Part shown: piece after piece, positions 1 through 64,000 of the stretch | Layout: each line of letters opens with the position of its first letter | Position numbering within the stretch: the stretch's first letter is position 1 | Assembly: GCA_016872285.1 (NCBI GenBank) | Contig: VGZZ01000003.1 | Coordinates: 1-64,000, forward strand | From: SAR202 cluster bacterium | GTDB lineage: Bacteria > Chloroflexota > Dehalococcoidia > Lucifugimonadales > GCA-2712585 | Direction of reading: 5' to 3' | Length of the DNA stretch: 64,000 nucleotides | Notes under the pieces: model-generated | The model's database searches: none | What the model was told of the DNA's origin: nothing | The model's input: only the letters and a program-made list of their open reading frames with translations | Program-made: the position numbers and the translations under genes

Positions 1-1379
1 CAGTCGCCAAGCAGGTTCAGAGAAAGCACCGCTATCAAAATGCAGATGCCGGGGAAGAAGGAGACCCACCATGCCGACACAATGAGCTCTCGTCCGTCCG
101 CCACCATAACACCCCAAGCCGGCGTAGGCCTGGGAATACCTGCTCCCAGGAAGCTCAAGGACGCTTCAAATAGTATAGCAGTTCCCAGCTGTAATGTGGC
201 AACAATTACCAAACTGTTGGCTACGTTGGGCAGGATATGCTTAGCTACTATGCGCATGTGGGACGCTCCGGCGACTCTTGCCCTCTGAATAAAGTCCCGG
301 TTCTTAATGCTTAAAGTTTCGCCTCTAGCTTGGCGTGCGTATACCGCCCAATACACCAACGCTATTACAGTCACCACAGTGTCGAACCCGGCCCCAACTA
401 CTGCAACGAACACCAGGGCCAGCAGTATGGAAGGTATGGCTAGTTTCATGTCCACAAACCGCATTATCACGGCGTCCACCCAACCGCCAAAGTAGCCCGC
501 AATCAGCCCAAGGCTGGTCCCTACAGCTCCAGCAAACGCAATGGCTATGAGTGATACGGATAGGGATATCCTCGCGCCGTAAATCATGCGAGTAACTTGG
601 TCCCGACCCAGCTTGTCTGTACCCAGCCAGTACCTGGACGAGCCGTCCGGCGTTATAACCCTGGCCATTCCAGAGGAAGCTAAGATTTCTTCATTGCTTC
701 CGTCTTCCTTAACATAGCGCATACTGGCTATGCCAACCACCGGCTGCACTACATTGCCGCTGGCGTCTTTCACATCAATGGCATCCTTGGCCGGCACCCC
801 CTGAAAAGTGGCTCCGAGAGGTGTAAACGTGACTTCATCGATAAAGGCGACACCCTGGGCGACGTGTTCTCCACGAATCAGCGCCCCGCCGGAATCGAAA
901 GCTATGGGATTGGTGGCGACTATGAGTCCCGGGGGAAGCTTCGATTGAATTGTACTCTCCACACCTCCCGGGTAAATCAGAGCTCGCTCTACCTTTACCT
1001 CTTTGCCATCATGTTTAAGCATGGTCAGGCCCGTCACCGGCTGGCCGTCCGCCACCAAGCTTCCTGTTTGGGTCACCCTGCCATTCGGCACCAACTGATC
1101 GTCTTTATACACCTGGATTTCATTCAAAGGTATGTCGCCCTGGAGGGCCAGCACCTTAGCCTTAATCCACGCAGGCGGCACCAGACGGTCCGTAAGGATG
1201 CCAACTTCAGGATCAAAGCCCTTGTAGTTGCTCCATACATCCGCCAGCACCGCCGGCAGGATGAGGATGAAAATTAGAATGGACAGAGGGACAAGCGGCA
1301 GTCGTCGGGCGGATTTTATGCCTTTGGCTATACGTGGCGGTGAATACCACGGTCTAGCCTTGGGAATTGCGATTGCCAT
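1..1379 (-). CDS. Peptide-type ABC transporter permease, DppC/OppC family (3' end cut by window edge)
   Basis: Inner-membrane permease subunit of a peptide/nickel-type ABC importer. The reading frame is open from ATG at 1379 to the window edge (459 codons, no stop). There is a first membrane segment at about residues 28-48. The family hallmark LGTDKLGRD is at about 251-259, followed by the multi-span permease domain with an EAA-like loop (RARVAGASHMRIVAKHILPN). Unusually, some 200 residues of predicted extracytoplasmic sequence separate the first membrane segment from LGTD; in ordinary DppC proteins I would expect a few tens. It lies 22 bases downstream of a DppB-like permease in the same operon. 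The ATPases and the solute-binding protein must lie outside the window. Family is certain; substrate is unknown. Confidence 0.88.
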   Translation of the reverse strand, partial: MAIAIPKARPWYSPPRIAKGIKSARRLPLVPLSILIFILILPAVLADVWSNYKGFDPEVGILTDRLVPPAWIKAKVLALQGDIPLNEIQVYKDDQLVPNGRVTQTGSLVADGQPVTGLTMLKHDGKEVKVERALIYPGGVESTIQSKLPPGLIVATNPIAFDSGGALIRGEHVAQGVAFIDEVTFTPLGATFQGVPAKDAIDVKDASGNVVQPVVGIASMRYVKEDGSNEEILASSGMARVITPDGSSRYWLGTDKLGRDQVTRMIYGARISLSVSLIAIAFAGAVGTSLGLIAGYFGGWVDAVIMRFVDMKLAIPSILLALVFVAVVGAGFDTVVTVIALVYWAVYARQARGETLSIKNRDFIQRARVAGASHMRIVAKHILPNVANSLVIVATLQLGTAILFEASLSFLGAGIPRPTPAWGVMVADGRELIVSAWWVSFFPGICILIAVLSLNLLGD

Positions 1380-1401
1380 GTATGCCTTCACCTCCGGTTG
1401 A

Positions 1402-2331
1402 CTAGTTGTACCTTATTCGGGGATCCAAGTAAGCATAGAGAATGTCTACGACTAAATTGGACAATATGAATATGGAGGCCATGAATATCACAACGGCCTG
1501 CACCACCTGGTAGTCTCTGGCTTGAATCGCCTCAACTGCCAACAGCCCAATACCAGGCCAGGCGAACACGGTCTCCACTACCACTGACCCAGTGAGCAAG
1601 AACCCGGCTACCACACCAAAGTAGGTTAAAGGGGCAATTGCAGCGTTTCTGAGGCAGTGCTTCCAAATCACTTTCCATTCGGGCAGACCCTTGATCCTTG
1701 CCAGCTTTACATACTCGCTATCCAGGACTTCCAGCATAGCCGAGCGTGTCAGCCGCATGAGGGCTGCTACATTGAACCAGCCCAGCGTTATGGCTGGCAT
1801 TGCCATGTACTTCAAATCGAAGGGCCTGTCGCCCTTTCCTGATGTCGGCAGCCATCCTAAGAGGACAGCGAATATCCACATCAGAACAATTCCGGTCCAG
1901 AAGGACGGCAGGGACTGTCCCAGCAAAGCTACAACTTTGCCGCCCAGGTCAAAGACAGTGTCCTTTTTAGTAGCCACTAGCACCCCTAATCCCAGGCCTA
2001 GTATAGTACTGAAAGCTAGCGTCACTGAGGCCATTTGTACGGTGTTAGGGAACTTCTCTAACACAATGTCCAAAGCTCCGGTGCCCCACCGCCAGGAATC
2101 ACCCCAGTCGCCTCTGAATATGTTGCCCATGTAAATCAGGTACTGCTGCCATTGGGGCTTGTCCAGACCCCAGGCTTTCCTAACCCTTTCAAAGTCCTCA
2201 CCCGTTGCTTCCATGGGAAGCATGAGATTGACCATGTCACCGCTGAGGCGGGCGAGGGAAAAGACTATGATGCTGACACCCCACAGCGCCAATATCGACT
2301 GCCCTATCCTAAACAATAAGTATCTTTGCAT
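1402..2331 (-). CDS. Peptide-type ABC transporter permease, DppB/OppB family
   Basis: Inner-membrane permease partner of the DppC-like protein encoded immediately downstream. The protein has 309 residues, normal for DppB. It begins with the typical MQRYLLFRIGQSILALWGVSIIVF-type membrane segment (residues 1-25), has four to five further hydrophobic spans, and carries the EAA-type loop YVKLARIKGLPEWKVIWKHCLRNA near residues 205-230. It ends with the family tail YAYLDPRIRYN. The ATG at 2331 is preceded by AGGAG at good spacing. It is first in its transcription unit and is preceded by a good sigma-70-like promoter. Substrate (oligopeptide, dipeptide, nickel or other) cannot be told from the sequence. 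Confidence 0.92.
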   Translation of the reverse strand: MQRYLLFRIGQSILALWGVSIIVFSLARLSGDMVNLMLPMEATGEDFERVRKAWGLDKPQWQQYLIYMGNIFRGDWGDSWRWGTGALDIVLEKFPNTVQMASVTLAFSTILGLGLGVLVATKKDTVFDLGGKVVALLGQSLPSFWTGIVLMWIFAVLLGWLPTSGKGDRPFDLKYMAMPAITLGWFNVAALMRLTRSAMLEVLDSEYVKLARIKGLPEWKVIWKHCLRNAAIAPLTYFGVVAGFLLTGSVVVETVFAWPGIGLLAVEAIQARDYQVVQAVVIFMASIFILSNLVVDILYAYLDPRIRYN

Positions 2332-2470
2332 AGCGAAAATCTCCTGAGAGGTTTACAGCTAAGGAGGAATGTAACAAGAATTCCTCTAGGTGACACAAAT
2401 CTGGACCGGCTCCGCTCCCCAGGGTGTGTTTATGACCGTTAGCTTTTAAGCTATCGGATTGTTTGACGGG

Positions 2471-2499
2471 ATTCTAACATAGCAGGTCAAGCAAGGCAA
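2471..2499 (-). promoter_or_regulatory. Sigma-70-like promoter for the dppBC-like operon
   Basis: On the minus strand TTGCCT (2499-2494) and TAGAAT (2476-2471) are separated by exactly 17 bases. The promoter lies about 140 bases upstream of the DppB-like start. In the resulting leader, 2364-2370 and 2380-2386 form a 7-base inverted repeat with a 9-base loop just ahead of the ribosome-binding site. It may be an operator or a 5'-UTR hairpin. Match by eye only. Confidence 0.5.
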
Positions 2500-2540
2500 G
2501 GTAGACTATTCTTTTGTAAGAATTCCCGCAACTCCAGTCA

Positions 2541-2906
2541 TTATTTTAATACGATTTCAGCCCCATTCCGGATGTTTTTCAACTCTTCCAGCGAACCCAC
2601 AAGCCTTCCAATGAGTTGGACCGCGCTAGCTGCTCGGATTTCGTTGCCCTGGCTAGCAGGCGTAGGGCCAAAAAATATGCAAAAGGCGTTTCCTGGCGGC
2701 CAGTACCCCAAATCCCCCGCCTCCACAACATCGCGTCCGTCCTCCATTTCCGCGGTCAGGGGGACACGAAAATATATCTCGTCACCCCATCGATTACATT
2801 TGGCGGAAACAGGCAAGGCCTCCAAAATCTTCTGAGCTACCGCAGAGCCGTTCAGTTCGGCGGTGAGTACCAAACCCTGGACTTGTATGGTTATACTACT
2901 CGGCAT
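2541..2906 (-). CDS. Cyclophilin-like fold protein (PF04126-type)
   Basis: A 121-residue cytosolic protein resembling the small cyclophilin-like family typified by Thermotoga TM1367. Recognisable features are the N-terminal strand pattern, KILEALPVSAKCNRWGDEIYF in the first third, the central GDLGYWPPGNAFCIFFGPTP motif (about residues 65-84), and the terminal pattern IGRLVGSLEELKNI. The family has a cyclophilin fold but no established peptidyl-prolyl isomerase activity, so no reaction is claimed. It sits 4 bases after gatA on the same strand and is probably the last gene of the gatCA transcript. The start ATG at 2906 gives a product of normal family length. Confidence 0.8.
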   Translation of the reverse strand: MPSSITIQVQGLVLTAELNGSAVAQKILEALPVSAKCNRWGDEIYFRVPLTAEMEDGRDVVEAGDLGYWPPGNAFCIFFGPTPASQGNEIRAASAVQLIGRLVGSLEELKNIRNGAEIVLK

Positions 2907-2910
2907 TCAG

Positions 2911-4368
2911 CTAAAGCCGCGGTCTATCTTTATGCCATGCCGTGGCCTGCTCATAGGCGTAGGCGATTCGGAGAAGTAGCGGTTCGGAAAGGACTGGCCC
3001 CATTATCTGCATGCCAACGGGCATCCCCTCGGAAAATCCGCAGGGGACTGAAATAGCCGGAATTCCGGCCATATTTATAGGTATTGTGCATATATCGCTT
3101 AAATACATCTGCACCGGGTCCTGCGTGCGTTCTCCCAACTTGAACGCCACCGTGGGGGAGGTAGGGGTTACCAACGCGTCAAACTTCTTATATGCCTCTT
3201 CCATTTCGCGGCGAATTAGAGTACGCACCCTTTGAGCCTTTATATAGAAAGCGTCATAGTAGCCGGAAGACAGCGCATAAGTCCCCAGCATGATGCGGCG
3301 TTTCACCTCCGGCCCAAACCCCACCTGCCGAGTCTTCTCCATACCCTCCCACATAGTACCGGAATCCGAGTGGGAGTAACCGTATTTAACTCCATCGTAT
3401 CGTGCCAGGTTGGCGGAGCATTCCGAGGGGGCAATGATGTAGTAGCAGGCCAGCGCATACTTGGTAGTCGGCAGGGACACCTCTTCCAACTTTGCGCCCA
3501 ACCCTTCCAAGACCTTTAGCGCCTTATTCATGGCCTCACTCACACCCGGCTGGGTCCCTTCCGCGAAATATTCTCTGGGCACCCCAAGCTTTAACCCTCG
3601 TATGTCTTTGCCGAGTTCAGAGGTGTAGTCGGGGAGATTGGCGCTGATAGAAGTAGCGTCCTTGGCGTCATGGCCGGCAATGGCGTTGAGCACTATCGCA
3701 GCATCGCGCACGTCCCTGGTCATTGGACCTATCTGGTCTAGCGAGGAGGCAAAGGCGATGAGCCCGTAGCGGCTGACAAGGCCATAAGTGGGCTTAAGCG
3801 CCACGATCCCGCACAAGGCCGCGGGTTGTCTAATGCTGCCGCCGGTGTCGGAGCCCAGACCGAAAATCGCTTCCCCCGCCGCCACCGCCGAGGCCGTGCC
3901 GCCGCTGCTCCCGCCCGGCACCCGGTCCATGTTCCAGGGATTGCGGGTGGGGTAAAAAGCCGAGTTCTCCGTGGAGGACCCCATGGCGAACTCATCCATG
4001 TTCCCCTTGCCCACCAGCACGCTGCCCTTGGCGTAGAGCCGCTCGACTACCGTGGCGCTGTACGGAGGAACGAAATCTTCCAGCATGCGCGATGAGCAGG
4101 TGGTGCGGATGTTTTCAGTGCACATGACGTCTTTAATCTGCACAGGAACGCCCGCCAGGGGCGAGCCATTGTTATAAAGCCGCTCTTTGTCGGCGCGGCG
4201 GGCCATACGCATAGCCTCATCCTCGGTAACCGTAACGAAGGCTTTGATTTTTGGCTCCACCTTCCGTATTCGGTCCAGGCAAGCCCTAGTTAACTCTACA
4301 GAGCTTACTTGGCCGCTTCTGAGCAGAGTATGGGACTCTTGGATGGTTAGGTCATGTAACGCGGCCAT
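2911..4368 (-). CDS. gatA: Aspartyl/glutamyl-tRNA amidotransferase subunit A
   Basis: Glutaminase/amidase subunit of GatCAB. It hydrolyses glutamine and channels ammonia to Glu-tRNA(Gln) (or Asp-tRNA(Asn)) in the cytosol. The 485-residue protein has the amidase signature with the full Ser-cisSer-Lys triad at the positions known for GatA: Lys79 (VQIKD), Ser154 (PGGSSGGTAS) and Ser178 (SDTGGSIRQPA). Its start overlaps the gatC stop by one base (TAATG), so the two are translationally coupled. gatB is not in the window. Family amidases can be mistaken for GatA, but the gatC neighbour settles it. Confidence 0.97.
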   Translation of the reverse strand: MAALHDLTIQESHTLLRSGQVSSVELTRACLDRIRKVEPKIKAFVTVTEDEAMRMARRADKERLYNNGSPLAGVPVQIKDVMCTENIRTTCSSRMLEDFVPPYSATVVERLYAKGSVLVGKGNMDEFAMGSSTENSAFYPTRNPWNMDRVPGGSSGGTASAVAAGEAIFGLGSDTGGSIRQPAALCGIVALKPTYGLVSRYGLIAFASSLDQIGPMTRDVRDAAIVLNAIAGHDAKDATSISANLPDYTSELGKDIRGLKLGVPREYFAEGTQPGVSEAMNKALKVLEGLGAKLEEVSLPTTKYALACYYIIAPSECSANLARYDGVKYGYSHSDSGTMWEGMEKTRQVGFGPEVKRRIMLGTYALSSGYYDAFYIKAQRVRTLIRREMEEAYKKFDALVTPTSPTVAFKLGERTQDPVQMYLSDICTIPINMAGIPAISVPCGFSEGMPVGMQIMGPVLSEPLLLRIAYAYEQATAWHKDRPRL

Positions 4369-4658
4369 TACTCCTCCAACACCACCTTTACCTTAAAATA
4401 ATCCTCCTCTCGCTGAGGAGCGTTGGACAGCACCTTTTCTTTATCCAGGCATGGCGCCGGCTCGTCATCGCGCAAGACCGTTTGCATCTCCACTGAATGG
4501 CTGGTAGGAGGAACATCGCTGGTGTTGAGTTCGCCCAGCACCTGGAACTGCTCCAGGATATGGGATAGCTGCCCTCTCATACGCTCCACGTCTTCCGTGG
4601 ACAGGGCTATACGGCACAGCGTGGCGATGTGCAAGACCTCTTCTCGAGTTAACGCCAT
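4368..4658 (-). CDS. gatC: Aspartyl/glutamyl-tRNA amidotransferase subunit C
   Basis: Small linker subunit of GatCAB that stabilises GatA and helps assemble the amidotransferase. The 96-residue length, the N-terminal pattern MALTREEVLHIATLCRIALS, the helical middle HILEQFQVLGELNTSDVPPTSH and the C-terminal LRDDEPAPCLDKEKVLSNAP are all classic GatC. AAGGA stands upstream of ATG 4658. It is the first gene of a gatC-gatA-cyclophilin-like unit. Confidence 0.96.
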   Translation of the reverse strand: MALTREEVLHIATLCRIALSTEDVERMRGQLSHILEQFQVLGELNTSDVPPTSHSVEMQTVLRDDEPAPCLDKEKVLSNAPQREEDYFKVKVVLEE

Positions 4659-4726
4659 GATTTTCCTTTGCTGCCCATTGGCTCAAATATCAACTCAGTT
4701 TAGCAAAGGCCCCATGCAGCCACAAA

Positions 4727-5284
4727 TCAGTTGAACTTATTCATCGCCCTTTCCAACCCCTCCCTTAGCAGGCACTCGATAGCCTCGCCAGCTCTCTCAA
4801 CCACCTCCTTTACCGCAACCCGCTCCTCTTTTTCAAAGCTGCTCAAGACGTAATCCCGGCCTCCTATCCCCTCAGCCGCCCTGCCTATGCCTACCCTGAG
4901 GCGCGGGAAGGCCTCATTCCCTAGCGTCGCGATGATATTTCCTATACCCTTTTGTCCCGCCGAGCTGCCCTTCCCTCTGATCCGAATAGTTCCGAGGGGC
5001 AGGTCCATCTCGTCGTAGACAATTATCAAGTCGGAAGCTGTGCCGCCAAATCGACTTAATAGATACGCCACCGCCTCTCCGCTGGCATTCATAAAGGTCC
5101 TGGGCTTAGCCAGCACAACGTCCGTACCCTCAAATGCCGTCTTTTCCAGCACCACCAGCTTCCGACGCTCCCCTAATTTCACCCCCCATTTCTTAGCCAG
5201 GGAATCGACGCACATGAATCCAATGTTGTGCCGGCTTTCCGCGTATTCAGGTCCGGGGTTCCCCAGACCGACTACAAACTTCAT
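4727..5284 (-). CDS. pth: Peptidyl-tRNA hydrolase
   Basis: Releases tRNA from peptidyl-tRNAs that drop off ribosomes. The protein has 185 residues, the usual size. The signature is clear: Asn9 in VGLGNPG, the catalytic His19 in ESRHNIGF, the FMNASGEAV segment near residue 65, and the YDEMDLPLGTIRIR and GSSAGQKGIGNII motifs typical of Pth1. It lies between ligA and gatC on the same strand, with gaps of 74 and 68 bases, consistent with a loose housekeeping operon. Confidence 0.97.
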   Translation of the reverse strand: MKFVVGLGNPGPEYAESRHNIGFMCVDSLAKKWGVKLGERRKLVVLEKTAFEGTDVVLAKPRTFMNASGEAVAYLLSRFGGTASDLIIVYDEMDLPLGTIRIRGKGSSAGQKGIGNIIATLGNEAFPRLRVGIGRAAEGIGGRDYVLSSFEKEERVAVKEVVERAGEAIECLLREGLERAMNKFN

Positions 5285-5358
5285 TGCTGTTTTATCACTC
5301 TCAAAAGTTAATGGGCTGGAGGGACGAGGGGAATTTGTTAATCAACCAGCGCACAATG

Positions 5359-7392
5359 CTAGCCTGCCGGTAGTTTAACGCCGTGTTCCTGCAACAACGC
5401 CAGGAACTGCTGCTCGTCAAGAATTCGAGTGCCTAAACGCTGCGCCGCCTCCAGCTTAGACCCCGGCTCTGCCCCCACCACCAGGTCCGTAGTCTTGCGC
5501 GTGACGTTGGAGGAGGTTGCGCCCCCTAGCGCTTTTATCCGCGCCTCCGCGTCAGGGCGGGACAAAGAAGAGAGGGAGCCTGTAAGACAGAAAATCCTGC
5601 CCTTAAAGGGCAGGTCTGATTCATCCCCTGCCACCATCTCATCCTCCAGTTTCACACCCACCTGCCTGAGCCTTTCAATGGTCTCACGGTTGGTATCAAC
5701 CTTGAAGTAGCTGACAACACTGGCCGCAATCTTGGGGCCGATGCCAGGTATCGAAACAAGCTGCTCCTCTGTGGCTTGGGCCAGAGCGTTGATACTGTGA
5801 AGGTGCTGGGCCAGCAAGTCCGCCATCTCCGATCCGATGTGAGGTATCCCCAGGGAAAAGATAACTCGCGAAAGGGGACGAGTCTTGCTGGCCTCGATGT
5901 TCTTTATGATCTTCGACGCCAGCTTATCGCCCATGCGGTCCAGTTCTAGAAGCTGTTCCTTCTTCAGGTAATAGATATCGGATAGGTCTTTTACCAGCCC
6001 TGCGTCGATGAGGATCTTGCACCACTGCTCGCCCAGCCCGTCGATGTCCATGGCGCCCTTGCTGACAAAGTGCTTCAGCAGCTCGAAGAACTGGGCGGGA
6101 CAGGCCCTGTTTGGGCATCGATGCATAGCCTCGTTAGGCAGCTTTACTATGAGCGTGCCGCACACAGGGCACTTCTCCGGCATTTGGAACACCTTTTCCT
6201 CCCCTGTGCGACGATCCAGCACCGGCCCCATAACCTGGGGAATCACCTCCCCCGCCCGCTCAACAATCACCCAATCTCCAACGCGTATGTCCTTTCGCTG
6301 AATATCCTCCTCGTTATGCAGCGTAGCCAGCTTTACTGTGGCCCCGCTGACCACCACCGGCTCCAGGACCGCGAAGGGGTTTAGGCTGCCCGTGCGTCCA
6401 ACATTGATGCCAATATCCAGGAGCTTCGTGATGGCTTGCTCCCCGGGGAACTTGTAAGCGGTGGCCCATCGAGGCTCCCTGCCGACGACGCCAAGATTGG
6501 CCTGATAGCTGAATCGGTTCACCTTGATTACCACGCCGTCGGTCTGGTACGGCAGCTCATGACGATGTTCCAGCCAGTGCCTGTAATACTCTTGCGCCTC
6601 CCGCAAGTTGTGGCATAGCTTGTTGTGTAAATTGATACGAAACCCCATTGCCTTAAACTTCTCGAGAGTATCCCACTGATTGTCCGCTATAACACCATTT
6701 TCCGTGTAACCAAGGCTATAAATGTAGATGTTCAGCTTTCGAGAAGCCGTGATGCCGGACTCCAGCTGCCGCACAGAACCCGCCGCTGTGTTTCGAGGGT
6801 TGGCATAGAGGGGCAGGCCTTTAGTTTCCCTTTCCACATTCAGCTTACTGAACTCCTCCGTAGTCATGTAGACCTCGCCTCTAACCTCCAACTTAGCCGG
6901 CCAGGTCCCCTGCAATGCCAGCGGTATGCTCTTGATGGTCCGCAGGTTGTTGGTCACGTCCTCGCCGCGAACGCCGTCGCCCCTGGTGGCGCCCCGCACA
7001 AAGCGGCCTTCTTCATAAGTTAAGGCCACCGCCAGGCCGTCAATCTTGAGCTCGCAGACCATCTCGAAATCGCTGAAGCCTAAAAGGTTGGCGACGCGAC
7101 GGTGCCAGGCCGCCAGGTCCTCCGCGTTAAAGGCGTTGGCAAGGCTTAACATGGGGAGCGGGTGCCGGACCTCGGCGAATCCTGTGGCAGGCGGCGCGCC
7201 CACTCGTTGCGTCGGCGAATCAGGCGTTACAAGTTCCGGATGCTGTGCCTCCAGGTTCCACAGCTCTTGGAGCATCCGGTCGTACTCGGCATCGCTGATT
7301 ACAGGGTTGTCGAGCGCATGGTAGCGATAGTTATGGTAATTAAGCTCCTTTCGAAGCTGCTCAACCCGGGATCGAGTCTCTTCTAAGACCAT
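5359..7392 (-). CDS. ligA: NAD-dependent DNA ligase
   Basis: Seals nicks during replication and repair using NAD+. The 677 residues hold the complete architecture: Ia domain (HNYRYHALDNPVISDAEYD, residues 20-38), adenylation domain with the AMP-accepting Lys116 in ELKIDG, OB fold, a four-cysteine zinc finger (CPVC...CPNRACP, about 408-432), helix-hairpin-helix repeats, and a C-terminal BRCT domain with GxxSSNVTRKTTDLVVG. Nothing is missing. ATG at 7392 matches the family start. It is divergent from the DUF1015 gene at 7482; both promoters must lie within the 89-base gap. Confidence 0.98.
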   Translation of the reverse strand: MVLEETRSRVEQLRKELNYHNYRYHALDNPVISDAEYDRMLQELWNLEAQHPELVTPDSPTQRVGAPPATGFAEVRHPLPMLSLANAFNAEDLAAWHRRVANLLGFSDFEMVCELKIDGLAVALTYEEGRFVRGATRGDGVRGEDVTNNLRTIKSIPLALQGTWPAKLEVRGEVYMTTEEFSKLNVERETKGLPLYANPRNTAAGSVRQLESGITASRKLNIYIYSLGYTENGVIADNQWDTLEKFKAMGFRINLHNKLCHNLREAQEYYRHWLEHRHELPYQTDGVVIKVNRFSYQANLGVVGREPRWATAYKFPGEQAITKLLDIGINVGRTGSLNPFAVLEPVVVSGATVKLATLHNEEDIQRKDIRVGDWVIVERAGEVIPQVMGPVLDRRTGEEKVFQMPEKCPVCGTLIVKLPNEAMHRCPNRACPAQFFELLKHFVSKGAMDIDGLGEQWCKILIDAGLVKDLSDIYYLKKEQLLELDRMGDKLASKIIKNIEASKTRPLSRVIFSLGIPHIGSEMADLLAQHLHSINALAQATEEQLVSIPGIGPKIAASVVSYFKVDTNRETIERLRQVGVKLEDEMVAGDESDLPFKGRIFCLTGSLSSLSRPDAEARIKALGGATSSNVTRKTTDLVVGAEPGSKLEAAQRLGTRILDEQQFLALLQEHGVKLPAG

Positions 7393-7481
7393 GTCTATCC
7401 CACACTAAAAAATTATGACAGAATGTATCCTAAGTTTAGTTAAACAGGCAAGAAAATTCCTTAGCTCAGGAGCGGAAAACC

Positions 7482-8771
7482 GTGGCGGACGTCAGGCCCT
7501 TCAGGGCCCTTCGGTTCAATAGCCGGGTGGTCGGGGACATTGCTAAGGTTGTGTGCCCGCCTTACGACGTCATATCTCCCAGGGGCCAAAAAGAACTCTA
7601 TCAACGCAGCCCCTACAACGTGGTGCGCCTGGAAGAAGGCGAGCGAAAAACCACGGATAACCCCGGGGACAACCGATATACCCGCGCGGCCACTACTCTG
7701 AAACAGTGGCTTGAGAAGCGGGCGCTGGTCAGGGACGACAAAACGGCTTACTACCTCGTCAGCCACTCTTTTCGGTTCGAGGGCGAAAGGCGACAGCGCC
7801 TTGGCATTATGGCAGCCGTCCGCCTGGAGGAGTACGAGAAGCGAATAGTTTTGCCTCACGAGTTCACCCAGAGGGCCGCTAAAGAAGACAGGCTGGCCCT
7901 TATGCAGGCCTGCCGCACCAACTTTAGCCACATAATGCTGCTGTATAGGGACAAGGAGCGAAAGCTGGCGCCCCTTTTGCGTAAGGCTATGGCCGGCGCT
8001 CCCGAAGACAGCTTTTCCGACGCTGAAGGCAACGATTATGCCTTATGGCTAATCAGCGACTCATCCAGCGTAAAGCAGATACAGGAGAGCTTTGTATCCA
8101 AGCCTCTCTACATCGCGGATGGCCACCACCGATACGAGACAGCCCTTGCCTATCGCGACCTCCAGCCCAACGCCGGACGGAATAAAGACGCAACCGTGAA
8201 CTTTGTTATGGCCTACCTGGTGGACTTCGAGGACCCCGGGCTTGTAGTGCTGCCCTACCATCGAGTAGTGGGCGGCCTCGACATAGGCCTGGAAGACGCC
8301 TTGTGGAAACGTATCGATGAAGTCTTTTCGGCCACGCCCTGGCCGTTGGAGCATGGCGCTTCCGCCGAAGACCTGGTCAGGGATATCCATGAACGAGGCA
8401 AGAGGGAACTGATCTTGGGGTTGGTCAGGGCCGGAGGCGGCGCCAGCCTGCTGAGGGTCAAGCCCGGCGCCCTGCCGCCAGGCAAAGGGCCTATGGCCTC
8501 CTTTGAAGCGTGGGTGCTGGAAGAACTGGTGCTGAAACCCGTCTTTGGCTCGACTATCGACCAAAACGTTACATGGATCCATGACGCGGCTGAGGCCTTG
8601 GAACTGCTCACAAGCGACGGCCGTCAGGCGGCCTTTTTGCTCAAGCCCATGCCCATGGACCTGTTCGAGACCATTGTAGACAGGGGCGACAAGCTGCCCC
8701 GCAAGTCGACCTTCTTTTACCCCAAGCTGCCTACCGGGTTGACCATCAATCTTTTGGAGGGAAGCCTCTAG
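7482..8771 (+). CDS. DUF1015 family protein
   Basis: A 429-residue protein of a widespread, poorly characterised family (DUF1015, formerly annotated HTH-like). It starts with the characteristic VRPFRALRFN and VCPPYDVISP patterns. It also carries the ADGHHRYETALAYRD segment near residue 207, the strongest family signature, which suggests a nucleotide- or metal-binding site with DGHHR. The ending FYPKLPTGLTINLL is typical. In other genomes this gene often lies near serine/glycine or phosphoglycerate metabolism genes, but here the neighbours give no such clue. The start is GTG at 7482, 6 bases after CAGGAG. The stop overlaps the convergent coiled-coil gene by 4 bases. Confidence 0.9.
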   Translation: MADVRPFRALRFNSRVVGDIAKVVCPPYDVISPRGQKELYQRSPYNVVRLEEGERKTTDNPGDNRYTRAATTLKQWLEKRALVRDDKTAYYLVSHSFRFEGERRQRLGIMAAVRLEEYEKRIVLPHEFTQRAAKEDRLALMQACRTNFSHIMLLYRDKERKLAPLLRKAMAGAPEDSFSDAEGNDYALWLISDSSSVKQIQESFVSKPLYIADGHHRYETALAYRDLQPNAGRNKDATVNFVMAYLVDFEDPGLVVLPYHRVVGGLDIGLEDALWKRIDEVFSATPWPLEHGASAEDLVRDIHERGKRELILGLVRAGGGASLLRVKPGALPPGKGPMASFEAWVLEELVLKPVFGSTIDQNVTWIHDAAEALELLTSDGRQAAFLLKPMPMDLFETIVDRGDKLPRKSTFFYPKLPTGLTINLLEGSL

Positions 8772-9076
8772 CTAAAGTCGGGCGTCGCGGGCATAATTAT
8801 GGCCCGCTCCGCCTGCTTGCTGTACTGAGTTATGTAAGCCTCCAGCTCCTGTATCTGCGCCGACGCTTGCCGGCTAGCCTGGCCGCCAGAGTTAATTAGG
8901 GTTCTCAATTGGGCCAGGGATATCTTGGCCTCCTCCACGCGCTGCACTACCTCCAGGGCCTCCAGTTCCCGCTGCGACCGCTCTTTAATGCTTGTCAGGT
9001 GGCGCTTCATTGTTTTCGCATGATTCAGCCGCTCCTCCACCTCAGCCATGGCGTTGAGGGCCATGTCCAGCGGCAA
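8768..9076 (-). CDS. Small coiled-coil protein, function unknown
   Basis: An open frame of 102 codons from TTG 9076, or 98 from ATG 9064. The predicted protein is almost wholly helical and charged (AEVEERLNHAKTMKRHL, ELEALEVVQRVEEAKISLAQL, QIQELEAYITQYSKQAERA). No domain is recognised. Its 5' end overlaps the preceding small ORF (9042-9218) by about 35 bases in another frame. The two may be coupled small genes or one coiled-coil gene broken by a frameshift. The start is uncertain because neither candidate has a well-spaced Shine-Dalgarno sequence. Confidence 0.5.
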   Translation of the reverse strand: MPLDMALNAMAEVEERLNHAKTMKRHLTSIKERSQRELEALEVVQRVEEAKISLAQLRTLINSGGQASRQASAQIQELEAYITQYSKQAERAIIMPATPDFS

Positions 9077-9218
9077 CGCTCCATATAATGGTCTGACGCG
9101 GCAGCCTGGCCATCTGACCCTCGAACTGCTTTATCTGAGTGTCTAGGTGCTGCTCCTTTGCTCTAATCTCCGCCAGGACCAGCTTGAGAACGGCCATAGC
9201 CTGAGTCATCTGCACCAT
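9042..9218 (-). CDS. Small helical ORF, possibly the 5' half of the downstream coiled-coil gene
   Basis: A 58-codon frame from ATG 9218, which has a strong GGAGG 8 bases upstream, so translation initiation here is credible. The first 40 residues are a regular amphipathic helix (VLKLVLAEIRAKEQHLDTQIKQFEG), then the frame runs into GHGPQRHG and stops. The helical character continues in the next frame (8768-9076). That, together with the good ribosome-binding site only on this ORF, fits either a frameshifted single gene of about 150 codons or a translationally coupled pair. Confidence 0.45.
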   Translation of the reverse strand: MVQMTQAMAVLKLVLAEIRAKEQHLDTQIKQFEGQMARLPRQTIIWSVAAGHGPQRHG

Positions 9219-9330
9219 ATACAAGACCTCCGGCGTCTCGTTGATATGACGATACGACTGACTCCAAAGTCTGCGCGTCTAATAAAAGTATATTTGACTC
9301 GGTCATGGCAGAGTAATCATTTTGGCGGCT

Positions 9331-10434
9331 TTAAACGCGCGATTTGAACCCGACTTTTGGCAAAGCGGCGCCTATGGCTCTGACGCAGTCGTCTATTTCC
9401 GCCTCGTCAGCCGCGCCCATGTGCCCAATCCTGAATACTTTGCCGTTCAGTTTGCCCAACCCGCCGGCGACGATGACGTTGTATTCCTTCCGAAGGACAT
9501 TTTGCAGCGGTCCAAATTCCACGCCTTCCGGAATTTTCACGGCAGTCACGGCGTTGGAGGCGCATAAATCGTCTGCCAGGAGAGCAAGCCCTAGTCCTCG
9601 CAAGCCTTGTCTGGCGCGTTGGGCTAGCACAGCGTGTCGAGTGAAGACGGCCTCCAAGCCGTCTTCTAGAAGCCGGTCCAGGGCCACCTTTAGAGCGTAA
9701 AAAAGAGGCAGGCTGGGCGTGAAGGGCGTCTGGCCTATATCGTAGTAACTCTTAGCCAGCCCGAGGTCAAAATAATATCTTGGCATCCGGGCGGAATTAT
9801 AAGCCTGCCAGGCCATGGGGCTGACGCTTATGAAAGACAGGCCGGGGGGCAGCAGCAACCCCTTCTGGGAGGCGGTAGTCACCAGGTCGCAGCCCCAGGC
9901 GTCGGTCTCAAGGGGGATACAGCCTAGGCTGCTGACGGCGTCTACGATTAGCAACTTTCCAAATTCGCCCTTCACGACCTTTGCGATGGACGCCACGTCA
10001 TTAGTGACGGCGGTGGACGACTCGTTGTGCACCAGCATGACAGCCTTAATCGACGGGTCCTTACGCAGCGACGCCCGCACCGCCTCCGGCTCCACCGGCT
10101 TGCCCCATTCGAACTCTAGGCGAGTGACAATGGCGCCATGGGCCTCCGCCATCTCCGACCATCGCAGCGCGAAATGCCCGCCGATACAGGCCAGCACCCG
10201 GTCTCCCGGCGACAGCACGTTGACTATGGACGCCTCCAAGGCCCCTGTGCCGGACGCCGTGAGGATATAGAGGTCGTTGGAGGTGCAAAACACCTTCTTG
10301 AGACGCTCCGTGGCGCTGTAAAGCATCTCCTTAAACTCAGGGCCGCGATGGTTTATCATGTCGCCCGTGAGAGCGGACATGATCTCCGGATAACACGAGA
10401 CGGGACCCGGTATGCGAAGGTTCTGCTTTGGCAT
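9331..10434 (-). CDS. Class V aminotransferase (alanine/serine-glyoxylate aminotransferase-like)
   Basis: A pyridoxal-phosphate enzyme of 367 residues in the alanine-glyoxylate/serine-glyoxylate aminotransferase group. Visible motifs are IPGPVSCYPEIMSAL near the N terminus, LTASGTGALEASIVN (phosphate cup), a VHNESSTAVTND segment, the cofactor aspartate in LLIVDAVSSLG, and the Schiff-base lysine in TTASQKGLLLPPG (about residue 190). The C-terminal FRIGHMG motif is typical. ATG 10434 follows AAAGGA by 7 bases and is preferred over the TTG at 10440. It is adjacent to tyrS on the same strand, but function appears unrelated. The exact amino donor cannot be assigned from sequence. Confidence 0.9.
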   Translation of the reverse strand: MPKQNLRIPGPVSCYPEIMSALTGDMINHRGPEFKEMLYSATERLKKVFCTSNDLYILTASGTGALEASIVNVLSPGDRVLACIGGHFALRWSEMAEAHGAIVTRLEFEWGKPVEPEAVRASLRKDPSIKAVMLVHNESSTAVTNDVASIAKVVKGEFGKLLIVDAVSSLGCIPLETDAWGCDLVTTASQKGLLLPPGLSFISVSPMAWQAYNSARMPRYYFDLGLAKSYYDIGQTPFTPSLPLFYALKVALDRLLEDGLEAVFTRHAVLAQRARQGLRGLGLALLADDLCASNAVTAVKIPEGVEFGPLQNVLRKEYNVIVAGGLGKLNGKVFRIGHMGAADEAEIDDCVRAIGAALPKVGFKSRV

Positions 10435-10468
10435 CTTCAAGTCCTTTCCTCAGTTGGACATTGAGCAA

Positions 10469-11746
10469 TTATTTCCTGTCCAACTCCGTGAGACGCGCGA
10501 ATTTCCTGCGTCCTACCTTTATCACAAGACCATCTTTTATCGAGATGTTGGTCGAGTCTACTTTCCGCTGGTCCACTTCCACGGCGCCCTGAGCAACCAA
10601 ACGCTTGGCCTCAGCCTTTGAGGGCACCAGGCCCGCAGCCACCAACAAATCCACCAGCGCTGCTTGCCCCCCGGCCTCTACACCCACCAAGGACTCTTTC
10701 CCGTCGCCATCAGTTGGTATGAATAGATACTGCTTTTGGGCCGGCTGCCAACGAAATCCCACGCTGGGTATGTCCTGAGGCAGCTCGCGGCGCTGGAAAG
10801 CTTGCTCAAAGTAATCCTGGGCTTTACCTGCCTCGGAAGCGCCGTGGAACTGGGCGGTGATATCCAGGGCCAGCCGCTTCTTTAAGTTCATAGGGTTCAC
10901 CGAGCTATCTTTAATAGCCCTGCGCATCTCCTCTAATTCATTCTGCGAAACATCAGTTAAATAGTCAAAGTAGTTGGTTATCAGGCTGTCGGCTATGGAC
11001 ATTAGTTTGCCATACATCTCGTTGGGTAGGTCGGACACCCCCACATAGTTGCCCAGGCTCTTGCTCATCTTCTGAACGCCGTCCAGCCCCACCAGCATCG
11101 GCATCAGGAAGCACTGCTGGGGCCGCTGGCCCATCATCTCCTGGAGCTGCCGGCCCACCAGCAGGTTAAACTTCTGGTCCGTGCCGCCGAATTCTACATC
11201 GGACCTTATTGCCACGGAGTCATAGCCTTGTAGCAGGGGGTACAGGAACTCGGTGATGGCGATGGGCCGGCCCGCGGCGTACCGCTTGGCAAAGTCGTCG
11301 CGCTCTAGGAACTGGGCCACGGTAAAACGCCTGGTGAGGTCAATGACCGTGGCCAGAGTAAACTTTCCGAACCACTCACTCTGCAACACGGTTTGGGTGC
11401 GGTCTTTGTCCACCACCTTAAAGAATTGGTCCAGGTAAGTCTGGGCGTTGGCCATGACCTGCTCGTGGGTCAGCATGGGGCGGGTGGCGGACTGTCCGCT
11501 GGGGTCGCCGATCTGCGCCGTCCAGTCGCCGACGATGAGGATGACTTTGTGACCCAGCTCTTGAAGCTGCCGCAGCTTGCGTAGGCCGACCACATGCCCC
11601 AGGTGGATATCGGCGCGGCTGGGGTCGAAGCCCATCTTCAGACGCAGCGGCTTGCCCTGCTGCAACAGCCGCACCGTCTCCTCTTCGACGATGATTTCAG
11701 TCACGCCCCGGCGTAGGACTTTGTCCAAGGTCTGCTGGTCTAACAA
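10469..11746 (-). CDS. tyrS: Tyrosyl-tRNA synthetase
   Basis: Charges tRNA(Tyr) with tyrosine. It is a class I synthetase with a HIGH-type motif (DIHLGHVV, about residues 43-50), a KMSKS motif (QKMSKSLGNY, about 236-245), and a C-terminal S4 RNA-binding domain (VPSKAEAKRLVAQGAVEVDQR). The overall sequence fits the TyrRS-Z type. I choose the TTG at 11746 (425 residues). It is preceded by GAGGTAA and lies 4 bases after the ribF stop, whereas a longer frame from 11794 would overlap ribF by 44 bases. It is co-transcribed with ribF. Confidence 0.96.
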   Translation of the reverse strand: MLDQQTLDKVLRRGVTEIIVEEETVRLLQQGKPLRLKMGFDPSRADIHLGHVVGLRKLRQLQELGHKVILIVGDWTAQIGDPSGQSATRPMLTHEQVMANAQTYLDQFFKVVDKDRTQTVLQSEWFGKFTLATVIDLTRRFTVAQFLERDDFAKRYAAGRPIAITEFLYPLLQGYDSVAIRSDVEFGGTDQKFNLLVGRQLQEMMGQRPQQCFLMPMLVGLDGVQKMSKSLGNYVGVSDLPNEMYGKLMSIADSLITNYFDYLTDVSQNELEEMRRAIKDSSVNPMNLKKRLALDITAQFHGASEAGKAQDYFEQAFQRRELPQDIPSVGFRWQPAQKQYLFIPTDGDGKESLVGVEAGGQAALVDLLVAAGLVPSKAEAKRLVAQGAVEVDQRKVDSTNISIKDGLVIKVGRRKFARLTELDRK

Positions 11747-11750
11747 ATTA

Positions 11751-12680
11751 TTACCTCGCGCTTCCAGAAAGGATAGCCTTGGCCTGTTCCACATCCTTAT
11801 CCATCTGGCTGACCAGTTCCGCCACGCTGGCGAAGGCCCTCTCCTCGCGTAGCCGCGAGACGAACTCTACAGCCATGACCTCGCCATAGATGTCGCCATG
11901 AAAGTCCATGATAAAGGTCTCGATGAGCCTGGCGCCGCCGCCGAAGGTGGGCCTGACGCCTATGCTAGTGGCAGAGGGGCGCTTCCCCATCCTCACCGTT
12001 GCCCAGGTGGCGTAGATGCCGTTGCCCGGGACCAGAAGCTCCGGCTCTACCAGCAGGTTGGCTGTGGGGAAACCCAGCTCGCGGCCCCGGGCGTCGCCGT
12101 GGGCTACGGTCCCCGTCAGCGAATAGCACCGTCCCAGCAGCGCCGACGCGGCTTCTACCTTCCCTTCCGATACCATCTGTCGCAGGCTGCGGCTTCTTGC
12201 CACCTGTCCTCCCTGGGACATCGGCTCCACTACATGCAGCCAGAACCCCATCTCACGGCCAAGTTCTCGCAATACCAATATAGTGCCCTCTCGTTTGTGG
12301 CCCAAGGCAAAGTCCGGGCCCACCACAAGGCCCTTCATTCGTAGGTGATCGACTAAAGTCTGCACGAAGGGTCTAGCCTTTACTTGCGACAGCTCTTTTG
12401 TGAATTCCAAAGGCGCAATGTGGTCAATGCCCTGTTGGCGTATGAGGCGCTGCCGCTGTTCCCAGGACGCCAGGTATTGAGGCTGGTAGCCGGGAACCAG
12501 TACGGCGCGGGGCTGGTTGCGAAAAGTAAGGGCGATGGAGGCCAAATTGTGTTTTTGGGCCTTCTCTTTTAAAGCTCGCAGCAAATGTTGATGGCCCAGA
12601 TGCACGCCATCAAAGGTGCCAATAGTTAACGCGGCGTCTTTGTTAGGATTAAATGGAGCTAGCTGCTGTTCAATGGACAT
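11751..12680 (-). CDS. ribF: Bifunctional riboflavin kinase/FAD synthetase
   Basis: Converts riboflavin to FMN and then FAD. From ATG 12680 the product has 309 residues. The N-terminal FAD synthetase domain has ALTIGTFDGVHLGHQHLL, with the nucleotidyltransferase HxGH motif, and VVGPDFALGHKREGT. The C-terminal flavokinase domain has LTGTVAHGDARGRELGFPTANL and a terminal FVSRLREERAFASVAELVSQMDKDVEQAK. The open frame extends to 12860, but the extra residues are unlike RibF and run through a terminator hairpin, so ATG 12680 is preferred. Confidence 0.96.
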   Translation of the reverse strand: MSIEQQLAPFNPNKDAALTIGTFDGVHLGHQHLLRALKEKAQKHNLASIALTFRNQPRAVLVPGYQPQYLASWEQRQRLIRQQGIDHIAPLEFTKELSQVKARPFVQTLVDHLRMKGLVVGPDFALGHKREGTILVLRELGREMGFWLHVVEPMSQGGQVARSRSLRQMVSEGKVEAASALLGRCYSLTGTVAHGDARGRELGFPTANLLVEPELLVPGNGIYATWATVRMGKRPSATSIGVRPTFGGGARLIETFIMDFHGDIYGEVMAVEFVSRLREERAFASVAELVSQMDKDVEQAKAILSGSAR

Positions 12681-12705
12681 AGGCGTACGTGAGCAAAGAT
12701 TAAAG

Positions 12706-12724
12706 GCCCCCTGAGGAAGGGGGC
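12706..12724 (-). terminator. Probable rho-independent terminator after fdhD
   Basis: A 7-base GC-rich stem (12706-12712 with 12718-12724, loop GAGGA) is followed on the minus strand by CCTTTAATCTTT. It separates the fdhD stop (12805) from the ribF start (12680). The U-tract is short, so efficiency is uncertain. Confidence 0.5.
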
Positions 12725-12804
12725 GCTTGGCTAGGATGGTAGCACAGTCGTCGAAAGAGGGCAACGCGGAAGTGCCCGAACCGCCGCCGGCGTATTGGGC
12801 AGGG

Positions 12805-13659
12805 TCAGCTATCCAATCTTTCGAGGCCAGTGTATACGTTAAACCCGTCACCTCTGGCAAACCCCACCAGCGTCATACCGAACCGCCTAGCCATGTCCAC
12901 TGCCAGGCTGGACGGCGCCCCTACCGCCACTACAAAGGGTATCCCCGCCGACAGCGCCTTCTGCATAATCTCGTAGCTGGTGCGTCCGCTGACCACCAGT
13001 ACGCTGTTGTTCAGAGGCAGCCTTTTACCCAGCATCGCCCAGCCCACGAGCTTGTCCACCGCGTTGTGCCGCCCCACGTCCTCACGAAGGCACTGAAGCC
13101 GCCCCTGGGCATCGAACAGCCCCGCCGCATGAAGGCCCCCTGTACGATCGAAGACGCGCTGCTCTTTCCGCAAAGCGTCAGGCAGGCTGGACACCACATC
13201 TTTTGAGACCTTTAGCTCACCCGTCGGCAGCGCAGGGCATCCCCGTATCTCCAACGCTTCCAGCGACGCCTTGCCGCAGACGCCGCAGCTTGATGTGGCG
13301 TAGAAGTTGCGGTTCAGGAGCTTCGGGTCAAAGGCGAACCCTGGCTTCAGATATACGTTGACGATGTTGTACTTCTGCTCGACGCCTTCATCCTGGCAGT
13401 GGCTGATGCGCTCGATGGCGTCGAAGCCTCTGATGATGCCCTCGCTATGGAGAAAGCCCGCCGCCAGCTCATAGTCGTGGCGAGGGGTGCGCATAGTTAC
13501 GGCGACGCTGGCGGTGCGCTGCGTCCCTTCCTCCCACCACACCACCCGAATCTCCAGCGGCTCCTCGGTGGCGACCACATCTTCAACATCCTGAGTTACG
13601 CCTTGCCGCAAGCGTCTAATAGGCACCTTCACCGTCGGGCCCAACATCTGTTCTATCAC
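12805..13659 (-). CDS. fdhD: Formate dehydrogenase accessory sulfurtransferase
   Basis: FdhD transfers sulfur from a cysteine desulfurase to the bis-MGD cofactor of formate dehydrogenases and their relatives. Key features are the central [14 protein letters not shown] motif with its two functional cysteines, [18 protein letters not shown], and [34 protein letters not shown] place the start at GTG 13659 (284 residues). It overlaps the stop of the molybdoenzyme gene as GTGA and has GGAGG upstream. A longer frame to 13812 would bury itself in that gene. The coupling with the molybdopterin oxidoreductase shows which enzyme it serves. Confidence 0.95.
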
Positions 13660-15881
13660 CTCTTCACCTCCTCCTTCGCCGGCAGCACTTGCACCGTGGT
13701 GTTGTAGTCTGGAATGCCGCAGACAGGGTCGACGGCGCCGCGGCGCAGCAGAACAGACCCTTCCGGCCAGTGTACCTGGAGGTTCCGCGACTTGATAGCC
13801 GCGATTTTGCACCGGCCTTCATATTCGCCAACTTCCGACTTTAGCACCACAGGGTCGCCGTCACGCAAGCCTAGGGCGATGGCGTCATCCGCGTTCATTA
13901 GCACATCCTCACGGACAGCGCCCGTCAGGGGGTCTCGACGCGCTTGCACCATGCTGTTGAACTGCTTGCCGCGCCGTGTGCTGAGCAGGAATCGGCCCTC
14001 AGGTATCTCTTCCTCCGGCGGCGAGAGGGGCGTAAACCTGGCCTTGCCATCGATGGTGGGGAAGATGCTCCCGTCACACAGGCGCTGCCCGCCCCACTGG
14101 AAGGCATCCCCCCTTTTCTTGAGGTTTTCAATGCCTGAGTATAGCGGTACAACTCTGGCAATCTCATCACGCACCGCCTGGCCATTATCGAAGTGTATAA
14201 GATGCCGCTGCTCAGGCTTAACCCGCTCCGCCAATTCCATCAAGATTTCCCACTCTGACCGGGCTTCACCAACGCGGCGGCCAGGGATTTCGGGGCTGAA
14301 ATAGATGCGGCGTTCTGTAGAGGTTTCAGTTCCGCCGCCCCGCTGCTCGTAGCGAGTGCAGGCTGGCAGCAACACCACGGTATCGGCAGGGTCCAGAAGC
14401 ATCTGGGAGGTCAGCACGATGTCCTGGTGGACGCGTACCGGCACCCGCTCAATAGCTTCGCGGACGTACCGGGGTTCCGGCAGGGTTTCCAGGAAGTTGC
14501 CGCCCAGCGAGTAGAGGATATCCAGGTCGCCGCGATATGAGGCATCGATCATGTCCACCGCCGAGAGTCCTCGCCACGCTGGCACAGGGAAGCCCCACTG
14601 CTCCTCCAGCCGACGGGCGCCGGCCTCGCTGATGCTATCGCCGCCGGGATAGCTCCAGGGCACCGCACCCATCTCGGCCCCGCCCTGGACGCCGCTGTGA
14701 CCACGAATGGCCATCAGACCGCACTTCTCGCGGCCGATGAACCCTCGCGCTAGAACCAGGTTCACCAGGGCCTTGACGTTGTCCACCCCGTATCGATGCT
14801 GGGCGATGCCCATGCTCCACACTACCACAGCGCTTTTCGCCTCTCCCCACATCCGGGCGAAGCGCAGCATCTCGTCTCTTGATGCGCCCGAGTACTTCTC
14901 CAGCGACTCCCAGGACTGGCCGTCCAGATGTGTCTTTAGCCGCTGGAAGTCCGATGTGTGATTTTTTATGAAGGTTTCGTCCAACCACTCGTTAGCGACA
15001 AGGTGCTTCAACACGCCGTTGATAAAGGCGATGTCGCCGCCGGTGTGGACTTGAAAGAACTCGTCGGCCAGGCGGGTGCCGAAGAGAGCGCTCTCCATCA
15101 CCGACGGCACCCAGTACCGCTCCAGCGCCGGCTCTCGGTAGGGGTTGATGACCACAATTCGGGTGCCCTTCTGCTTGGCGTAGTACATGTACTTGGTGGT
15201 CACCGGCTGGTTGTTGGGGACATGACTGCCGATGAGCACCAGCAGGTCGGTACCGATCCAGTCGGAGTAGGAGCATGTGGAGGCGGCCACGCCCAGGGTA
15301 TCCTTGAGGGCAGTAGTGCTGGGCGCGTGGCATATTCTGGACGAGTTGTCGACGTTGTTGGTGCCGAGAAACCGCGCTACCTTCTGCGCGACGTAATAGA
15401 CCTCGTTGGTGATGCCCCGCGACGTCAGGTAGAAGGCGAAGCGCCGGGGGTCAGTGGCGCGGAAGCGGTCCGACAAAAGACTCAGCGCCTCGTCCCAGGA
15501 GACGCGCCTGAACCCTAGCTCGTCGCGGCGTCGTACCATGGGGTAGGGCAGTCTTCCCAGCTTCCGCAGCTCCGCCGAGGTCTTTTTTCGCAGCGCCGCT
15601 ACATCCGAGAGCAGCTCTACATCCAGCGCCGCCATGGTGTTGAGTTCCAGCAGGTTCAGGCGCACAGTGCAGAGGTGGACGCCCTTCATGGTGAAATCTC
15701 GCAGGCCGGTGGTGCCTAAGGCACAGCCGTCGCAGACACCTCGCGACAGGATGTGCCAGGCGAAGGGCAATTGCCGCCGGTTGGCCCACGCGACTTTGAA
15801 TATCTCCAGGTAGTGGTTGGGCTTCACCTGCCCAAGCCCGTTGGGCATCAGGCCCGCCCATAAGGATGGCTTCCAGCCCAT
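13656..15881 (-). CDS. FdhF/YdeP family molybdopterin oxidoreductase (formate dehydrogenase-like alpha subunit)
   Basis: A 741-residue bis-MGD-dependent oxidoreductase of the YdeP-like branch of the formate dehydrogenase family. Instead of the usual four-cysteine iron-sulfur motif, it begins with the YdeP-type segment [18 protein letters not shown] and [12 protein letters not shown]. At the position where E. coli FdhF has selenocysteine, this protein reads [14 protein letters not shown], that is, a cysteine. The C-terminal molybdopterin-dinucleotide-binding domain is present ([12 protein letters not shown]...[18 protein letters not shown]). It is coupled to fdhD by a 4-base overlap. The reaction is unproven for most YdeP-like members (formate oxidation or an acid-stress role have been suggested). 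Confidence 0.92.
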
Positions 15882-15938
15882 GAATCGCCTCAGTCAAAAG
15901 GTGCCACTACGATAGCACAGGTGTCGCAAATGGTGGAA

Positions 15939-15967
15939 ATGACGGAGAGGCGCCAAAGGGGTACAAT
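15939..15967 (+). promoter_or_regulatory. Possible promoter for the GlcG-like gene
   Basis: ATGACG (15939-15944) and TACAAT (15962-15967) are separated by 17 bases and lie about 40 bases upstream of the start at 16008, which has GAAGGAGG as ribosome-binding site. The -35 element is weak. Confidence 0.4.
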
Positions 15968-16007
15968 ATCGCCGTGTTAACTCCCTATTTTTGCGAAGGA
16001 GGCTACC

Positions 16008-16412
16008 ATGCCTGACCTGACTATGGGCGAGACCGAAAAGATTATTCGCGCCGGACTGGCCGAGGCGCAGAAGATGGGCGTCAAAATCAGCATCGCCGTG
16101 GTGGACGCCAACGGCAACTTGATGGGCATGATGCGCATGGACGGGGCCAGGTTCATCAGCGCAGACATCTGCCAGGGCAAGGCCCGGGCGTCCGCCTGGA
16201 TGCAGGACACCAGCGCGGCCCTGCAGCAACGCGCCCAGGGCAGCATTATCATGCAGGCCCTGATTACTCGCGAGGCCGGCAAGTTCCTCCCCAGCCAGGG
16301 CGCTGTGCCTATCAGAAAGGGCGGCGCGGTAGTAGGGGCGGTGGGCGTCTCCGGCGCGGCGGCGCAGCAGGACGAGGATATCTCCAAGGCGGGTATTGCG
16401 GCCATCGCCTAA
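16008..16412 (+). CDS. GlcG/HbpS-like protein (haem-degrading domain family, DUF336)
   Basis: A 134-residue member of the GlcG/HbpS family (PF03928). The pattern ISIAVVDANGNLMGMMRMDGARFISADICQGKARASAWM at residues 26-64 and GAVPIRKGGAVVGAVGVSGAAAQQDEDISKAGIAAI at the C terminus are diagnostic. HbpS binds haem extracellularly in Streptomyces; most family members, like this one with no signal peptide, are cytosolic and of unknown function. Its stop overlaps the convergent MetF-like gene by 4 bases. Confidence 0.92.
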   Translation: MPDLTMGETEKIIRAGLAEAQKMGVKISIAVVDANGNLMGMMRMDGARFISADICQGKARASAWMQDTSAALQQRAQGSIIMQALITREAGKFLPSQGAVPIRKGGAVVGAVGVSGAAAQQDEDISKAGIAAIA

Positions 16413-17275
16413 CGGCCTACCGCCTGCAAAAAGCGGCGCGCCGCGTCATAGTCACGGGCGCCGCCCTTGAGGATGGGCGGCACGATGTAAAAGGCGTCGA
16501 TGCCGGCATCCCGAAAACGCCACCACTGCTCCACCGCCATCTCGACACCGTCGCGGCCTGAATCTAGCTCGCGGCGCACCGCCTCAGGCACCGAGGCGAA
16601 GATGACGCCGTCTTTGACCATGACTTGCAGGCCCCAGAAGACGGGCTGCGACGATGCCTGTCCCGCGACGGCCTTGTACGCCGAGTGGAATTGCTCTACT
16701 TGTTCGGTATAGAAGACGGGCTGGGTCACAAAGAAGTGCGCGCCCGCCTGGGCTTTCTTGTGGGTAAGCGCGGCCTCTTCTTCGACGCCTCGGCCCAGGT
16801 CAATGGCCCCGCCGATGCACAGGTCCGTGGCCTGCCGCAGTTTCAACCCGCGAAAGTCCAAACCGCCGTTCATGTCAGCGATAGCCTTTATTAGCTCGGT
16901 GGGCCGATAGTCGTCCACCGGCTTGACACGTTCCAGGTCCTTAGCGCTGAAAGGGTCGCCGCCGACTACCAGCACGTTATCCACTCCCAGGGCGGCGGCG
17001 CCCAGGAGGTGGCTTTGAAGGGCCAGCTTATTCATATCGCGAGTCGCCAGGTTGAAGACGGCGTCGCGGCCAGCATGCGACTTTATCGTCGCCGCCATAA
17101 TGGCCGAGTCGATGCGCACGGCCTTGCCGGGGTTGTAGGCTACGGCCAGGAAATCGACGGGCAGACGCCGCGCGTCGTCTAAGAAATCCAGCCCCGGTCC
17201 TCGAGGGGGCGAGAAGTCGGAAATGATGACGGGCTTGCCGCCGCGTCGATTGTAAACGTCTGTGACCTTTGCCAT
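16409..17275 (-). CDS. MetF-like methylenetetrahydrofolate reductase family protein
   Basis: A 288-residue protein with the TIM-barrel layout of methylenetetrahydrofolate reductase: SDFSPPRG at strand 1, VDFLAVAYNPGKAVRIDS, NLATRDMNKLALQSHLLGAAALGVDNVLVVGGDP (the folate/FAD pocket motif), then AQAGAHFFVTQPVFY and GLQVMVKD. It is somewhat divergent from E. coli MetF, so it could act on a C1 carrier of an acetyl-CoA-type pathway or in methionine synthesis. No partner gene (metV, metH) is adjacent. Cytosolic flavoprotein by family. Confidence 0.85.
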   Translation of the reverse strand: MAKVTDVYNRRGGKPVIISDFSPPRGPGLDFLDDARRLPVDFLAVAYNPGKAVRIDSAIMAATIKSHAGRDAVFNLATRDMNKLALQSHLLGAAALGVDNVLVVGGDPFSAKDLERVKPVDDYRPTELIKAIADMNGGLDFRGLKLRQATDLCIGGAIDLGRGVEEEAALTHKKAQAGAHFFVTQPVFYTEQVEQFHSAYKAVAGQASSQPVFWGLQVMVKDGVIFASVPEAVRRELDSGRDGVEMAVEQWWRFRDAGIDAFYIVPPILKGGARDYDAARRFLQAVGR

Positions 17276-17358
17276 AGCGCCTCCCCTCGCTCTCCCTTCG
17301 TGTCTGGTTTCATGGTAGCATAGCCCATCGCAACCTCATCTAGTAAGGAACCTTGCCC

Positions 17359-18195
17359 ATGCCTGTGTTAAGAGTAGGCCACAGCCCTGACGCCGACGAT
17401 GCCTTCATGTTCTACCCTCTGGCCAAGGGCATTATCACCGTCCCGGGTTACGAAATTACCCATGTCCTAGAGGAGATCCAGGCGCTGAACCAGCGGGCGC
17501 TGAAGGGTGAGTTGGAGGTCACGGCCATCTCCGCCGCCGTTTACCCCCAGGTGGCGCAGCACTACCGCATCATGCCCTGCGGCGCGTCGGTGGGGCGCAA
17601 GTACGGGCCAGCAGTCGTATCCAAGAAGCCCCTGGACGCCAGGGATCTGGCGGGCAAGCGCATCGCCATCCCCGGCCAGTTCACCACCGCCTACATGCTC
17701 CTCCGCATATACATGAGCAAGCCTTTCGAGCCCGTCTTCATGAGTTTCGATGCCGTAACCGAGGCCGTGCAGCAAGGCAAGGTGGACGCGGGTATCTTCA
17801 TTCACGAGGGGCAGATTCGAGAGCGTGAGATGGGGCTACATAAGGTATTGGACCTGGGGCGGTGGTGGTTCGATGACACCGGCCTGCCCGTCCCTCTAGG
17901 CCTGGACATGGTGCATCGACGCCTGGGCGACAGGCTGGGCCGCCAGGTGACCCGGGCCCTCCACGACGCCATTGTCCACTCCCGCACCCACGAGGACGAC
18001 GCCCTGGACTACGCGCTTGCCTTTGGCCGTGGCATCGATAGGGAGACGGGTCGGAAGTTTGTGCGCATGTACGTGAACCAGGATACCGAGGACATGGGAG
18101 AGGATGGGCGAAAGGCGTTGGAGACGCTGTTTGCGCGCGCTGCTAAGAAAGGGATTATCAAAGAAGCGCCGCCACTAGACCTGGTAGAGATTTAG
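17359..18195 (+). CDS. mqnD: 1,4-dihydroxy-6-naphthoate synthase (futalosine menaquinone pathway)
   Basis: MqnD converts cyclic dehypoxanthine futalosine to 1,4-dihydroxy-6-naphthoate, the last specific step before prenylation in the futalosine pathway. The 278-residue periplasmic-binding-protein-like fold starts with VGHSPDADDAFMFYPLAKG. It has EVTAISAAVYPQVAQHYRIMPCGASVG, GKRIAIPGQFTTAYMLLRIY and VDAGIFIHEGQIRE, all family hallmarks. The start ATG 17359 has AAGGA 9 bases upstream and is preferred over TTG 17353. It is separated from mqnE-A-C by only two genes, which supports the pathway call. Confidence 0.94.
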   Translation: MPVLRVGHSPDADDAFMFYPLAKGIITVPGYEITHVLEEIQALNQRALKGELEVTAISAAVYPQVAQHYRIMPCGASVGRKYGPAVVSKKPLDARDLAGKRIAIPGQFTTAYMLLRIYMSKPFEPVFMSFDAVTEAVQQGKVDAGIFIHEGQIREREMGLHKVLDLGRWWFDDTGLPVPLGLDMVHRRLGDRLGRQVTRALHDAIVHSRTHEDDALDYALAFGRGIDRETGRKFVRMYVNQDTEDMGEDGRKALETLFARAAKKGIIKEAPPLDLVEI

Positions 18196-18199
18196 CCGC

Positions 18200-18979
18200 C
18201 TACCTTAACACTCCCCTTAACAGGTACCCTTCACCGCCGTCGTCGTACACGGGGTAGGGGAGAGCCTCGGCATCAAAACCAGCCTTGTCCATCAGCTCCA
18301 GCCAGGTCTCTAGAGGAAACAGGCCTGTGATGTGCAAGTCCTGCTCCACCCGCACCTTTCCGTCCTGCTTGATTATGTAAAAGAAGCGGGTCTCGATGGT
18401 GGTGTCAAAAGGGTCTGGATCGATGTCGTGTTCCAGATATGTAAGCTCGAGGCCATCGGGGCCGGGCAGGATGCGATGGTCCACGTGGGTGCCTTTGTAG
18501 GTCTCGCGGTACCAATCGGGGGAGCAGATAAAGACCCCGCCGGAATCGAGGTGCGCTTTGGCCGTAGCGAACACACGCTTCAGATCACGCTCGCTGCGCA
18601 TATAGGCGATGGCGTCGTGGATGAGTACAGCCTTGAACTTGCGGCCCAAGCGGACGCTGCGCATATCGCCCTGGAAAAACTCGACGCCGGGGTTCAGCTT
18701 GCGGGCGTTGACTAGCATAGGCTTCGATATATCCACCGCCGTGGCCTTGAACTCCTTGGTGAGATGAGAGAGGTTGTGCCCGCCGCCGACGCCCAGTTCC
18801 AGTATGGGGTGGCGGCCCGGGCCGAGGCGCTCCCGCAAAGCCTGCCGCCAGAAGCTGGCCTCCAGAGCATAGTCCTCGGGCGGGTCCATGATGGGCCACA
18901 GCCAGGCCAAGTCACGGTAGAGGCGGTTCTCCCGGGACTTCTTTTTTCTTACCGATTTGCTTTTAGGTGACTTAGGCAT
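18200..18979 (-). CDS. Class I SAM-dependent methyltransferase
   Basis: A 259-residue protein with a Rossmann-type methyltransferase core: PILELGVGGGHNLSHL (SAM-binding motif I, about residues 58-73), ATAVDISKPMLVNARKL (motif II acidic residue), and GDMRSVRLGRKFKAVLIHDAIAYM. The N terminus is a very basic stretch (SPKSKSVRKKKSREN) that may bind nucleic acid or be disordered. Substrate unknown. It lies downstream of a possible leader-peptide attenuator (19097-19153). Confidence 0.88.
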   Translation of the reverse strand: MPKSPKSKSVRKKKSRENRLYRDLAWLWPIMDPPEDYALEASFWRQALRERLGPGRHPILELGVGGGHNLSHLTKEFKATAVDISKPMLVNARKLNPGVEFFQGDMRSVRLGRKFKAVLIHDAIAYMRSERDLKRVFATAKAHLDSGGVFICSPDWYRETYKGTHVDHRILPGPDGLELTYLEHDIDPDPFDTTIETRFFYIIKQDGKVRVEQDLHITGLFPLETWLELMDKAGFDAEALPYPVYDDGGEGYLLRGVLR

Positions 18980-19035
18980 GGAAGAAGTAAATTTTCAAGG
19001 CGAATCCCGGTGTTATAAAAATTTCAGTACTTTCG

Positions 19036-19081
19036 AAAACGAATCAGAGCTTCAGGCGTGCATCAGGCACGGATTCGTTTT
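19036..19081 (-). terminator. Stem-loop with terminator character in the methyltransferase leader
   Basis: Arms 19036-19045 and 19072-19081 are perfect 10-base inverted repeats (AAAACGAATC/GATTCGTTTT) enclosing a second small hairpin (GTGC/GCAC). On the minus strand the descending arm ends in CGTTTT, so the structure may terminate transcription about 60 bases ahead of the methyltransferase gene. It may be the terminator of an attenuator, or a binding site for a regulator; the U-run is part of the stem. Confidence 0.4.
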
Positions 19082-19096
19082 AAGGGAAAGGTGATG

Positions 19097-19153
19097 CTAC
19101 ATCGCACCTACTAGACAGAGATGAGCGGCTATGTGGCAGCGGGACCTAGTCAT
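19097..19153 (-). CDS. Possible leader peptide (third, weaker candidate)
   Basis: A short frame ATG 19153 to TAG 19097 encodes MTRSRCHIAAHLCLVGAM, with two cysteines and the HLC tripeptide seen in the two better candidates at 59150 and 63699. The ATG begins 6 bases after a TATCAT -10 element, so the transcript would be leaderless. It is followed by a stem-loop with terminator features and then a methyltransferase gene. There is no sequence similarity to the other two peptides beyond AHLC/FHLC, so this may be coincidence. Confidence 0.35.
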   Translation of the reverse strand: MTRSRCHIAAHLCLVGAM

Positions 19154-19159
19154 GGGAAG

Positions 19160-19189
19160 ATGATAGGGAAGATGGAAGGCTTAAATCAA
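19160..19189 (-). promoter_or_regulatory. Promoter for the methyltransferase transcript
   Basis: On the minus strand TTGATT (19189-19184) and TATCAT (19165-19160) are separated by 18 bases. The -10 sequence and the spacing equal those of the promoter at 63661-63690. The predicted transcription start falls on or next to the ATG at 19153. Confidence 0.45.
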
Positions 19190-19217
19190 CGGGCAGATGT
19201 CGCTGCAGGCTGATAGC

Positions 19218-19709
19218 CTAAGTCTCGGCCGCCTTTTTTATGTTGGCCAGGGTGCGCTCCATCCCCTTCTTAATAGTGCCGCCTCGCATCATGCGGTATG
19301 GCAGCCTGAAGGCTGTGGTTAAGGCGGCGCTCATCGCTTCCACCTCTACCTCGTGGGTAAGTCTTACGCTTTCCTGCTGGGGCTGTATCTTGAACCACCA
19401 CTGGATGCGCCGCATCTTGGGCGACATGTTAGCCGGCGGGCTGGAGGTCCAGGAGAACTCGGTAGGAGGGTTGTAGGAGACTATCTCTGAAGTGGCGACA
19501 AACTTCATCCGCGAAGGCCCTACCTTGATATCTTCATCCGCCTCAAACTTGGTGCCGATGCCGACCGACCCCTCCGTCAGCCTCCTGATTTTCAGCACCT
19601 CGCCGCTACCCGCTAACAGGTTGTGACGTGCGATGTCGCTGACGATGGCAAAGTCCTTCTCGGGACTTGCCTTAATCACCACCTCTTTTTGAGCCTTGAA
19701 CAGAAGCAT
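19218..19709 (-). CDS. SRPBCC family protein
   Basis: A 163-residue START/Bet v1-like (SRPBCC) protein, by the beta-strand/helix pattern KEVVIKASPEKDFAIVSDIARHN at the start, GTKFEADEDIKVGPSRMKFVATSEIVSYNPPTEFSW in the middle, and a long C-terminal helix MRGGTIKKGMERTLANIKKAAE. Such folds bind hydrophobic ligands (lipids, polyketides, quinone precursors). It follows mqnC by 36 bases on the same strand and may be co-transcribed with the menaquinone genes, but a role there is only a guess. Confidence 0.82.
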   Translation of the reverse strand: MLLFKAQKEVVIKASPEKDFAIVSDIARHNLLAGSGEVLKIRRLTEGSVGIGTKFEADEDIKVGPSRMKFVATSEIVSYNPPTEFSWTSSPPANMSPKMRRIQWWFKIQPQQESVRLTHEVEVEAMSAALTTAFRLPYRMMRGGTIKKGMERTLANIKKAAET

Positions 19710-19745
19710 GGCTTACCTCCTGCCAGGGTCACTAAAATGCGACGA

Positions 19746-20858
19746 TTATACTACCCCCGCCGGCAGCGCCTCCGACTCCTCGAACCGGCGCAGCACTTCA
19801 TAGAGGGTGGTGCGCTGGGCGGGGACGAACCCGGCCTCGCGGATCAGGGTAATGACCTCGTCCACAGTGGTGCGGTTGTAGAAGCCTGCCTCCTGCATTA
19901 CATTCTCATCGAACAGCGTGCCGCCGAAGTCGTCGCCGCCGAAGTGCAGCGCCACCTGGCCCGTCTTCTTCCCCTCGCTGAACCACGACGCCTGGATATG
20001 CTGGATGTTATCGAGGTAGATGCGCGAGAGGGCGATCATGCGGAGGTATCGATTGGCGCCCTGCTCGTGGTCGACACGCTTGTCCAGGGCGGTGTTGGCC
20101 TTCTTGAAGCTCCAGGGGATGAAGGCGGTGAAGCCGGGGGCTTCGTCCTGCAACGCCCGCAGGACCTCCAGGTGTTCGATAACGTCCTCATCCTGCTCCA
20201 GGTGGCCATACATCATGGTGGCGGTGGTGTGAATGCCGAGCTTATGGGCCTCGCGATGCACCTCCGTCCACTGGTCAACGCTACCCTTAGGGAACAGCCG
20301 GCTAATCTTACGCTTAACTCGATTGGACAAAATCTCCGAGCCGCCGCCAGGAATGGAGTTCAGCCCAGCCTCCTTCAGCGCCTGAAGCACCTCTCGAACG
20401 CTGAGCTTGGACACCTGGGCCATCTTCTGGACCTCGGGCGCCGAGAAGAAGTGGGGATGGAGGGTTGGGAGGCGGCGCCGGGTCTCGCGCACTAGATCGG
20501 TGTAGTACTCCAGGGGCAGACTGGGGTTAAGGCCGCCCTGCATCAGCACCGTGGTGCAGCCCTTATCAACAGCTTTGGCGAGCATCGACATAACCTCATC
20601 CACCGAGTGGGTGTACTTGTCGGTATCCTTCTCGGTGCGGTAGAAGGCGCAGAAGGTGCAGTAGGCATCGCAGACGTTGGTGTAGTTGAGGTTGGTGTCG
20701 ATGACGAAGGTGACCATCGGCTCTGGGTTGTGACGGTAGCGCGACTCCATCGCCAGGGGCGCCAGGTCCAACAGCGGGGCCTCTTTCAGCAGATACAGCC
20801 CCTCCTCTTTGTCGATGCGCTGCCCGTTATTGACCTTCTCGCGAATCTTGTTGAGCAT
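19746..20858 (-). CDS. mqnC: Cyclic dehypoxanthine futalosine synthase
   Basis: Radical SAM enzyme of the futalosine pathway that cyclises dehypoxanthine futalosine. It has 370 residues. The radical SAM cluster motif CxxxCxxC is at Cys63, Cys67 and Cys70 (NVCDAYCTFCAFYR). Other MqnC signatures are LMQGGLNPSLPLEYY, GLNSIPGGGSEIL, TTATMMYGHLEQDED, FIPWSFKKANTAL and ASWFSEGKKTGQVALHFGGDDFGGT. It lies 9 bases after mqnA in the run tetR-mqnE-mqnA-mqnC. ATG 20858 has GGAGAAGG upstream. Confidence 0.96.
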   Translation of the reverse strand: MLNKIREKVNNGQRIDKEEGLYLLKEAPLLDLAPLAMESRYRHNPEPMVTFVIDTNLNYTNVCDAYCTFCAFYRTEKDTDKYTHSVDEVMSMLAKAVDKGCTTVLMQGGLNPSLPLEYYTDLVRETRRRLPTLHPHFFSAPEVQKMAQVSKLSVREVLQALKEAGLNSIPGGGSEILSNRVKRKISRLFPKGSVDQWTEVHREAHKLGIHTTATMMYGHLEQDEDVIEHLEVLRALQDEAPGFTAFIPWSFKKANTALDKRVDHEQGANRYLRMIALSRIYLDNIQHIQASWFSEGKKTGQVALHFGGDDFGGTLFDENVMQEAGFYNRTTVDEVITLIREAGFVPAQRTTLYEVLRRFEESEALPAGVV

Positions 20859-20867
20859 AACCTTCTC

Positions 20868-21683
20868 CTAAGCCCCTCTCTCGGTGGACGAGCGGGCAGG
20901 CTCTTTTATGGCCTCTAGCAACCTTCTGAATCTATCCATCGCCTCCATCTCCGCCGGGCCTAGCCGGTAGTGGAAGCTCAGTATGTATTCGACGACCTCG
21001 TCGTGGGTCATGTTCAGGTCGCGGCGGCGGGCGGCGATGGCGTCCACGTCTGCGATGGCCTGGGATATGGACGTATCGAGCCACTGACACAGCCGCCACG
21101 CCTGGTCTTTAGGGAAGTCCTTGCGCACCACCCATCGAGCGAAGACAAAGGGCAGGCCCGTCCACCGGTTCCAGACCTCGCCCAGGTCGTAGCAGTGCGG
21201 GTAGCTGGGCATGCCGTTTCGATGGCGCAGGGCATCGTCGCCGATGAGCAGGAAGGCGTCCCAGTGTGTGGCGGCGCTGTTGCCGTTAGCTGGAGGGAAC
21301 ACCTGGGGCAGCAGGACGTATTCTTTAGGCTGAACGTTGTATTTGTGCGCCAGCAGCACCTTCAGCAATCGTACCGTAGTCGAGGTTTGGCCTGTGACTG
21401 CGATGGCGGCGCCATCGAGTTCTTCTATCGGACGCTTGGAATAAAAAAGTATGCTGCGGGCGCGGTCAGTGGTGCCAATGCAAAAGTCTCCCAGAGGCTT
21501 GAAGATGTCCTCGAGTTCGAAGCAGGTGACCAGCGGCACCGGCCCAGCGTCGATGCGTCCTTCGCCGGCGGCGGCGGAGAGGGCGCGGGGCACCAGGGGC
21601 GTCAGCTGCACATCGCGGCCTCGTAGGGTATGATAGAAGACCTCCGAGTTGAGGTAGGGTATCTGGCCGACTCTAATTGGCAT
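20868..21683 (-). CDS. mqnA: Chorismate dehydratase (futalosine pathway)
   Basis: Dehydrates chorismate to 3-enolpyruvylbenzoate, the entry step of the futalosine menaquinone route. The 271-residue protein has the periplasmic-binding-protein fold of MqnA: VGQIPYLNSEVFYHTL at the start, AAAGEGRIDAGPVPLVTCFEL, IAVTGQTSTTVRLLKVLL, a DAFLLIGDDALRH segment, and DLGEVWNRWTGLPFVFARWVVRKD. The start overlaps the mqnE stop by 11 bases, so the two are coupled. Confidence 0.95.
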   Translation of the reverse strand: MPIRVGQIPYLNSEVFYHTLRGRDVQLTPLVPRALSAAAGEGRIDAGPVPLVTCFELEDIFKPLGDFCIGTTDRARSILFYSKRPIEELDGAAIAVTGQTSTTVRLLKVLLAHKYNVQPKEYVLLPQVFPPANGNSAATHWDAFLLIGDDALRHRNGMPSYPHCYDLGEVWNRWTGLPFVFARWVVRKDFPKDQAWRLCQWLDTSISQAIADVDAIAARRRDLNMTHDEVVEYILSFHYRLGPAEMEAMDRFRRLLEAIKEPARSSTERGA

Positions 21684-22779
21684 AGACTTTCAACTCGTTA
21701 TAGAGAGCGTCCCGCTCTACGGGCGTCTTGCCAGCGTCGCGGATCAGCCGCGTCATGCGGTCTCGGGTGAGGCCTATGGGACTTTTGGCCTTGGCGGCGT
21801 GGGATATACGCTCGCGGCCAATGGTGCCGTCCGAATCATCGGCGCCGAAGTGCAGGGCGATGGAGGCGGTCTCTTCGTAGATAGTTATCCAGTAGGCTTT
21901 GATGTGCGGGAAGTTATCCAGCATCAGCCGCGCGCAGGCAATGGTCTTGAGGTCGTCGAAGGGGGAGGCCTGGCGCGCCACCAGCTTGGTGTCGCCGGTC
22001 TGGTACTCAATGGGTATGAAAGCGAGGAAGCCGTGGGTCTCGTCCTGCAGCTCTCGCAGCAGCTCGAAGTGATGGACCCGCTCTTCGATGGTCTCTACAT
22101 GCCCGTAGAGCAGCGTAGCGTTGGAGGGAATGCCCATCTTATGGGCCATGCGATGTATCTCCAGCCATCGCTGCGGGCTGGCCTTACCCGGGAAGAGGAG
22201 CTTGTGGATGCGGCTGGAAAAGACCTCGGCGCCGCCGCCGGGCATGGAGTTAAGGCCGGCCTCCTTCAATCGCGCCAACGCCTCCTCCGGCGGCACCTTC
22301 CACCGACGCCAGAAGTAGTCTATCTCCGACGCGGTGAAAGCCTTGACCTGGCAGTTGGGAAAGTTCTGCTTGATGGCCTTCACGATGTCGACATAGTGCT
22401 CAAAGCCCCAAGTGGGATGATGCCCGCCGACCATGTGGGCCTCGCGAATCTCGTCGCTGAGGAGGCCAAGGATGTCCTCCATGGTCATCTCGTAAGCGCC
22501 GGCGTCGCCCTTCTTCTTGGCGAAGTCGCAGAAGGAACACGAGAGGACGCAGAGGTTGGTGGGGTTGATATGGCGGTTGATGACAAAGAACACCTTGTCG
22601 CCCCACATGCGGGTCTTGACCCAGTCCGCCATCTTGCCGACGGCGGCGAAGTCATCAGTCTTGAGGATTTTCACGCCGTCGTCGAAGTTTAGACGCTGGC
22701 CCGCCTGTACTTTCTCCCAGGTGGGTATTAAAGAGCGGTCGGTGAAGGCGATGTCTTGATAGACCTCTGCTCTAGGCAC
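21673..22779 (-). CDS. mqnE: Aminofutalosine synthase
   Basis: Radical SAM enzyme joining 3-enolpyruvylbenzoate and SAM-derived adenosyl to give aminofutalosine. The CxxxCxxC motif is at about Cys77, Cys81 and Cys84 (NLCVLSCSFCDFAKKKG). MqnE-type segments VGGHHPTWGFEHYVDIVKAIK, GLNSMPGGGAEVFSSRI and SNATLLYGHVETIEERV are present. I choose GTG 22779 (368 residues), 2 bases after the tetR stop and preceded by AAGGGG. An upstream extension to 22890 would lie inside tetR and has no family similarity. MqnB (or an equivalent hydrolase) is not in the window. Confidence 0.95.
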   Translation of the reverse strand: MPRAEVYQDIAFTDRSLIPTWEKVQAGQRLNFDDGVKILKTDDFAAVGKMADWVKTRMWGDKVFFVINRHINPTNLCVLSCSFCDFAKKKGDAGAYEMTMEDILGLLSDEIREAHMVGGHHPTWGFEHYVDIVKAIKQNFPNCQVKAFTASEIDYFWRRWKVPPEEALARLKEAGLNSMPGGGAEVFSSRIHKLLFPGKASPQRWLEIHRMAHKMGIPSNATLLYGHVETIEERVHHFELLRELQDETHGFLAFIPIEYQTGDTKLVARQASPFDDLKTIACARLMLDNFPHIKAYWITIYEETASIALHFGADDSDGTIGRERISHAAKAKSPIGLTRDRMTRLIRDAGKTPVERDALYNELKVYAN

Positions 22780-22781
22780 AG

Positions 22782-23387
22782 CTACGCCCCTTCTTGAGTC
22801 GTTGGTTTTTTCATGATGCTTTTCAGCAGCAGCCGCTTTAGCACCGGCCGGGCCTCCTTTGTCGGCGACGGCTTGCCGGTGTAGAGCCATAGCGCCACCA
22901 CCTCGTTGATGGCCCCGAGCCAGATGTGGGATGTGATTTCGGTATCGATGTCTTCGATAGAACCCTCGGTCACGGCCTGGTCTAAGTTCTCCTTAATGAG
23001 TACGGCGAATCGAGAATACAGCTCGACGCGCTTTTTTTCGAAGGCGTTGCCCATGCTATAGCCTTGCACAAGCAGAAGCTTGGCCATGGGACGCTTCTGG
23101 CCCAGGGAGTCGAGCACGGTGTCCAGCGCGACTTCCAGGCGTCGCAGGGCGGTAGGCTCCTGGGATACGGTCTTTCTAACCCGCTCCACCAGCCGGTCGG
23201 CCAAGTGGTCCATGACAGCGAAGAAGAGCCTCTCTTTGCTGGGGAAGTGGAAATAGAGGCCGCCCTTAGACACCTCGGTCAGCCGCACAATGTCGTCCAT
23301 GGCGGCGTCGTGATAGCCCTTCTCGGCGAAAAGGGCCTCAGCGGCCTCCATGATCTTGTCTCTGGCGGTAACTTTTTCTCTGACCAT
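22782..23387 (-). CDS. TetR/AcrR family transcriptional regulator
   Basis: A 201-residue repressor-type protein. The N-terminal TetR helix-turn-helix is clear (ARDKIMEAAEALFAEKGYHDAAMDDIVRLTEVSKGGLYFHFPSKERLFFAVMD, residues 7-60); the C-terminal ligand domain is variable, as usual. It is the first gene of the mqnE-mqnA-mqnC unit, and a palindromic site of the ACCGAC/GTCGGT type lies directly upstream. It probably represses its own operon; the ligand cannot be predicted. Confidence 0.92.
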   Translation of the reverse strand: MVREKVTARDKIMEAAEALFAEKGYHDAAMDDIVRLTEVSKGGLYFHFPSKERLFFAVMDHLADRLVERVRKTVSQEPTALRRLEVALDTVLDSLGQKRPMAKLLLVQGYSMGNAFEKKRVELYSRFAVLIKENLDQAVTEGSIEDIDTEITSHIWLGAINEVVALWLYTGKPSPTKEARPVLKRLLLKSIMKKPTTQEGA

Positions 23388-23396
23388 ACAATTACA

Positions 23397-23416
23397 AACC
23401 GACTGGTCGGTCGGTT
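23397..23416. promoter_or_regulatory. Probable TetR-family operator
   Basis: Outer arms AACCGAC (23397-23403) and GTCGGTT (23410-23416) form a perfect inverted repeat. It resembles the ACCGACCGGTCGGT-type sites bound by several TetR regulators. It lies 10 bases ahead of the tetR start. On the minus strand a perfect TTGACA at 23448-23443 with a weak TTACAT 17 bases on places the operator over the transcription start. Confidence 0.65.
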
Positions 23417-23505
23417 ATAATGTAATGCTTGCCTTTATCGCGTGTCAATAAAAATGGTGGCATGGTTTCATTGAGTGGGCGGTATAATTGGGAGAGGGAT
23501 AAGCC

Positions 23506-24126
23506 ATGAGCAGCCTCGCCAACTTGTTCAAGATGGACTCGCCCCAGCGGCGTCGGGAGGCTCTTTGCGCGCATTTCGTGTCCTTGGGTATCAACGCCCA
23601 AGTGGCAAATCGTGGCCGTGGCGAGGAGCAGCTGCGAGCATCAGGTGAAAACTCCCTTGGCATTATTGCCGTCCACAACAGCCCCATCTCCTGGATCCAC
23701 CTGGTCCAGGGTATGTTGAAACAGGGGCGCTCCTGGGAGCAGATGTTCTCGCGTACTCTAGGCGAGAGCTACCATCGCATCTGGTACGGAGTGCGCGACG
23801 CCAACCTCCGGGTAGGAAAGCAGCCAGTAGTATTTCACTCGATTCGTGTCCGCTCAGTGCCAGTCATCGGCAGGGCAACGGATGTCAGATGGGAAACGAT
23901 GACCGAAGAGGTCAGCCTGGGTCCGCTGTCCGAGGACTCAGCGTTTAAAGAGCCGTTGCTGAAGGCTGGCCTGGATGTGGACGTGATGGGGTTCTCGGAT
24001 GGTTACTGGATCATCGCCAATCGAGAGACCGGACGGCTCCCCAACAAGCCTATCTGGAACGCCTATGAAGCGGTGGCCCGGGGGCTAATCCAATTTTCCC
24101 GCCAATCGCCTAACGGACTAAATTGA
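23506..24126 (+). CDS. Hypothetical protein
   Basis: A 206-residue soluble protein that I do not recognise. It has an N-terminal helical stretch (SPQRRREALCAHFVSLGINAQVANRGRGEEQ), a central region rich in aromatic residues (ISWIHLVQGMLKQGRSWEQMF, ESYHRIWYGV), and no membrane segment, cysteine pair or nucleotide-binding motif. A TATAAT at 23482-23487 and GGAGAGGG before ATG 23506 support expression. It is divergent from tetR and its promoter region is shared with the operator, so it could belong to the TetR regulon. No function is proposed. Confidence 0.7.
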   Translation: MSSLANLFKMDSPQRRREALCAHFVSLGINAQVANRGRGEEQLRASGENSLGIIAVHNSPISWIHLVQGMLKQGRSWEQMFSRTLGESYHRIWYGVRDANLRVGKQPVVFHSIRVRSVPVIGRATDVRWETMTEEVSLGPLSEDSAFKEPLLKAGLDVDVMGFSDGYWIIANRETGRLPNKPIWNAYEAVARGLIQFSRQSPNGLN

Positions 24127-24190
24127 CGGGGCCGCAGCGCCAGGACTAAGATGAGGCTGTCCAGCAACTAGCTTTATGAGGGAGGAAGCC

Positions 24191-24991
24191 GTGGCTACCA
24201 TCACCCGCAGCCTTCCAAACATGCCAACAGAAATCCGAAAAATCATCCGCGTGGGCGAGTACGCCGACGTCACCAGCGCCCTGGCCCCCGGCTATGTCCA
24301 GGCCAACCTCGTTATTTTGCCCAAAGAACAGGCCTTCGACTTCCTTCTCTTCTGCCAGCGCAATCCGAAGCCATGCCCGCTCATCGAGGTTATGGAGCCG
24401 GGCGTGGTGGAGCCCAAGATCACATCCCCTGGCGCGGACATACGCAGCGACCTGCCGAAGTACCGAGTGTTTCGCAACGGTGAGATGGTGGAGGAGCCGA
24501 CGGACATCAGCCACCTGTGGCGCAAAGACCTGGTCACCTTCCTCCTGGGCTGCAGCTTCACCTTCGAGAAGGCGATGGTCGACGCGGGGATACCTCTGTG
24601 GCACTGGGAGCACGCCAAGAACGTAGCCATGTGGCGCACCAACATCGCGTGCACCCCCGCCGGCGCTTTCCACGGCCCCACGGTAGTCAGCATGCGTCCC
24701 ATTCACCACAAGCAGATCGTCCGCGCCGTCCAGGTGACCTCTCGATTCCCCAACGCCCACGGCGCGCCGCTGCACATCGGCAACCCCGAGGCCATCGGCA
24801 TCAAGGACATCACCAAGCCTGACTACGGCGACGAGCAGCCTTTTAACCCGGGGCAGGTGCCGGTCTTCTGGGCCTGTGGCGTGACGCCCCAGGCGGTGGC
24901 CCTTCAGTCCAAGCCGCCCTTCATGATTACCCACTCGCCGGGGCACATGTTTATCACCAACATGCGGGACGCGGACCTGGCGGCGCTGTAG
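24191..24991 (+). CDS. DUF1445 family protein (D-glutamate cyclase N-terminal-like)
   Basis: A 266-residue member of the DUF1445/UPF0317 family, often called putative hydro-lyase. It shows the family patterns APGYVQANLVILPKEQAFDFLLFCQRNPKPCPLIEV, FRNGEMVEEPTDISHLWRKDLVTFLLGCSFTFE and NIACTPAGAFHGPTVVSMRP, and near the C terminus FWACGVTPQAVALQSKPPFMITHSPGHMFITN. In vertebrate D-glutamate cyclase (DGLUCY) this domain is fused to the DUF4392 domain, which here is the next gene. GTG 24191 is preferred because GGGAGG sits at the right distance; ATG 24176 precedes that site. Confidence 0.9.
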   Translation: MATITRSLPNMPTEIRKIIRVGEYADVTSALAPGYVQANLVILPKEQAFDFLLFCQRNPKPCPLIEVMEPGVVEPKITSPGADIRSDLPKYRVFRNGEMVEEPTDISHLWRKDLVTFLLGCSFTFEKAMVDAGIPLWHWEHAKNVAMWRTNIACTPAGAFHGPTVVSMRPIHHKQIVRAVQVTSRFPNAHGAPLHIGNPEAIGIKDITKPDYGDEQPFNPGQVPVFWACGVTPQAVALQSKPPFMITHSPGHMFITNMRDADLAAL

Positions 24992-25042
24992 CGGGCCGTA
25001 ACGTAACCTAGCTCTTGTCGAAAAGAAATAAAGGATAGAGTT

Positions 25043-25918
25043 ATGTCTACTACTGCGTTTTCGACCATCGAGGACATTATTCTGCAGCGGGACCAGCGGG
25101 GCGTCGCCGCCCTGCGGCCCCACCTGCCTGCCGACTATGCCGTCCAGGCAGCCCAGTACGTCCTCGACCACCCCGGCACCACCTTCATCACCACTGGGTT
25201 CTACATCCTCTACGGCGGCACCGTCGAGACCGACGGCCCTCCGGGCGCCATGGCCATCGGCAAAGCGTTGGAGAAGCTAGGACGCAAGGTTGTATATGTC
25301 ACCGACAAGTATTGCCTGAAGGCGATGAAGACCCTGGCCAGCCCCAAGGGCACGGTGGAGGAATTCCCCGTCACCGACCTGGAAGGGAGCAACAAAGCCG
25401 CCAAGGTTCTCATCGACAAGCACAAGCCCGCCTTGCTCATCTCCATCGAACGCTCCAGCCCCTCCCGCGACGGTATCTACCGCAACATGCGCTCCACGGA
25501 CGTTTCGTCCTACACTGCCAAGGTGGACGCCATGTTCCGCATCCACCCCAACACCGTCGGCATCGGCGACGGCGGCAATGAGATTGGCATGGGGCTTTTG
25601 GAGGAGTTCATACCCAAGTACCCCAAGCTGCCCCAGCTTCCCGCCGCCGTAGCCTGCAAGAAGCTGATCATCGCTAGCGTGTCCAACTGGGGCGGGTACG
25701 GGCTGGTGGCGGCCATGTCGAAACTGTCCAAGCGCAACCTCCTGCCGACGCTGGAGGAGGAGGCCGGATGGGTGAAACAGTGCGTCGACCAGGGGCTGGT
25801 AGACGGCTTCACCGGCGAGGCCAAGCTGTACGTGGACGGCTTCCCGATGGACGAGTACCAGAAGACCCTTAAACAGCTCCATGACCTGCTGAAGCGAGAA
25901 GGGGTAAAGGGAAAGTAG
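25043..25918 (+). CDS. DUF4392 family protein (D-glutamate cyclase C-terminal-like)
   Basis: A 291-residue protein matching the GLUCM-like C-terminal domain of D-glutamate cyclase. Visible patterns are TTFITTGFYILYGGTVETDGPPGAMAIGKALEKLGRKVVYVTDKYC, LISIERSSPSRDGIYRNMRSTDVSSYTAKVDAMF and the glycine-rich IGIGDGGNEIGMGLL. It lies 51 bases after the DUF1445 gene with AAAGGA before ATG 25043, so both are likely one transcript. Predicted joint role: D-glutamate to 5-oxo-D-proline, by analogy with DGLUCY. Direct evidence is needed. Confidence 0.9.
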   Translation: MSTTAFSTIEDIILQRDQRGVAALRPHLPADYAVQAAQYVLDHPGTTFITTGFYILYGGTVETDGPPGAMAIGKALEKLGRKVVYVTDKYCLKAMKTLASPKGTVEEFPVTDLEGSNKAAKVLIDKHKPALLISIERSSPSRDGIYRNMRSTDVSSYTAKVDAMFRIHPNTVGIGDGGNEIGMGLLEEFIPKYPKLPQLPAAVACKKLIIASVSNWGGYGLVAAMSKLSKRNLLPTLEEEAGWVKQCVDQGLVDGFTGEAKLYVDGFPMDEYQKTLKQLHDLLKREGVKGK

Positions 25919-25923
25919 GTAGC

Positions 25924-27408
25924 CTAAACCCCCTTAATCTCCAGCGTCTCCACTTCCGCTTTCGCCAGATCCGCTATCCTTATGGCGTGATTGTTGGTGT
26001 CCGCCACGTATAGCTTGCCGTTGGCTACCGACAGTCCACCGGGTTCGTAGAAGTGGGCGTCCAGGGCCGGACCGTCCTTCAACCCAGGTTTTCCTGAGCC
26101 GAGGAACTTAGTGACGCCTCTGGTGTTGGGAAAGCACTTCTTGATCTTGTGGTTGTACGAATCTGCTACGTAAAGCACCCCATCATGCCAGTGGACGCCC
26201 AGGGGGTGCTGCAACCGCACCTGGTCGCCGATGCCGTCCATGTCCCCAAACTCGAATAAGCCTTTGCCGACAATCGTCGTCACTCGACCGCCGGGCGTCA
26301 GGTCGGCTATGCGGAGCGAGCTAGTCTCGCTGTCGGCGAAGTAGAGGCGTTGGCCGTCGGTAGTAATGCCGCTGGGCTGGGCCAGGGCCGCCGACGCCAG
26401 CGGGCCATCGACGATGTTCTCTCGACCGCTGCCAGCGTAAGGCCCCGCCGTCTTCTTGGCCGGGTTCAGATACCAGAGCTGGTGCGGCCCCGCCATAGCG
26501 ATGTACAGCACACCCTTGTGAAAGACCAAATCCCAGGGCGAGTTCAGCAGCACATCTTTTATAGGGCCGCCGGTATTGCCGAAGGGCGCCTGCTCGCCCT
26601 TGCCTGCCAGAGTCTCAACGTACCCCTCTTTCAAGTCCACGGCGCGGATGGCATGGTTCTCGGTGTCAGCGACATAGAGGGTGTCGTCGTCCAGGGCCAG
26701 GCCCTGTGGGTGGTTGAACGCGGCCACTACCAGGTCACCATCCTCAAGACCGGGCGTCACCCCACCCATAGTCCGCACCACCTCCCCCTCCAGTGTGGTC
26801 TCGACGATGCGGTTGTGATTGGAGTCGGATATGAACAACCTATCACGCGCGGCGTCGGCCAGGACCTTGCCGGGGAAGGACAGAGGTGTAGTCGGCGGCG
26901 GCTCCAGCTTGTAGTCCAGCGGGCGTCTGTCTAGGAGGCCCTGGGCGTCGTACTCCTTCACCATCTCGGACAGCAGATTGTCAAAGGCCTCGTAGGGTAT
27001 CTCGCCCTCGTGCTTCCCCATAACTTTGCCCTGAGGGTCGATGAACATGAGGGTGGGCCAGGCTCGGGCGGTGTAGGCCTGCCATACCTGGAACTGGCTG
27101 TCGTTGATGACGGGATGGCTTATCTCATATCGAAGGATGGCCTGGCGGACGTTCTCGGTCTCCTTCTCAGTCGGGAACTTGGCGGAGTGGACGCCAACGA
27201 CCACCAGATCTCTCTCGTACTTCTTCTCCAGCTTCCGCAACTGCGGAAAGACGTGCATGCAGTTAATTCAACAATATGTCCAGAAATCGAGGATGACGAT
27301 TTTGCCCTTTAGCTCCCGCAGGCTGAGGGGTCGTTCGGTGTTAAGCCAGTCCAGGCCCGGCGGGAAGTCGGGCGCGTTGACGGTGCCCAGGTATTGAGAG
27401 GGTGGCAT
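25924..27408 (-). CDS. Thioredoxin-like/NHL-repeat protein with in-frame UGA, probable selenoprotein (NHLRC2-like)
   Basis: Conventional reading would begin at ATG 27258 and miss the first third of the thioredoxin domain. In the same frame, translation from ATG 27408 (AAGGAGG upstream) gives 46 residues ending [12 protein letters not shown] follows at 27270-27268, then [14 protein letters not shown]. Cysteine-containing homologues such as NHLRC2 have YCCINC here, so the UGA stands exactly where the first residue of the redox CxxC belongs and should encode selenocysteine (codon 47). The 494-residue product has a thioredoxin fold (about 1-150) and then NHL beta-propeller repeats (about 165-490; [62 protein letters not shown]). 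A redox or scaffold role is likely; a sequencing error or pseudogene is the alternative. Confidence 0.8.
27230..27270 (-). promoter_or_regulatory. Candidate bacterial SECIS element following the UGA codon
   Basis: Downstream of the UGA (27270-27268), 27248-27243 and 27238-27233 form a perfect 6-base stem (TTCCGC/GCGGAA), extended by one U-G pair. It is closed by the tetraloop AGUU. The loop contains the adjacent G and U needed by SelB in bacterial SECIS hairpins, and 26 bases separate the UGA from that G, inside the usual range of about 16-37. The stem is short, and part of the self-complementarity could come from coding for FPQLRK. Confidence 0.6.
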
Positions 27409-27543
27409 GGCAGCCTCCTTCAAATCCAAACTCTCACTCTTCCATTCTCCGCCAACGCACCGCCTTAGTCCATAATTCGAGCGCGCCCTTGATTAAACGC
27501 CACCCTAGGGCCATGATTAAGCTAAACGCCCTGTTGAGCTGCT

Positions 27544-28320
27544 ATGCGAATTCGCGTCTTAGGCGCCCACAACCTGGAGACCCGAGAGACCCGCCACACC
27601 TGCTTTCTCGTCGACGGCACAGCAGCCATCGACGCCGGCAGCCTCATGACTGGCCTGCGTCCTGACGAATTCAACTCGCTGCAAGCCATCCTCCTCACCC
27701 ATCGCCACTTCGACCACATCCGCGACCTGCCAACCTTCGGCCTAGCCACCATGGACTCCTGTGCGACCCTGGACATCTACGGGCTGCCTCAAACCCTCGA
27801 AGCTCTATCCACCCACCTTCTTGACGGCCTCCTCTACCCCAACTTCAACCAGCGGCCCTCGCCTGAAAAGCCGCGCTTCAAGCTGCACACCATAACCCCT
27901 AACAAGCCCTTTAGCGCGGGCGGACTGACCGCCCGGCCAGTGACAATGCCCCACGGCGCACCTGCCGTCGGCTTTGTAGTCCGCGACGCGCAGGGCCGCT
28001 GCGCCGCCTTCACCGGTGACACAGGCGGCGGCTTGCTGTCTCTCCTGCACGATGCCTTCAGGCCGTCGCTTCTTTTTGTCGAGATGACCTACCCTAACCA
28101 TATGGAGTCGAAGGCTAAAGAGAATGGCCACTTAACGCCTTCTCTGCTGGTGAGGGATATGGAGGCCGCCCGCCGGCGGGGTGTCGCCATACCCAAGATA
28201 GTCGCGACGCATATAGGCTTTCATTACCAGTCCGATATTGTAAGTGAACTAGATAAGGCGACTCGCGAATCCGGTACTGAAATCATCGCCGCGTCAGCGG
28301 ATATGGAGTTCGATATCTAA
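27544..28320 (+). CDS. MBL-fold metallohydrolase, cyclic-nucleotide phosphodiesterase/RNase Z-like
   Basis: A 258-residue metallo-beta-lactamase-fold hydrolase. The metal motif is THRHFDHIRD (about residues 56-65, HxHxDH-like with R in place of the usual x), followed by MPHGAPAVGFVVRDAQGRCAAFTGDTGGG, where His and Asp complete the site, and a terminal ATHIG histidine near residue 221. The layout resembles class II 3',5'-cyclic nucleotide phosphodiesterases (LVDGTAAIDAGSLMTGL; VEMTYPN). Substrate not assignable. It is divergent from the selenoprotein candidate, with a 135-base gap. Confidence 0.85.
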   Translation: MRIRVLGAHNLETRETRHTCFLVDGTAAIDAGSLMTGLRPDEFNSLQAILLTHRHFDHIRDLPTFGLATMDSCATLDIYGLPQTLEALSTHLLDGLLYPNFNQRPSPEKPRFKLHTITPNKPFSAGGLTARPVTMPHGAPAVGFVVRDAQGRCAAFTGDTGGGLLSLLHDAFRPSLLFVEMTYPNHMESKAKENGHLTPSLLVRDMEAARRRGVAIPKIVATHIGFHYQSDIVSELDKATRESGTEIIAASADMEFDI

Positions 28321-28418
28321 GCGTACGGGAGCGCGCTGAACGCCGTCGAGTATACTGACGGCACCTCCCGCAGCCAGAAAATGAAATGAGACCCCTTGCA
28401 GGTCCTGAAAGGAGCCTT

Positions 28419-29543
28419 ATGACAGCTCAGTCCGCCTTTATATATGATGATGCCTTCAGCCACCACGTGCTGCGGCAAGACCACCCCATGCGGCCCATCC
28501 GCCTCCGCTACACCTACGAACTGCTGGACTCCTACGGCGCCTTCAAGGACTCAGGGCAGTTGGTCAAGCCTCGCCCCGCCACGGAAGAAGAGGTATCGGC
28601 GTTTCACACGTCGGACTATATTCAGGCTGTGCGAATGCTCTCCAGCGGCATGTACCTGCCCAGTTCCGCTCAGTATGGCTTCAGCGCCATGGGCGACAAC
28701 CCAGTCTTTCCAGGCATGTTCGAGGCGTCGCTTCTGAGCACAGGGGGCACTATGGTGGCGGCGGAGATGGTGGCCCAGGGCAAAGTTAAGGCGGCCTTCA
28801 ACATCTCCGGCGGCTTGCATCACGCCATGGCGGACCGGGCCTCGGGCTTCTGCGTCTTCAACGACCCCGTGGTGGCGATTAAATATTTGATGAAGCAAGG
28901 GATGAAGGTGGCTTACGTCGACATCGACGCTCACCACGGCGACGGCGTCCAGGCCGCCTTTTATGACACCGACCAAGTGTTGACTATCTCAACCCACGAG
29001 TCCGGGCGGTTCCTTTTCCCCGGAACAGGCTTTGTTGACGAAGCTGGGACCGGCAAGGGCCGAGGCTATTCGGTCAACGTCCCTCTATTCCCTTACACCG
29101 GCGACGACGCCTACCTGTGGGCCTTTCGCGAGACCGTGGTCCCGCTTATCAAAGCCTTCAAGCCTGACATCCTGTTCACCCAGCTTGGCATAGATACCCA
29201 CGCGCGAGACCCCATCACCCATCTCCAACTAACGTCCCGCGCCTTTACCGAGGCTGTGCAGGAGTTTGCCTCGCTGGGCCTGCCGTGGATTGCCACCGGC
29301 GGTGGCGGCTATGACGTCATGGCGGTGGCGAGGTGCTGGGCCCTGGCCTACGGAATCATGGCAGGCCGGGAGTGGTCGCAGGATATCCCAGAGGCTTATA
29401 CATCGCGCTATGGAATCACCAATCTGAGGGACCCGGACGTAAACCCGCCGGCCAAGGAACTCCACGACCAGATTGAAAGCCATGCTCAGGTTACGGTCGA
29501 AGAGATAAAGAAGCTTTTCTTTCCCATCCACAAGGTGGACTAA
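28419..29543 (+). CDS. Histone deacetylase family protein, acetoin utilisation AcuC-like
   Basis: A 374-residue zinc-dependent deacetylase of the arginase/deacetylase fold. Diagnostic elements are the SGGLHHAMADRASGFCVFNDPVVAIKYL block (catalytic His-His pair), AYVDIDAHHGDGVQAAFYD (zinc-binding Asp and His), GYSVNVPLFPYTGDDAYLWAF, and ATGGGGYDVMAVAR (zinc-site Asp and active-site loop). It is closest in style to AcuC, which deacetylates acetyl-CoA synthetase in Bacillus. ATG 28419 has GGAG upstream; the frame to 28386 is longer but unsupported. An intrinsic terminator follows. Confidence 0.92.
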   Translation: MTAQSAFIYDDAFSHHVLRQDHPMRPIRLRYTYELLDSYGAFKDSGQLVKPRPATEEEVSAFHTSDYIQAVRMLSSGMYLPSSAQYGFSAMGDNPVFPGMFEASLLSTGGTMVAAEMVAQGKVKAAFNISGGLHHAMADRASGFCVFNDPVVAIKYLMKQGMKVAYVDIDAHHGDGVQAAFYDTDQVLTISTHESGRFLFPGTGFVDEAGTGKGRGYSVNVPLFPYTGDDAYLWAFRETVVPLIKAFKPDILFTQLGIDTHARDPITHLQLTSRAFTEAVQEFASLGLPWIATGGGGYDVMAVARCWALAYGIMAGREWSQDIPEAYTSRYGITNLRDPDVNPPAKELHDQIESHAQVTVEEIKKLFFPIHKVD

Positions 29544-29547
29544 GTAG

Positions 29548-29575
29548 AAAGACCCCCGAATCGTCGGGGGTCTTT
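29548..29575. terminator. Bidirectional rho-independent terminator
   Basis: A 12-base perfect stem, AAAGACCCCCGA with TCGGGGGTCTTT, and a 4-base loop. The U-rich side is good on the plus strand (TCTTTCC) and the A-rich 5' side serves the minus strand. It separates the acuC-like gene from the convergent end of the dnaK unit. Confidence 0.85.
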
Positions 29576-29596
29576 CCGTGTTACGTGCGTTCCAGT

Positions 29597-29890
29597 TTAC
29601 GATTTGACCGCTTTGTCCGCAACCTTCAGTATCGCCTTCGCGTCCTCGCCGACTCCCTGCTCCACACAGTCCAGGTATGTAGAGTAGATGGCCTTGTCCA
29701 AAGCCTTCAGGATGCGGCCGTCCGAGTGTTGAACCTGCCGCACCTCAGCCTTGCGATGGGTGTAGTAGTGCAACCTTTCCAGAAAATGGTCCTGGAGCTT
29801 GGTAAGCTGTTGTACCGCGTCCGTCACCACCTGGCTGTTTTCAGTTTGCGCCGTATCAGGCTGATTGGGCGCTTTAGATATCTGTGCCAT
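29597..29890 (-). CDS. Hypothetical protein downstream of dnaK
   Basis: A 97-residue soluble, mostly helical protein (VTDAVQQLTKLQDHFLERLHYYTHRKAEVRQVQ, KALDKAIYSTYLDCVEQGVGEDAKAILKVADKAVKS). No domain is recognised. It is preferred from ATG 29890, preceded by AGGGAGGT; the frame extends to 29935. It ends the hspR-grpE-dnaK strand about 95 bases after dnaK, and may be a small partner of the heat-shock unit; no evidence beyond position. Confidence 0.65.
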   Translation of the reverse strand: MAQISKAPNQPDTAQTENSQVVTDAVQQLTKLQDHFLERLHYYTHRKAEVRQVQHSDGRILKALDKAIYSTYLDCVEQGVGEDAKAILKVADKAVKS

Positions 29891-29984
29891 CTCTCTACCT
29901 CCCTTCTGATTGACCGCAGCGAGGCCGAGATTCAACCAGTGCGTTGGGTTATATATCTATTATTACGCACCAGACCCCATTTTG

Positions 29985-31904
29985 TCAGCTAACCTCGCGG
30001 AATTCGCCTTCAACGGTGCCTTCATCCTTGCGGTCGCCCTGGCCGCCGGGCGCCTGGCCGGTGGGGCCGTTGGTTGGGCCCGCTCCCGGCGCGCCGGTCT
30101 GGGCATACACGTGCTGGCCCAGCTTCTGCACCGACGCATTAAGCTCCGTCATGGCGCTCTGCATTCCCGCTACGTTGTTGGACTGCACAGCGTTGCGAAG
30201 GGCTGAGAGCTTACCCTCTACTTCCTGCTTCAAGTCTTCAGGAATCTTGTCGGCATGCTCACGCAGCATCTTCTCGGTGCTGTAGACCAAAGTGTCGGAC
30301 TGGTTGCGGACTTCCACTTCCGCCTTCTTGCGCTGGTCCTCCTCGGCGTGCTGCTGGGCCTGCTGCACCATGTTCTCTACCTGGTCCTTGGAGAGGCCGG
30401 AACTGGGCTGAATAACAATCTTCTGCTCCTTGCCCGTGCCCTTGTCCTTGGCCGACACGCTCAAGATGCCGTTGGCGTCGATGTCGAATGTGACGACCAC
30501 CTGGGGCACACCGCGGGGCGCGGGGAGGATGCCATCGAGGATAAACCGGCCTATCGACTTGTTATCCTTGGCCATGGGCCGCTCTCCCTGAACGACGTGA
30601 ATCTCCACGCTGGTCTGCCCGTCGGCGGCGGTGGTGAAGGTCTCGCTTTTGGAGGTGGGGATGGTGGTGTTACGAGGAATAAGGGGCGTCGCGACTCCGC
30701 CCAGGGTCTCGAGGCCCAAGGTGAGGGGCGTCACGTCCAGCAGCAGCAGATCGCGAACGTTGCCCTGAAGAACGCCGGCCTGTATAGCCGCGCCGACGCC
30801 TACGGCCTCGTCCGGGTTGACGCTGCGGTTGGGCTCTTTCCCGAAGATGCCCTTGACCTTCTCCTGCACCAGCGGCATACGGGTCATGCCGCCCACTAAA
30901 ATGACTTCATCAATCTTATCGGCGGTGACCTCGGCGTCGGTTATGGCCTGCCGGCAAGGGCCTTCGGTCTTATCGACCAGGTCCTGCACCATCTGCTGCA
31001 ACTGCGCGCGTGTCAGGGTCTTGAGCAGATGCTTGGGGCCGCTGGCGTCGGCGGTGATAAAGGGGAGGTTTATCTCCGTCTGCATCACGCTGGACAGCTC
31101 GATTTTTGCCTTCTCCGCGGACTCCCGCAGGCGCTGCAGTGCCATCCGGTCCTGCCCCAGGTCTATGCCTGAGTCCTTCTTGAACTCGGCCACCAGCCAT
31201 TCCAGGATCCTCTGGTCAAAGTCGTCGCCGCCCAGGAAGGTATCGCCATTGGTGGACTTCACCTCGAAAACGCCGTCGCCGAGCTGTAGGATGCTGATAT
31301 CGAAGGTGCCGCCGCCCAAGTCGAAGACCGCAATAGTCCTCTCCTTGGGGCCTTTGTCCATGCCGTAGGCCAGGGCCGCTGCGGTGGGCTCGTTTATGAT
31401 GCGCAGCACCTCCAGGCCCGCTATCTGGCCGGCGTCCTTGGTGGCCTGCCTCTGCGAGTCGTTGAAATAGGCAGGGACGGTGATGACGGCCTGGGTAATC
31501 TTCTCGCCTAGCTTGGCCTCCGAGTCCTGCTTGATCTTCTGCAGGATCATGGCGGAGATCTGGGGCGGCGCGTAGTTCTTGCCAGCCATGGTCACATGAG
31601 CGTCGCCGTTAGACGCCTTGACGACCTTGTAAGGCAAAACCCTTATGGCTTTCTGGGTCTCGGCGTCGTCAAACTTGCGGCCCATGAGACGCTTAATCGA
31701 AAAGATGGTGTTCTCAGGGTTGGTTACGGCCTGACGCTTGGCCGCCTGCCCCACGTATCGTTCGTTGTTGCGAGGGTTCACCGCCACTACCGACGGCGTC
31801 AGGCGGGACCCCTCCGCGTTTTCGACGACGACCGGCTCGCTGCCTTCTATCACCGCGGCCACCGAGTTAGTAGTGCCTAGGTCAATTCCAAGTATTTTAG
31901 CCAT
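29985..31904 (-). CDS. dnaK: Molecular chaperone DnaK (Hsp70)
   Basis: ATP-dependent chaperone, 639 residues. Full Hsp70 signatures are present: [16 protein letters not shown] (residues 5-20), [14 protein letters not shown] (phosphate 2), [17 protein letters not shown] (adenosine), the interdomain [19 protein letters not shown], and a substrate-binding domain starting [11 protein letters not shown]. The tail ends in a Gly/Pro-rich linker. It follows grpE by 2 bases in hspR-grpE-dnaK. No dnaJ is nearby. Confidence 0.98.
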
Positions 31905-31906
31905 CT

Positions 31907-32479
31907 CTACTTCTCCTTATTTTCAGAAGAGACCTGATTTTCTCTCGAGGTCTCCGTGTTTGGCGTCCTGCTCTGCGCGACAATTACCTGGGCCGGCCTA
32001 AGCACTTTTCCACGAAGCTTATAGCCATCCCTCACTACCATTAATACATTCCCATCCTCATGGTCCGGGCTTTCCTGCTGGGCCAGGGCCTCATGCTCGA
32101 AGGGGTCAAAGGGCTTGCTCTGGGCATCCATGCGCGTGACGCCCTCCGATTCCAGCAGGCCCTGGAGCTTTCGATATATCAGCGAGAAGCCTTCCTGCCA
32201 TGGCTCCGGAGCTTCCTTCTTCGGCGCTTTGTCCAGAGCGAGGCTAAGGTCATCTAAAACCGGAAGGAACTTCTTCAACAAACGGCCGTTGGCCTGAAGA
32301 GTCTGCTCGTCCCGCTCCTCGTCTGCGCGTTTACGATAGTTGATGAAGTCCGCCTGAACGCGCTGCAACGCCGACTTGAACTGGTCCCGCTCCCGCAGGG
32401 CCTCCTCCAACTCGGCCAGCACGTCGCGAGGCTGTCCTTCTTGCTGCGACTCTTGTGATTTGTTCGATTCGGTATCCAT
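31907..32479 (-). CDS. grpE: Nucleotide exchange factor GrpE
   Basis: Nucleotide exchange factor for DnaK, 190 residues. Long N-terminal coiled coil ([36 protein letters not shown]) followed by a beta domain with [44 protein letters not shown]. Position between hspR and dnaK agrees. The ATG at 32479 has AAAGG at six bases and is preferred over TTG 32485. Confidence 0.96.
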
Positions 32480-32498
32480 AAGCAACCTTTGTAATTGA

Positions 32499-32987
32499 TT
32501 AGTCTTGCACCGGCAGGTTCAGCCGCTGGAAAAGCTGCCGCATCTCCTGGCGGAAGACCTCCTGTATGGTCTGCATCTGGGCTTCCATTCTGAGGCGGCG
32601 CTGCATGTCCATAAGCTGGTTTACGAGCTTCAGGGTGAAGACCACGCCGGCCAGATTCATGCCCAACTCCTCTTCCAGGTAGCGAATAAGCCTCAGCTTT
32701 TCGATGTCTTCCTGGGAGTATAGGCGGAGCATCCCTACAGTCCTGGATGGGCGTATAAGGCCCAGGCGCTCATACTTCCGCAGGGTCTGGGGATGCATAT
32801 CCAGTATCCGGGCTGCTACACTTATAATATAGACGCCCTGGACCTGCTCCTCATGCGACTCGAGGGTGGCAGAACCGGGAAGGGTGGACGACTCGACATC
32901 GTTATCGACAGGCAGGCCGTTGGGGCTTTGCCAGTTAGGGACCTTAAAAGTCCTCCCCTGTCCCTGACTCTTGTCCTGTTGAAGCAA
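32499..32987 (-). CDS. hspR: Heat shock regulator HspR, MerR family
   Basis: MerR-type winged helix repressor of heat-shock genes. The DNA-binding domain is [49 protein letters not shown] (about residues 52-100), with the HspR-specific [12 protein letters not shown]-terminal helix ([21 protein letters not shown]) mediates dimerisation. TTG 32987 is supported by GGAG upstream. Unlike actinobacteria, where hspR is last, it is the first gene of the unit here, and a HAIR-type operator lies 36 bases upstream, so the operon should be autoregulated through DnaK-assisted repression. Confidence 0.93.
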
Positions 32988-33018
32988 CCTTAGCTCCAGC
33001 GACTCTTAGTATGTAAAT

Positions 33019-33047
33019 ATCCTACAACTTGACATGAATTGTGTCAA
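33019..33047 (-). promoter_or_regulatory. Promoter of the hspR-grpE-dnaK operon
   Basis: Minus-strand TTGACA (33047-33042) and TAGGAT (33024-33019) separated by 17 bases. The -35 element is inside one arm of the HAIR-type repeat. Confidence 0.75.
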
Positions 33048-33052
33048 GTTGT
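33024..33052. promoter_or_regulatory. HAIR-type HspR operator with two overlapping divergent promoters
   Basis: Perfect 11-base inverted repeat ACAACTTGACA (33024-33034) and TGTCAAGTTGT (33042-33052) with a 7-base spacer. The core CTTGA-N11-TCAAG spacing matches the published HAIR consensus CTTGAGT-N7-ACTCAAG. Because TTGACA lies in each arm, the operator contains the -35 element of both the hspR promoter (minus) and the zinc-ribbon gene promoter (plus), so one HspR complex should block both. Confidence 0.85.
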
Positions 33053-33057
33053 ATAAT
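33029..33057 (+). promoter_or_regulatory. Promoter of the divergent zinc-ribbon gene
   Basis: TTGACA (33029-33034) and TATAAT (33052-33057), both perfect consensus, 17 bases apart. The -35 is inside the HAIR arm. Transcription would start near 33064, which rules out the earlier ATG at 33041 as the start of the following gene. Confidence 0.8.
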
Positions 33058-33118
33058 CGCTCATCGATTCAATCAGCTTGCTGATATGCTAAACAGCAAA
33101 GGAGAAGGGTTAGTTGTC

Positions 33119-33292
33119 ATGGTCCAGTTCAAGGGTTGCCCCCGCTGCCACGGGGACTTGCATCTAAAGCGTGATATGGAGGGTCTCTACCTGAGCTGCC
33201 TCCAGTGCGGTTTCACTAAGGACTTGCCTAAGGCGCCCGCTCGAAAGCCGGAGCGCGAGCCGGAAATAGCCGGCAGCAAGGCTGAAAAGTAG
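33119..33292 (+). CDS. Small zinc-ribbon protein, probable HspR regulon member
   Basis: A 57-residue protein with a Cys4 zinc ribbon (CPRCHGDLHLKRDMEGLYLSCLQCGF, with cysteines in two CxxC pairs) and a basic tail. The start ATG 33119 is chosen because the predicted transcript begins near 33064; AAAGGAGAAGG lies upstream. Transcribed from a promoter that overlaps the HspR operator, suggesting a heat-shock function. Function unknown. Confidence 0.75.
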   Translation: MVQFKGCPRCHGDLHLKRDMEGLYLSCLQCGFTKDLPKAPARKPEREPEIAGSKAEK

Positions 33293-33338
33293 TACCTGCC
33301 TCTGTCACGATTAGCAGGATTCTAGAAGCGGCGAATTT

Positions 33339-33367
33339 AAGAGGCCCCCGATAGGGGGCCTCTTTTT
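33339..33367 (+). terminator. Rho-independent terminator
   Basis: An 11-base perfect stem (AAGAGGCCCCC, loop GATA, GGGGGCCTCTT) followed by TTT. It ends the zinc-ribbon transcript; the U-tract overlaps the stop codon of the convergent scoB-like gene at 33366. Confidence 0.85.
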
Positions 33368-34031
33368 ATACTTCGATCATCTTGAGCTTGGGCGAAATTG
33401 TGAGCTTGGCCTCGGTCATTTCCTGCACCTCTTCTGGCTCGTAGCCGGGGGCTATCTCTCTCATGAGGAAGCCTCTATCGGTAACTTCGAAGAAGCCCAG
33501 GTCTGTCACCACGAGCTTCACCACGCCCACGGCGGTCACCGGCAGTGTGCAGCGCTTCCTCAGCCTCGGCTCACCCTCCTTGGTGGTGTGCTGCAAGGCC
33601 ATAAAGACACGTTTGGCGCCGACGGCCAGATCCATAGCGCCGCCAATGCCGCCGCCTTTGCGGCCCATGGTCTTCCAGTTGGCGAAGTCGCCGTTTTCCG
33701 CCACCTCGTAGGAACCCATGACGGTGGCGTCCAGCCGCCCGCTGCGAATGAGGCCGAAACTGTCGGCGTGGTGGACTATGGCCGCGCCGGGGATGAGGCT
33801 GACGTACTGGCCTCCGGCGTTGACGATGTAGAGGTCTTCCTGGCCCTTGGGGTATATGCCGCCGTAGCCGATAAGGCCGTTCTCCGACTGGTATATGATG
33901 GTCTTTTTGGGGTCTTTATAGTTGGAGCAGAGGGTTGGTATGCCGATGCCCAGGTTTACTATCCAGCCGTCCTGGAACTCTTTGGCGATACGGTCCGCCA
34001 TCTGCTGCCGGCTTAGAGGCTTCTTTTCCAC
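33366..34031 (-). CDS. 3-oxoacid CoA-transferase subunit B family protein
   Basis: Subunit B of a two-subunit family I CoA-transferase, 221 residues. The catalytic glutamate motif is in QSENGLIGYGG. Other family patterns: NLGIGIPTLCSNY near residue 28, GAAIVHHADSFGLIRSGRLDATVMGSYEVAENGDFANW, and GGIGGAMDLAVGAKRVFMALQHTTKEGEPRL. Starts at GTG 34031 with GAGG upstream. Pairs with the subunit A gene upstream. Substrate (succinyl-CoA:3-oxoacid or another acyl) cannot be fixed from sequence. Confidence 0.92.
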   Translation of the reverse strand: MEKKPLSRQQMADRIAKEFQDGWIVNLGIGIPTLCSNYKDPKKTIIYQSENGLIGYGGIYPKGQEDLYIVNAGGQYVSLIPGAAIVHHADSFGLIRSGRLDATVMGSYEVAENGDFANWKTMGRKGGGIGGAMDLAVGAKRVFMALQHTTKEGEPRLRKRCTLPVTAVGVVKLVVTDLGFFEVTDRGFLMREIAPGYEPEEVQEMTEAKLTISPKLKMIEV

Positions 34032-34053
34032 GTTCTAGTCCTCGCGATTAAGT

Positions 34054-34779
34054 CTAGCGCTGCACAACCCGGTCCCATATGCCTTCCGGCGCCGGTGGAA
34101 TCTTTACGATTCGATGCACAAAGATACCCGGCGTATGCACCTGGTCGGGGTCGATGGAGCCCAACGGCCCCGGGTCCTGCTCTACCTCGACGATGGTGGT
34201 CTTGGCCGCCATGGCCATAATGGGGTTGAAGTTGCGTTGGGACAGCTTGTACTGGAGGTTGCCAAAGGTGTCGCACTTGTAGGCGCGGATAAAGGCGTAG
34301 TCGGCGGGCAGGGCGTGTTCAAGGATGTACTCCTTGCCGTTGAAGGCGCGGCGCTCTTTGCCCTCCGCCATCTCGGTGCCGACGCCGGTGCGGACGTAGA
34401 AAGCGGGAATGCCCGCCGCCGCCGCGCGAATCCGCTCCGCCAGCGTGCCCTGGGGCATAAGCTCCCCTTCTATAAGCCCTTGCTGATGCAGCTTCTCGAA
34501 GGCCGTGGCCTGAGATGGATGGGGCGCGGCAGTGAAGCAGCAGTGGATTTTTTTGACCAGCCCCGCTTCCACTAGTTTGCCCAGGTCCATCTGCCCGTCG
34601 AAGGGACCGGCGCCCGGATGGTTGGAGATGGCGACCAGATTCTTAGCTTTCTTGCGAATCAACGCGGCGATGAGGTTGCGGGGCGTTCCCGGACCGGCAA
34701 AGCCAGGTATGTAGATGCTGGCGCCGTCAGGGATGTCCGCCACCGCCTCGTCAAAGCTCTTCAAGACCTTATTCTTCAT
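34054..34779 (-). CDS. 3-oxoacid CoA-transferase subunit A family protein
   Basis: Subunit A of the same CoA-transferase, 241 residues. Patterns: VLKSFDEAVADIPDGASIYIPGFAGPGTPRNLIAAL, GLVKKIHCCFTAAPHPSQATAFEKLHQQGLIEGELMPQGTLAERIRAAAAGIPAFYVRTGVGTE, ALPADYAFIRAYKCDTFGNLQYKLSQRNFNPIMAMAAKTTIVEVEQ. 22 bases ahead of subunit B. Typical role: transfer of CoA between succinate and acetoacetate or similar acids in fatty-acid or ketone catabolism. Confidence 0.92.
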   Translation of the reverse strand: MKNKVLKSFDEAVADIPDGASIYIPGFAGPGTPRNLIAALIRKKAKNLVAISNHPGAGPFDGQMDLGKLVEAGLVKKIHCCFTAAPHPSQATAFEKLHQQGLIEGELMPQGTLAERIRAAAAGIPAFYVRTGVGTEMAEGKERRAFNGKEYILEHALPADYAFIRAYKCDTFGNLQYKLSQRNFNPIMAMAAKTTIVEVEQDPGPLGSIDPDQVHTPGIFVHRIVKIPPAPEGIWDRVVQR

Positions 34780-34862
34780 GAGGCGAGGTTTCTCCTGGGA
34801 CGGTTTTCGTACTAGATATTAGCGCCTGCGGGAAGGGCTGCCAAGCGTAAGGTTACGGATGG

Positions 34863-35681
34863 CTAGGTGCCGATTCGTGGGCCGGGAGTGCAGGCGGTCC
34901 GCAGCGTCTCCAGCACCGACAGTATCGCCAGGTAACTGGTGCGGGGGTTGGTGACATGGGGCTTGTTCTCCAATCGGAACCGCAGCACACCGAAGTCACC
35001 CTTGGCGTACACCTCATGGACGTTGCCCGGCGCTTTAGGGTCCGCCACTATCTTGACCTTTGTCCTCTCCGGCCCTAGGCCCGCCAGGCTGAGCGTCACC
35101 CCTACGTTGACGTTGGCCGGAAAGAGCTTGATAGCCTCTAGAGCGTTTCCGTCGAATATCACCGTAGGCCGGCTTATCTCCTTCCCCTCCCATTCTTTGA
35201 ATCCAGCCGCCCCCTGAAGGCTTCGAGGCGTCTTGGTAGTGGTCAGGCTGACCTCTTGCAGCAAGCCGCGGCAGGCGCGGATAGCATCGATGCCGCCCAG
35301 GGCGCCCGTAGGCACCAACATGCGCCGGTTGGTCCTAGCTGCAACACTAGCCAGTCGATTGAAAAACGCGGTGTCGGCCAGCGCGCCGGAGCTAATCATC
35401 AGCAGGTCCTTGCCTCCGGACAGCACGGCCTCGGCGTGGGCTTTGGCCGCCGCGGGCGATGCGCACTCCAGCACCATGTCCATGTTTTTAACCGCCATGA
35501 ACTTGGCGAAGTCGGTGAAATACGGGATGCCGCCAGCGAGCTGCTTTGCCAGCCCTGAGGCACGGGCCTCGTCCTGATCGAAGAGGGCCACCAGCTTCGC
35601 GTCACCCGTCTTGGCCGCGCGGATGGCTGTGGCGATCTCCGTGCCGATAGCGCCGCAGCCGATTAGTCCAACGTTTGTCAT
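34863..35681 (-). CDS. Probable L-aspartate dehydrogenase (NadX-like)
   Basis: A 272-residue NAD(P)-dependent dehydrogenase with an N-terminal Rossmann motif VGLIGCGAIGTEIATAI and the aspartate-dehydrogenase-type C-terminal half: VPTGALGGIDAIRACRG, LFPANVNVGVTLSLAGLGP, and NKPHVTNPRTSYLAILS, which carries the catalytic histidine. NadX makes iminoaspartate for NAD synthesis or deaminates aspartate. No nadA/nadC beside it, so a catabolic role cannot be excluded. Confidence 0.88.
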   Translation of the reverse strand: MTNVGLIGCGAIGTEIATAIRAAKTGDAKLVALFDQDEARASGLAKQLAGGIPYFTDFAKFMAVKNMDMVLECASPAAAKAHAEAVLSGGKDLLMISSGALADTAFFNRLASVAARTNRRMLVPTGALGGIDAIRACRGLLQEVSLTTTKTPRSLQGAAGFKEWEGKEISRPTVIFDGNALEAIKLFPANVNVGVTLSLAGLGPERTKVKIVADPKAPGNVHEVYAKGDFGVLRFRLENKPHVTNPRTSYLAILSVLETLRTACTPGPRIGT

Positions 35682-35727
35682 GGCAGTCTCCTTAAAACCA
35701 GGGGATTATAGCAGGGCGTCGGAGAAA

Positions 35728-38001
35728 TCAGCCACACAGCGTCTCCAACAGCTCCACCGCCACGGCTTTGTCCAGGGGCTTGTTATTGTTGCCGCATTTG
35801 GGTGACTGGATGCACGATGGGCACCCACCCTCGCAGACACACTCCGACACCGCCTGCAGCGTTGCCCGCCATAGCTCATTCACATCATGGTAGCCACGCT
35901 CCGACATGCCGATGCCGCCCGGATGGCCGTCGTAGATGAAGATTTGCGGGCGGCCCGTGTCGGGATGCATGGCCGTGGACACGCCGCCGATGTCGTTGCG
36001 GTCGCACATGGCGAAGAGGGGAAGGAGGCCGATGGCGGCATGCTCGGCGGCGTGGAGGCCGCCGGGGAGGTCCAGCTTGTTTTGGGCGCAGCGCTGCACC
36101 AGCGACTCCGGTATGTCAAACCACAGGGCAACGGTCTTGAAATCGCTGGGCGGCAGGTCCAAGGGCTCGTCCCCCAGGTCCTCTTCCGACAGCTGCGCCT
36201 TCTTCTTATACCCCACGACGTGGTTGGAGACCTCCACCTCGCCCAGATACACGCCGACGCCTCCAGCGGTCTTGGACTCCCACTGTCGCGTGATTCGGAT
36301 GTCGGTTATGTCCTTGGCCTGGGTGTAATAGGGCACTTCGCGGCGGTTGGCGTGGGCCACCCGGGCCTTCCCGTCAAGCCGGGTGATCAGATAAGGCTCG
36401 CCCAAGTGCAGGTAAACGGCCCCGGGGTATAGCTGGTGGAACACTGCCCCTTCTTCCACCGTCTCGATGACCGTGCCCGACGCCTCCTCCACCACCAGGT
36501 AATTTTGCCTCGACGCCGACCGTAGGTTCAGCCCTTCCGCCGGGTACCCCACCGACGGCGTCGCGAACCATCGCTGCCCGCTGCGCCGGAGGAGACCTTG
36601 TCCCTCAAGCTCCCTCGTCCTGTCCCATAAGCTGTCTCCAAATATAGCCTCGTCAGAGGCGTCCAGGGGCCATTCGTAGGCCGCGCATAGAATATGCGGC
36701 GACATGATATGCGGGTTCTGTGGGGCGACCAGGGCTTTTTCGATGGGCTTGCCGAAAAAGGCCTCGGAGTGGCGCATGAGGTACTGGTCCAGGGGGTTGT
36801 CCTGGGCCACCAGCACCGACAAAGATTCCTTCCCTCGCCTTCCGCTGCGGCCTGCCTGCTGCCACGTGCTGGCGATGGTGCCGGGATAGCCAGTAATGAT
36901 GGTGGCGTCCACTTGCCCCACGTCTATCCCTAACTCCAAGGCGTTGGTGGCGGCCACACCCAAAAGCTCGCCAGTGAACAGCCCTTTTTCAATGGCGCGG
37001 CGTTCCTCCGGCATGTACCCCGCCCGGTAGGGACTGATCTGCTTTGCTAGGTCTTTGTCTTCCGTCGCCAACTGGTCGCGGCTGTACTTGTACACAAGCT
37101 CGGCCATGCGACGGGTCTTCACAAAAGTTATCGTCCTGGTGCGATGCTTAACGAGTTCGGTAAAGAGGCCGCTGGCCTCGATATTGGTGCTGCGCCGCGT
37201 GCCCTTTCTCAAATCGATGACCGGCGGGTTCCAAAAAGCGAACCGCTTGCCCCCCGATGGCGAGCCGTCTTCATCTACCACAGTAAAGGATAGCCCCGTC
37301 AGACGCTCGGCCAGCTCACCCGCATTGCCGATGGTCGCGGAGCAGAGGATGAACTGCGGGCTGGCGCCGTACCTGCGGCATACCCGCCGCAGCCGCCGCA
37401 GCACGTTGGCGACGTGGGAGCCGAAGACGCCTCGATACACATGGGCCTCGTCCACCACTACATACCGCAGACCTCGAAAAAACGCAGACCACGATTGGTG
37501 GTTGGGCAGGATGCCGAAGTGGAGCATGTCGGGGTTGGTGAGCAGCACGTGGATGCCGCGCCGCAGGGCCGAGCGCTCGCTGGAGGGGGTGTCGCCGTCA
37601 AAGATTGCGGCGTTGACTTTGAAGCCTCTGGACAGTTCTTGGAAGCCCTTTAGCTGGTCCTGAGTCAGCGCCTTCGTCGGATAAATATACAGGGCGCGGC
37701 TGCGACGCTCCGACAGCGCCTTTTCCAACACCGGGAGGTGGTAGCAGAGGCTCTTGCCGCTGGCCGCTGGCGTAGAAACGATGACGTTCTCGCCCCGACG
37801 CACGGCTTCGATGGCCTGGGCCTGGTGGCTGTACAGAGGCCACCGCCCCATCTCCTCCAACCGGCGCTGCAAGTGGGCGTTAACGGAATCGGAAGGCTGA
37901 GCGTGGCGGGGAGGCCTGGGCGGCAGGTGCGCCACGTGGACTATCTGGCCTTTATAGGCCGGCGACGCCTGGAGGGACTTAAGGAAGTCGACGGGGTTCA
38001 T
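35728..38001 (-). CDS. DEAD/DEAH-box helicase with DUF1998 domain, MrfA-like
   Basis: A 757-residue ATP-dependent helicase. Motifs: SHQAQAIEAVRRGENVIVSTPAASGKSLCYHLP (Q motif and Walker A), VDEAHVYRG (DEAH-box type), SATIGN, and in the second RecA domain TFVKTRRMAEL, ATNALELGIDVGQVDATIITGYPG, QAGRSGRRG. The C-terminal DUF1998 region ends with CVCEGGCPSCIQSPKCGNNN, four zinc-binding cysteines as in the mitomycin repair factor MrfA of Bacillus. The exonuclease partner MrfB is not adjacent; next to it is DUF503. Likely DNA repair of crosslinks or adducts. Confidence 0.92.
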   Translation of the reverse strand: MNPVDFLKSLQASPAYKGQIVHVAHLPPRPPRHAQPSDSVNAHLQRRLEEMGRWPLYSHQAQAIEAVRRGENVIVSTPAASGKSLCYHLPVLEKALSERRSRALYIYPTKALTQDQLKGFQELSRGFKVNAAIFDGDTPSSERSALRRGIHVLLTNPDMLHFGILPNHQSWSAFFRGLRYVVVDEAHVYRGVFGSHVANVLRRLRRVCRRYGASPQFILCSATIGNAGELAERLTGLSFTVVDEDGSPSGGKRFAFWNPPVIDLRKGTRRSTNIEASGLFTELVKHRTRTITFVKTRRMAELVYKYSRDQLATEDKDLAKQISPYRAGYMPEERRAIEKGLFTGELLGVAATNALELGIDVGQVDATIITGYPGTIASTWQQAGRSGRRGKESLSVLVAQDNPLDQYLMRHSEAFFGKPIEKALVAPQNPHIMSPHILCAAYEWPLDASDEAIFGDSLWDRTRELEGQGLLRRSGQRWFATPSVGYPAEGLNLRSASRQNYLVVEEASGTVIETVEEGAVFHQLYPGAVYLHLGEPYLITRLDGKARVAHANRREVPYYTQAKDITDIRITRQWESKTAGGVGVYLGEVEVSNHVVGYKKKAQLSEEDLGDEPLDLPPSDFKTVALWFDIPESLVQRCAQNKLDLPGGLHAAEHAAIGLLPLFAMCDRNDIGGVSTAMHPDTGRPQIFIYDGHPGGIGMSERGYHDVNELWRATLQAVSECVCEGGCPSCIQSPKCGNNNKPLDKAVAVELLETLCG

Positions 38002-38008
38002 GAGTAGA

Positions 38009-38302
38009 CTAAAAGGCGGTCAAAAACTCGGTCTCGTAATCCAGCAGTTCGGCCTCGCCGCGCGCCTCGCTGAGAAAGGACACCACTTTTGAAATAACCT
38101 CGTTGGCGTGGCGGCCGTCGTTGCTGACGCAGGAGATGCCGAGAGTCAGCCTCTGCCACAGGTCGTTGTCCTCCACCTCGGCGATGGCGACGTTGAATTT
38201 GGCGCTGACGCGGCCGATTAACGACTGGGCTATCTGACGCTTCTCCTTAAGGCTGCGCGCACCGTGCAGCATGAAAGTTATCCGGCAGAGGCCAACGTGC
38301 AA
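38009..38302 (-). CDS. DUF503 family protein (YlxP-like)
   Basis: A 97-residue protein of the DUF503 family, by HVGLCRITFMLHGARSLKEKRQIAQSLIGRVSAKFNVAIAEVEDNDLWQRLTLGISCVSNDG. The family is seen near rbfA/infB and has no settled function. I place the start at TTG 38302 (GGAG upstream), giving the family length; the frame is open to 38389. Seven bases before the helicase start, so probably co-transcribed. Confidence 0.85.
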   Translation of the reverse strand: MHVGLCRITFMLHGARSLKEKRQIAQSLIGRVSAKFNVAIAEVEDNDLWQRLTLGISCVSNDGRHANEVISKVVSFLSEARGEAELLDYETEFLTAF

Positions 38303-38400
38303 GATGACTCCAAGAGGGCAGATTGTATGTTCGAGTATAACAAAAGGCCTGCCACGGTCTCCCGAGGAAGTGTATACTGCCCTGGACATTCGGGGGCGAC

Positions 38401-39381
38401 GTGAACGTATTATTTCAGCGGGGCGTATATCTTCCTGAGCCAGACCTGTGGCTGGATTCCACCCTTCGCCGCGCTAGCGCCTTCATCTCCCACGCCCACG
38501 CCGACCATGTCGGCCCCCACTCCCGGCCCATCCTCTCCCAGGCCACCGGCGTGCTGCTGCAAGACCGGCTCCGCCGCGCCGACCCCTGTGTTATGCACTA
38601 CGGCGAGCCCCTGGACACGCCCGGCTACACCCTGACCCTTTACCCCGCGGGCCATTGCCTCGGCTCCGCCCAGGTCCTAATCGAGTCCAAGGCTGACGGC
38701 CATCGCACCCTCTACACCGGCGACTTCAAGGCCCAGCCCAACCCCACCGCTCAGCCCTTGCAGCCCGTCCAGTGCGACACACTAATTATGGAATGCACAT
38801 TCGGCCAGCCTGTATATCGCTTCCCGCCGCAGCATGATGTCCTTGAACTCCTTTTCCAGACCCTAAAGGAATGGCTGGAAAAGGGCTATGCGCCGGTAAT
38901 CCTGGCCTACAAGACCGGCAAGGCCCAAGAACTGCTTTACCAGCTGCTCGCCAAGGGTTTTTCGGTGGCGATGGAGGAGTCCGCCTATACTGTCACCCGT
39001 CGATATGAAGAGGCGGGCATACAGTTCCCCGGCGCTTATAGCGCTTTCGACGGCGCTTTGAGAGACGGCGAGGTAGCTATATCTCCACCGGGTAGGAAAA
39101 GCCGTGAAGCGTTGCAGGGCGTCAAGCGCAAGGGGTTCCTGGCCCTGTCCGGTTGGGCGGTGCACCCTCGCGGCGGCTACCAGCTTAACGCCGACGTGAC
39201 CCTGCCATACAGCGATCACGCCGACTTCGACGACCTGGTCGATTATGTTAAGGCCAGCGGCGCCAGGAAAGTTTATACTGTCAGCGGCTTCGAGGACTTA
39301 GCAGTACATTTGAGGAGCCTGGGTTTCCAGGCGGAGCATTTAACCAACGGGCACAAGAATACGCAGCTAACACTCCTCTAA
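38401..39381 (+). CDS. MBL-fold exonuclease-like protein (RNA-processing family)
   Basis: A 326-residue metallo-beta-lactamase/beta-CASP-like hydrolase. The metal motif is SHAHADHVG near residue 30, with HCLGSAQVLIE, LYTGDFKAQ (metal Asp) and the terminal DHADFDDLV. The pattern resembles the exonuclease family of archaeal/bacterial mRNA 3'-end processing or ligase-associated DNA exonucleases. No ligase neighbour. GTG 38401 follows GGGGGCGAC. Divergent from DUF503; both -10-like TATACT boxes at 38373-38378 (plus) and 38334-38339 (minus) lie in the gap. Confidence 0.87.
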   Translation: MNVLFQRGVYLPEPDLWLDSTLRRASAFISHAHADHVGPHSRPILSQATGVLLQDRLRRADPCVMHYGEPLDTPGYTLTLYPAGHCLGSAQVLIESKADGHRTLYTGDFKAQPNPTAQPLQPVQCDTLIMECTFGQPVYRFPPQHDVLELLFQTLKEWLEKGYAPVILAYKTGKAQELLYQLLAKGFSVAMEESAYTVTRRYEEAGIQFPGAYSAFDGALRDGEVAISPPGRKSREALQGVKRKGFLALSGWAVHPRGGYQLNADVTLPYSDHADFDDLVDYVKASGARKVYTVSGFEDLAVHLRSLGFQAEHLTNGHKNTQLTLL

Positions 39382-39390
39382 GGAGGCTCT

Positions 39391-39705
39391 ATGATTAGAC
39401 TTACCGTCCTCTATCCCAACCTCAAGGGCTCGCGGTTCGACTGGGACTACTATGTCAACGTCCACACGCCCCTAGCCAAGAAGCGGTTCGGCAAGTGTGT
39501 TATCAAATGGGAGATAGACCGTGCCATTGAAGGCGAGCATAAGGGCGAGCCTGCCCCGTGGCAGGTGTCGTGCTATATCACCTTTACGTCGCGGGAGGAC
39601 TACTACAAGGTCATCGACAAGTATGGCGATGAGCTGAAGGGCGACTTTCCTAACTACACCAACGTCTATCCCCAGTTCCTTATCAGCCAGGTTGAGGTTA
39701 CATAG
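39391..39705 (+). CDS. EthD family protein
   Basis: A 104-residue ferredoxin-like-fold protein of the EthD family, recognised by VLYPNLKGSRFDWDYYVNVHTPLAKKRFGKCVIKWEI and the TFTSREDYYKVIDKYGDELKGDFPNYTNVYPQF C-terminal half. The family includes subunits implicated in ether degradation (EthD) and small alpha/beta barrels. AAGGAGG upstream. Nine bases separate it from the MBL gene and nine from the SMP-30 gene, so one transcript is likely. Confidence 0.85.
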   Translation: MIRLTVLYPNLKGSRFDWDYYVNVHTPLAKKRFGKCVIKWEIDRAIEGEHKGEPAPWQVSCYITFTSREDYYKVIDKYGDELKGDFPNYTNVYPQFLISQVEVT

Positions 39706-39714
39706 AGGTGCGTC

Positions 39715-40566
39715 ATGGCGAAGAATCTTTCAGAGCTTGTACCTGACCTAAAACCCGAACGAGTAGCCACGGGCTTCAAATTCACTGAAGGGCCGGTGTG
39801 GCATCCGGACGGCTACCTTCTCTTCAGTGACATACCCGCTGCCGTCATCTATCAATGGCGGCCAGGCCGGGGGGCTACGCCCTACGTCCGCCACAGCCGC
39901 CAGTCCAACGGCCTGACCCTGGACCGCCAGGGCCGCCTGATGGCCTGCGAACACGAAGGCCGCCAGGTGTCCCGTCAGGCTAGTGACGGCTCGATGCAGT
40001 CCGTAGTCTCGCAGTACAACGGCAAGCGCTTCAACAGCCCCAACGACATCGTCGTCCATTCCAGCGGCGCCATCTACTTCACCGACCCTCCCTACGGTAT
40101 ACAGCCCGAGCAGCAGGAGCAGCCTTATTACGGTGTTTATCGAATCAATACCGACGGCTCGATAACGCTGCTGGTGTCGGACTTCGTCAGGCCCAACGGG
40201 CTGGCGTTCTCACCGGACGAGTCGGTCCTCTACATTGACGACACGCGGCGCCGCAAGACCTGGGCCTTCGACCTGCGAAGGGACGGCTGGCTCTCCAACG
40301 GGCGCGTCTTCGTCGACATGAACGTTCCAGCTAGCGGCAATCCTGACGGAATGAAGGTGGACACCGAGGGCAACGTGTATATTACCGGCGGGGGCGGCAT
40401 ATGGGTGCTGACAGCCGAAGGCCGGCACCTGGGCACCATTCCCGTGCCCGAGCAGCCCGCCAACCTGGCCTTCGGGGATGCCGACGCTCGCACCCTGTAC
40501 ATTACGGCGCAGACGTCCGTTTACAAGCTTAGGGTGAACGTGCCCGGTGTAAGGCCTTACGGGTAG
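39715..40566 (+). CDS. SMP-30/gluconolactonase-like beta-propeller protein
   Basis: A 283-residue six-bladed beta-propeller of the SMP-30/gluconolactonase/LRE family. Diagnostic patterns: EGPVWHPDGYLLFSDIPAAVIYQW, RHSRQSNGLTLDRQGRLMACEHEGRQVSR, GKRFNSPNDIVVHSSGAIYFTDPPYGI, NGLAFSPDESVLYIDDT, and NPDGMKVDTEGNVYITG. Metal-binding residues (Glu near residue 21, Asn in SPNDI, Asp in NPDGM) are present. It probably hydrolyses a sugar or aldonic lactone. The end overlaps the convergent transporter by 38 bases. Confidence 0.92.
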   Translation: MAKNLSELVPDLKPERVATGFKFTEGPVWHPDGYLLFSDIPAAVIYQWRPGRGATPYVRHSRQSNGLTLDRQGRLMACEHEGRQVSRQASDGSMQSVVSQYNGKRFNSPNDIVVHSSGAIYFTDPPYGIQPEQQEQPYYGVYRINTDGSITLLVSDFVRPNGLAFSPDESVLYIDDTRRRKTWAFDLRRDGWLSNGRVFVDMNVPASGNPDGMKVDTEGNVYITGGGGIWVLTAEGRHLGTIPVPEQPANLAFGDADARTLYITAQTSVYKLRVNVPGVRPYG

Positions 40567-42058
40567 ACGAAGCCGGCTTAGGCTTGAGCCTGGCGGGGTT
40601 GTCCACGGCCCTGGGCAGAAGCAGCGCGATAAGGGCGCCGGCGATAAGCACTACCATGACTACGATAGCCGCGTTGGATAGAGCGTTGGCAAAGGCCTCA
40701 GCCTGCACCGGGTCGGCGGGACCGAAGGCTTGCACCCTTTTGTAGTCCGCCCCTGGCGCAGTCTCCTCCAGGTTTGAGCGCAGTGAGTTTAAGAACACGG
40801 ACGAAACCAGCGCCACGCCTAGCACCGCCGACACGTTCTGCATCATGTTCACCATGCCGGAGGCTACCCCCGCCTTGTTCTCGCCCAGGGAGTTCAGCAC
40901 CACCGCCGTCGTCGTCACAAAGGCGGCGGAGCCACCAAAACTCGCCAGCAGAAGGCTGGGCAGCAGCGTTCTATAATTAGATGTAGCGTCAAAATGCAGC
41001 CACAGGAAGGCCGCGGTCCCAGCCAGGCCCATTCCCAGCAGCATGGGTATACGAGGGCCAATCCTGTCCGCTACCTTTCCCCAAAAAGGCGTAGCCAGTA
41101 CCACGGTCACGCCCGCCGGAAGGAATAAAAGCCCCGCCTCAAGGGCACTTTTGTGCAGGAAGGTCTGGATGAATATGGTACTCATCAGGATAACCGGTAT
41201 GAAGGCAAAACCAGCGGCGAACCTCACGGCGGAGGCCACAGCAAAGGCCCGGTTCTTGAAAAAGCTGGGGTCGATAATATGAAAGGGCACTAGGATTTGC
41301 GCCATCACAAAAAGCGCCAGCAGGACAGCCGCCGCGGAGAAGAGGCCTAGTGTGTTGGCTGACGTCCAGCCGTAAGCGTTGCCGCCGATGATTGCCAGAG
41401 TGAGCAAAAGCACAGAACCGGCGCTGAGGGTAACGCCTAAAAAGTCTATTCTGCGGTCGGTTGTCAGGTCCCTGGAATCCCTGACCATGAGGTAAGTGAT
41501 CAGCATGGAAAAGAGGACAATTCCCAGACTTAGAAAGAATATGGCCCTCCAGGTGAAAGCGCTGGTGAAAGCGCCGCTGACTACCGGCCCAATGGCTAGC
41601 CCCAAGGCCCCTATCCCGCCCCAGACCCCTATAGCCAACCCTAGGTCTTTTCGCAAAAACGCCACGGCGAGGACGGAAAGGGAGCCGGGCATCATCATGG
41701 CGCTGCCCGTGCCTTGCACCACCCTTGCCGATTGCAACACATAAACATTAGGTGCCAGGGCGGCCAGCAGGGAGCCGGAGGCGAATATAGTGGAGCCTAT
41801 CAACAGCACCCGCTTTCGGCCGTAAAGGTCGCAAAGCTTGCCGCCAACTACCACCAGGGCGGCGAAGGTCAGCGTGTAAGCGTTCAGCACCCAGCTTCCT
41901 TCCACCAGCGTTACTCGAAAGTCGCGCTGAATGGTAGGCAGCGCCAGGTTCACTATGGTGGCGTCCATAGCGACCAGAAACGCGGCTAGACAACTGGCCA
42001 GCAGCACCAGCCAGGGCCTTAATTCTTTTCCTGGCTCTACAGCTATGGGACTCTGCAC
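40529..42058 (-). CDS. MFS transporter, DHA2 family (EmrB/QacA-like)
   Basis: A 509-residue proton-driven exporter. Fourteen membrane segments are expected for DHA2. Motifs: LVAMDATIVNLALPTIQRDF (motif D1), CDLYGRKRVLLIGS (motif A), ARVVQGTGSAMMMPGSLSVLAVAF (motif C), IGPVVSGAFTSAFTWRAIFFLS. Starts at GTG 42058. Probable role: export of drugs or metabolites. No adjacent regulator. Confidence 0.93.
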   Translation of the reverse strand: MQSPIAVEPGKELRPWLVLLASCLAAFLVAMDATIVNLALPTIQRDFRVTLVEGSWVLNAYTLTFAALVVVGGKLCDLYGRKRVLLIGSTIFASGSLLAALAPNVYVLQSARVVQGTGSAMMMPGSLSVLAVAFLRKDLGLAIGVWGGIGALGLAIGPVVSGAFTSAFTWRAIFFLSLGIVLFSMLITYLMVRDSRDLTTDRRIDFLGVTLSAGSVLLLTLAIIGGNAYGWTSANTLGLFSAAAVLLALFVMAQILVPFHIIDPSFFKNRAFAVASAVRFAAGFAFIPVILMSTIFIQTFLHKSALEAGLLFLPAGVTVVLATPFWGKVADRIGPRIPMLLGMGLAGTAAFLWLHFDATSNYRTLLPSLLLASFGGSAAFVTTTAVVLNSLGENKAGVASGMVNMMQNVSAVLGVALVSSVFLNSLRSNLEETAPGADYKRVQAFGPADPVQAEAFANALSNAAIVVMVVLIAGALIALLLPRAVDNPARLKPKPASSTRKALHRARSP

Positions 42059-42185
42059 TGGCTAGGCAAACCTCTGTTTTTTGCCTGAAATCACTGGCGC
42101 AGCAGTATATATTACGCTACCTCGCCAGTCAGTTACACTATTTCATATCCTTTGCTCGTTGTGTAGGCATACCCTGGCTGATACC

Positions 42186-42875
42186 ATGTGTTCCATGGAA
42201 AAAATCCGCCGTCAGGGCAAAGGGCTGCTATACGTATCAATGCTGCCCGAAGACTACGATCCGGACCGGTCTTATCCACTGGTTGTCCTGCTCCACGGAT
42301 TCGGTTCCAACATGCACGACCTGGCTTCCCTGGCGCCCGCCCTGGACGGCAAAGACTTCGCTTACGTCTGCCCCAACGCTCCTTTGAGCATACCCCTGGG
42401 GCCCAATATGAAAGGCTTCGCATGGGCGCCTTTGCCTGGAGAACGGACTGAAGAACACCTCAAAGCCGCTGAAAAATTAATAGCTGAGTTTTTGGACGAG
42501 GCCTCAAAAGAATACAAGACACCGAAGGGAAAAATCCTTCTGGGCGGGTTCTCTCAAGGCGGCATGATGACCTTCAGGGTGGGGTTGTCCGCGCCTGATA
42601 AGCTGGCGGGCCTGTTTTCCCTCAGCGGCTTCATTGACAACCCTGATGCCGTGAAGGCCAGCCTTCCATCACAGCGAGACCAGCCCATCTTCATCGCTCA
42701 CGGCACGGAGGATACCGTCATACCGGTGGGCGGCGCCAGAAAGTCGGCAGCCTTCCTGAGAGAACAAGGTTACAACCCTGAATATCACGAATATGTTATG
42801 GCTCACCAGGTCACGCCGCAGGTCATCGATGATCTGCGGGTATGGATGCATCGAACGCTGCAGCCCTCGGGTTGA
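42186..42875 (+). CDS. Alpha/beta hydrolase, phospholipase/carboxylesterase family
   Basis: A 229-residue esterase. Elements: VVLLHGFGSNMHDLASLAP (oxyanion region), YVCPNAPLSIPLG, nucleophile serine in GGFSQGGMMTFRVG, aspartate in FIAHGTEDTVIPV, and a histidine in VMAHQVTP. Start ATG 42186 is preferred over the frame to 42081, whose extra residues show no family similarity. Confidence 0.88.
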   Translation: MCSMEKIRRQGKGLLYVSMLPEDYDPDRSYPLVVLLHGFGSNMHDLASLAPALDGKDFAYVCPNAPLSIPLGPNMKGFAWAPLPGERTEEHLKAAEKLIAEFLDEASKEYKTPKGKILLGGFSQGGMMTFRVGLSAPDKLAGLFSLSGFIDNPDAVKASLPSQRDQPIFIAHGTEDTVIPVGGARKSAAFLREQGYNPEYHEYVMAHQVTPQVIDDLRVWMHRTLQPSG

Positions 42876-42976
42876 GTCATTGTGACTTGCATACAAGCAC
42901 TCCTTGACTGCAAAATCTGGTTTAACGCCCCGTCGTATAAGTAGAATCCGCGGCTACATTTAAGCAGGACGGCTTT

Positions 42977-44434
42977 TTGAGACAAGAGCGACAGGCCTCT
43001 ACCGCCAGCATGACCTGCACCTACTGCGGCGCCCTGGACCAGCGCGTCGGCGCCAAGTGCCAGGGCTGCGACCGCTTTCTAGTCTATGTCCCCGAATGGG
43101 CAAAGCCCCACGAGCGGCACGGGGTCTTTGGACGCTACGGCTTCATTTTCATGACGCATCGCAAGTGGATGCTCATAGCGCTATTTCTTGTTCTGGGCGG
43201 CGCCTTCATATGGCACAACTATCACATAGTCCCCAATCCTATAACCCTGATATTCAAAAACCCCAGCACAGGCCTTACGTCTCTATCCGATACCGGACAA
43301 TGGAACCTCCAGGGCGGGACCCTTGAGCGCACGCGTTACGTGGCCTCCGCCAATGCTCAGCCCCAAGGACGCCTTCTTTGGTCTACCGATTCCGGCGTTC
43401 TCACCGGCATATCCCAGCCGGCGGTGTCCGACGGCGTAATATACGTAGGAAGCGACTTCAAGTTCCTCGCCTTCGACGCCGCCGACGGGCGGGTGAGGTG
43501 GCAGCGGGACATGGGCGGTCTTGTCAACTCGTCGCCGGCGGTGGCGGACGACTTTGTGTACTTCGGATCTACCGACTCCAACGTCTGGGCCTTAAACCGG
43601 CACACGGGGGAGGTGAAATGGGCCTATACCACGGGCAACTACATTTCCAGCTCCCCGTTGGCGCATAACGGCTTCCTTTTCATTGGCTCCGGCGACCATC
43701 ATATGTACGCCCTGGACGCCGCCACCGGCGATAAGCTGTGGGCCTTTGAGACCGGCGGCGAAGTGCACACGCCTCCGGCGCTCCACAACGGAGTCCTTTA
43801 TTTCACCTCTTCCGACGCCAGCCTTCACTCCGTTAACTACCGGACCGGCCAGGCGCGCATGAACTACCGGACCCGCGCGCTCAATCCCTTCGAGCCGCCC
43901 GTAGTCGCCAACGGCTTGGTGTACATGAACTCGGACAGGGGAATACTAGTGTCCAAGGCTGGCATTCGCGAAATTCCGGGCCGCTTCGCCTTTGAGCGGT
44001 GGTGGCGAATCCTTTACGTCCGCGGCTTCACCACCTTTGAGCCTCCATCGCAGCAGGGTTTCAAGTGGCGATTCCAGGTTGGCGACTTCAACAACCAGAT
44101 TTATTTCTCCTCATCGCCGGCGGTGACGCCGGACGCTCTTTACGTTGGCGACTCCGTGGGCGTCTTCCACGCCCGCAAAGCCAAAGACGCGACGGCGGAA
44201 GATGCCGTCCTCTGGGATTTCCAGACTCAGGGCAGAATTATGGCCGCGCCGCTGGTGGCGCAGGACACCGTTTATTTCGGCACTGAGGCCGGGCTCCTGC
44301 ACGCGCTGGACCGGCACACCGGCCGGGAGCTGTGGAACCTGGATTTGAAGTCGCCTATCTTGCTTTCGCCCGCCTTTGCTGACGGCAAACTCTTTGTGCG
44401 CACTGCCGATGGCCGTTTTAACGCCATTGGCTAA
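42977..44434 (+). CDS. Membrane-anchored PQQ-like beta-propeller protein with N-terminal zinc ribbon
   Basis: A 485-residue protein with three parts: an N-terminal Cys4 zinc ribbon (CTYCGALDQRVGAKCQGC, about residues 14-31), one membrane segment (WMLIALFLVLGGAFIW, about 66-81), and a PQQ-binding-like/WD-type beta-propeller (repeats such as GVIYVGSDFKFLAFDAADGRVRW, FVYFGSTDSNVWALNRHTGEVKW, FLFIGSGDHHMYALDAATGDKLW). The zinc ribbon would be cytosolic and the propeller outside the membrane. TTG 42977 has AGGA 8 bases upstream; ATG 43010 is a weaker alternative. Confidence 0.85.
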   Translation: MRQERQASTASMTCTYCGALDQRVGAKCQGCDRFLVYVPEWAKPHERHGVFGRYGFIFMTHRKWMLIALFLVLGGAFIWHNYHIVPNPITLIFKNPSTGLTSLSDTGQWNLQGGTLERTRYVASANAQPQGRLLWSTDSGVLTGISQPAVSDGVIYVGSDFKFLAFDAADGRVRWQRDMGGLVNSSPAVADDFVYFGSTDSNVWALNRHTGEVKWAYTTGNYISSSPLAHNGFLFIGSGDHHMYALDAATGDKLWAFETGGEVHTPPALHNGVLYFTSSDASLHSVNYRTGQARMNYRTRALNPFEPPVVANGLVYMNSDRGILVSKAGIREIPGRFAFERWWRILYVRGFTTFEPPSQQGFKWRFQVGDFNNQIYFSSSPAVTPDALYVGDSVGVFHARKAKDATAEDAVLWDFQTQGRIMAAPLVAQDTVYFGTEAGLLHALDRHTGRELWNLDLKSPILLSPAFADGKLFVRTADGRFNAIG

Positions 44435-44439
44435 AACAG

Positions 44440-44469
44440 AACGGCCCCTGAACTCTCAAGGGCCGTTTT
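44440..44469 (+). terminator. Rho-independent terminator
   Basis: AACGGCCC (44440-44447) and GGGCCGTT (44460-44467) form an 8-base stem with a 12-base loop, then TTT. Also A-rich on the opposite side, so it may serve the convergent DsrE unit too. Confidence 0.8.
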
Positions 44470-44487
44470 ACAATCTATCTGCTTGGG

Positions 44488-44871
44488 CTACCAGTGCCAG
44501 ATGGAGTCGTGGCTGTCGAAAAGACCGGCCAGATCGCTGCGCTTGACCAGCTTAATGCCGCTCACCACCTCATCCTTCTTTATGCCGCGCTCCGCCAGGT
44601 CCTCTTCCACCACATACGTAGTCACGCCGGCCTTGGACAGCGCTTCCACGTCCTGGTCCAGCTTTGGCGGGTTGGACAGCTTCACGTCGCCAATCTTTAT
44701 CCCGCTGGCATCCTGGCCCCTGACGGCGTAGTTGACGGCGTTGGAGCGGAGCAGCACATTGATGTCCGCCCCATTTTTCTTCAGAATGTGTGACATCCAC
44801 AAGATGGTGTCGTCCTGCTCCTCCAGCGTGCCGTGGTAAGCCCGCTCGACGACAGAAAGTATTTTTGCCAT
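44488..44871 (-). CDS. DsrE family protein, third gene of a three-gene cassette
   Basis: A 127-residue DsrE/TusD-type Rossmann-like protein (ILSVVERAYHGTLEEQDDTILWMSHILKKNGADINVLL, VEALSKAGVTTYVVEEDLAERGIKKDEVVSGIKLVKRSDLAGLF). It has no cysteine, so no sulfur-carrier cysteine. Downstream of the other two with 9-10 base gaps. Confidence 0.85.
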   Translation of the reverse strand: MAKILSVVERAYHGTLEEQDDTILWMSHILKKNGADINVLLRSNAVNYAVRGQDASGIKIGDVKLSNPPKLDQDVEALSKAGVTTYVVEEDLAERGIKKDEVVSGIKLVKRSDLAGLFDSHDSIWHW

Positions 44872-44880
44872 GGCGGCCTC

Positions 44881-45270
44881 CTATTTCGTGCCCATAATTA
44901 TGGTGTTTGTGCTTTCCTGCGACCACTTGAGCAGGTCCGCCGGGCTGCCCAGTTTGGCCCCGGCAACCCGGTTGCCCGCACCGCGCTCGTCAACGCAGAG
45001 GCCGCAGTTAATCCACTGCACGCCTTCCGTCCTGAGCAGTCCAGCCACAAACTTGGCCGTGGTGGGGTGGTCCTCCTGCTCGGCGCTGGTTCCTTTCACA
45101 GGGTTAGCGTGAGGCGCCTGGTCCTTGATGGTCAGGCTCACGGCGCCTTCGTAGGCGAAAACGTTCACCTTGTGACCCTTGCGGACCGCCGCGTCGGCGA
45201 TGCGCAGGGCGGTGGTAGTGGTCTCGGACTCGTAAGGCGGGTCCATTAGCGCGATTGTCAGCGTTCCCAT
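44881..45270 (-). CDS. DsrE family protein with conserved cysteines (middle gene)
   Basis: A 129-residue DsrE-like protein (LTIALMDPPYESETTTTALRIADAAVRKGHKVNVFAYEGAVSL). It alone in the cassette carries cysteines at the family's active-site position, Cys89 and Cys92 (WINCGLCVDERG). By analogy with TusD/DsrE, it would be the subunit that holds a persulfide. AAGGAGG upstream. Confidence 0.88.
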   Translation of the reverse strand: MGTLTIALMDPPYESETTTTALRIADAAVRKGHKVNVFAYEGAVSLTIKDQAPHANPVKGTSAEQEDHPTTAKFVAGLLRTEGVQWINCGLCVDERGAGNRVAGAKLGSPADLLKWSQESTNTIIMGTK

Positions 45271-45280
45271 GTTGCCTCCT

Positions 45281-45616
45281 TTAATGCCAAACGACTTTGG
45301 CGCCCTGCTGCATCACCAGGTCCACCAGGTTATCCACATCCGACACCTGCACCCCGGAGACAATCCCATCCTTTTTTATCCCTCGCTCTCGCAGCGAGAA
45401 CTCGTCGGCCAGCACCTTAACAGCTTTGGACGACTTGGAAAGGCCAGCCAGGGGGTTGTCCTTGATGCCGGGTCGTGTGGTCAAAACACCGTTCTGAATC
45501 AGGAACAACGTGACCTCGTTGCCCTTCTTGGCCAGATCGCCGGCCATGTGGTACATGTACTCGGGGTCGCCATACTCAAACGGGTCGCGGGATTCGATCA
45601 ACACGTAGTTACCCAT
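45281..45616 (-). CDS. DsrE/DsrF-like family protein, first gene of cassette
   Basis: A 111-residue DsrE-like protein (YMYHMAGDLAKKGNEVTLFLIQNGVLTTRPG, VKVLADEFSLRERGIKKDGIVSGVQVSDVDNLVDLVMQQGAKVVW), lacking cysteine. First in transcription of the three. AAGGAGGG precedes ATG 45616. The C-terminal half (RGIKKDGIVSGV) is similar to that of the third gene, showing paralogy. Confidence 0.85.
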   Translation of the reverse strand: MGNYVLIESRDPFEYGDPEYMYHMAGDLAKKGNEVTLFLIQNGVLTTRPGIKDNPLAGLSKSSKAVKVLADEFSLRERGIKKDGIVSGVQVSDVDNLVDLVMQQGAKVVWH

Positions 45617-45830
45617 GCTCCCTCCTTATCTGTTTGAGAGTCAAAACCATCCGCCTCGTATAATTAACCGGTGACTACCTTGTCCTCTCCATCATACTTT
45701 AGCCTTATGGCCCCACCTCCCATCTGGCCCGCCTCCTGTGCTGGCGCCATTCTCAAGACTTCAAATCATACGAACATCGGGGAAATTACCCATTTTTCCG
45801 TCAGCGTAGGAGGAGTCGCGATAAGTTGAA

Positions 45831-45905
45831 ATCCCTTACCCCCCTGGGATAAGGGCGAGGCGGATGGAAAAATCCCCTTCCTGACCTCCCCTTTGGCGAA
45901 AGGAT
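45831..45905. repeat. Intergenic repeat-like palindromic segment
   Basis: The 403-base gap 45617-46019 holds no gene. A stretch rich in runs of C and G contains a hairpin (CCCTTA with TAAGGG around 45834-45857) and further short inverted pieces. In style it resembles short intergenic repeats common in environmental bacterial genomes. No second copy was seen in this window. Translated shadow frames here are low-complexity and not real. The rest of the gap shows no clear feature. Confidence 0.3.
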
Positions 45906-46019
45906 TATAATAAGGCTTGAAAACTCGGGTCAACTTGGTTGCTATCAATATCTCTTATTAAGCAATCCGTATAAGTCGCAAACCAGTCCACTTAATCTAA
46001 CACCTGATTGCTGCACGCC

Positions 46020-46664
46020 ATGACTATCTCTGAGCAAAAGCCCTTCCCCGATGAGTTCTTCCAGCGCGTCGACGAGAACGACGACGCCCTGTTCTACGCC
46101 GCCCCGCGCTTCGTGGTGCACATTGATGACGAGGCCATAAACACCGTGGGCCGCATCATCGACGAGGCCGTCGCACCGGACTCTCGCATCTTGGACCTGA
46201 TGAGCAGTTGGCGGACGCATCTGCCCGCGGGGTTTCCAAAGCTGGAAGTGGTGGGCCTGGGCATGAACGCCCAGGAGATGGAGGACAACCCCGACCTGGA
46301 CGACTATGTCATCCACGATCTGAACCAGAACCCTAACCTGCCCTACGAGGACGAGAGCTTCGATGCCGTGCTGCTGACGGTGTCGGTGCAGTACCTGACG
46401 CAACCCGTGGAGGTGTTCAGGGAGGTGGCGAGGGTGCTAATCGAGGGCGGGCCCTTTGTTATAACCTTCTCCAATCGCATGTTCGCGAACAAGGCGGTGC
46501 GGGTGTGGCAGGCCTGCAACGACCAGCAGCGCATGGAACTGGTGAAGATGTACCTGGAGCGGGCGGGCGGCTTCACCGGCATCACCACCCAGGACCGCAC
46601 TCCTAAGCTCTCCCGCTACACCGACCCTGTGTTCCTTGTTATGGGGAGGAAGGTCGCGCTCTAA
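46020..46664 (+). CDS. Methyltransferase-like protein, SAM-dependent superfamily
   Basis: A 214-residue protein with an overall SAM methyltransferase outline: ILDLMSSWRTHLP at the usual motif I position (no GxGxG; WRTHLP replaces it), LEVVGLGMNAQEME, DLNQNPNLPYEDESFDAVLLTVSVQYLTQPVEVFREVARVL (motif IV to VI), and GPFVITFSNRM. The altered motif I makes activity uncertain. ATG 46020 is used; the frame extends to TTG 46008. Confidence 0.8.
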   Translation: MTISEQKPFPDEFFQRVDENDDALFYAAPRFVVHIDDEAINTVGRIIDEAVAPDSRILDLMSSWRTHLPAGFPKLEVVGLGMNAQEMEDNPDLDDYVIHDLNQNPNLPYEDESFDAVLLTVSVQYLTQPVEVFREVARVLIEGGPFVITFSNRMFANKAVRVWQACNDQQRMELVKMYLERAGGFTGITTQDRTPKLSRYTDPVFLVMGRKVAL

Positions 46665-46691
46665 GGCTCTAAATTAGCCAGGCTAGGCTGC

Positions 46692-47561
46692 TCACCTGCA
46701 AATAATCCTCGCCCTCTCGTGATTCCTGTGCCCTCCCCCGTTAGCCCTCACCATCGCCAAATTCCTCTCCAGCGCCTCCCACGCCCACGGCGCGCAGTTC
46801 TCACCCATACCCCAAGCCTCGCGCGGCGGCAAGACAATGTCCCCGTCCACCGGATCGCCGCAGGCTACGTACGGACCTAGACACACCGTCATGGCTGAGA
46901 GAGCGCACACTAACGCGGCGCGATGGTCGTGGTCGGTGACATCGGCAAACTGCTGTTCATGCTTGACCCCTGGCACCAGTAAGTTCAGCAGGCGCTCAAA
47001 ATAGCACTCCCGCATCGCCACCTCCCAGAACCGGTCGCTGGCCTTGCGTCGCAGCGGCCCCAGCTCGACGAAGGCCGCGTCCGGCAGCAGCACCGACAGG
47101 AAGGCGTTGGGGAAGACTTCCAGCAGGCATTTGAGGTGTACAGGATCTGGCAGCGGGTTGGGGCCGAGCCGCCAGTAACCCTCCTCCTCCAATAGAAGGC
47201 ACAGCCTGGCAAGGGTTGTGGCGTGCTGGTGCAGCTTCTGGCTCGACGGCACGCTGGTCTGCCCCGGCTTTCCTCGGTTTCTAAATACCCCGCGGGACAG
47301 CAGCGCGTCGGACGCGCGGTAGTGGCTCACCACCCGCAGCCCGCAGGTCAGCGGCCCGTCTATGCCTACCCCCTCGATTACCGTGCCCCTGGGCACCAGC
47401 GTTCGTAGGTCTCGCAGCCGCGTCGACTCGTCAGTACCGGTGTTAAAGCATCGCCAGGAAAGGCGGTTGCCGTCCAGGCGAAGAAGACATAGGCCCGTCG
47501 AGCGCCGAGTCAGGGAATAGCCCACGTCTATGCCGAGGAAATATCGCGCGGCGCGGGCCAT
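46692..47561 (-). CDS. DUF429-like protein (RNase H-fold)
   Basis: A 289-residue protein. The start FLGIDVGYSLTRRSTGLCLL, followed by GVGIDGPLTCG, HYRASDALL and LEVFPNAFLSVLL, fits the DUF429 family, with a predicted RNase H-like fold and acidic residues on strands 1 and 4. Nuclease activity is not established in the family. Twenty-one bases downstream of the AlaX gene on the same strand. Confidence 0.7.
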   Translation of the reverse strand: MARAARYFLGIDVGYSLTRRSTGLCLLRLDGNRLSWRCFNTGTDESTRLRDLRTLVPRGTVIEGVGIDGPLTCGLRVVSHYRASDALLSRGVFRNRGKPGQTSVPSSQKLHQHATTLARLCLLLEEEGYWRLGPNPLPDPVHLKCLLEVFPNAFLSVLLPDAAFVELGPLRRKASDRFWEVAMRECYFERLLNLLVPGVKHEQQFADVTDHDHRAALVCALSAMTVCLGPYVACGDPVDGDIVLPPREAWGMGENCAPWAWEALERNLAMVRANGGGHRNHERARIICR

Positions 47562-47582
47562 AGAGAGCGGAGGCCCAGGGCC

Positions 47583-48290
47583 TCACTCCACCGCTATCCT
47601 TAGCCGCTTGTTGATGCGGCCCTTGCTCTCATGGCCCACCACTCGAATGCGCCCTACCTCTCGAGTGTTCGCCACATGGGTGCCGCCGTCGGCCTGCATA
47701 TCCAGGCCCTGGATGTCCACCACTCGCACCTGCTGGATTTGAGGCGGCAGCAGGTTGATTTTAGTCCGTATCAGGTCGGGTATTTTGAACGCTTCATCGC
47801 GATGCAGAACTGTGGCATATACGGGCCGCCCCTGGGAAACCTCGGCGTTAACCTTTGCCTCTACCTGCTGCGCGAAGTCGGCGGTCATGCTTTCCAGCTC
47901 AAAGTCCATGCGCGCCTCCAGGGGCTTCATGTCGCCGCCGGTGACCTGGGCGCCGTAGTCTCGCCATATGACGCCGCACAGTATGTGCAGCGCCGTGTGC
48001 GTGCGCATAAGCTGGTGACGCCGCTCCCAATCGATTCGTCCTTTGACAACGCTGCCCGCGGCCGGCTTTTCGCCGTCGATTTCATGGACTACCACACCGC
48101 CCCTGCCGGACACGCCGGTAACTCTATACATGCGTCCCCCGAATTCCAGCGTGCCGGTGTCGCTGGGCTGGCCGCCGCCTCCCGGATAAAAGGCCGTGCG
48201 GTCCAGCACCACACCCTTGTCCGTAACTTGCGTTACCTTACCCTCGAACTCTTTTAGATAGCTATCCCTGTGGCACAAAAGCTCCGTCAT
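47583..48290 (-). CDS. alaX: Alanyl-tRNA editing protein AlaX
   Basis: Trans-editing protein that hydrolyses mischarged Ser- or Gly-tRNA(Ala), 235 residues. It resembles the free-standing editing domain of AlaRS: LDRTAFYPGGGGQPSDTGTL, the first metal pair in RTHTALHIL, and GLDMQADGGTHVANTREVGRI for the second site. In AlaRS the latter is CxxxH; here the cysteine position is Asp (DGGTH). It may be a variant metal site. Confidence 0.9.
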   Translation of the reverse strand: MTELLCHRDSYLKEFEGKVTQVTDKGVVLDRTAFYPGGGGQPSDTGTLEFGGRMYRVTGVSGRGGVVVHEIDGEKPAAGSVVKGRIDWERRHQLMRTHTALHILCGVIWRDYGAQVTGGDMKPLEARMDFELESMTADFAQQVEAKVNAEVSQGRPVYATVLHRDEAFKIPDLIRTKINLLPPQIQQVRVVDIQGLDMQADGGTHVANTREVGRIRVVGHESKGRINKRLRIAVE

Positions 48291-48314
48291 AGCTGTCCTC
48301 TTATATAGGCCCCT

Positions 48315-49658
48315 TTATGCGGGCGAGTTTTTGACCACTTTCTCCTCGACAAATTTCACCAGATTTATAGTGTCCTCCGACTTCACTTCGCCCTCCGGAC
48401 CCACCAGCACTATTTGCACCATTACGCGGCCTCGTGAAAAGACTACTACGTGGGCGTCAAAATTGCCCGACGCCGTCTTCACGTTCATCGCCAGGCCAAT
48501 GGAATCGTCACCCAAAGGCGGCAGTTGCATTATCTGAGAGGTCAACTCGTCAGGCTCAATGCCGGACATCTGTGTGAAAACCTCGCCCATGGCCTGGCTG
48601 AAGATAGCGGGGTTCACCCCCTTGGCGAGGGTAATGGTAGATCTCGCCCCAGCCGGCGTAGCTTCTAGCGATATGGTCAAGCTGATAGCGACGAGCTCAG
48701 AGGTCCCCGAATCGAAGGTGAGGGCGCGGGCGGCGATCTCCTCGTTATAAGTAGCTACGGACTCGGTTAATTCATCATATCCTTGGCTGGTAATAATGGC
48801 GGCTATGGAAATGTCCAGCCTGGACAGGGACATGGCCTGGAGGTCGTAGCCCTGGCTTATGGCCGCTTCACGTCCCTTCAGGTTCCCGGCAGGCGGCGCC
48901 GTTGGGGAAGGTGTAGCTGTGACCTGGCCGGATATGATGCCCTTCACCCTCGCGTCCATCCGCTGCGCCAGCCGCAGGGCCGCTGGATTGTAGTCCGCCT
49001 GCTCCACCGATATAACGTCCACGCTCAGGACCGCCGTTTCATGAAGCCATATTACCGATGTCACTATAATGTCCGCGAAGGTCAAGCCCGCCGTCACCCG
49101 CACGCCGCTGGCGCCGCCCCCCAACGCCGAGGCGTCGAACTCCGCCACCGACCGCAGGACCGCCCCCTCGATATCCTGGCCCTGGTACCTGCGCAGGTCC
49201 TGAAGCTCCTTGGTCATAAAGCTTCTGGCCGAGCGCGCGCTGTCGAACACGCTGATAATGCTCTGCACGAAGAAGAGGTCCTGGCGATGGGAATAGGACG
49301 ACGCGTAGCCCTCCACATAACCCGAGACTTCCAGCAGCTCGGCGGAGTCCAAGGGGTCTATGGTGTCCTCGGCAGCCTGGGACGCGTCAAAGGGCCCGGT
49401 CACCTCCATGTCCCGCGTTAAGCCTTGGAATTCGGCGTCGATGTCCGCCTGGGTTAAGACCATAGCCGCCATTCTCGACTGGCTGAAAACCGGCGTCGGA
49501 ACAGGCGTAGGGGTAGGCGTGGGCGCCGGGGTGGGAGTGGCCGTGGCGGTAGGGGTGGGACTGGGAGTTGGGCTGGGCGTAGGGGTGGGAGTGGGGGACT
49601 TGCAGGCCATGGTAAGGAGTATCAGTAAGGCCATGGCCCAAATCAAAAGGGATCGCAT
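48315..49658 (-). CDS. Lipoprotein with Pro/Thr-rich linker, function unknown
   Basis: A 447-residue exported protein. The signal peptide ends in the lipobox LLTMAC. A 35-40-residue linker of (P-T)n repeats (DNA about 49480-49600, simple tandem repeats) follows, then a large globular part without a recognised domain. It contains two similar halves of mixed beta structure (MVLTQADIDAEFQGL...; QAMGEVFTQMSGIEPDELTSQ). ATG 49658 is preferred over GTG 49664, with AGGAG 5 bases upstream. Likely anchored on the outer face of the cytoplasmic membrane. Divergent from the aldehyde dehydrogenase gene. Confidence 0.85.
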   Translation of the reverse strand: MRSLLIWAMALLILLTMACKSPTPTPTPSPTPSPTPTATATPTPAPTPTPTPVPTPVFSQSRMAAMVLTQADIDAEFQGLTRDMEVTGPFDASQAAEDTIDPLDSAELLEVSGYVEGYASSYSHRQDLFFVQSIISVFDSARSARSFMTKELQDLRRYQGQDIEGAVLRSVAEFDASALGGGASGVRVTAGLTFADIIVTSVIWLHETAVLSVDVISVEQADYNPAALRLAQRMDARVKGIISGQVTATPSPTAPPAGNLKGREAAISQGYDLQAMSLSRLDISIAAIITSQGYDELTESVATYNEEIAARALTFDSGTSELVAISLTISLEATPAGARSTITLAKGVNPAIFSQAMGEVFTQMSGIEPDELTSQIMQLPPLGDDSIGLAMNVKTASGNFDAHVVVFSRGRVMVQIVLVGPEGEVKSEDTINLVKFVEEKVVKNSPA

Positions 49659-49812
49659 ATACACTCCTGTGCAGGCCCTGCCCCGGCTGTTAGCGCGAAT
49701 AATTTCAATACGTTCGAGCCACTCTATCAGGTGGCCTAGCGGCGGGCAAGGCTTCTATTGCTCCTCCTACACCCCAATGCTACCCTTACTTCACACCGTC
49801 GGGAGGCGTCTT

Positions 49813-51306
49813 ATGTCAGCGTCCAAGGTCCCCGTTTACCAGAACTACATCGGCGGCCGGTGGGCCAGTTCTACCTCAGGCCGGATCTATACCGTCACTA
49901 ACCCCGCGCATAACGACCAGGTCCTGGGCGCCGTCCAGGCCTCCACCGTCGACGACGCCGAAAAGGCCGTCGATGCCGCCGCCAGCGCCCTCGCCGCCTG
50001 GGCCGCCACCCCCGCCCCTCAGCGAGGCGCAATCCTATACAAAGCCTTCGAACTGCTGCGCGAGCGCGCCGAGGACTTTGCCCACACCATTACCCTGGAA
50101 GAGGGCAAGCCTCTGTCCGACGCCCGCGGCGAGGTCAAGCGCGCCATGAACATCATCGAGTACGCCGCCGGCGAGGGGCGGCGCATGTTCGGCTACACCA
50201 CGCCGTCGGAGCTGACCAACACACTGGCCTACACGGTGCGGCGGCCCTTGGGAGTCGTCGCTATTATCACGCCATGGAACTTCCCCTTAGCCATCCCTGC
50301 CTGGAAGATAGCCCCGGCCCTGGTCTGCGGCAACACAGTGGTCTTCAAGCCCGCATCGTCCGCGCCTCTGAGCGCCGTCAAGCTGGCGCAGTTATTCGAG
50401 GACGCCGGCCTGCCCAAGGGTGTGCTGAACCTGATCACCGGCCCGGGCGCGTCCGTAGGCGACTTCCTGGTCAACAGCCCTGAGGTCAAAGGTGTCTCCT
50501 TCACCGGCTCCACCGAGATTGGCGCACGCCTCTATTCCCAGGGCGCGGCCAAGCTGAAAAAAGTGCAGTGCGAGATGGGCGGCAAGAACGCCGTCATCGT
50601 CCTCGCCGACGCCGACCTGGACAAGACCGTCGGCGGCGTGGTGCAGGCCGCTTTCGGCTCCACGGGCCAGCGATGCACCGCCACCAGCCGCGTCATTCTG
50701 GAAGAACCCATCTACAACGCCTTTATGGACGACCTGCTGAATCGCACCGCCAAGCTGAAAATCGGCGACGGCATGGAGCAAGGCGTGGACGTGGCGCCCG
50801 TTGCCAGCGAGTCGCAGTTCAACAAGATCATGGAGTACATCGGCATCGGGGCGGAGGAAGGCGCGCGGCTGGCTTACGGCGGCAAGGCCCTGACGGGCAA
50901 GGCCTACAAAGGCGGCTACTACATCCAACCCACCATCTTCACCGATGTAAAGCCTGACATGCGCATCGCCCAGGAGGAGATCTTCGGCCCCGTCCTCACA
51001 GTCTTCAAGGCCAAAGACCTGGACGAAGCTATCCACATCTGCAACAGCGTCCAGTTCGGCCTCTCGTCCTCCATCTACTGCAGCGATTTGACCAGGGCCT
51101 TCAAGTACGTTGACCAGGTGGACGCCGGCATGGTGCACATCAACTCGCCCACCCTGGGCGGCGAGGTCCATTTGCCCTTCGGCGGCACCAAGGCCAGCGG
51201 TGTCGGCGCGCGGGAGCAGGGCACCGAGGCCGTGAACTTCTTCAGCGAGGTCATCACGGTGTACGTGGACTACGCCGGCCGCCGCCCCCAGGCCAAGTTT
51301 ATCTAA
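49813..51306 (+). CDS. Aldehyde dehydrogenase family protein
   Basis: NAD(P)-dependent aldehyde dehydrogenase, 497 residues. Motifs: [50 protein letters not shown] (cofactor), [30 protein letters not shown] (catalytic Glu), [13 protein letters not shown] (catalytic Cys), and [13 protein letters not shown]. The DNA frame is open far upstream (to 49360), but GGGAGG and the family start support ATG 49813. First of a four-gene unit with 1-2 base gaps. Substrate unknown; resembles ketoglutarate-semialdehyde dehydrogenases. Confidence 0.93.
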
Positions 51307-51308
51307 TC

Positions 51309-51575
51309 ATGACCTCTGACATCCTCTCCGCCGCCAGCAACGCCGCCCAGCAGGTCATCGAAGCTCACCCCGACACCGTCCAGGCGTGGGCCGATAACCA
51401 GCCCGGGGCCTGGGGCAAGCTGGCAGGCCTTGCTGTCGCCGACTGCCGGCGTCGGCTTAATCGCCCCCTCACTGACGACGAGCGGCGCCTGGTCTGGCAC
51501 ATGCTATGGACCCGCCTCGTGATGCTCAAATCGTCGCATCGGGAGCGCTCGCCTTCCAAGCAGGAACAACCCTAA
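51309..51575 (+). CDS. Hypothetical protein
   Basis: An 88-residue helical protein, unrecognised (VIEAHPDTVQAWADNQPGAWGKLAGLAVADCRRRLNRPLTDDERRLVWHMLWTRLVML). Two bases after the aldehyde dehydrogenase stop and one base before the next gene, so part of the same transcript. Confidence 0.65.
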   Translation: MTSDILSAASNAAQQVIEAHPDTVQAWADNQPGAWGKLAGLAVADCRRRLNRPLTDDERRLVWHMLWTRLVMLKSSHRERSPSKQEQP

Positions 51576-51576
51576 G

Positions 51577-51873
51577 ATGTGGCGCGTCGCCGTCAACGTC
51601 GAGGAGAACGAGGTCTTTAAAGGCAGTCAAATCCTCGCCGACCTGCGCACTGTGGCCGAGACACTGTTCTATCCCCTAAAGCAGGTAGGGTTCTGGGAGG
51701 AACACAGCGGCCTACACCTCTGTCCCTTTGAGGCCCGTCGAAAGCCCTGCCCGCACAAGTTACCCAAAGAAGACCCCGCCAGGATCGATTACGCCGCCAC
51801 CGCTCAGCGCGACATGAGCGCGCGGTTGGAGGTCAGCTTCCCCCACGCCGGCGTGCTCTTGTATATGCGTTAG
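51577..51873 (+). CDS. Hypothetical protein
   Basis: A 98-residue small soluble protein, unrecognised. Contains HLCPFEARRKPCPHKLPKE with two cysteines and a histidine (possible metal site), and ends GVLLYMR. Sandwiched between the preceding small gene and the FAD oxidoreductase gene with one-base gaps, so translationally coupled. Confidence 0.6.
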   Translation: MWRVAVNVEENEVFKGSQILADLRTVAETLFYPLKQVGFWEEHSGLHLCPFEARRKPCPHKLPKEDPARIDYAATAQRDMSARLEVSFPHAGVLLYMR

Positions 51874-51874
51874 T

Positions 51875-53098
51875 ATGAAATCCAACGACTTTTTTGCCAC
51901 ATCATACCCTCCATCGATACGCCGCAGTGTTGCGGTAGTGGGCGGTGGGGTGATGGGCCTTTGGACAGCCCTGGCTATCACAAGACAGAGCCAGGGCAGG
52001 ACCAAGGTCCGTCTCTTCGAGGCGCGACAGGTGGGACACGCCGGCGCCGCTTCCGCCGACGTCACCCGCGTCTTCCGCCACCTCCACGGCCCAGATGAGC
52101 AGACCATCCGATGGACGCTTGAGGCCGGGCGAGGCTGGGAGTACCTCGGTAATGCTGCCAACCAGCACCTCCTCCATCGCACCGGCGTCCTCTTCCTTCG
52201 CCACCGAGAGCGCCCCGGCGACACACCCAGCCTCCACGCCCAGCCCTTCACCACTACCCGAGAGTGGATGGAGGCCTCAGTAGAGGCTCTAGAAGCCCTC
52301 GACATACCGTACAAGCGCCTGGACAAAAAAGATTTAGCCCGCGCCTATCCCCAGTTTCGAAGCGCAGACATAGAAGAAGCGGTTCTCGATACCCGCGCTG
52401 GGTTTCTTGAAGCCGCCGAGTCGCTTAAAGCGCTGCTGGCGCTGTGTAAACAAGCTGGCGTGGAATGCCACGAGGCCGAGCGGGTTAAAGCTGTCCGTAG
52501 TAATAATGAGGGCTGCGCAATTGAGGTTGACGGCGGTCGCGGCTACACGGCCCAGGCAGTCGTTATCACCGCCAACGGCTGGACCGCCGACCTCCTCCCC
52601 GTGCCATCCAACATCCTCACTATTACCGAGCAGCCCTTGGTTTATCTTTCGCCGCCCTCCAACTTCTCACCCTTCGCGGAAGGTCGGTTGCCAGTTTTCA
52701 TATCGCTGAACACGGACTGTTACGGCTTTCCCATCCACCAGGACGTCATTAAAGTCGCCGACGACCGCCCTCTACGCACTCTTACCCACCCAGACCAGCG
52801 CCAGCCGGCATCGGATAAATACGTTCAGTCGGTGCTGGAAAGGGTGGCTGGCTTTGTGCCGGACCTTAAGAACACATCGGTGGCCCGCACCCACGTCTGC
52901 TTCTATGACCGCTCCCGCGACGGCCAGTTCATCCTCGACGCCTGGGACACCGACAGCCGCATTGTCTTCGGCTGTGGTTTTAGCGGGCGGGGCTTTAAGT
53001 TTGCGCCGGTAGTGGGGGAGCGACTGGGCCGATTCGCCGTCACGGGCGAGAGGCCGGAGGACCTGGCCCCCTTCCAATTGGGACGCTTCGAGGCCTAG
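51875..53098 (+). CDS. FAD-dependent oxidoreductase (DAO family, N-methyl-amino-acid oxidase-like)
   Basis: A 407-residue flavoprotein of the D-amino-acid-oxidase fold. Dinucleotide motif SVAVVGGGVMGLWTALAITR; VGHAGAASADVTRVFRHLHG follows, the substrate/FAD segment similar to sarcosine and N-methyltryptophan oxidases; C-terminal IVFGCGFSGRGFKFAPVVGERLG. Last gene of the aldehyde dehydrogenase unit; it may oxidise an amine whose aldehyde product is used by the dehydrogenase. That is inference from context. Confidence 0.88.
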   Translation: MKSNDFFATSYPPSIRRSVAVVGGGVMGLWTALAITRQSQGRTKVRLFEARQVGHAGAASADVTRVFRHLHGPDEQTIRWTLEAGRGWEYLGNAANQHLLHRTGVLFLRHRERPGDTPSLHAQPFTTTREWMEASVEALEALDIPYKRLDKKDLARAYPQFRSADIEEAVLDTRAGFLEAAESLKALLALCKQAGVECHEAERVKAVRSNNEGCAIEVDGGRGYTAQAVVITANGWTADLLPVPSNILTITEQPLVYLSPPSNFSPFAEGRLPVFISLNTDCYGFPIHQDVIKVADDRPLRTLTHPDQRQPASDKYVQSVLERVAGFVPDLKNTSVARTHVCFYDRSRDGQFILDAWDTDSRIVFGCGFSGRGFKFAPVVGERLGRFAVTGERPEDLAPFQLGRFEA

Positions 53099-53307
53099 CG
53101 GACAGGGTTCTTCTTACTGTCGTCGGCGGGCTGATGCTTCTTGATCAACTCAATGATTCGCGGGTCTATGTCCTTAACGCTGCGCCCGCTGTCCACGCTG
53201 GCGATGCCTAGATGGGCCTGGCGGTTCAGGTATTCCCACTCTGACGATTTGTAAAACTTCTGCCGCAGTTCCAGGAACAACGCATCAATCTCTTTTCTTG
53301 TGAACAT
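53095..53307 (-). CDS. Hypothetical protein
   Basis: A 70-residue charged, helical protein (KEIDALFLELRQKFYKSSEWEYLNRQ...PRIIELIKKHQPADDSKKN). Not recognised. It overlaps the convergent oxidoreductase stop by 4 bases. Confidence 0.55.
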   Translation of the reverse strand: MFTRKEIDALFLELRQKFYKSSEWEYLNRQAHLGIASVDSGRSVKDIDPRIIELIKKHQPADDSKKNPVR

Positions 53308-53440
53308 AGCGCCTCGCGAATCCGATAAGATAATTGCCGCTAAGTTAGACTCCTACCTATGAGCCTGTCAAGTGAACACCAGCTTTGCCGCTATACAATC
53401 TTCCCATATACTCTCCTCACCCATCCACCGAGGCTCGCCT

Positions 53441-53839
53441 ATGACCACTCCCTTCAGCGACGCCAAAGCCGTCCTCGAAGCCAACCAGGCCTTCTATAAA
53501 GCCTTCGAAAGCCTGGACATCCAGCGCATGGAGGGCGTATGGCTCCATAGCGATGAAATTCGGTGTGTCCATCCTGGCTGGGCGCTGCTGTCGGGTTGGG
53601 ACGAGGTTATGCAAAGCTGGGCCCGCATTTTCGAGAACAGCGCCTTGATGCAGTTACGCATCTCTGACGCCGACGTGCAGGTCTCCGCCGATCTGGCCTG
53701 GGTAGTCTGTACAGAGAACATCACCAGCGTCGTTGGCAGCAACGTATCCCAGTTCCAGGTCCAGGCCACCAACGTTTTCGCCCGCCGCAAGGGCCAATGG
53801 CGCATAATGCACCACCACGGCTCGCCGATCGGGGGTTGA
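53441..53839 (+). CDS. NTF2-like/SnoaL-like protein
   Basis: A 132-residue NTF2-fold protein of the calcium/calmodulin-dependent kinase-associated or SnoaL-like group (ANQAFYKAFESLDIQRMEGVWLHSDEIRCVHPGWALLSGWDEVMQSWARIF ... VQATNVFARRKGQWRIMHHHGSPI). Small ligand-binding or catalytic domain; function not assignable. ATG 53441 is preferred over 53372: a TTGCCG/TATACT promoter (16-base spacing, -10 at 53407-53412) lies in the extension. Confidence 0.85.
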   Translation: MTTPFSDAKAVLEANQAFYKAFESLDIQRMEGVWLHSDEIRCVHPGWALLSGWDEVMQSWARIFENSALMQLRISDADVQVSADLAWVVCTENITSVVGSNVSQFQVQATNVFARRKGQWRIMHHHGSPIGG

Positions 53840-53880
53840 CGCGGCCCTTAAACAGTGCAGGCGGGCTAGTTTACCTCGCC

Positions 53881-54177
53881 CTAGTAGCCTTTGTCATAGA
53901 TATGTAGGCCTATGATCACAACCACAGCCATGATAATGAGAAATATTTCCATCAACCAAAAGTCGCCGAAGCTCCAATTCGCGAGGGTTAATACTGCATT
54001 TATAGCGGTGAGGAAAGCTAGTAAAAATAAAAACTCAATTGTGATAACCCGTAGCCCGGATAGCCTCTTTTCTGGCCAAAAACGATCCACCACTGCCCAA
54101 AATCGATTCAACAGCCATTCCAATATACGCCAAGTCATCGTTTTGGCACTTTGTATATTGGGCAGGGATTGTAGCAC
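53881..54177 (-). CDS. Small membrane protein, function unknown
   Basis: A 98-residue protein with two predicted membrane segments (ITIEFLFLLAFLTAINAVLTLA and FWLMEIFLIIMAVVVIIGLHI). Somewhat like the phosphate-starvation PsiE family in size and layout, but I would not name it. GTG 54177 has AGAGG upstream; it follows the GDT1-type gene by 8 bases. Confidence 0.65.
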   Translation of the reverse strand: MLQSLPNIQSAKTMTWRILEWLLNRFWAVVDRFWPEKRLSGLRVITIEFLFLLAFLTAINAVLTLANWSFGDFWLMEIFLIIMAVVVIIGLHIYDKGY

Positions 54178-54185
54178 CAGAACCT

Positions 54186-54458
54186 CTAAAACTTCCCAAA
54201 CAGCATCAGCACCCCTATCCCAATAAACGCCACCGCCGCCGCCTTAGACACCCACTCGATGGGTACGAATCGAGTAACCACTCCTCCTAACACCACACCC
54301 AGCAGCGTCACCATCGCCAGCGCCAGCGCCGCCCCTATGAATATGGTTATCGGTTTGTTGGAGTTAGCCGTCAGGGTTATCACCGCCAACTGGGTCTTGT
54401 CCCCCAGTTCGGCGACGAATAGCAGTCCGAAGGTGCTCGCCAGCAGTTTCCACTCCAT
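54186..54458 (-). CDS. TMEM165/GDT1 (UPF0016) family membrane protein, single-repeat
   Basis: A 90-residue membrane protein with the ELGDKTQ signature (ExGDKT) at about residues 17-23, plus two or three hydrophobic spans. UPF0016 members carry Ca2+/Mn2+ and often act as two half-size subunits; a second half-gene is not adjacent, so a homodimer is probable. Manganese export is known for several members. Confidence 0.87.
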   Translation of the reverse strand: MEWKLLASTFGLLFVAELGDKTQLAVITLTANSNKPITIFIGAALALAMVTLLGVVLGGVVTRFVPIEWVSKAAAVAFIGIGVLMLFGKF

Positions 54459-54487
54459 ACTTCGCCTCGAAAGTAAATAATTGTGGC

Positions 54488-54781
54488 TTAGTTTCCAGTC
54501 CTAGCCGCCGTCATGAGCCGGACCTCCGCCTGCCCCTGAGACAACCCCTCGACACGCAGCGTCTTCTCTCGCGACCCCTCGCCCCCTATCAGCGACACCT
54601 TCGACCGCCGCACCCCCAATAGCTGCGCCATCATCTCCACCACCGCCTCGTTGGCCCTGCCCTCCAGCGGCGGCTCCGAGACCTTGAGCCTCAGCACTCC
54701 TGCCTCGTAACCCACCACTCCCGGCTTCTTGGCCCCGGGCTGCACCCGCACTCGGACGACGGAGTAGGGTGTCGCCGTCAC
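54488..54781 (-). CDS. DUF167 family protein (YggU-like)
   Basis: A 97-residue protein of the DUF167/YggU family: RVRVQPGAKKPGVVGYEAGVLRLKVSEPPLEGRANEAVVEMMAQLLGVRRSKVSLIGGEGSREKTLRVEGL. Function unknown. Start placed at GTG 54781, overlapping the upstream oxidoreductase stop as GTGA; the frame runs on to 54841 inside that gene. Confidence 0.87.
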   Translation of the reverse strand: MTATPYSVVRVRVQPGAKKPGVVGYEAGVLRLKVSEPPLEGRANEAVVEMMAQLLGVRRSKVSLIGGEGSREKTLRVEGLSQGQAEVRLMTAARTGN

Positions 54782-55941
54782 GCCAGGACGCTGTATCGGT
54801 ATCGAGAGCGCATCAGGTCGCCTTCTTTGAATCGGTTCCATCGCAGAGGCCGCAGGTCGAAGGTTGTAGCCCTGCCATTAGTCATAAGCTCTGCCATAGA
54901 CATCCCAACCATGGGCGACAGCTTGAACCCGTGGCCGCTGAACCCCGCCGCCATATACAGCCCATCGACGCCCGGCGCCGAGTCCATCACCGGGTGCCAG
55001 TCCGGCGTCACGTCGAACAGCCCCGACCAGCCCCCTCGAAAATACCCCTCGGCCATGGCCGGCATTCGACGCACCAGTTTGGTTATCGCCTCCTCCACCG
55101 TGGCCTGGTCAACGCCTTGCTCGTAGTGGTTAACCTCCGCCTCCCCCTCGCCGATGCCGATAAGGGTCAAGTCCTCAGCGTCGGGACGAAAGGAGAACTC
55201 CTGAGCGATGTCACCGACGGTGGGGTGCTGCGGCAGAAGCCCCTGGGGTCGCCGCACCATGACCACCTGGTGTCGAGTAGTAGTGATGGGCAGTTCCAGG
55301 CCCAGCGGCTGCAGCAGTCGAGGCGTCCACGGCCCCGCCGCTACCAGCACCCGCGGCGTCGATATAAAGCCTTTAGGCGTCTCGACACCCGTGACCTTGC
55401 CGCCAGCGGTGATGACGCTGGTCGCGCCCGCCCGCATATATACCTCGGCGCCCATCTCGCGAGCGCGGTGGGCGAAGCCTGTCGCGGTCAGATACGGGTC
55501 CGCGTAACCCGATTGCGGCTCGTAGGCGATGGCGCCGGCGTCGGAGACCTCCAGCATTGGCGCCAGGTCCTTCACTTCATGATGGGATACCAGCCGCGTG
55601 TCGATACCCAGGTCCTGCTGCATCGCCACGTTCTGCTTAAGAGGCGTCACGTCCTCCGGCTTCACGATGGCGAAATAGCCCGTCCGCACATAGCCCGCGG
55701 ACTGTCCAACAATTTCTTGAAAATTCTGAAAGACATCCAGGCTCTTCCACGCCATGCCGGCGGTGATAGGGTTGGAGTAGTGCATCCGCAGGATGGCCTG
55801 GGAGCGGCCGCTGCCTCCAGACGCTAGCACGTCCTGCTCCAGCAACGCCACGTCTCGCATGCCCAGGGTGGCCAGGTAATACAGAGCGCTGCACCCGGTC
55901 ACACCCCCGCCGATAATTACAGCTTCCGCGGTCTTACGCAT
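54778..55941 (-). CDS. FAD-dependent oxidoreductase (sarcosine oxidase beta-like)
   Basis: A 387-residue DAO-family flavoprotein. FAD motif VIIGGGVTGCSALYYLATLG, ASGGSGRSQAILRMHYSNP, VLVAAGPWTPRL, GWSGLFDVTPDWHPVMDSAPGVDGLYMAAGFSGHGFKLSPMVG. The last motif is typical of sarcosine/dimethylglycine oxidases. Possibly demethylates glycine derivatives; no tetrahydrofolate domain or alpha subunit is present. Confidence 0.9.
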   Translation of the reverse strand: MRKTAEAVIIGGGVTGCSALYYLATLGMRDVALLEQDVLASGGSGRSQAILRMHYSNPITAGMAWKSLDVFQNFQEIVGQSAGYVRTGYFAIVKPEDVTPLKQNVAMQQDLGIDTRLVSHHEVKDLAPMLEVSDAGAIAYEPQSGYADPYLTATGFAHRAREMGAEVYMRAGATSVITAGGKVTGVETPKGFISTPRVLVAAGPWTPRLLQPLGLELPITTTRHQVVMVRRPQGLLPQHPTVGDIAQEFSFRPDAEDLTLIGIGEGEAEVNHYEQGVDQATVEEAITKLVRRMPAMAEGYFRGGWSGLFDVTPDWHPVMDSAPGVDGLYMAAGFSGHGFKLSPMVGMSMAELMTNGRATTFDLRPLRWNRFKEGDLMRSRYRYSVLA

Positions 55942-56070
55942 TTCAACCGCCGTCGAGTGATGGCCCCATTATAGTCGGCGGGCGAAGGGGTACAACTGCC
56001 TGGTTGACCCGCCTCCATCCCATCGCTAATATCTTCTTCGTTCACACTATACCCCCGCGAGGAGGACTCC

Positions 56071-57186
56071 ATGGCTACCCAGGCGCCCGCCGCTCACAAG
56101 CTCGACCCCAAGAAGCTGGACAAGGTCAAGACCCTTTTCCAGAAGCAGCTAGACCAGGGCCTTCACCCCGGCGCGGCCATGGCCGTCTATCACAACGGCA
56201 AGCCCGTCCTCGACCTCTACGGCGGCGTCGCCAACAAGGAGTCGAAGCAGCCCGTCACCAAGGACACCCTCTTCGTCACCTATTCCTGCTCCAAAGCCCT
56301 GGCCGCCTTCTGCTGGCTGGTCATGTGGGAGCGAGGCCAGATCGAGCTGAACCGTCCCATCGCCGAGGTATGGCCGGAGTTCGGCAAGAACGGCAAGGAG
56401 AAGATTACCTATCGACAGGTCCTCACCCACACCGGCGGCTTTCCCGACACCCCCACCGAACTGACCTACGACAAGATGGTCAAGTGGGACGCCGCCGTCA
56501 AAGCCATGGAGAACGCCAAGCCCAAGTACCAGCCCGGTCAGGTCATCGCGTACCACTCCATAAACTTCGGCTTCGTGATCGGTGAAATTATCCGCCGCGT
56601 CGATGGCCGCACCATCAGCCAGTTCCTGAAGGACGAAGTCACCGGCCCCCTGGGCATCAAAGACATCCATATCGGCCTGCCGGCCAAGGACGAGAAGCGC
56701 GTCGCCAAAGCCTACTCCATGCCCGGCTTCGAGCGCCCCGAGGCCGTGGACTTCTACAACACCCCCGCCTGCCACCAGGCCGCCATCCCCGCCGCCAACG
56801 GCATCGCCACCGCGCGGGACCTGGGCCGCTTCTACGGTATGCTCTCCATGGGCGGCACCCTGGACGGGGCGGATATCATTCGATCCGGCGCCATCAAGGG
56901 CGCGATTATGAAGCAGGTGGAAGGCACCGACATCAACGACCAGCGGCGGCAGGTCAAGCTGGGCCTGGGCTTCGCCCTCGACGCAGCGCCCATGGGGAAA
57001 CCCGCCAACGCCGGCAAGAACCGGCCCGCCGTCTTTGGACACGGCGGCATGGGCAGCTGCATCGCCTTCGCCGACCTTGAAACGCGGCTGGCTGTGGCCA
57101 TTCTCACCAGCGGCATCCAGCCCGAGCCCAAGAACACCCAACGCCTCTCCGCTCTGTCCCAGGCTGTCTGGGACGCGCTGGGGTAG
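56071..57186 (+). CDS. Serine hydrolase, beta-lactamase class C/esterase family
   Basis: A 371-residue hydrolase of the beta-lactamase family (PF00144). The SxxK motif is in TYSCSKALAAFCW (about residue 69), the YxN motif in YHSINFG (about 165), and a late HGG motif in FGHGGMGSCIAFAD (about 324). No signal peptide, so a cytosolic esterase/lipase is more likely than antibiotic resistance. GAGGAGG upstream of ATG 56071. Confidence 0.92.
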   Translation: MATQAPAAHKLDPKKLDKVKTLFQKQLDQGLHPGAAMAVYHNGKPVLDLYGGVANKESKQPVTKDTLFVTYSCSKALAAFCWLVMWERGQIELNRPIAEVWPEFGKNGKEKITYRQVLTHTGGFPDTPTELTYDKMVKWDAAVKAMENAKPKYQPGQVIAYHSINFGFVIGEIIRRVDGRTISQFLKDEVTGPLGIKDIHIGLPAKDEKRVAKAYSMPGFERPEAVDFYNTPACHQAAIPAANGIATARDLGRFYGMLSMGGTLDGADIIRSGAIKGAIMKQVEGTDINDQRRQVKLGLGFALDAAPMGKPANAGKNRPAVFGHGGMGSCIAFADLETRLAVAILTSGIQPEPKNTQRLSALSQAVWDALG

Positions 57187-57187
57187 G

Positions 57188-57958
57188 CTACACCTGCCTC
57201 CCGCCCGCCATCGAGCCGCCGTCGGCCAGGATAGTCTCGCCGCTGATAAAGGACGAAGCGTCGGAGGCCAGGAAAAGTATAACTTCCGCCATCTCTTCCG
57301 GCTGGCCGATGCGCCCCATGGGGTGATTGGCCGCGCCGCGAGCCAACGCCTCGGCGCTCTGGCTGCTGCCCCGGGCCTGGGGCGTGTCGATTAACCCCGG
57401 CGCGACGGCGTTGACGCGAATCCCCCTGGGTGTGCACTGGCTGGCGGCCACCTTGGTCAGGTGCATCACTGCCGCCTTGCTTATCGAGTAGGCGATGGAC
57501 CGAGTCTGGCCCTGGTAACCTGTAATCGACGCGATGTTCACAATCGACCCGCTGCCCTGCTTCAGCATCTGCCGCACTGTGGACTGGGTGCAGAAAAACA
57601 ACCCCTTGAGGTTGGTGTCCATGATCTGGTCCCAGTCTCGCTCGTCCACGTCCTCTATCTCGGGCGTCAGCACCAGCACGCCCGCCGCATTGACCAGCGC
57701 ATCGATCCGACCAAACTTCTTGACTGTCGCCGACACCATGGCGCTGATTTGGTCGAGTTTGGACACGTCCGCCGCCACGCCATAGACGCTGCGGCTGATT
57801 TTTCGGCCTTCCGCCACGGTCTCGTCGATGCCTCGACGGTTGCGGTCAGCCACCATTACCTTGGCGCCCTCGCGCAAAAATAGCATGACCGTGGCTTTGC
57901 CGATACCCGAGGCCCCGCCGGTGATAAGGGCTACCTTGCCTTTAAGCCTGTCGCCCAT
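57188..57958 (-). CDS. SDR family NAD(P)-dependent oxidoreductase
   Basis: A 256-residue classical short-chain dehydrogenase: TGGASGIGKATVMLF (cofactor), NAAGVL in place of NNAG, catalytic Ser in NIASITGYQGQ, YSISK with catalytic Tyr and Lys, APGLIDTPQARGSSQSAEAL. Shares the PQARGS(S/T)QSAEA pattern with the other SDR at 58240, so they are recent paralogues. Confidence 0.93.
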   Translation of the reverse strand: MGDRLKGKVALITGGASGIGKATVMLFLREGAKVMVADRNRRGIDETVAEGRKISRSVYGVAADVSKLDQISAMVSATVKKFGRIDALVNAAGVLVLTPEIEDVDERDWDQIMDTNLKGLFFCTQSTVRQMLKQGSGSIVNIASITGYQGQTRSIAYSISKAAVMHLTKVAASQCTPRGIRVNAVAPGLIDTPQARGSSQSAEALARGAANHPMGRIGQPEEMAEVILFLASDASSFISGETILADGGSMAGGRQV

Positions 57959-57987
57959 GCCCGCCCCCTTTCTCGCTGGCGCGGGAA

Positions 57988-58224
57988 TTAACCTATCGCC
58001 TTCTTGATAATGCCCTCGAACCGCTTCTTCTCCTTAGCGTAATTCTTCGGCTCCACAGGCACCGGCAGTTTTTCCAATTCGGACGCCAGCACGCCCTTCA
58101 TGACCTTGGACTCCTTAGCGTTCAGCTTCCACATGGCCGACACGTCCTCAGGGCTCCACATGGCCGTCTGTCGGAAGCCATAGTCCTCGATGGCCTTGTT
58201 CGCTATCTCGGTTAGTTTGTTCAT
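57988..58224 (-). CDS. Small hypothetical protein between two SDR genes
   Basis: A 78-residue helical, charged protein (MWSPEDVSAMWKLNAKESKVMKGVLASELEKLPVPVEPKNYAKEKKRFEGIIKKAIG). Not recognised. Fifteen bases after the first SDR stop and about 30 before the second SDR start, so it is part of one operon. Confidence 0.65.
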   Translation of the reverse strand: MNKLTEIANKAIEDYGFRQTAMWSPEDVSAMWKLNAKESKVMKGVLASELEKLPVPVEPKNYAKEKKRFEGIIKKAIG

Positions 58225-58239
58225 TTTAGTTCTCCCTTA

Positions 58240-59010
58240 TTACCTGCGGCCATAGCCGGCCCGCGCGCCGCCGTCCGCTATGTAGGTTGTGCCCGCTACG
58301 TAGGAAGCCTCGTCGGAGGCCAGGAACAGGATAACGTTGGCAATCTCTTCCGGCTGGCCGATGCGATGCATAGGGTGCCAGTTCTTCACGTTTCCAATTG
58401 CCTCGGCGCTCTGGGTGCTGCCCCGCGCCTGGGGCGTGTCCACCGACCCGGGCACTACGCAGTTGATTCGAATACCCTTGGAGGTGTACTGGCCCGCCGC
58501 CACGGAGGTTATGTGAATCACGCCCACCTTGCTAATGTTATACGGCAACGAGCGCGTCCACGCGTCCAACCCTGCTGAAGACGATATGTTGACTATGGCC
58601 CCGCCGCCGTTCTTTATCATCTCCGGTATGGCCGCCTTCATGCACAGGAAGACGCCCTTCAAGTTGATGTCGATGATTAAGTCCCAGTCCCGCTCCTCGA
58701 TCTCCGCCAAGGGAGGGCACAACTGGAGGACCGCCGCCAGGTTCACCTGCACGTCGATCTTGCCGTACTTCTTTACCGTGGCGTCTACCATTTCCTTTAC
58801 CTGGTCCCACTTAGACACGTCGACAACCACGGTGTCTACGGTTTTGGAATACTTCCCCGCCAGCTTGGCCGTCTCCTCCATCCCCGCGCGGTTGCGGTCG
58901 GCGATCATGACCTTGGCCCCTTCTTTGGCAAACAGCACCGACGTAGCCCTGCCCATGCCCGTCGCGCCGCCCACCACCAGGGCCACCTTACCCTTCAGCC
59001 TGTCACCCAT
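58240..59010 (-). CDS. SDR family NAD(P)-dependent oxidoreductase
   Basis: A 256-residue short-chain dehydrogenase: VGGATGMGRATSVLF (with VGG in place of TGG), NLAAVLQL in place of NNAG, catalytic Ser region NISSSAGLDAW, YNISK, VPGSVDTPQARGSTQSAEAIG. It is the first gene of the three-gene unit. Confidence 0.93.
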   Translation of the reverse strand: MGDRLKGKVALVVGGATGMGRATSVLFAKEGAKVMIADRNRAGMEETAKLAGKYSKTVDTVVVDVSKWDQVKEMVDATVKKYGKIDVQVNLAAVLQLCPPLAEIEERDWDLIIDINLKGVFLCMKAAIPEMIKNGGGAIVNISSSAGLDAWTRSLPYNISKVGVIHITSVAAGQYTSKGIRINCVVPGSVDTPQARGSTQSAEAIGNVKNWHPMHRIGQPEEIANVILFLASDEASYVAGTTYIADGGARAGYGRR

Positions 59011-59108
59011 AGCTGGACTCCTTTCATTGAACCCTCGAAGATTTTCAGTAAAGCGGCGCCATTATAGGGGCCGCCTTCTGAAGCCCGCAACCTGGGGCAC
59101 CGAAGGGC

Positions 59109-59137
59109 TTGACACGCCAGCCTTATTGCATTTCAAT
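59109..59137 (+). promoter_or_regulatory. Promoter of leader peptide A/cysH
   Basis: TTGACA (59109-59114) and TTCAAT (59132-59137) separated by 17 bases, about 13 bases ahead of ATG 59150. The -35 is a perfect match; the -10 matches at four of six. Confidence 0.5.
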
Positions 59138-59149
59138 AGTCGGAACGCT

Positions 59150-59197
59150 ATGCGACTTGACGACGACCTCTTTCATTTGTGTATAAGCCCCACATAA
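59150..59197 (+). CDS. Leader peptide A upstream of cysH (putative cysteine attenuator)
   Basis: A 15-codon frame encoding MRLDDDLFHLCISPT, in the 331-base gap before cysH. The transcript is nearly leaderless. It shares DDLFHLC with the peptide at 63699-63749. After its stop comes a hairpin-terminator (59231-59261) and then cysH at 59342. Its DNA block 59162-59183 matches 63717-63738 at 19 of 22 positions, including several changes that keep the amino acid. Confidence 0.7.
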   Translation: MRLDDDLFHLCISPT

Positions 59198-59230
59198 GGG
59201 CCGTTTTGCTTTAACCAGCGTTTCGGACGC

Positions 59231-59261
59231 GCCCGCTCACTTTGTGTTGAGCGGGCTTTTT
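59231..59261 (+). terminator. Attenuator terminator before cysH
   Basis: GCCCGCTCA (59231-59239) and TGAGCGGGC (59248-59256), a perfect 9-base stem, followed by TTTTT. It lies between leader peptide A and cysH, so it probably controls readthrough. A second block, TTTCGGACGC (59221-59230), immediately before it is nearly identical to that at 63768-63777. Confidence 0.8.
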
Positions 59262-59341
59262 GTTTCCAGGGCAGCTTTTGCGTTGCGCCCTTTAAGTCGT
59301 GTCCCTTTGCCTTTATTAATTCCCAACAAGGAGTTTGTCTC

Positions 59342-60058
59342 ATGCAGACCGATTTGACCCCCGAACAGATCCATGAACTAGTCGACGGCCTCCACTTCGC
59401 TCAAAAAGTGGACCGCTCCCTAAACCTCATCGCCGAGACCTATGAAAAGTACGGCGACCGCATGGTGGTAGCCAACAGCCTGGGCAAAGACTCCCTGGTC
59501 GTCTGGCACCTGGCCAAGCGCGTCAGCCCCAAAATTGGCGGCTTTGTTGTCACCACCCGATATAAACCCAAAGAGACCGTACAGTTCATGAACGACCTGG
59601 TGGCGCAGCATCCCGAGGTGCGGGTCTTTAAAAACGACACCCCTCAGCCCGACCGCCTCTACGCCTCCGACCCCGACCAGTGCTGCTACAACCTCAAGGT
59701 CCTGCCTACTCGCTGGGCCATTGAGCAGATGAACGTCGAATGCTGGGTTACCGGCCTGCGCTGCACCGAGGGCCGCACCCGCACCAACTTCCGCGAGATC
59801 GAAGAGCTAGACCCGGGCCTGGTCAAGCTCAACCCCATTCTTCTGTGGCATGAGCGCGAGGTGTGGCAGTACCTGGCGCTGCACCAGGTGAAGGTAAACC
59901 CGCTGTATGAGCTGGGCTATCGCTCGCTAGGCTGCGCCCCCTGCACCTCCATAGCCACCGGCCCCAACGAGCGCGCCGGTCGATGGATCGGCACCAGCAA
60001 GTGCGGCGGCGAGTGCGGCATCCATACCAAGCCGCTAAAGGTGGCGGCCAAGGCTTAA
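59342..60058 (+). CDS. cysH: Assimilatory APS reductase (iron-sulfur type CysH)
   Basis: Reduces adenylyl sulfate to sulfite for cysteine synthesis. The 238-residue protein has a PP-loop-like NSLGKDSLVV (about residues 45-54). It has the [4Fe-4S] cluster cysteines typical of plant/bacterial APS reductases: Cys114-Cys115 (DQCCYN) and Cys198/Cys201 (LGCAPCTS). The catalytic cysteine is in the C-terminal CGGECGIHT (Cys225). E. coli-type PAPS reductases lack the two cysteine pairs, so APS is the likely substrate. A good SD AAGGAG and a preceding leader-peptide attenuator support regulation by sulfur status. Confidence 0.94.
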   Translation: MQTDLTPEQIHELVDGLHFAQKVDRSLNLIAETYEKYGDRMVVANSLGKDSLVVWHLAKRVSPKIGGFVVTTRYKPKETVQFMNDLVAQHPEVRVFKNDTPQPDRLYASDPDQCCYNLKVLPTRWAIEQMNVECWVTGLRCTEGRTRTNFREIEELDPGLVKLNPILLWHEREVWQYLALHQVKVNPLYELGYRSLGCAPCTSIATGPNERAGRWIGTSKCGGECGIHTKPLKVAAKA

Positions 60059-60075
60059 CTTCCACAGCTAGTCAT

Positions 60076-60107
60076 ATAGGGCGTCCCGCCGCGGCGGGAC
60101 GCCCTAT
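60076..60107. terminator. 32-base perfect palindrome after cysH
   Basis: A perfect palindrome with 16-base arms (ATAGGGCGTCCCGCCG and complement). It is GC-rich and lies 18 bases after the cysH stop. There is no U-run on the plus strand, so it may be a rho-dependent or weak terminator, or an mRNA-stabilising hairpin. The CGCCGCGGCGGG motif recurs at 60116-60128. Confidence 0.5.
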
Positions 60108-60142
60108 TGCGTTGCCGCCGCGGCGGGTATATCTTCCAGCCC

Positions 60143-60634
60143 ATGCCATCGGAACGCGACCTTCAAGACGCCGCCCAGCGTGTGGCCCGCCTGCTGACCC
60201 AGCAAGGCCTGACCATCGCCGTCGCCGAGGCTACGGGCTGCGGCCTCACGGGCTACCTGCTCACCAGCGTCCCGGGCAGCTCAAAATTCTTCCTTGGAGG
60301 CATCGCGCCATATTCTCGGCAGGCCAAGTTAAATGTCCTCAAGATGGACGCCGCTGCCCTGGACGAACATGGCTCCGTCAGTCGAGAATCGGCGCTGGAT
60401 ATGGCGCGGCGGGTGCGTGAAGTCTTTGGCACTGACATCGGCCTGGCGGAAACGGGCGTCGCAGGCCCTGGCGGCGGCACGGCGCAGAAGCCCGTGGGCC
60501 TCTGCTTTGTCGCCCTTTCTTCGAAAGATAGCAAAGACGACTGTCAGGCGCACAACTTTACTGGTGACCGGGGAGCGGTGCGACAGCAAACAGCACTGAC
60601 AGCCCTAAAGATGACGGAAAGTTTTATCAATTGA
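60143..60634 (+). CDS. CinA/PncC-family protein lacking the usual catalytic serine
   Basis: A 163-residue protein like the C-terminal amidohydrolase domain of CinA (nicotinamide mononucleotide deamidase, PncC). Family patterns LTSVPGSSKFFLGGIAPYSRQAKLNVLKM, DEHGSVSRESALDMARRVREVFGTDIGLAETGVAGPGGGTAQKPVGLCFVAL are good. At the usual AESCTGG site it reads AEATGCG, so the catalytic serine is Ala. Either function changed or it is inactive. ATG 60143 is chosen over 60107 (inside palindrome). Confidence 0.8.
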   Translation: MPSERDLQDAAQRVARLLTQQGLTIAVAEATGCGLTGYLLTSVPGSSKFFLGGIAPYSRQAKLNVLKMDAAALDEHGSVSRESALDMARRVREVFGTDIGLAETGVAGPGGGTAQKPVGLCFVALSSKDSKDDCQAHNFTGDRGAVRQQTALTALKMTESFIN

Positions 60635-60719
60635 AGAAATGTTAACAGCTACTATCCAGTTGCAACCAAACCTTTACCTGCTTCGTAGTAAGGGTGTAGA
60701 ATCGGGTCATAGGGGTACA

Positions 60720-60890
60720 ATGGACGCCTTTCAAAGCATCGGATGGATCCTCCTATACGTCTTCGTGATAGCATTGGTGCCCAGCGTTGTAGTGCTGTTG
60801 GCCACTTTTCTAACGGGCCTCGGCTTTTTCATACGCGACCTTAAGTATGACATCAGCAAGAAGCTCAAAAAGAAGGCCGCGGAGCCTTAG
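60720..60890 (+). CDS. Small single-span membrane protein
   Basis: A 56-residue protein with one strongly hydrophobic segment (WILLYVFVIALVPSVVVLLATFLTGLGFFI) and a basic tail (KKLKKKAAEP). Not recognised. A TTACCT/TAGAAT promoter with 17-base spacing lies upstream (-10 at about 60697-60702), and AGGGG precedes ATG 60720. The frame is open to 60639. Confidence 0.55.
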   Translation: MDAFQSIGWILLYVFVIALVPSVVVLLATFLTGLGFFIRDLKYDISKKLKKKAAEP

Positions 60891-60925
60891 GGCGGTTAAG
60901 ACCAATTTTGTCAGGAGATATGACT

Positions 60926-61522
60926 ATGGTATCGGTGCGCCAGATCAAAATAGAGCCTCTGACCGACGAAGCCTTTTCCCCCTTCGGCCAGGTCTTGGGT
61001 AGAAAAAATACCACCCCCAACTTCGAGGCCCGCGGCGGCTCCACTCTCTCTTGGAAAGTCGACTACGAGTGTAAAGGCGTCACGGAAGTCCAGTATATGC
61101 GCGTCGACTTCCAGCCCGTCTGGAGCATCGATTTCGTCGAGCGGCATACTGAGGTCACCCAGAGCTTTATCCCGGTCAACGGCAGTCCCATGGTCTTCGT
61201 CGTCGCCCCAGCCACCGACATCAAGGACCCCGCCTCCGCCCCCGACCCCGACAAGTTCCGCGCCTTTTATATGGACGGAACCAAGGGCGTCATGCTCAAC
61301 ATCGGCACCTGGCACTCCCCCAACCGCCTCGCCGTCCGCCCGCCTGAGTGCGAGTTCATTATCCTCAGCTCCATTGAGACCACTGAGGAGCAAAAGCGCG
61401 TCCGGAAGCAAGGCGGCACCCACAAGCTTACCCATTTCATCAACTTCAAAGAGCGGTTCGGCATCACCTTCCTGCCCGTGTGGGAGACCTACCCCAGCCT
61501 GGCGCTGCCGGTCAAGAAGTAG
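60926..61522 (+). CDS. Ureidoglycolate lyase family protein (AllA-like)
   Basis: A 198-residue cupin-like protein of the AllA family. Patterns: IKIEPLTDEAFSPFGQVL, FIPVNGSPMVFVVAPAT, GVMLNIGTWHSPNRLAVRPPECEFIILSS, with the histidines of the cupin metal site. AllA cleaves ureidoglycolate to glyoxylate and urea in purine degradation; no other allantoin genes are near, so substrate is uncertain. ATG 60926 has AGGAG at 8 bases. Confidence 0.85.
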   Translation: MVSVRQIKIEPLTDEAFSPFGQVLGRKNTTPNFEARGGSTLSWKVDYECKGVTEVQYMRVDFQPVWSIDFVERHTEVTQSFIPVNGSPMVFVVAPATDIKDPASAPDPDKFRAFYMDGTKGVMLNIGTWHSPNRLAVRPPECEFIILSSIETTEEQKRVRKQGGTHKLTHFINFKERFGITFLPVWETYPSLALPVKK

Positions 61523-61548
61523 TTTCTCTACTAAGACCACCATCGCCA

Positions 61549-62016
61549 GTGCAGACGTTTGAAGCCAGGCTGGAGTCCGACCACGACAGCGGCGCCTGGG
61601 CCGGCATCCGAGTCCCCTTCGACGCCGAGATGGTCTTAGGCAGCAAAGGGCGCATCTCTGTAACCGGCCTGATTAACAGCGTGCCTTACGAGTCCTCCAT
61701 CTTTCCCATGGGCGACGGCACCCACTTCATGCACATCAACAAAACCCAGCAAAAGCAAGCGGGCGTGAGCGTGGGCGCCCTGATGACCGTTAGCATGGAG
61801 GCGGCTATCGCTAACAATGAGCTTGATGTCCCGTCGGATCTCCTGGACTTCCTCCGCGAGAACCCTCAGGCCCTTGCGGAGTTTGAAAAGCGTACCCATG
61901 CTTTTAAGAAAGAATATATTTCATGGATCGAATCGGCCAAGCAGCCGGAAACTCGACTGCGGCGTATTAAGCGGGCCGTGGCCAAGATTGCCGCAGGCCG
62001 TCGCATGTACGACTAG
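61549..62016 (+). CDS. DUF1905/YdeI-like domain protein
   Basis: A 155-residue protein: N-terminal DUF1905 domain (FEARLESDHDSGAWAGIRVPFDAEMVLGSKGRISVTGLINSVPYESSIFPMGDGTHFMHINKTQQKQAGVSVGALMTVSME) and a C-terminal YdeI/OmpD-associated helical region (LREN...LAEFEKRTHAFKKEYISWIESAKQPETRLRRIKRAVAKIAAGRR). Function unknown. GTG 61549 is tentative; the frame is open to 61480. The stop overlaps queG by 4 bases. Confidence 0.85.
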   Translation: MQTFEARLESDHDSGAWAGIRVPFDAEMVLGSKGRISVTGLINSVPYESSIFPMGDGTHFMHINKTQQKQAGVSVGALMTVSMEAAIANNELDVPSDLLDFLRENPQALAEFEKRTHAFKKEYISWIESAKQPETRLRRIKRAVAKIAAGRRMYD

Positions 62017-63131
62017 CCTTCCCCCACTCCCAGCGCCCTCCGAATCTCCTCCCTCACATCCTCATCGTCCTCCTCTCCCAGCCGGCCCTTCAGCTCCTCC
62101 TCCCCACCCAGCCTCCCCAGCGCCCACGCCGCATGTCCCCTGACGATGGGATGCTCATCACGCAGCGCCTTCGCCAGCGCCGGCACCGCTGACCCGTCGC
62201 CGCCGTTGTTGCCCAGGGCGACGCAGGCGTTGCGCTTCAGGCCCCACAGCTTTGCCCGCTTGATGGGGCTGTTGGCAAATCTCAGGCGGAACTCCTCCTC
62301 CGTCATTTCTAATAACTCGGTCAATTCCAGTGTCGTAAACCGCTTCTTCTGGAACGCTTTCTCTTTCGAGTATTCGGCCTTAACGTTCACCGGACAGACG
62401 TCCTGGCAGATGTCGCAGCCGAAGACCCAGTCGCCCATCAGCGGCCTGAGTTCCAGCGGTATGGGCCCTCGGTTTTCGATGGTCAGATGGGATATGCACC
62501 GTTTGTTGTCCAGGACGTAAGGCGCGACGATAGCCCCCGTGGGGCACGCGACGATGCAGCGCACGCACTCGCCGCAGGTCTTCTTCGACGGCGCATCCGG
62601 CTCCAATTCCAGGTCTGTTACTACCTGCCCCAAGAATATCCACGAGCCGTGGCTGGGGCTGAGGATGTTGGTGTTTTTGCCGAACCATCCTATGCCCGCC
62701 CGATGAGCTGCTGCCCTATCCAGCATAGGCCCGTCGTCCACATACCACCTCGCCCGCACCTCCCTGCCCAGCCGCCGTGACAGCCCCTCCACATAGGACT
62801 TCATGCGGGCCTTCATCACCTGATGGTAGTCGTCACCCCAGGCGTAACGCGCGACCCGTCCAGACGTTGTCTCGGCTTCAGGCCGCTCCGGCAGGTGGTA
62901 GCTGAGGCCCAGCGATATAATCGACTTCGCGCCAGGCAGCAACACTTGTGGGTCTGCGCCCCGGGACACCCGCGCCTCGGTAAACCAGGGCAGGCCGTCC
63001 ATCAGGCCCCGCCGAATGCGCTCCAGCGTCACGGCCTTATGCTCGTCGAAGGCCTCCGCCGACGCCACGCCCACCAGGTCAAATCCCGCCTCACGGGCGT
63101 GCTTCTTGATCAATGCCTTTATGGAGTCCAT
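62013..63131 (-). CDS. queG: Epoxyqueuosine reductase
   Basis: Last step of queuosine biosynthesis: reduction of epoxyqueuosine in tRNA. The 372-residue protein has an N-terminal cobalamin/flavin-like domain (AREAGFDLVGVASAEAFDEH), then ARWYVDDGPMLDRAAAHRAGIGWFGKNTNIL. It has two [4Fe-4S] motifs (CGECVRCIVACPTGAI and CDICQDVCPVN) and a C-terminal HEAT-like repeat (RDEHPIVRGHAAWALGRLGG). All family features are present. Confidence 0.96.
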   Translation of the reverse strand: MDSIKALIKKHAREAGFDLVGVASAEAFDEHKAVTLERIRRGLMDGLPWFTEARVSRGADPQVLLPGAKSIISLGLSYHLPERPEAETTSGRVARYAWGDDYHQVMKARMKSYVEGLSRRLGREVRARWYVDDGPMLDRAAAHRAGIGWFGKNTNILSPSHGSWIFLGQVVTDLELEPDAPSKKTCGECVRCIVACPTGAIVAPYVLDNKRCISHLTIENRGPIPLELRPLMGDWVFGCDICQDVCPVNVKAEYSKEKAFQKKRFTTLELTELLEMTEEEFRLRFANSPIKRAKLWGLKRNACVALGNNGGDGSAVPALAKALRDEHPIVRGHAAWALGRLGGEEELKGRLGEEDDEDVREEIRRALGVGEG

Positions 63132-63176
63132 ACCACTAATCTACCAGCACTGGCGACGATTTATACAGCAGCGCGG

Positions 63177-63575
63177 CTAAAGGGGCTTTCGCGAGCTATA
63201 ACCCTCGTTGGTGCCGTGCCACCAGTCGATACTTTTCTCGCCACGCACCCAGCATAGGAAAATCTCCCGCTGGCCGCTCATGGATGGGAAGTCCACCAGC
63301 CCCATCCTGATATCCCTGACAATGATTCCCCTGTCATTTATCTCCTCGACGACCTTGGCGGCCTGGCTCCTCAGCTCTTCTTCCTCCCGCCTGATCTCCG
63401 CCATCTCGGTGTCGATGTTGTGGTGGCCGTTTCCCCGAGTCTTGCGCTTCAGCAGCTCCGAATGTTCCTCAGTCTTCGACAGCTTCTCGATAATTGGGTC
63501 CATCTCATGGAACTTAGTTTCCAGCCAAGGTAGGGTCTGGCGGGCCTCTTCCAGGGAGAAAAGTCTTCTTCTCAT
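63177..63575 (-). CDS. DUF2203 family protein
   Basis: A 132-residue protein of the DUF2203 family: RLFSLEEARQTLPWLETKFHEMDPIIEKLS (helical), then RREEEELRSQAAKVVEEINDRGIIVRDIRMGLVDFPSMSGQREIFLCWVRGEKSIDWWHGTNEGYSSR. Function unknown. Follows queG divergently ordered on the same strand with 45 bases between them. Confidence 0.88.
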   Translation of the reverse strand: MRRRLFSLEEARQTLPWLETKFHEMDPIIEKLSKTEEHSELLKRKTRGNGHHNIDTEMAEIRREEEELRSQAAKVVEEINDRGIIVRDIRMGLVDFPSMSGQREIFLCWVRGEKSIDWWHGTNEGYSSRKPL

Positions 63576-63660
63576 AAATCAATCACTCTTCTTTATGGAC
63601 GCATTTATACTTTACTCGCCCTCGCCGCGCAATGCTTCTGGTTGTAAGGCGCCGTGGCTA

Positions 63661-63690
63661 TTGACGAAGGCGCCTTCTGGCGCATATCAT
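63661..63690 (+). promoter_or_regulatory. Promoter of leader peptide B
   Basis: TTGACG (63661-63666) and TATCAT (63685-63690) are separated by 18 bases. The predicted start point falls at or within 2 bases of ATG 63699, so the peptide transcript is leaderless. Confidence 0.6.
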
Positions 63691-63698
63691 CTAACGCA

Positions 63699-63749
63699 AT
63701 GTTTTCTCGCTCAGAAGACGACCTGTTTCATCTCTGTACCCGCCTCTAG
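63699..63749 (+). CDS. Leader peptide B (putative cysteine attenuator)
   Basis: A 16-codon frame encoding MFSRSEDDLFHLCTRL, in the 371-base gap between the DUF2203 gene and the last, cut gene. DDLFHLC is shared with peptide A upstream of cysH. After the HLC codons an 8-base hairpin (63739-63758) overlaps the stop codon, and then a strong terminator. Confidence 0.7.
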   Translation: MFSRSEDDLFHLCTRL

Positions 63750-63758
63750 AGGGGCGGG
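63739..63758 (+). promoter_or_regulatory. Hairpin overlapping the leader peptide B stop
   Basis: CCCGCCTC and GGGGCGGG pair over 8 positions (one U-G) with a TAGA loop that contains the stop codon. Probably the pause or antiterminator arm of the attenuator. In leader A the equivalent region is a shorter 4-base stem (59187-59190/59198-59201). Confidence 0.55.
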
Positions 63759-63784
63759 CTCTCCAACTTTCGGAAGCAACCTTC

Positions 63785-63818
63785 GCCCCTTTCCGTTCGT
63801 CTCGGAAAGGGGCTTTTT
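63785..63818 (+). terminator. Attenuator terminator before the last gene
   Basis: GCCCCTTTCCG (63785-63795) and CGGAAAGGGGC (63803-63813), a perfect 11-base stem, then TTTTT. Same place as the terminator at 59231-59261 relative to peptide A. Confidence 0.85.
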
Positions 63819-63946
63819 GACGCCTACTTTTAGGGTTTAGCCAGCTTCCACCCTTCCTCTTAGTCCTAGCTCATTGCCTTCATAGCCCAACGCCCGTCCC
63901 TCTCTAACCTCGCTTCTTACTCAATACATGCATTTGAGGTATAGAA

Positions 63947-64000
63947 ATGGGATGGATTCAAAGGTTTCTTAGAGAAAAAGCTGTTAGGCCGGAACGGCGC
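63947..64000 (+). CDS. Start of a gene cut by the window end
   Basis: From ATG 63947 (GAGGT six bases upstream) an open frame MGWIQRFLREKAVRPERR runs off the end. Function unknown. Its leader (peptide B plus terminator) suggests a sulfur or cysteine gene, by analogy with cysH; inference only. Confidence 0.5.
   Translation, partial: MGWIQRFLREKAVRPERR

Follow-up and report, generated by a model that had tools for sequence, protein, structure and literature searches.

How transcription into cysH, an APS/PAPS reductase gene, is controlled in a SAR202 cluster bacterium is the question raised by a short intergenic gap on contig VGZZ01000003.1, of which the first 64,000 nucleotides (the window) were analysed. 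The gap separates divergent genes, and ahead of cysH it holds a single short leader frame with its promoter and terminator and nothing else. The initial annotation had described a TTGACA-N17-TTCAAT promoter, a frame of 15 codons and a GC stem with TTTTT in front of cysH, and each of these was found in the sequence where it had been placed. The parts of the locus are as follows.

59109..59137, plus strand: promoter TTGACA-N17-TTCAAT of the cysH leader, read from the sequence (TTGACA 59109-59114, TTCAAT 59132-59137)
59150..59197, plus strand: leader frame MRLDDDLFHLCISPT of 15 codons, near-leaderless by prediction (ATG at 59150, stop codon TAA at 59195-59197), conserved in relatives
59162..59182, plus strand: DDLFHLC codons, with the Cys codon TGT at 59180-59182, located by pattern searches
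59187..59190, plus strand: segment 1, GCCC, pairing with segment 2 (hairpin 59187-59201, -5.0 kcal/mol)
59198..59205, plus strand: segment 2, GGGCCGTT, immediately 3' of the stop codon and partner of either segment 1 or segment 3
59226..59234, plus strand: segment 3 region, GACGCGCCC, the antiterminator partner from the pairing computation, overlapping the 5' arm of the terminator
59231..59261, plus strand: intrinsic terminator 3:4 and T run, -17.2 kcal/mol
59342..60058, plus strand: cysH, APS/PAPS reductase, the proposed regulated gene (NF002537, phosphoadenylyl-sulfate reductase, above cut-off)

By sequence reading the ATG lies 12 nt past the -10 element, so the predicted 5' untranslated region of the leader is only about 5-6 nt. 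The terminator hairpin itself (GCCCGCTCAC..GTTGAGCGGGC, 59231-59256) runs directly into TTTTT, and a Shine-Dalgarno sequence, AAGGAG, is present at 59328-59333 ahead of cysH, whose putative product has CC and CxxC cysteines that fit the APS-reductase type. The neighbouring gene at 58240-59010 is on the minus strand, divergent from the leader. The terminator therefore cannot be the end of that gene, and acts only on transcripts begun in the intergenic gap. This neighbour and the ORF at 57188-57958, also on the minus strand, are similar short-chain dehydrogenases that form a closely spaced paralogous pair, both starting MGDRLKGKVAL.

Absence of the peptide frame from relatives would, according to the initial annotation, refute regulation by the leader, and a search of related cysH upstream regions was its suggested check. 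Orthologues of cysH were sought among 60 related genomes and the GTDB collection, and the two closest (~75-77% identity) both have M-R-x-x-DDLFHLC with a stop a few codons on and a terminator. Covariance model R1, whose training leaders included the window cysH leader itself, scores that leader at E=1.6e-15. This score and the independent occurrence of the arrangement in both closest orthologues indicate that the cysH leader is more than chance. No DDLFHLC leader was found at cysH loci beyond these close relatives. One distant cysH (L015, genome G027) has a Cys-rich leader, beginning VKACLCSCSCIW, with a promoter and terminator.

When 250 genomes of the order were searched with a degenerate pattern, exact DDLFHLC turned up at 20 sites spread over 13 of them, and one site is a second copy in the window; the reversed pattern, used as a control, matched once in this set. 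A 21st leader (L135) belongs to another order of the class, which brings the total to 21 leaders in 14 genomes, so the frame passes the test set for it, the motif itself varying only by synonymous changes. Copies within one genome or in close relatives are not independent. In all 21 a hairpin and a terminator come after the short frame, and 18 have a promoter of the form TTGAC[A/G/T]-16..19-T....T at 4-12 nt ahead of the start codon (identified by script, L146 also by eye). From -10 to start, DDLFHLC leaders span 4-12 nt, with 12 nt for the window cysH copy, and 39 poly-Cys leaders described below span 6-10 nt, without mapped 5' ends. In 400 genomes of the phylum, DDLFHLC gave four matches beyond the window's two, none with the leader layout. 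The shorter pattern DLFHLC was tried across the class and rejected; its matches were mostly due to chance, and those with the leader layout were all DDLFHLC.

An exact pattern can return only DDLFHLC, so ascertainment was checked in three ways. Applied order-wide, the covariance model gave no leader whose peptide was a near variant, and its next matches were poly-Cys leaders and noise (a further model, R2, lacked consensus pairs and served purely as a sequence model). When one mismatch was allowed, the pattern search of 60 genomes returned the same 20 leaders and one further match (FDLC, with a TGC codon); no leader one base off DDLFHLC was found in these genomes, this further match being unassessed. 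Outside the search pattern, R or K occurs three codons before DD in 21 of 21 leaders, encoded by CGA, CGC, CGG, AGA, AGG or AAA. The result is a ten-residue block, [RK]-[FYL]-x-D-D-L-F-H-L-C, whose final codon is the Cys codon. Its amino acids stay constant across different codons, the two Leu using five and four codons and Asp, Phe and His both of theirs. The Cys codon is TGT in every one of the 21 leaders; in the long ORFs of the window TGT makes up 28 of 160 Cys codons (17.5%). This bias is informative only in GC-rich genomes, as AT-rich relatives use TGT commonly. The window's two leaders have a single Cys codon each and no contiguous Cys run, and some other DDLFHLC leaders have two or more Cys codons, with CTCPP, CPCPP or CMCPL endings.

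A peptide conserved in its amino acids might be a small functional protein, with the terminator ending its own transcript and cysH read from another promoter. However, strict conservation stops at the Cys codon, beyond which the tails differ in length and sequence, and a promoter scan found no sigma-70-like site between the terminator and cysH. Nor would such a protein be expected to come with the segment pairing and covariation reported below, and we find this explanation barely credible. Control of cysH by a metabolite riboswitch or T-box, the frame being incidental, can be discounted almost entirely: RNA structures before sulfur genes are often riboswitches, but here conservation lies in the coding part, and no Rfam family was matched at its gathering score. 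A relaxed threshold gave only matches below cut-off, and these overlapped the terminators.

The second window copy, at 63661-63818 on the plus strand, is a complete attenuator that was absent from the initial annotation. It lies 4.5 kb downstream of the cysH switch and is made up as follows.

63661..63690, plus strand: promoter TTGACG-N18-TATCAT, from the sequence and the promoter script
63699..63749, plus strand: second leader frame MFSRSEDDLFHLCTRL, ending in a stop codon (covariance model E=1.3e-10)
63739..63758, plus strand: hairpin of segments 1:2, CCCGCCTCTAGAGGGGCGGG, -14.7 kcal/mol
63785..63818, plus strand: terminator and T run, -20.9 kcal/mol
63947..64000, plus strand: start of a 111-aa ORF, with a TauE/SafE permease next, outside the window

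The gene upstream of this leader (63177-63575) is also divergent. The permease matches TauE (PF01925, E=8e-35), and the 111-aa ORF was without a family match.

Four segments recur in the leaders, segment 1 just past the Cys codon, segment 2 at or after the stop, and segments 3 and 4 as the arms of the terminator. In permutation tests on the DDLFHLC set, cognate arms paired better than non-cognate arms for 1:2 (p=5e-5), 2:3 (p=1.5e-4) and 3:4 (p=5e-5). In the poly-Cys set each of the three pairings gave p=1e-4, with p=2e-4 for 2:3 in a reduced set of 25. The control pairings 1:3 and 1:4 had no cognate advantage in either set. Support for 2:3 was weaker in non-redundant DDLFHLC sets of ten (p=0.010 and 0.026), and the permutations leave some relatedness uncorrected. 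The initial annotation had proposed that the ribosome sets terminator readthrough, and this pairing supplies the antiterminator that it had not named; in the cysH leader the 2:3 duplex is computed at -12.9 kcal/mol.

The number of 2:3 pairs expected in DDLFHLC leaders depends on the ribosome, with 7.0 predicted when it is at the Cys codon, 1.4 without a ribosome and 0.1 when it is at the stop codon. For 20 of the 21 leaders the prediction is three or more such pairs with the ribosome at Cys, against none once it is at the stop. The poly-Cys set follows the same trend less sharply (6.1 at Cys, 2.7 free, 1.4 at the stop). The 1:2 hairpin of the window cysH copy is the weakest among the DDLFHLC set, so its antiterminator is predicted to form even without a ribosome, and control would therefore be exerted chiefly by a ribosome at the stop codon.

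Terminators were found in all leaders examined, DDLFHLC and poly-Cys, and they are strong in all DDLFHLC copies. Such uniform strength would suit a terminator that is constitutive or senses translation in general, the peptide merely coupling translation to transcription, but this gives no reason for the fixed position of Cys relative to segments 1 and 2, for the specificity of the target genes or for replacement of the peptide by a poly-Cys run, and appears very unlikely. Of the criteria for trp-type attenuation, a mutually exclusive antiterminator, 2:3, with covariation is present, and both window leaders have a terminator between leader and gene that the upstream gene cannot use. The criterion of a leader frame containing a codon for the amino acid of the operon is also met, its translation being inferred. 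That of two or more regulatory codons, which is usual in described trp/his-type attenuators (PMC1183508), is unmet by the window's two leaders, with one Cys codon each.

Weaker matches to the covariance model begin near the Cys codon, and several are leaders with a Cys run (e.g. MRILAICNCLCTCPPK and MASTILHSCICTCPPT, each followed by a stop) that precede sulfite reductase, TauE and cysteine synthase-like genes. Among 60 sulfite-reductase upstream regions of the same order, sampled without any leader pattern, 44 have a Cys-rich leader and terminator, and in 39 of these a promoter lies 6-10 nt upstream of the start codon. In 20 shuffles the mean was 0.00 with a promoter and 0.85 without, and the reverse strand gave 0 and 1. 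The sulfite reductase of the source genome (L210, G000:C24:37255-37361) has the poly-Cys leader MKLTARCSCTCLL, ending in a stop, and not DDLFHLC; this leader meets the criterion of a contiguous or near-contiguous Cys run. Three target families occur with either leader type, namely sulfite reductase, TauE and ThiF, the ThiF-type gene having a poly-Cys leader in genome G040 and DDLFHLC in G032. The CTCPP, CPCPP and CMCPL tails belong to several DDLFHLC leaders of sulfite reductases and resemble the ends of poly-Cys leaders; we infer from them that DDLFHL may have taken the place of the earlier part of a Cys run. A poly-Cys leader, MTYQIVIECICTCTREGPG, was seen by eye before a DsrE-like protein (L291, G031). 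The leader MIAEQQACSCMRPL, with its stop, lies ahead of an ABC transporter permease-like ORF (L198, G040), which may import a sulfur compound.

Recognisable sulfur or thiol families follow 15 of the 21 DDLFHLC leaders. These targets are cysH (3), sulfite reductase (5), peroxiredoxin (2), ThiF (1), the TauE operon (1), TusA followed by rhodanese and a Sulf_transp permease (TusA-rhodanese-YeeE, 2) and a cysteine-dioxygenase-type cupin (1). The others are a lipoprotein of ~450 aa (4), DUF454 (1) and a membrane protein (1), which are without a known sulfur role and are a point against the model, as is the cysteine-dioxygenase-like target, an enzyme type that is usually catabolic. The lipoprotein (L124, L135, L144, L155, L168) is DDLFHLC-led in four genomes of three families, one in another order; it has no Pfam or NCBIfam match, and DUF4395 comes after it in G014 and G050. 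It is probably a sulfur-related protein. The cysH leader belongs to a regulon, and cysteine as the signal is supported by the target genes and by the poly-Cys leaders of the same architecture before the same target families.

The signal could also be read by the peptide itself. Arrest peptides such as TnaC and ErmCL are short conserved nascent peptides that end at the stall codon. DDLFHLC likewise is a short conserved peptide ending at its presumed stall codon, and on the codon evidence it satisfies the arrest-peptide criterion of amino acids conserved independently of codon choice in a block that ends there. In an arrest-peptide switch the nascent chain would stall the ribosome on a small molecule (cysteine, sulfide or another thiol) and not through shortage of Cys-tRNA, the downstream RNA switch being the same. 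The constancy of the ten-residue block, the lack of one-base variants among leaders in the 60 genomes and a range of targets wider than cysteine synthesis all favour this. Unlike TnaC and ErmCL, however, DDLFHLC has no demonstrated ligand or stall, and a poly-Cys leader can replace it. That poly-Cys leaders share no peptide yet have the same target families and RNA layout fits sensing of Cys-tRNA, as does the invariable use of the wobble codon TGT, and we regard a small-molecule arrest as unlikely.

A cysteine-responsive, ribosome-mediated transcription attenuator is thus our preferred and very probable reading of the cysH leader, although all the evidence is computational and there are no expression data. 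The Cys-tRNA sensing put forward in the initial annotation remains a well-supported inference. The frame, its conservation, the segments, their covariation and the target genes come directly from sequence and computation. RNA polymerase would begin a few bases 5' of the AUG, and a ribosome would read the 15 codons of the leader with no Shine-Dalgarno site to guide it. Under a shortage of Cys-tRNA it would pause at the sole UGU and mask segment 1, leaving segment 2, which starts just after the stop codon, free to pair with segment 3; the terminator would then not form and cysH would be transcribed. With ample cysteine, the ribosome would reach the stop codon and mask segment 2, the 3:4 terminator would form and transcription would end before cysH. 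The TauE/SafE operon 4.5 kb downstream would be under the same switch, and the sulfite reductase of the source genome under the poly-Cys version. The transcript start, the stalling, cysteine as the signal and the direction of the response are inferred only.

A single-Cys leader with an invariant peptide was unexpected; it hints, although this is unproven, at a contribution of the peptide to the stall. It is conceivable, and we propose it only tentatively, that DDLFHLC represents a novel class of nascent-peptide regulator. The residues that precede Cys would condition the ribosome, making a single UGU as sharp a sensor of Cys-tRNA as three to five Cys codons in a row. The peptide would then replace the poly-Cys run in an otherwise identical attenuator and bring thiosulfate uptake, sulfur carriers and peroxiredoxins under cysteine control as well. 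The natural pairing of poly-Cys with single-Cys DDLFHLC leaders, even within one genome, allows one to ask whether a nascent peptide can sharpen single-codon sensing. The leaders also allow a cysteine regulon to be read from DNA for a large group of uncultured Chloroflexota, and they tag genes of unknown function, such as the ~450-aa lipoprotein with its DUF4395 neighbour, as probable sulfur genes.

No earlier description of cysteine attenuation in Chloroflexota or SAR202 was found in the open-access literature, subscription journals being outside the scope of the search. Mycobacterial leaderless polycysteine frames (Canestrari et al. 2020, doi 10.1111/mmi.14498, as cited in PMC9031893, PMC9094748 and PMC13236596) are described as cysteine-responsive attenuators that act on translation. 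They resemble the present leaders, whose leaderless start is only predicted, in being short Cys frames before sulfur or cysteine operons, with proposed sensing of Cys-tRNA through ribosome speed, whereas the leaders described here are found in Chloroflexota, use an intrinsic terminator and antiterminator, and in one version have a single Cys in a fixed peptide. Cys runs near the stop upstream of cys or cbs genes, like those of our poly-Cys leaders, have been reported in Actinobacteria (Mycobacterium, P. acnes and B. longum cbs; PMC1262725), but neither a terminator nor alternative structures were detected in those cases, the mycobacterial upstream regions lacking conserved terminator hairpins, and DDLFHLC is absent. 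The present leaders place Cys leaders that are leaderless by prediction outside Actinobacteria and couple them to an intrinsic terminator. Enterobacterial trp/his-type attenuators (PMC1183508) share the leader with a regulatory codon, segments 1-4, the 2:3 antiterminator and the 3:4 terminator; they differ from the leaders described here in that the latter respond, as we infer, to cysteine, have a predicted leaderless or near-leaderless start and mostly contain, in the DDLFHLC version, one regulatory codon and not two or more. What is new here is the lineage, the design built on a terminator and a single-Cys version, whose invariant peptide may favour stalling in its own right.
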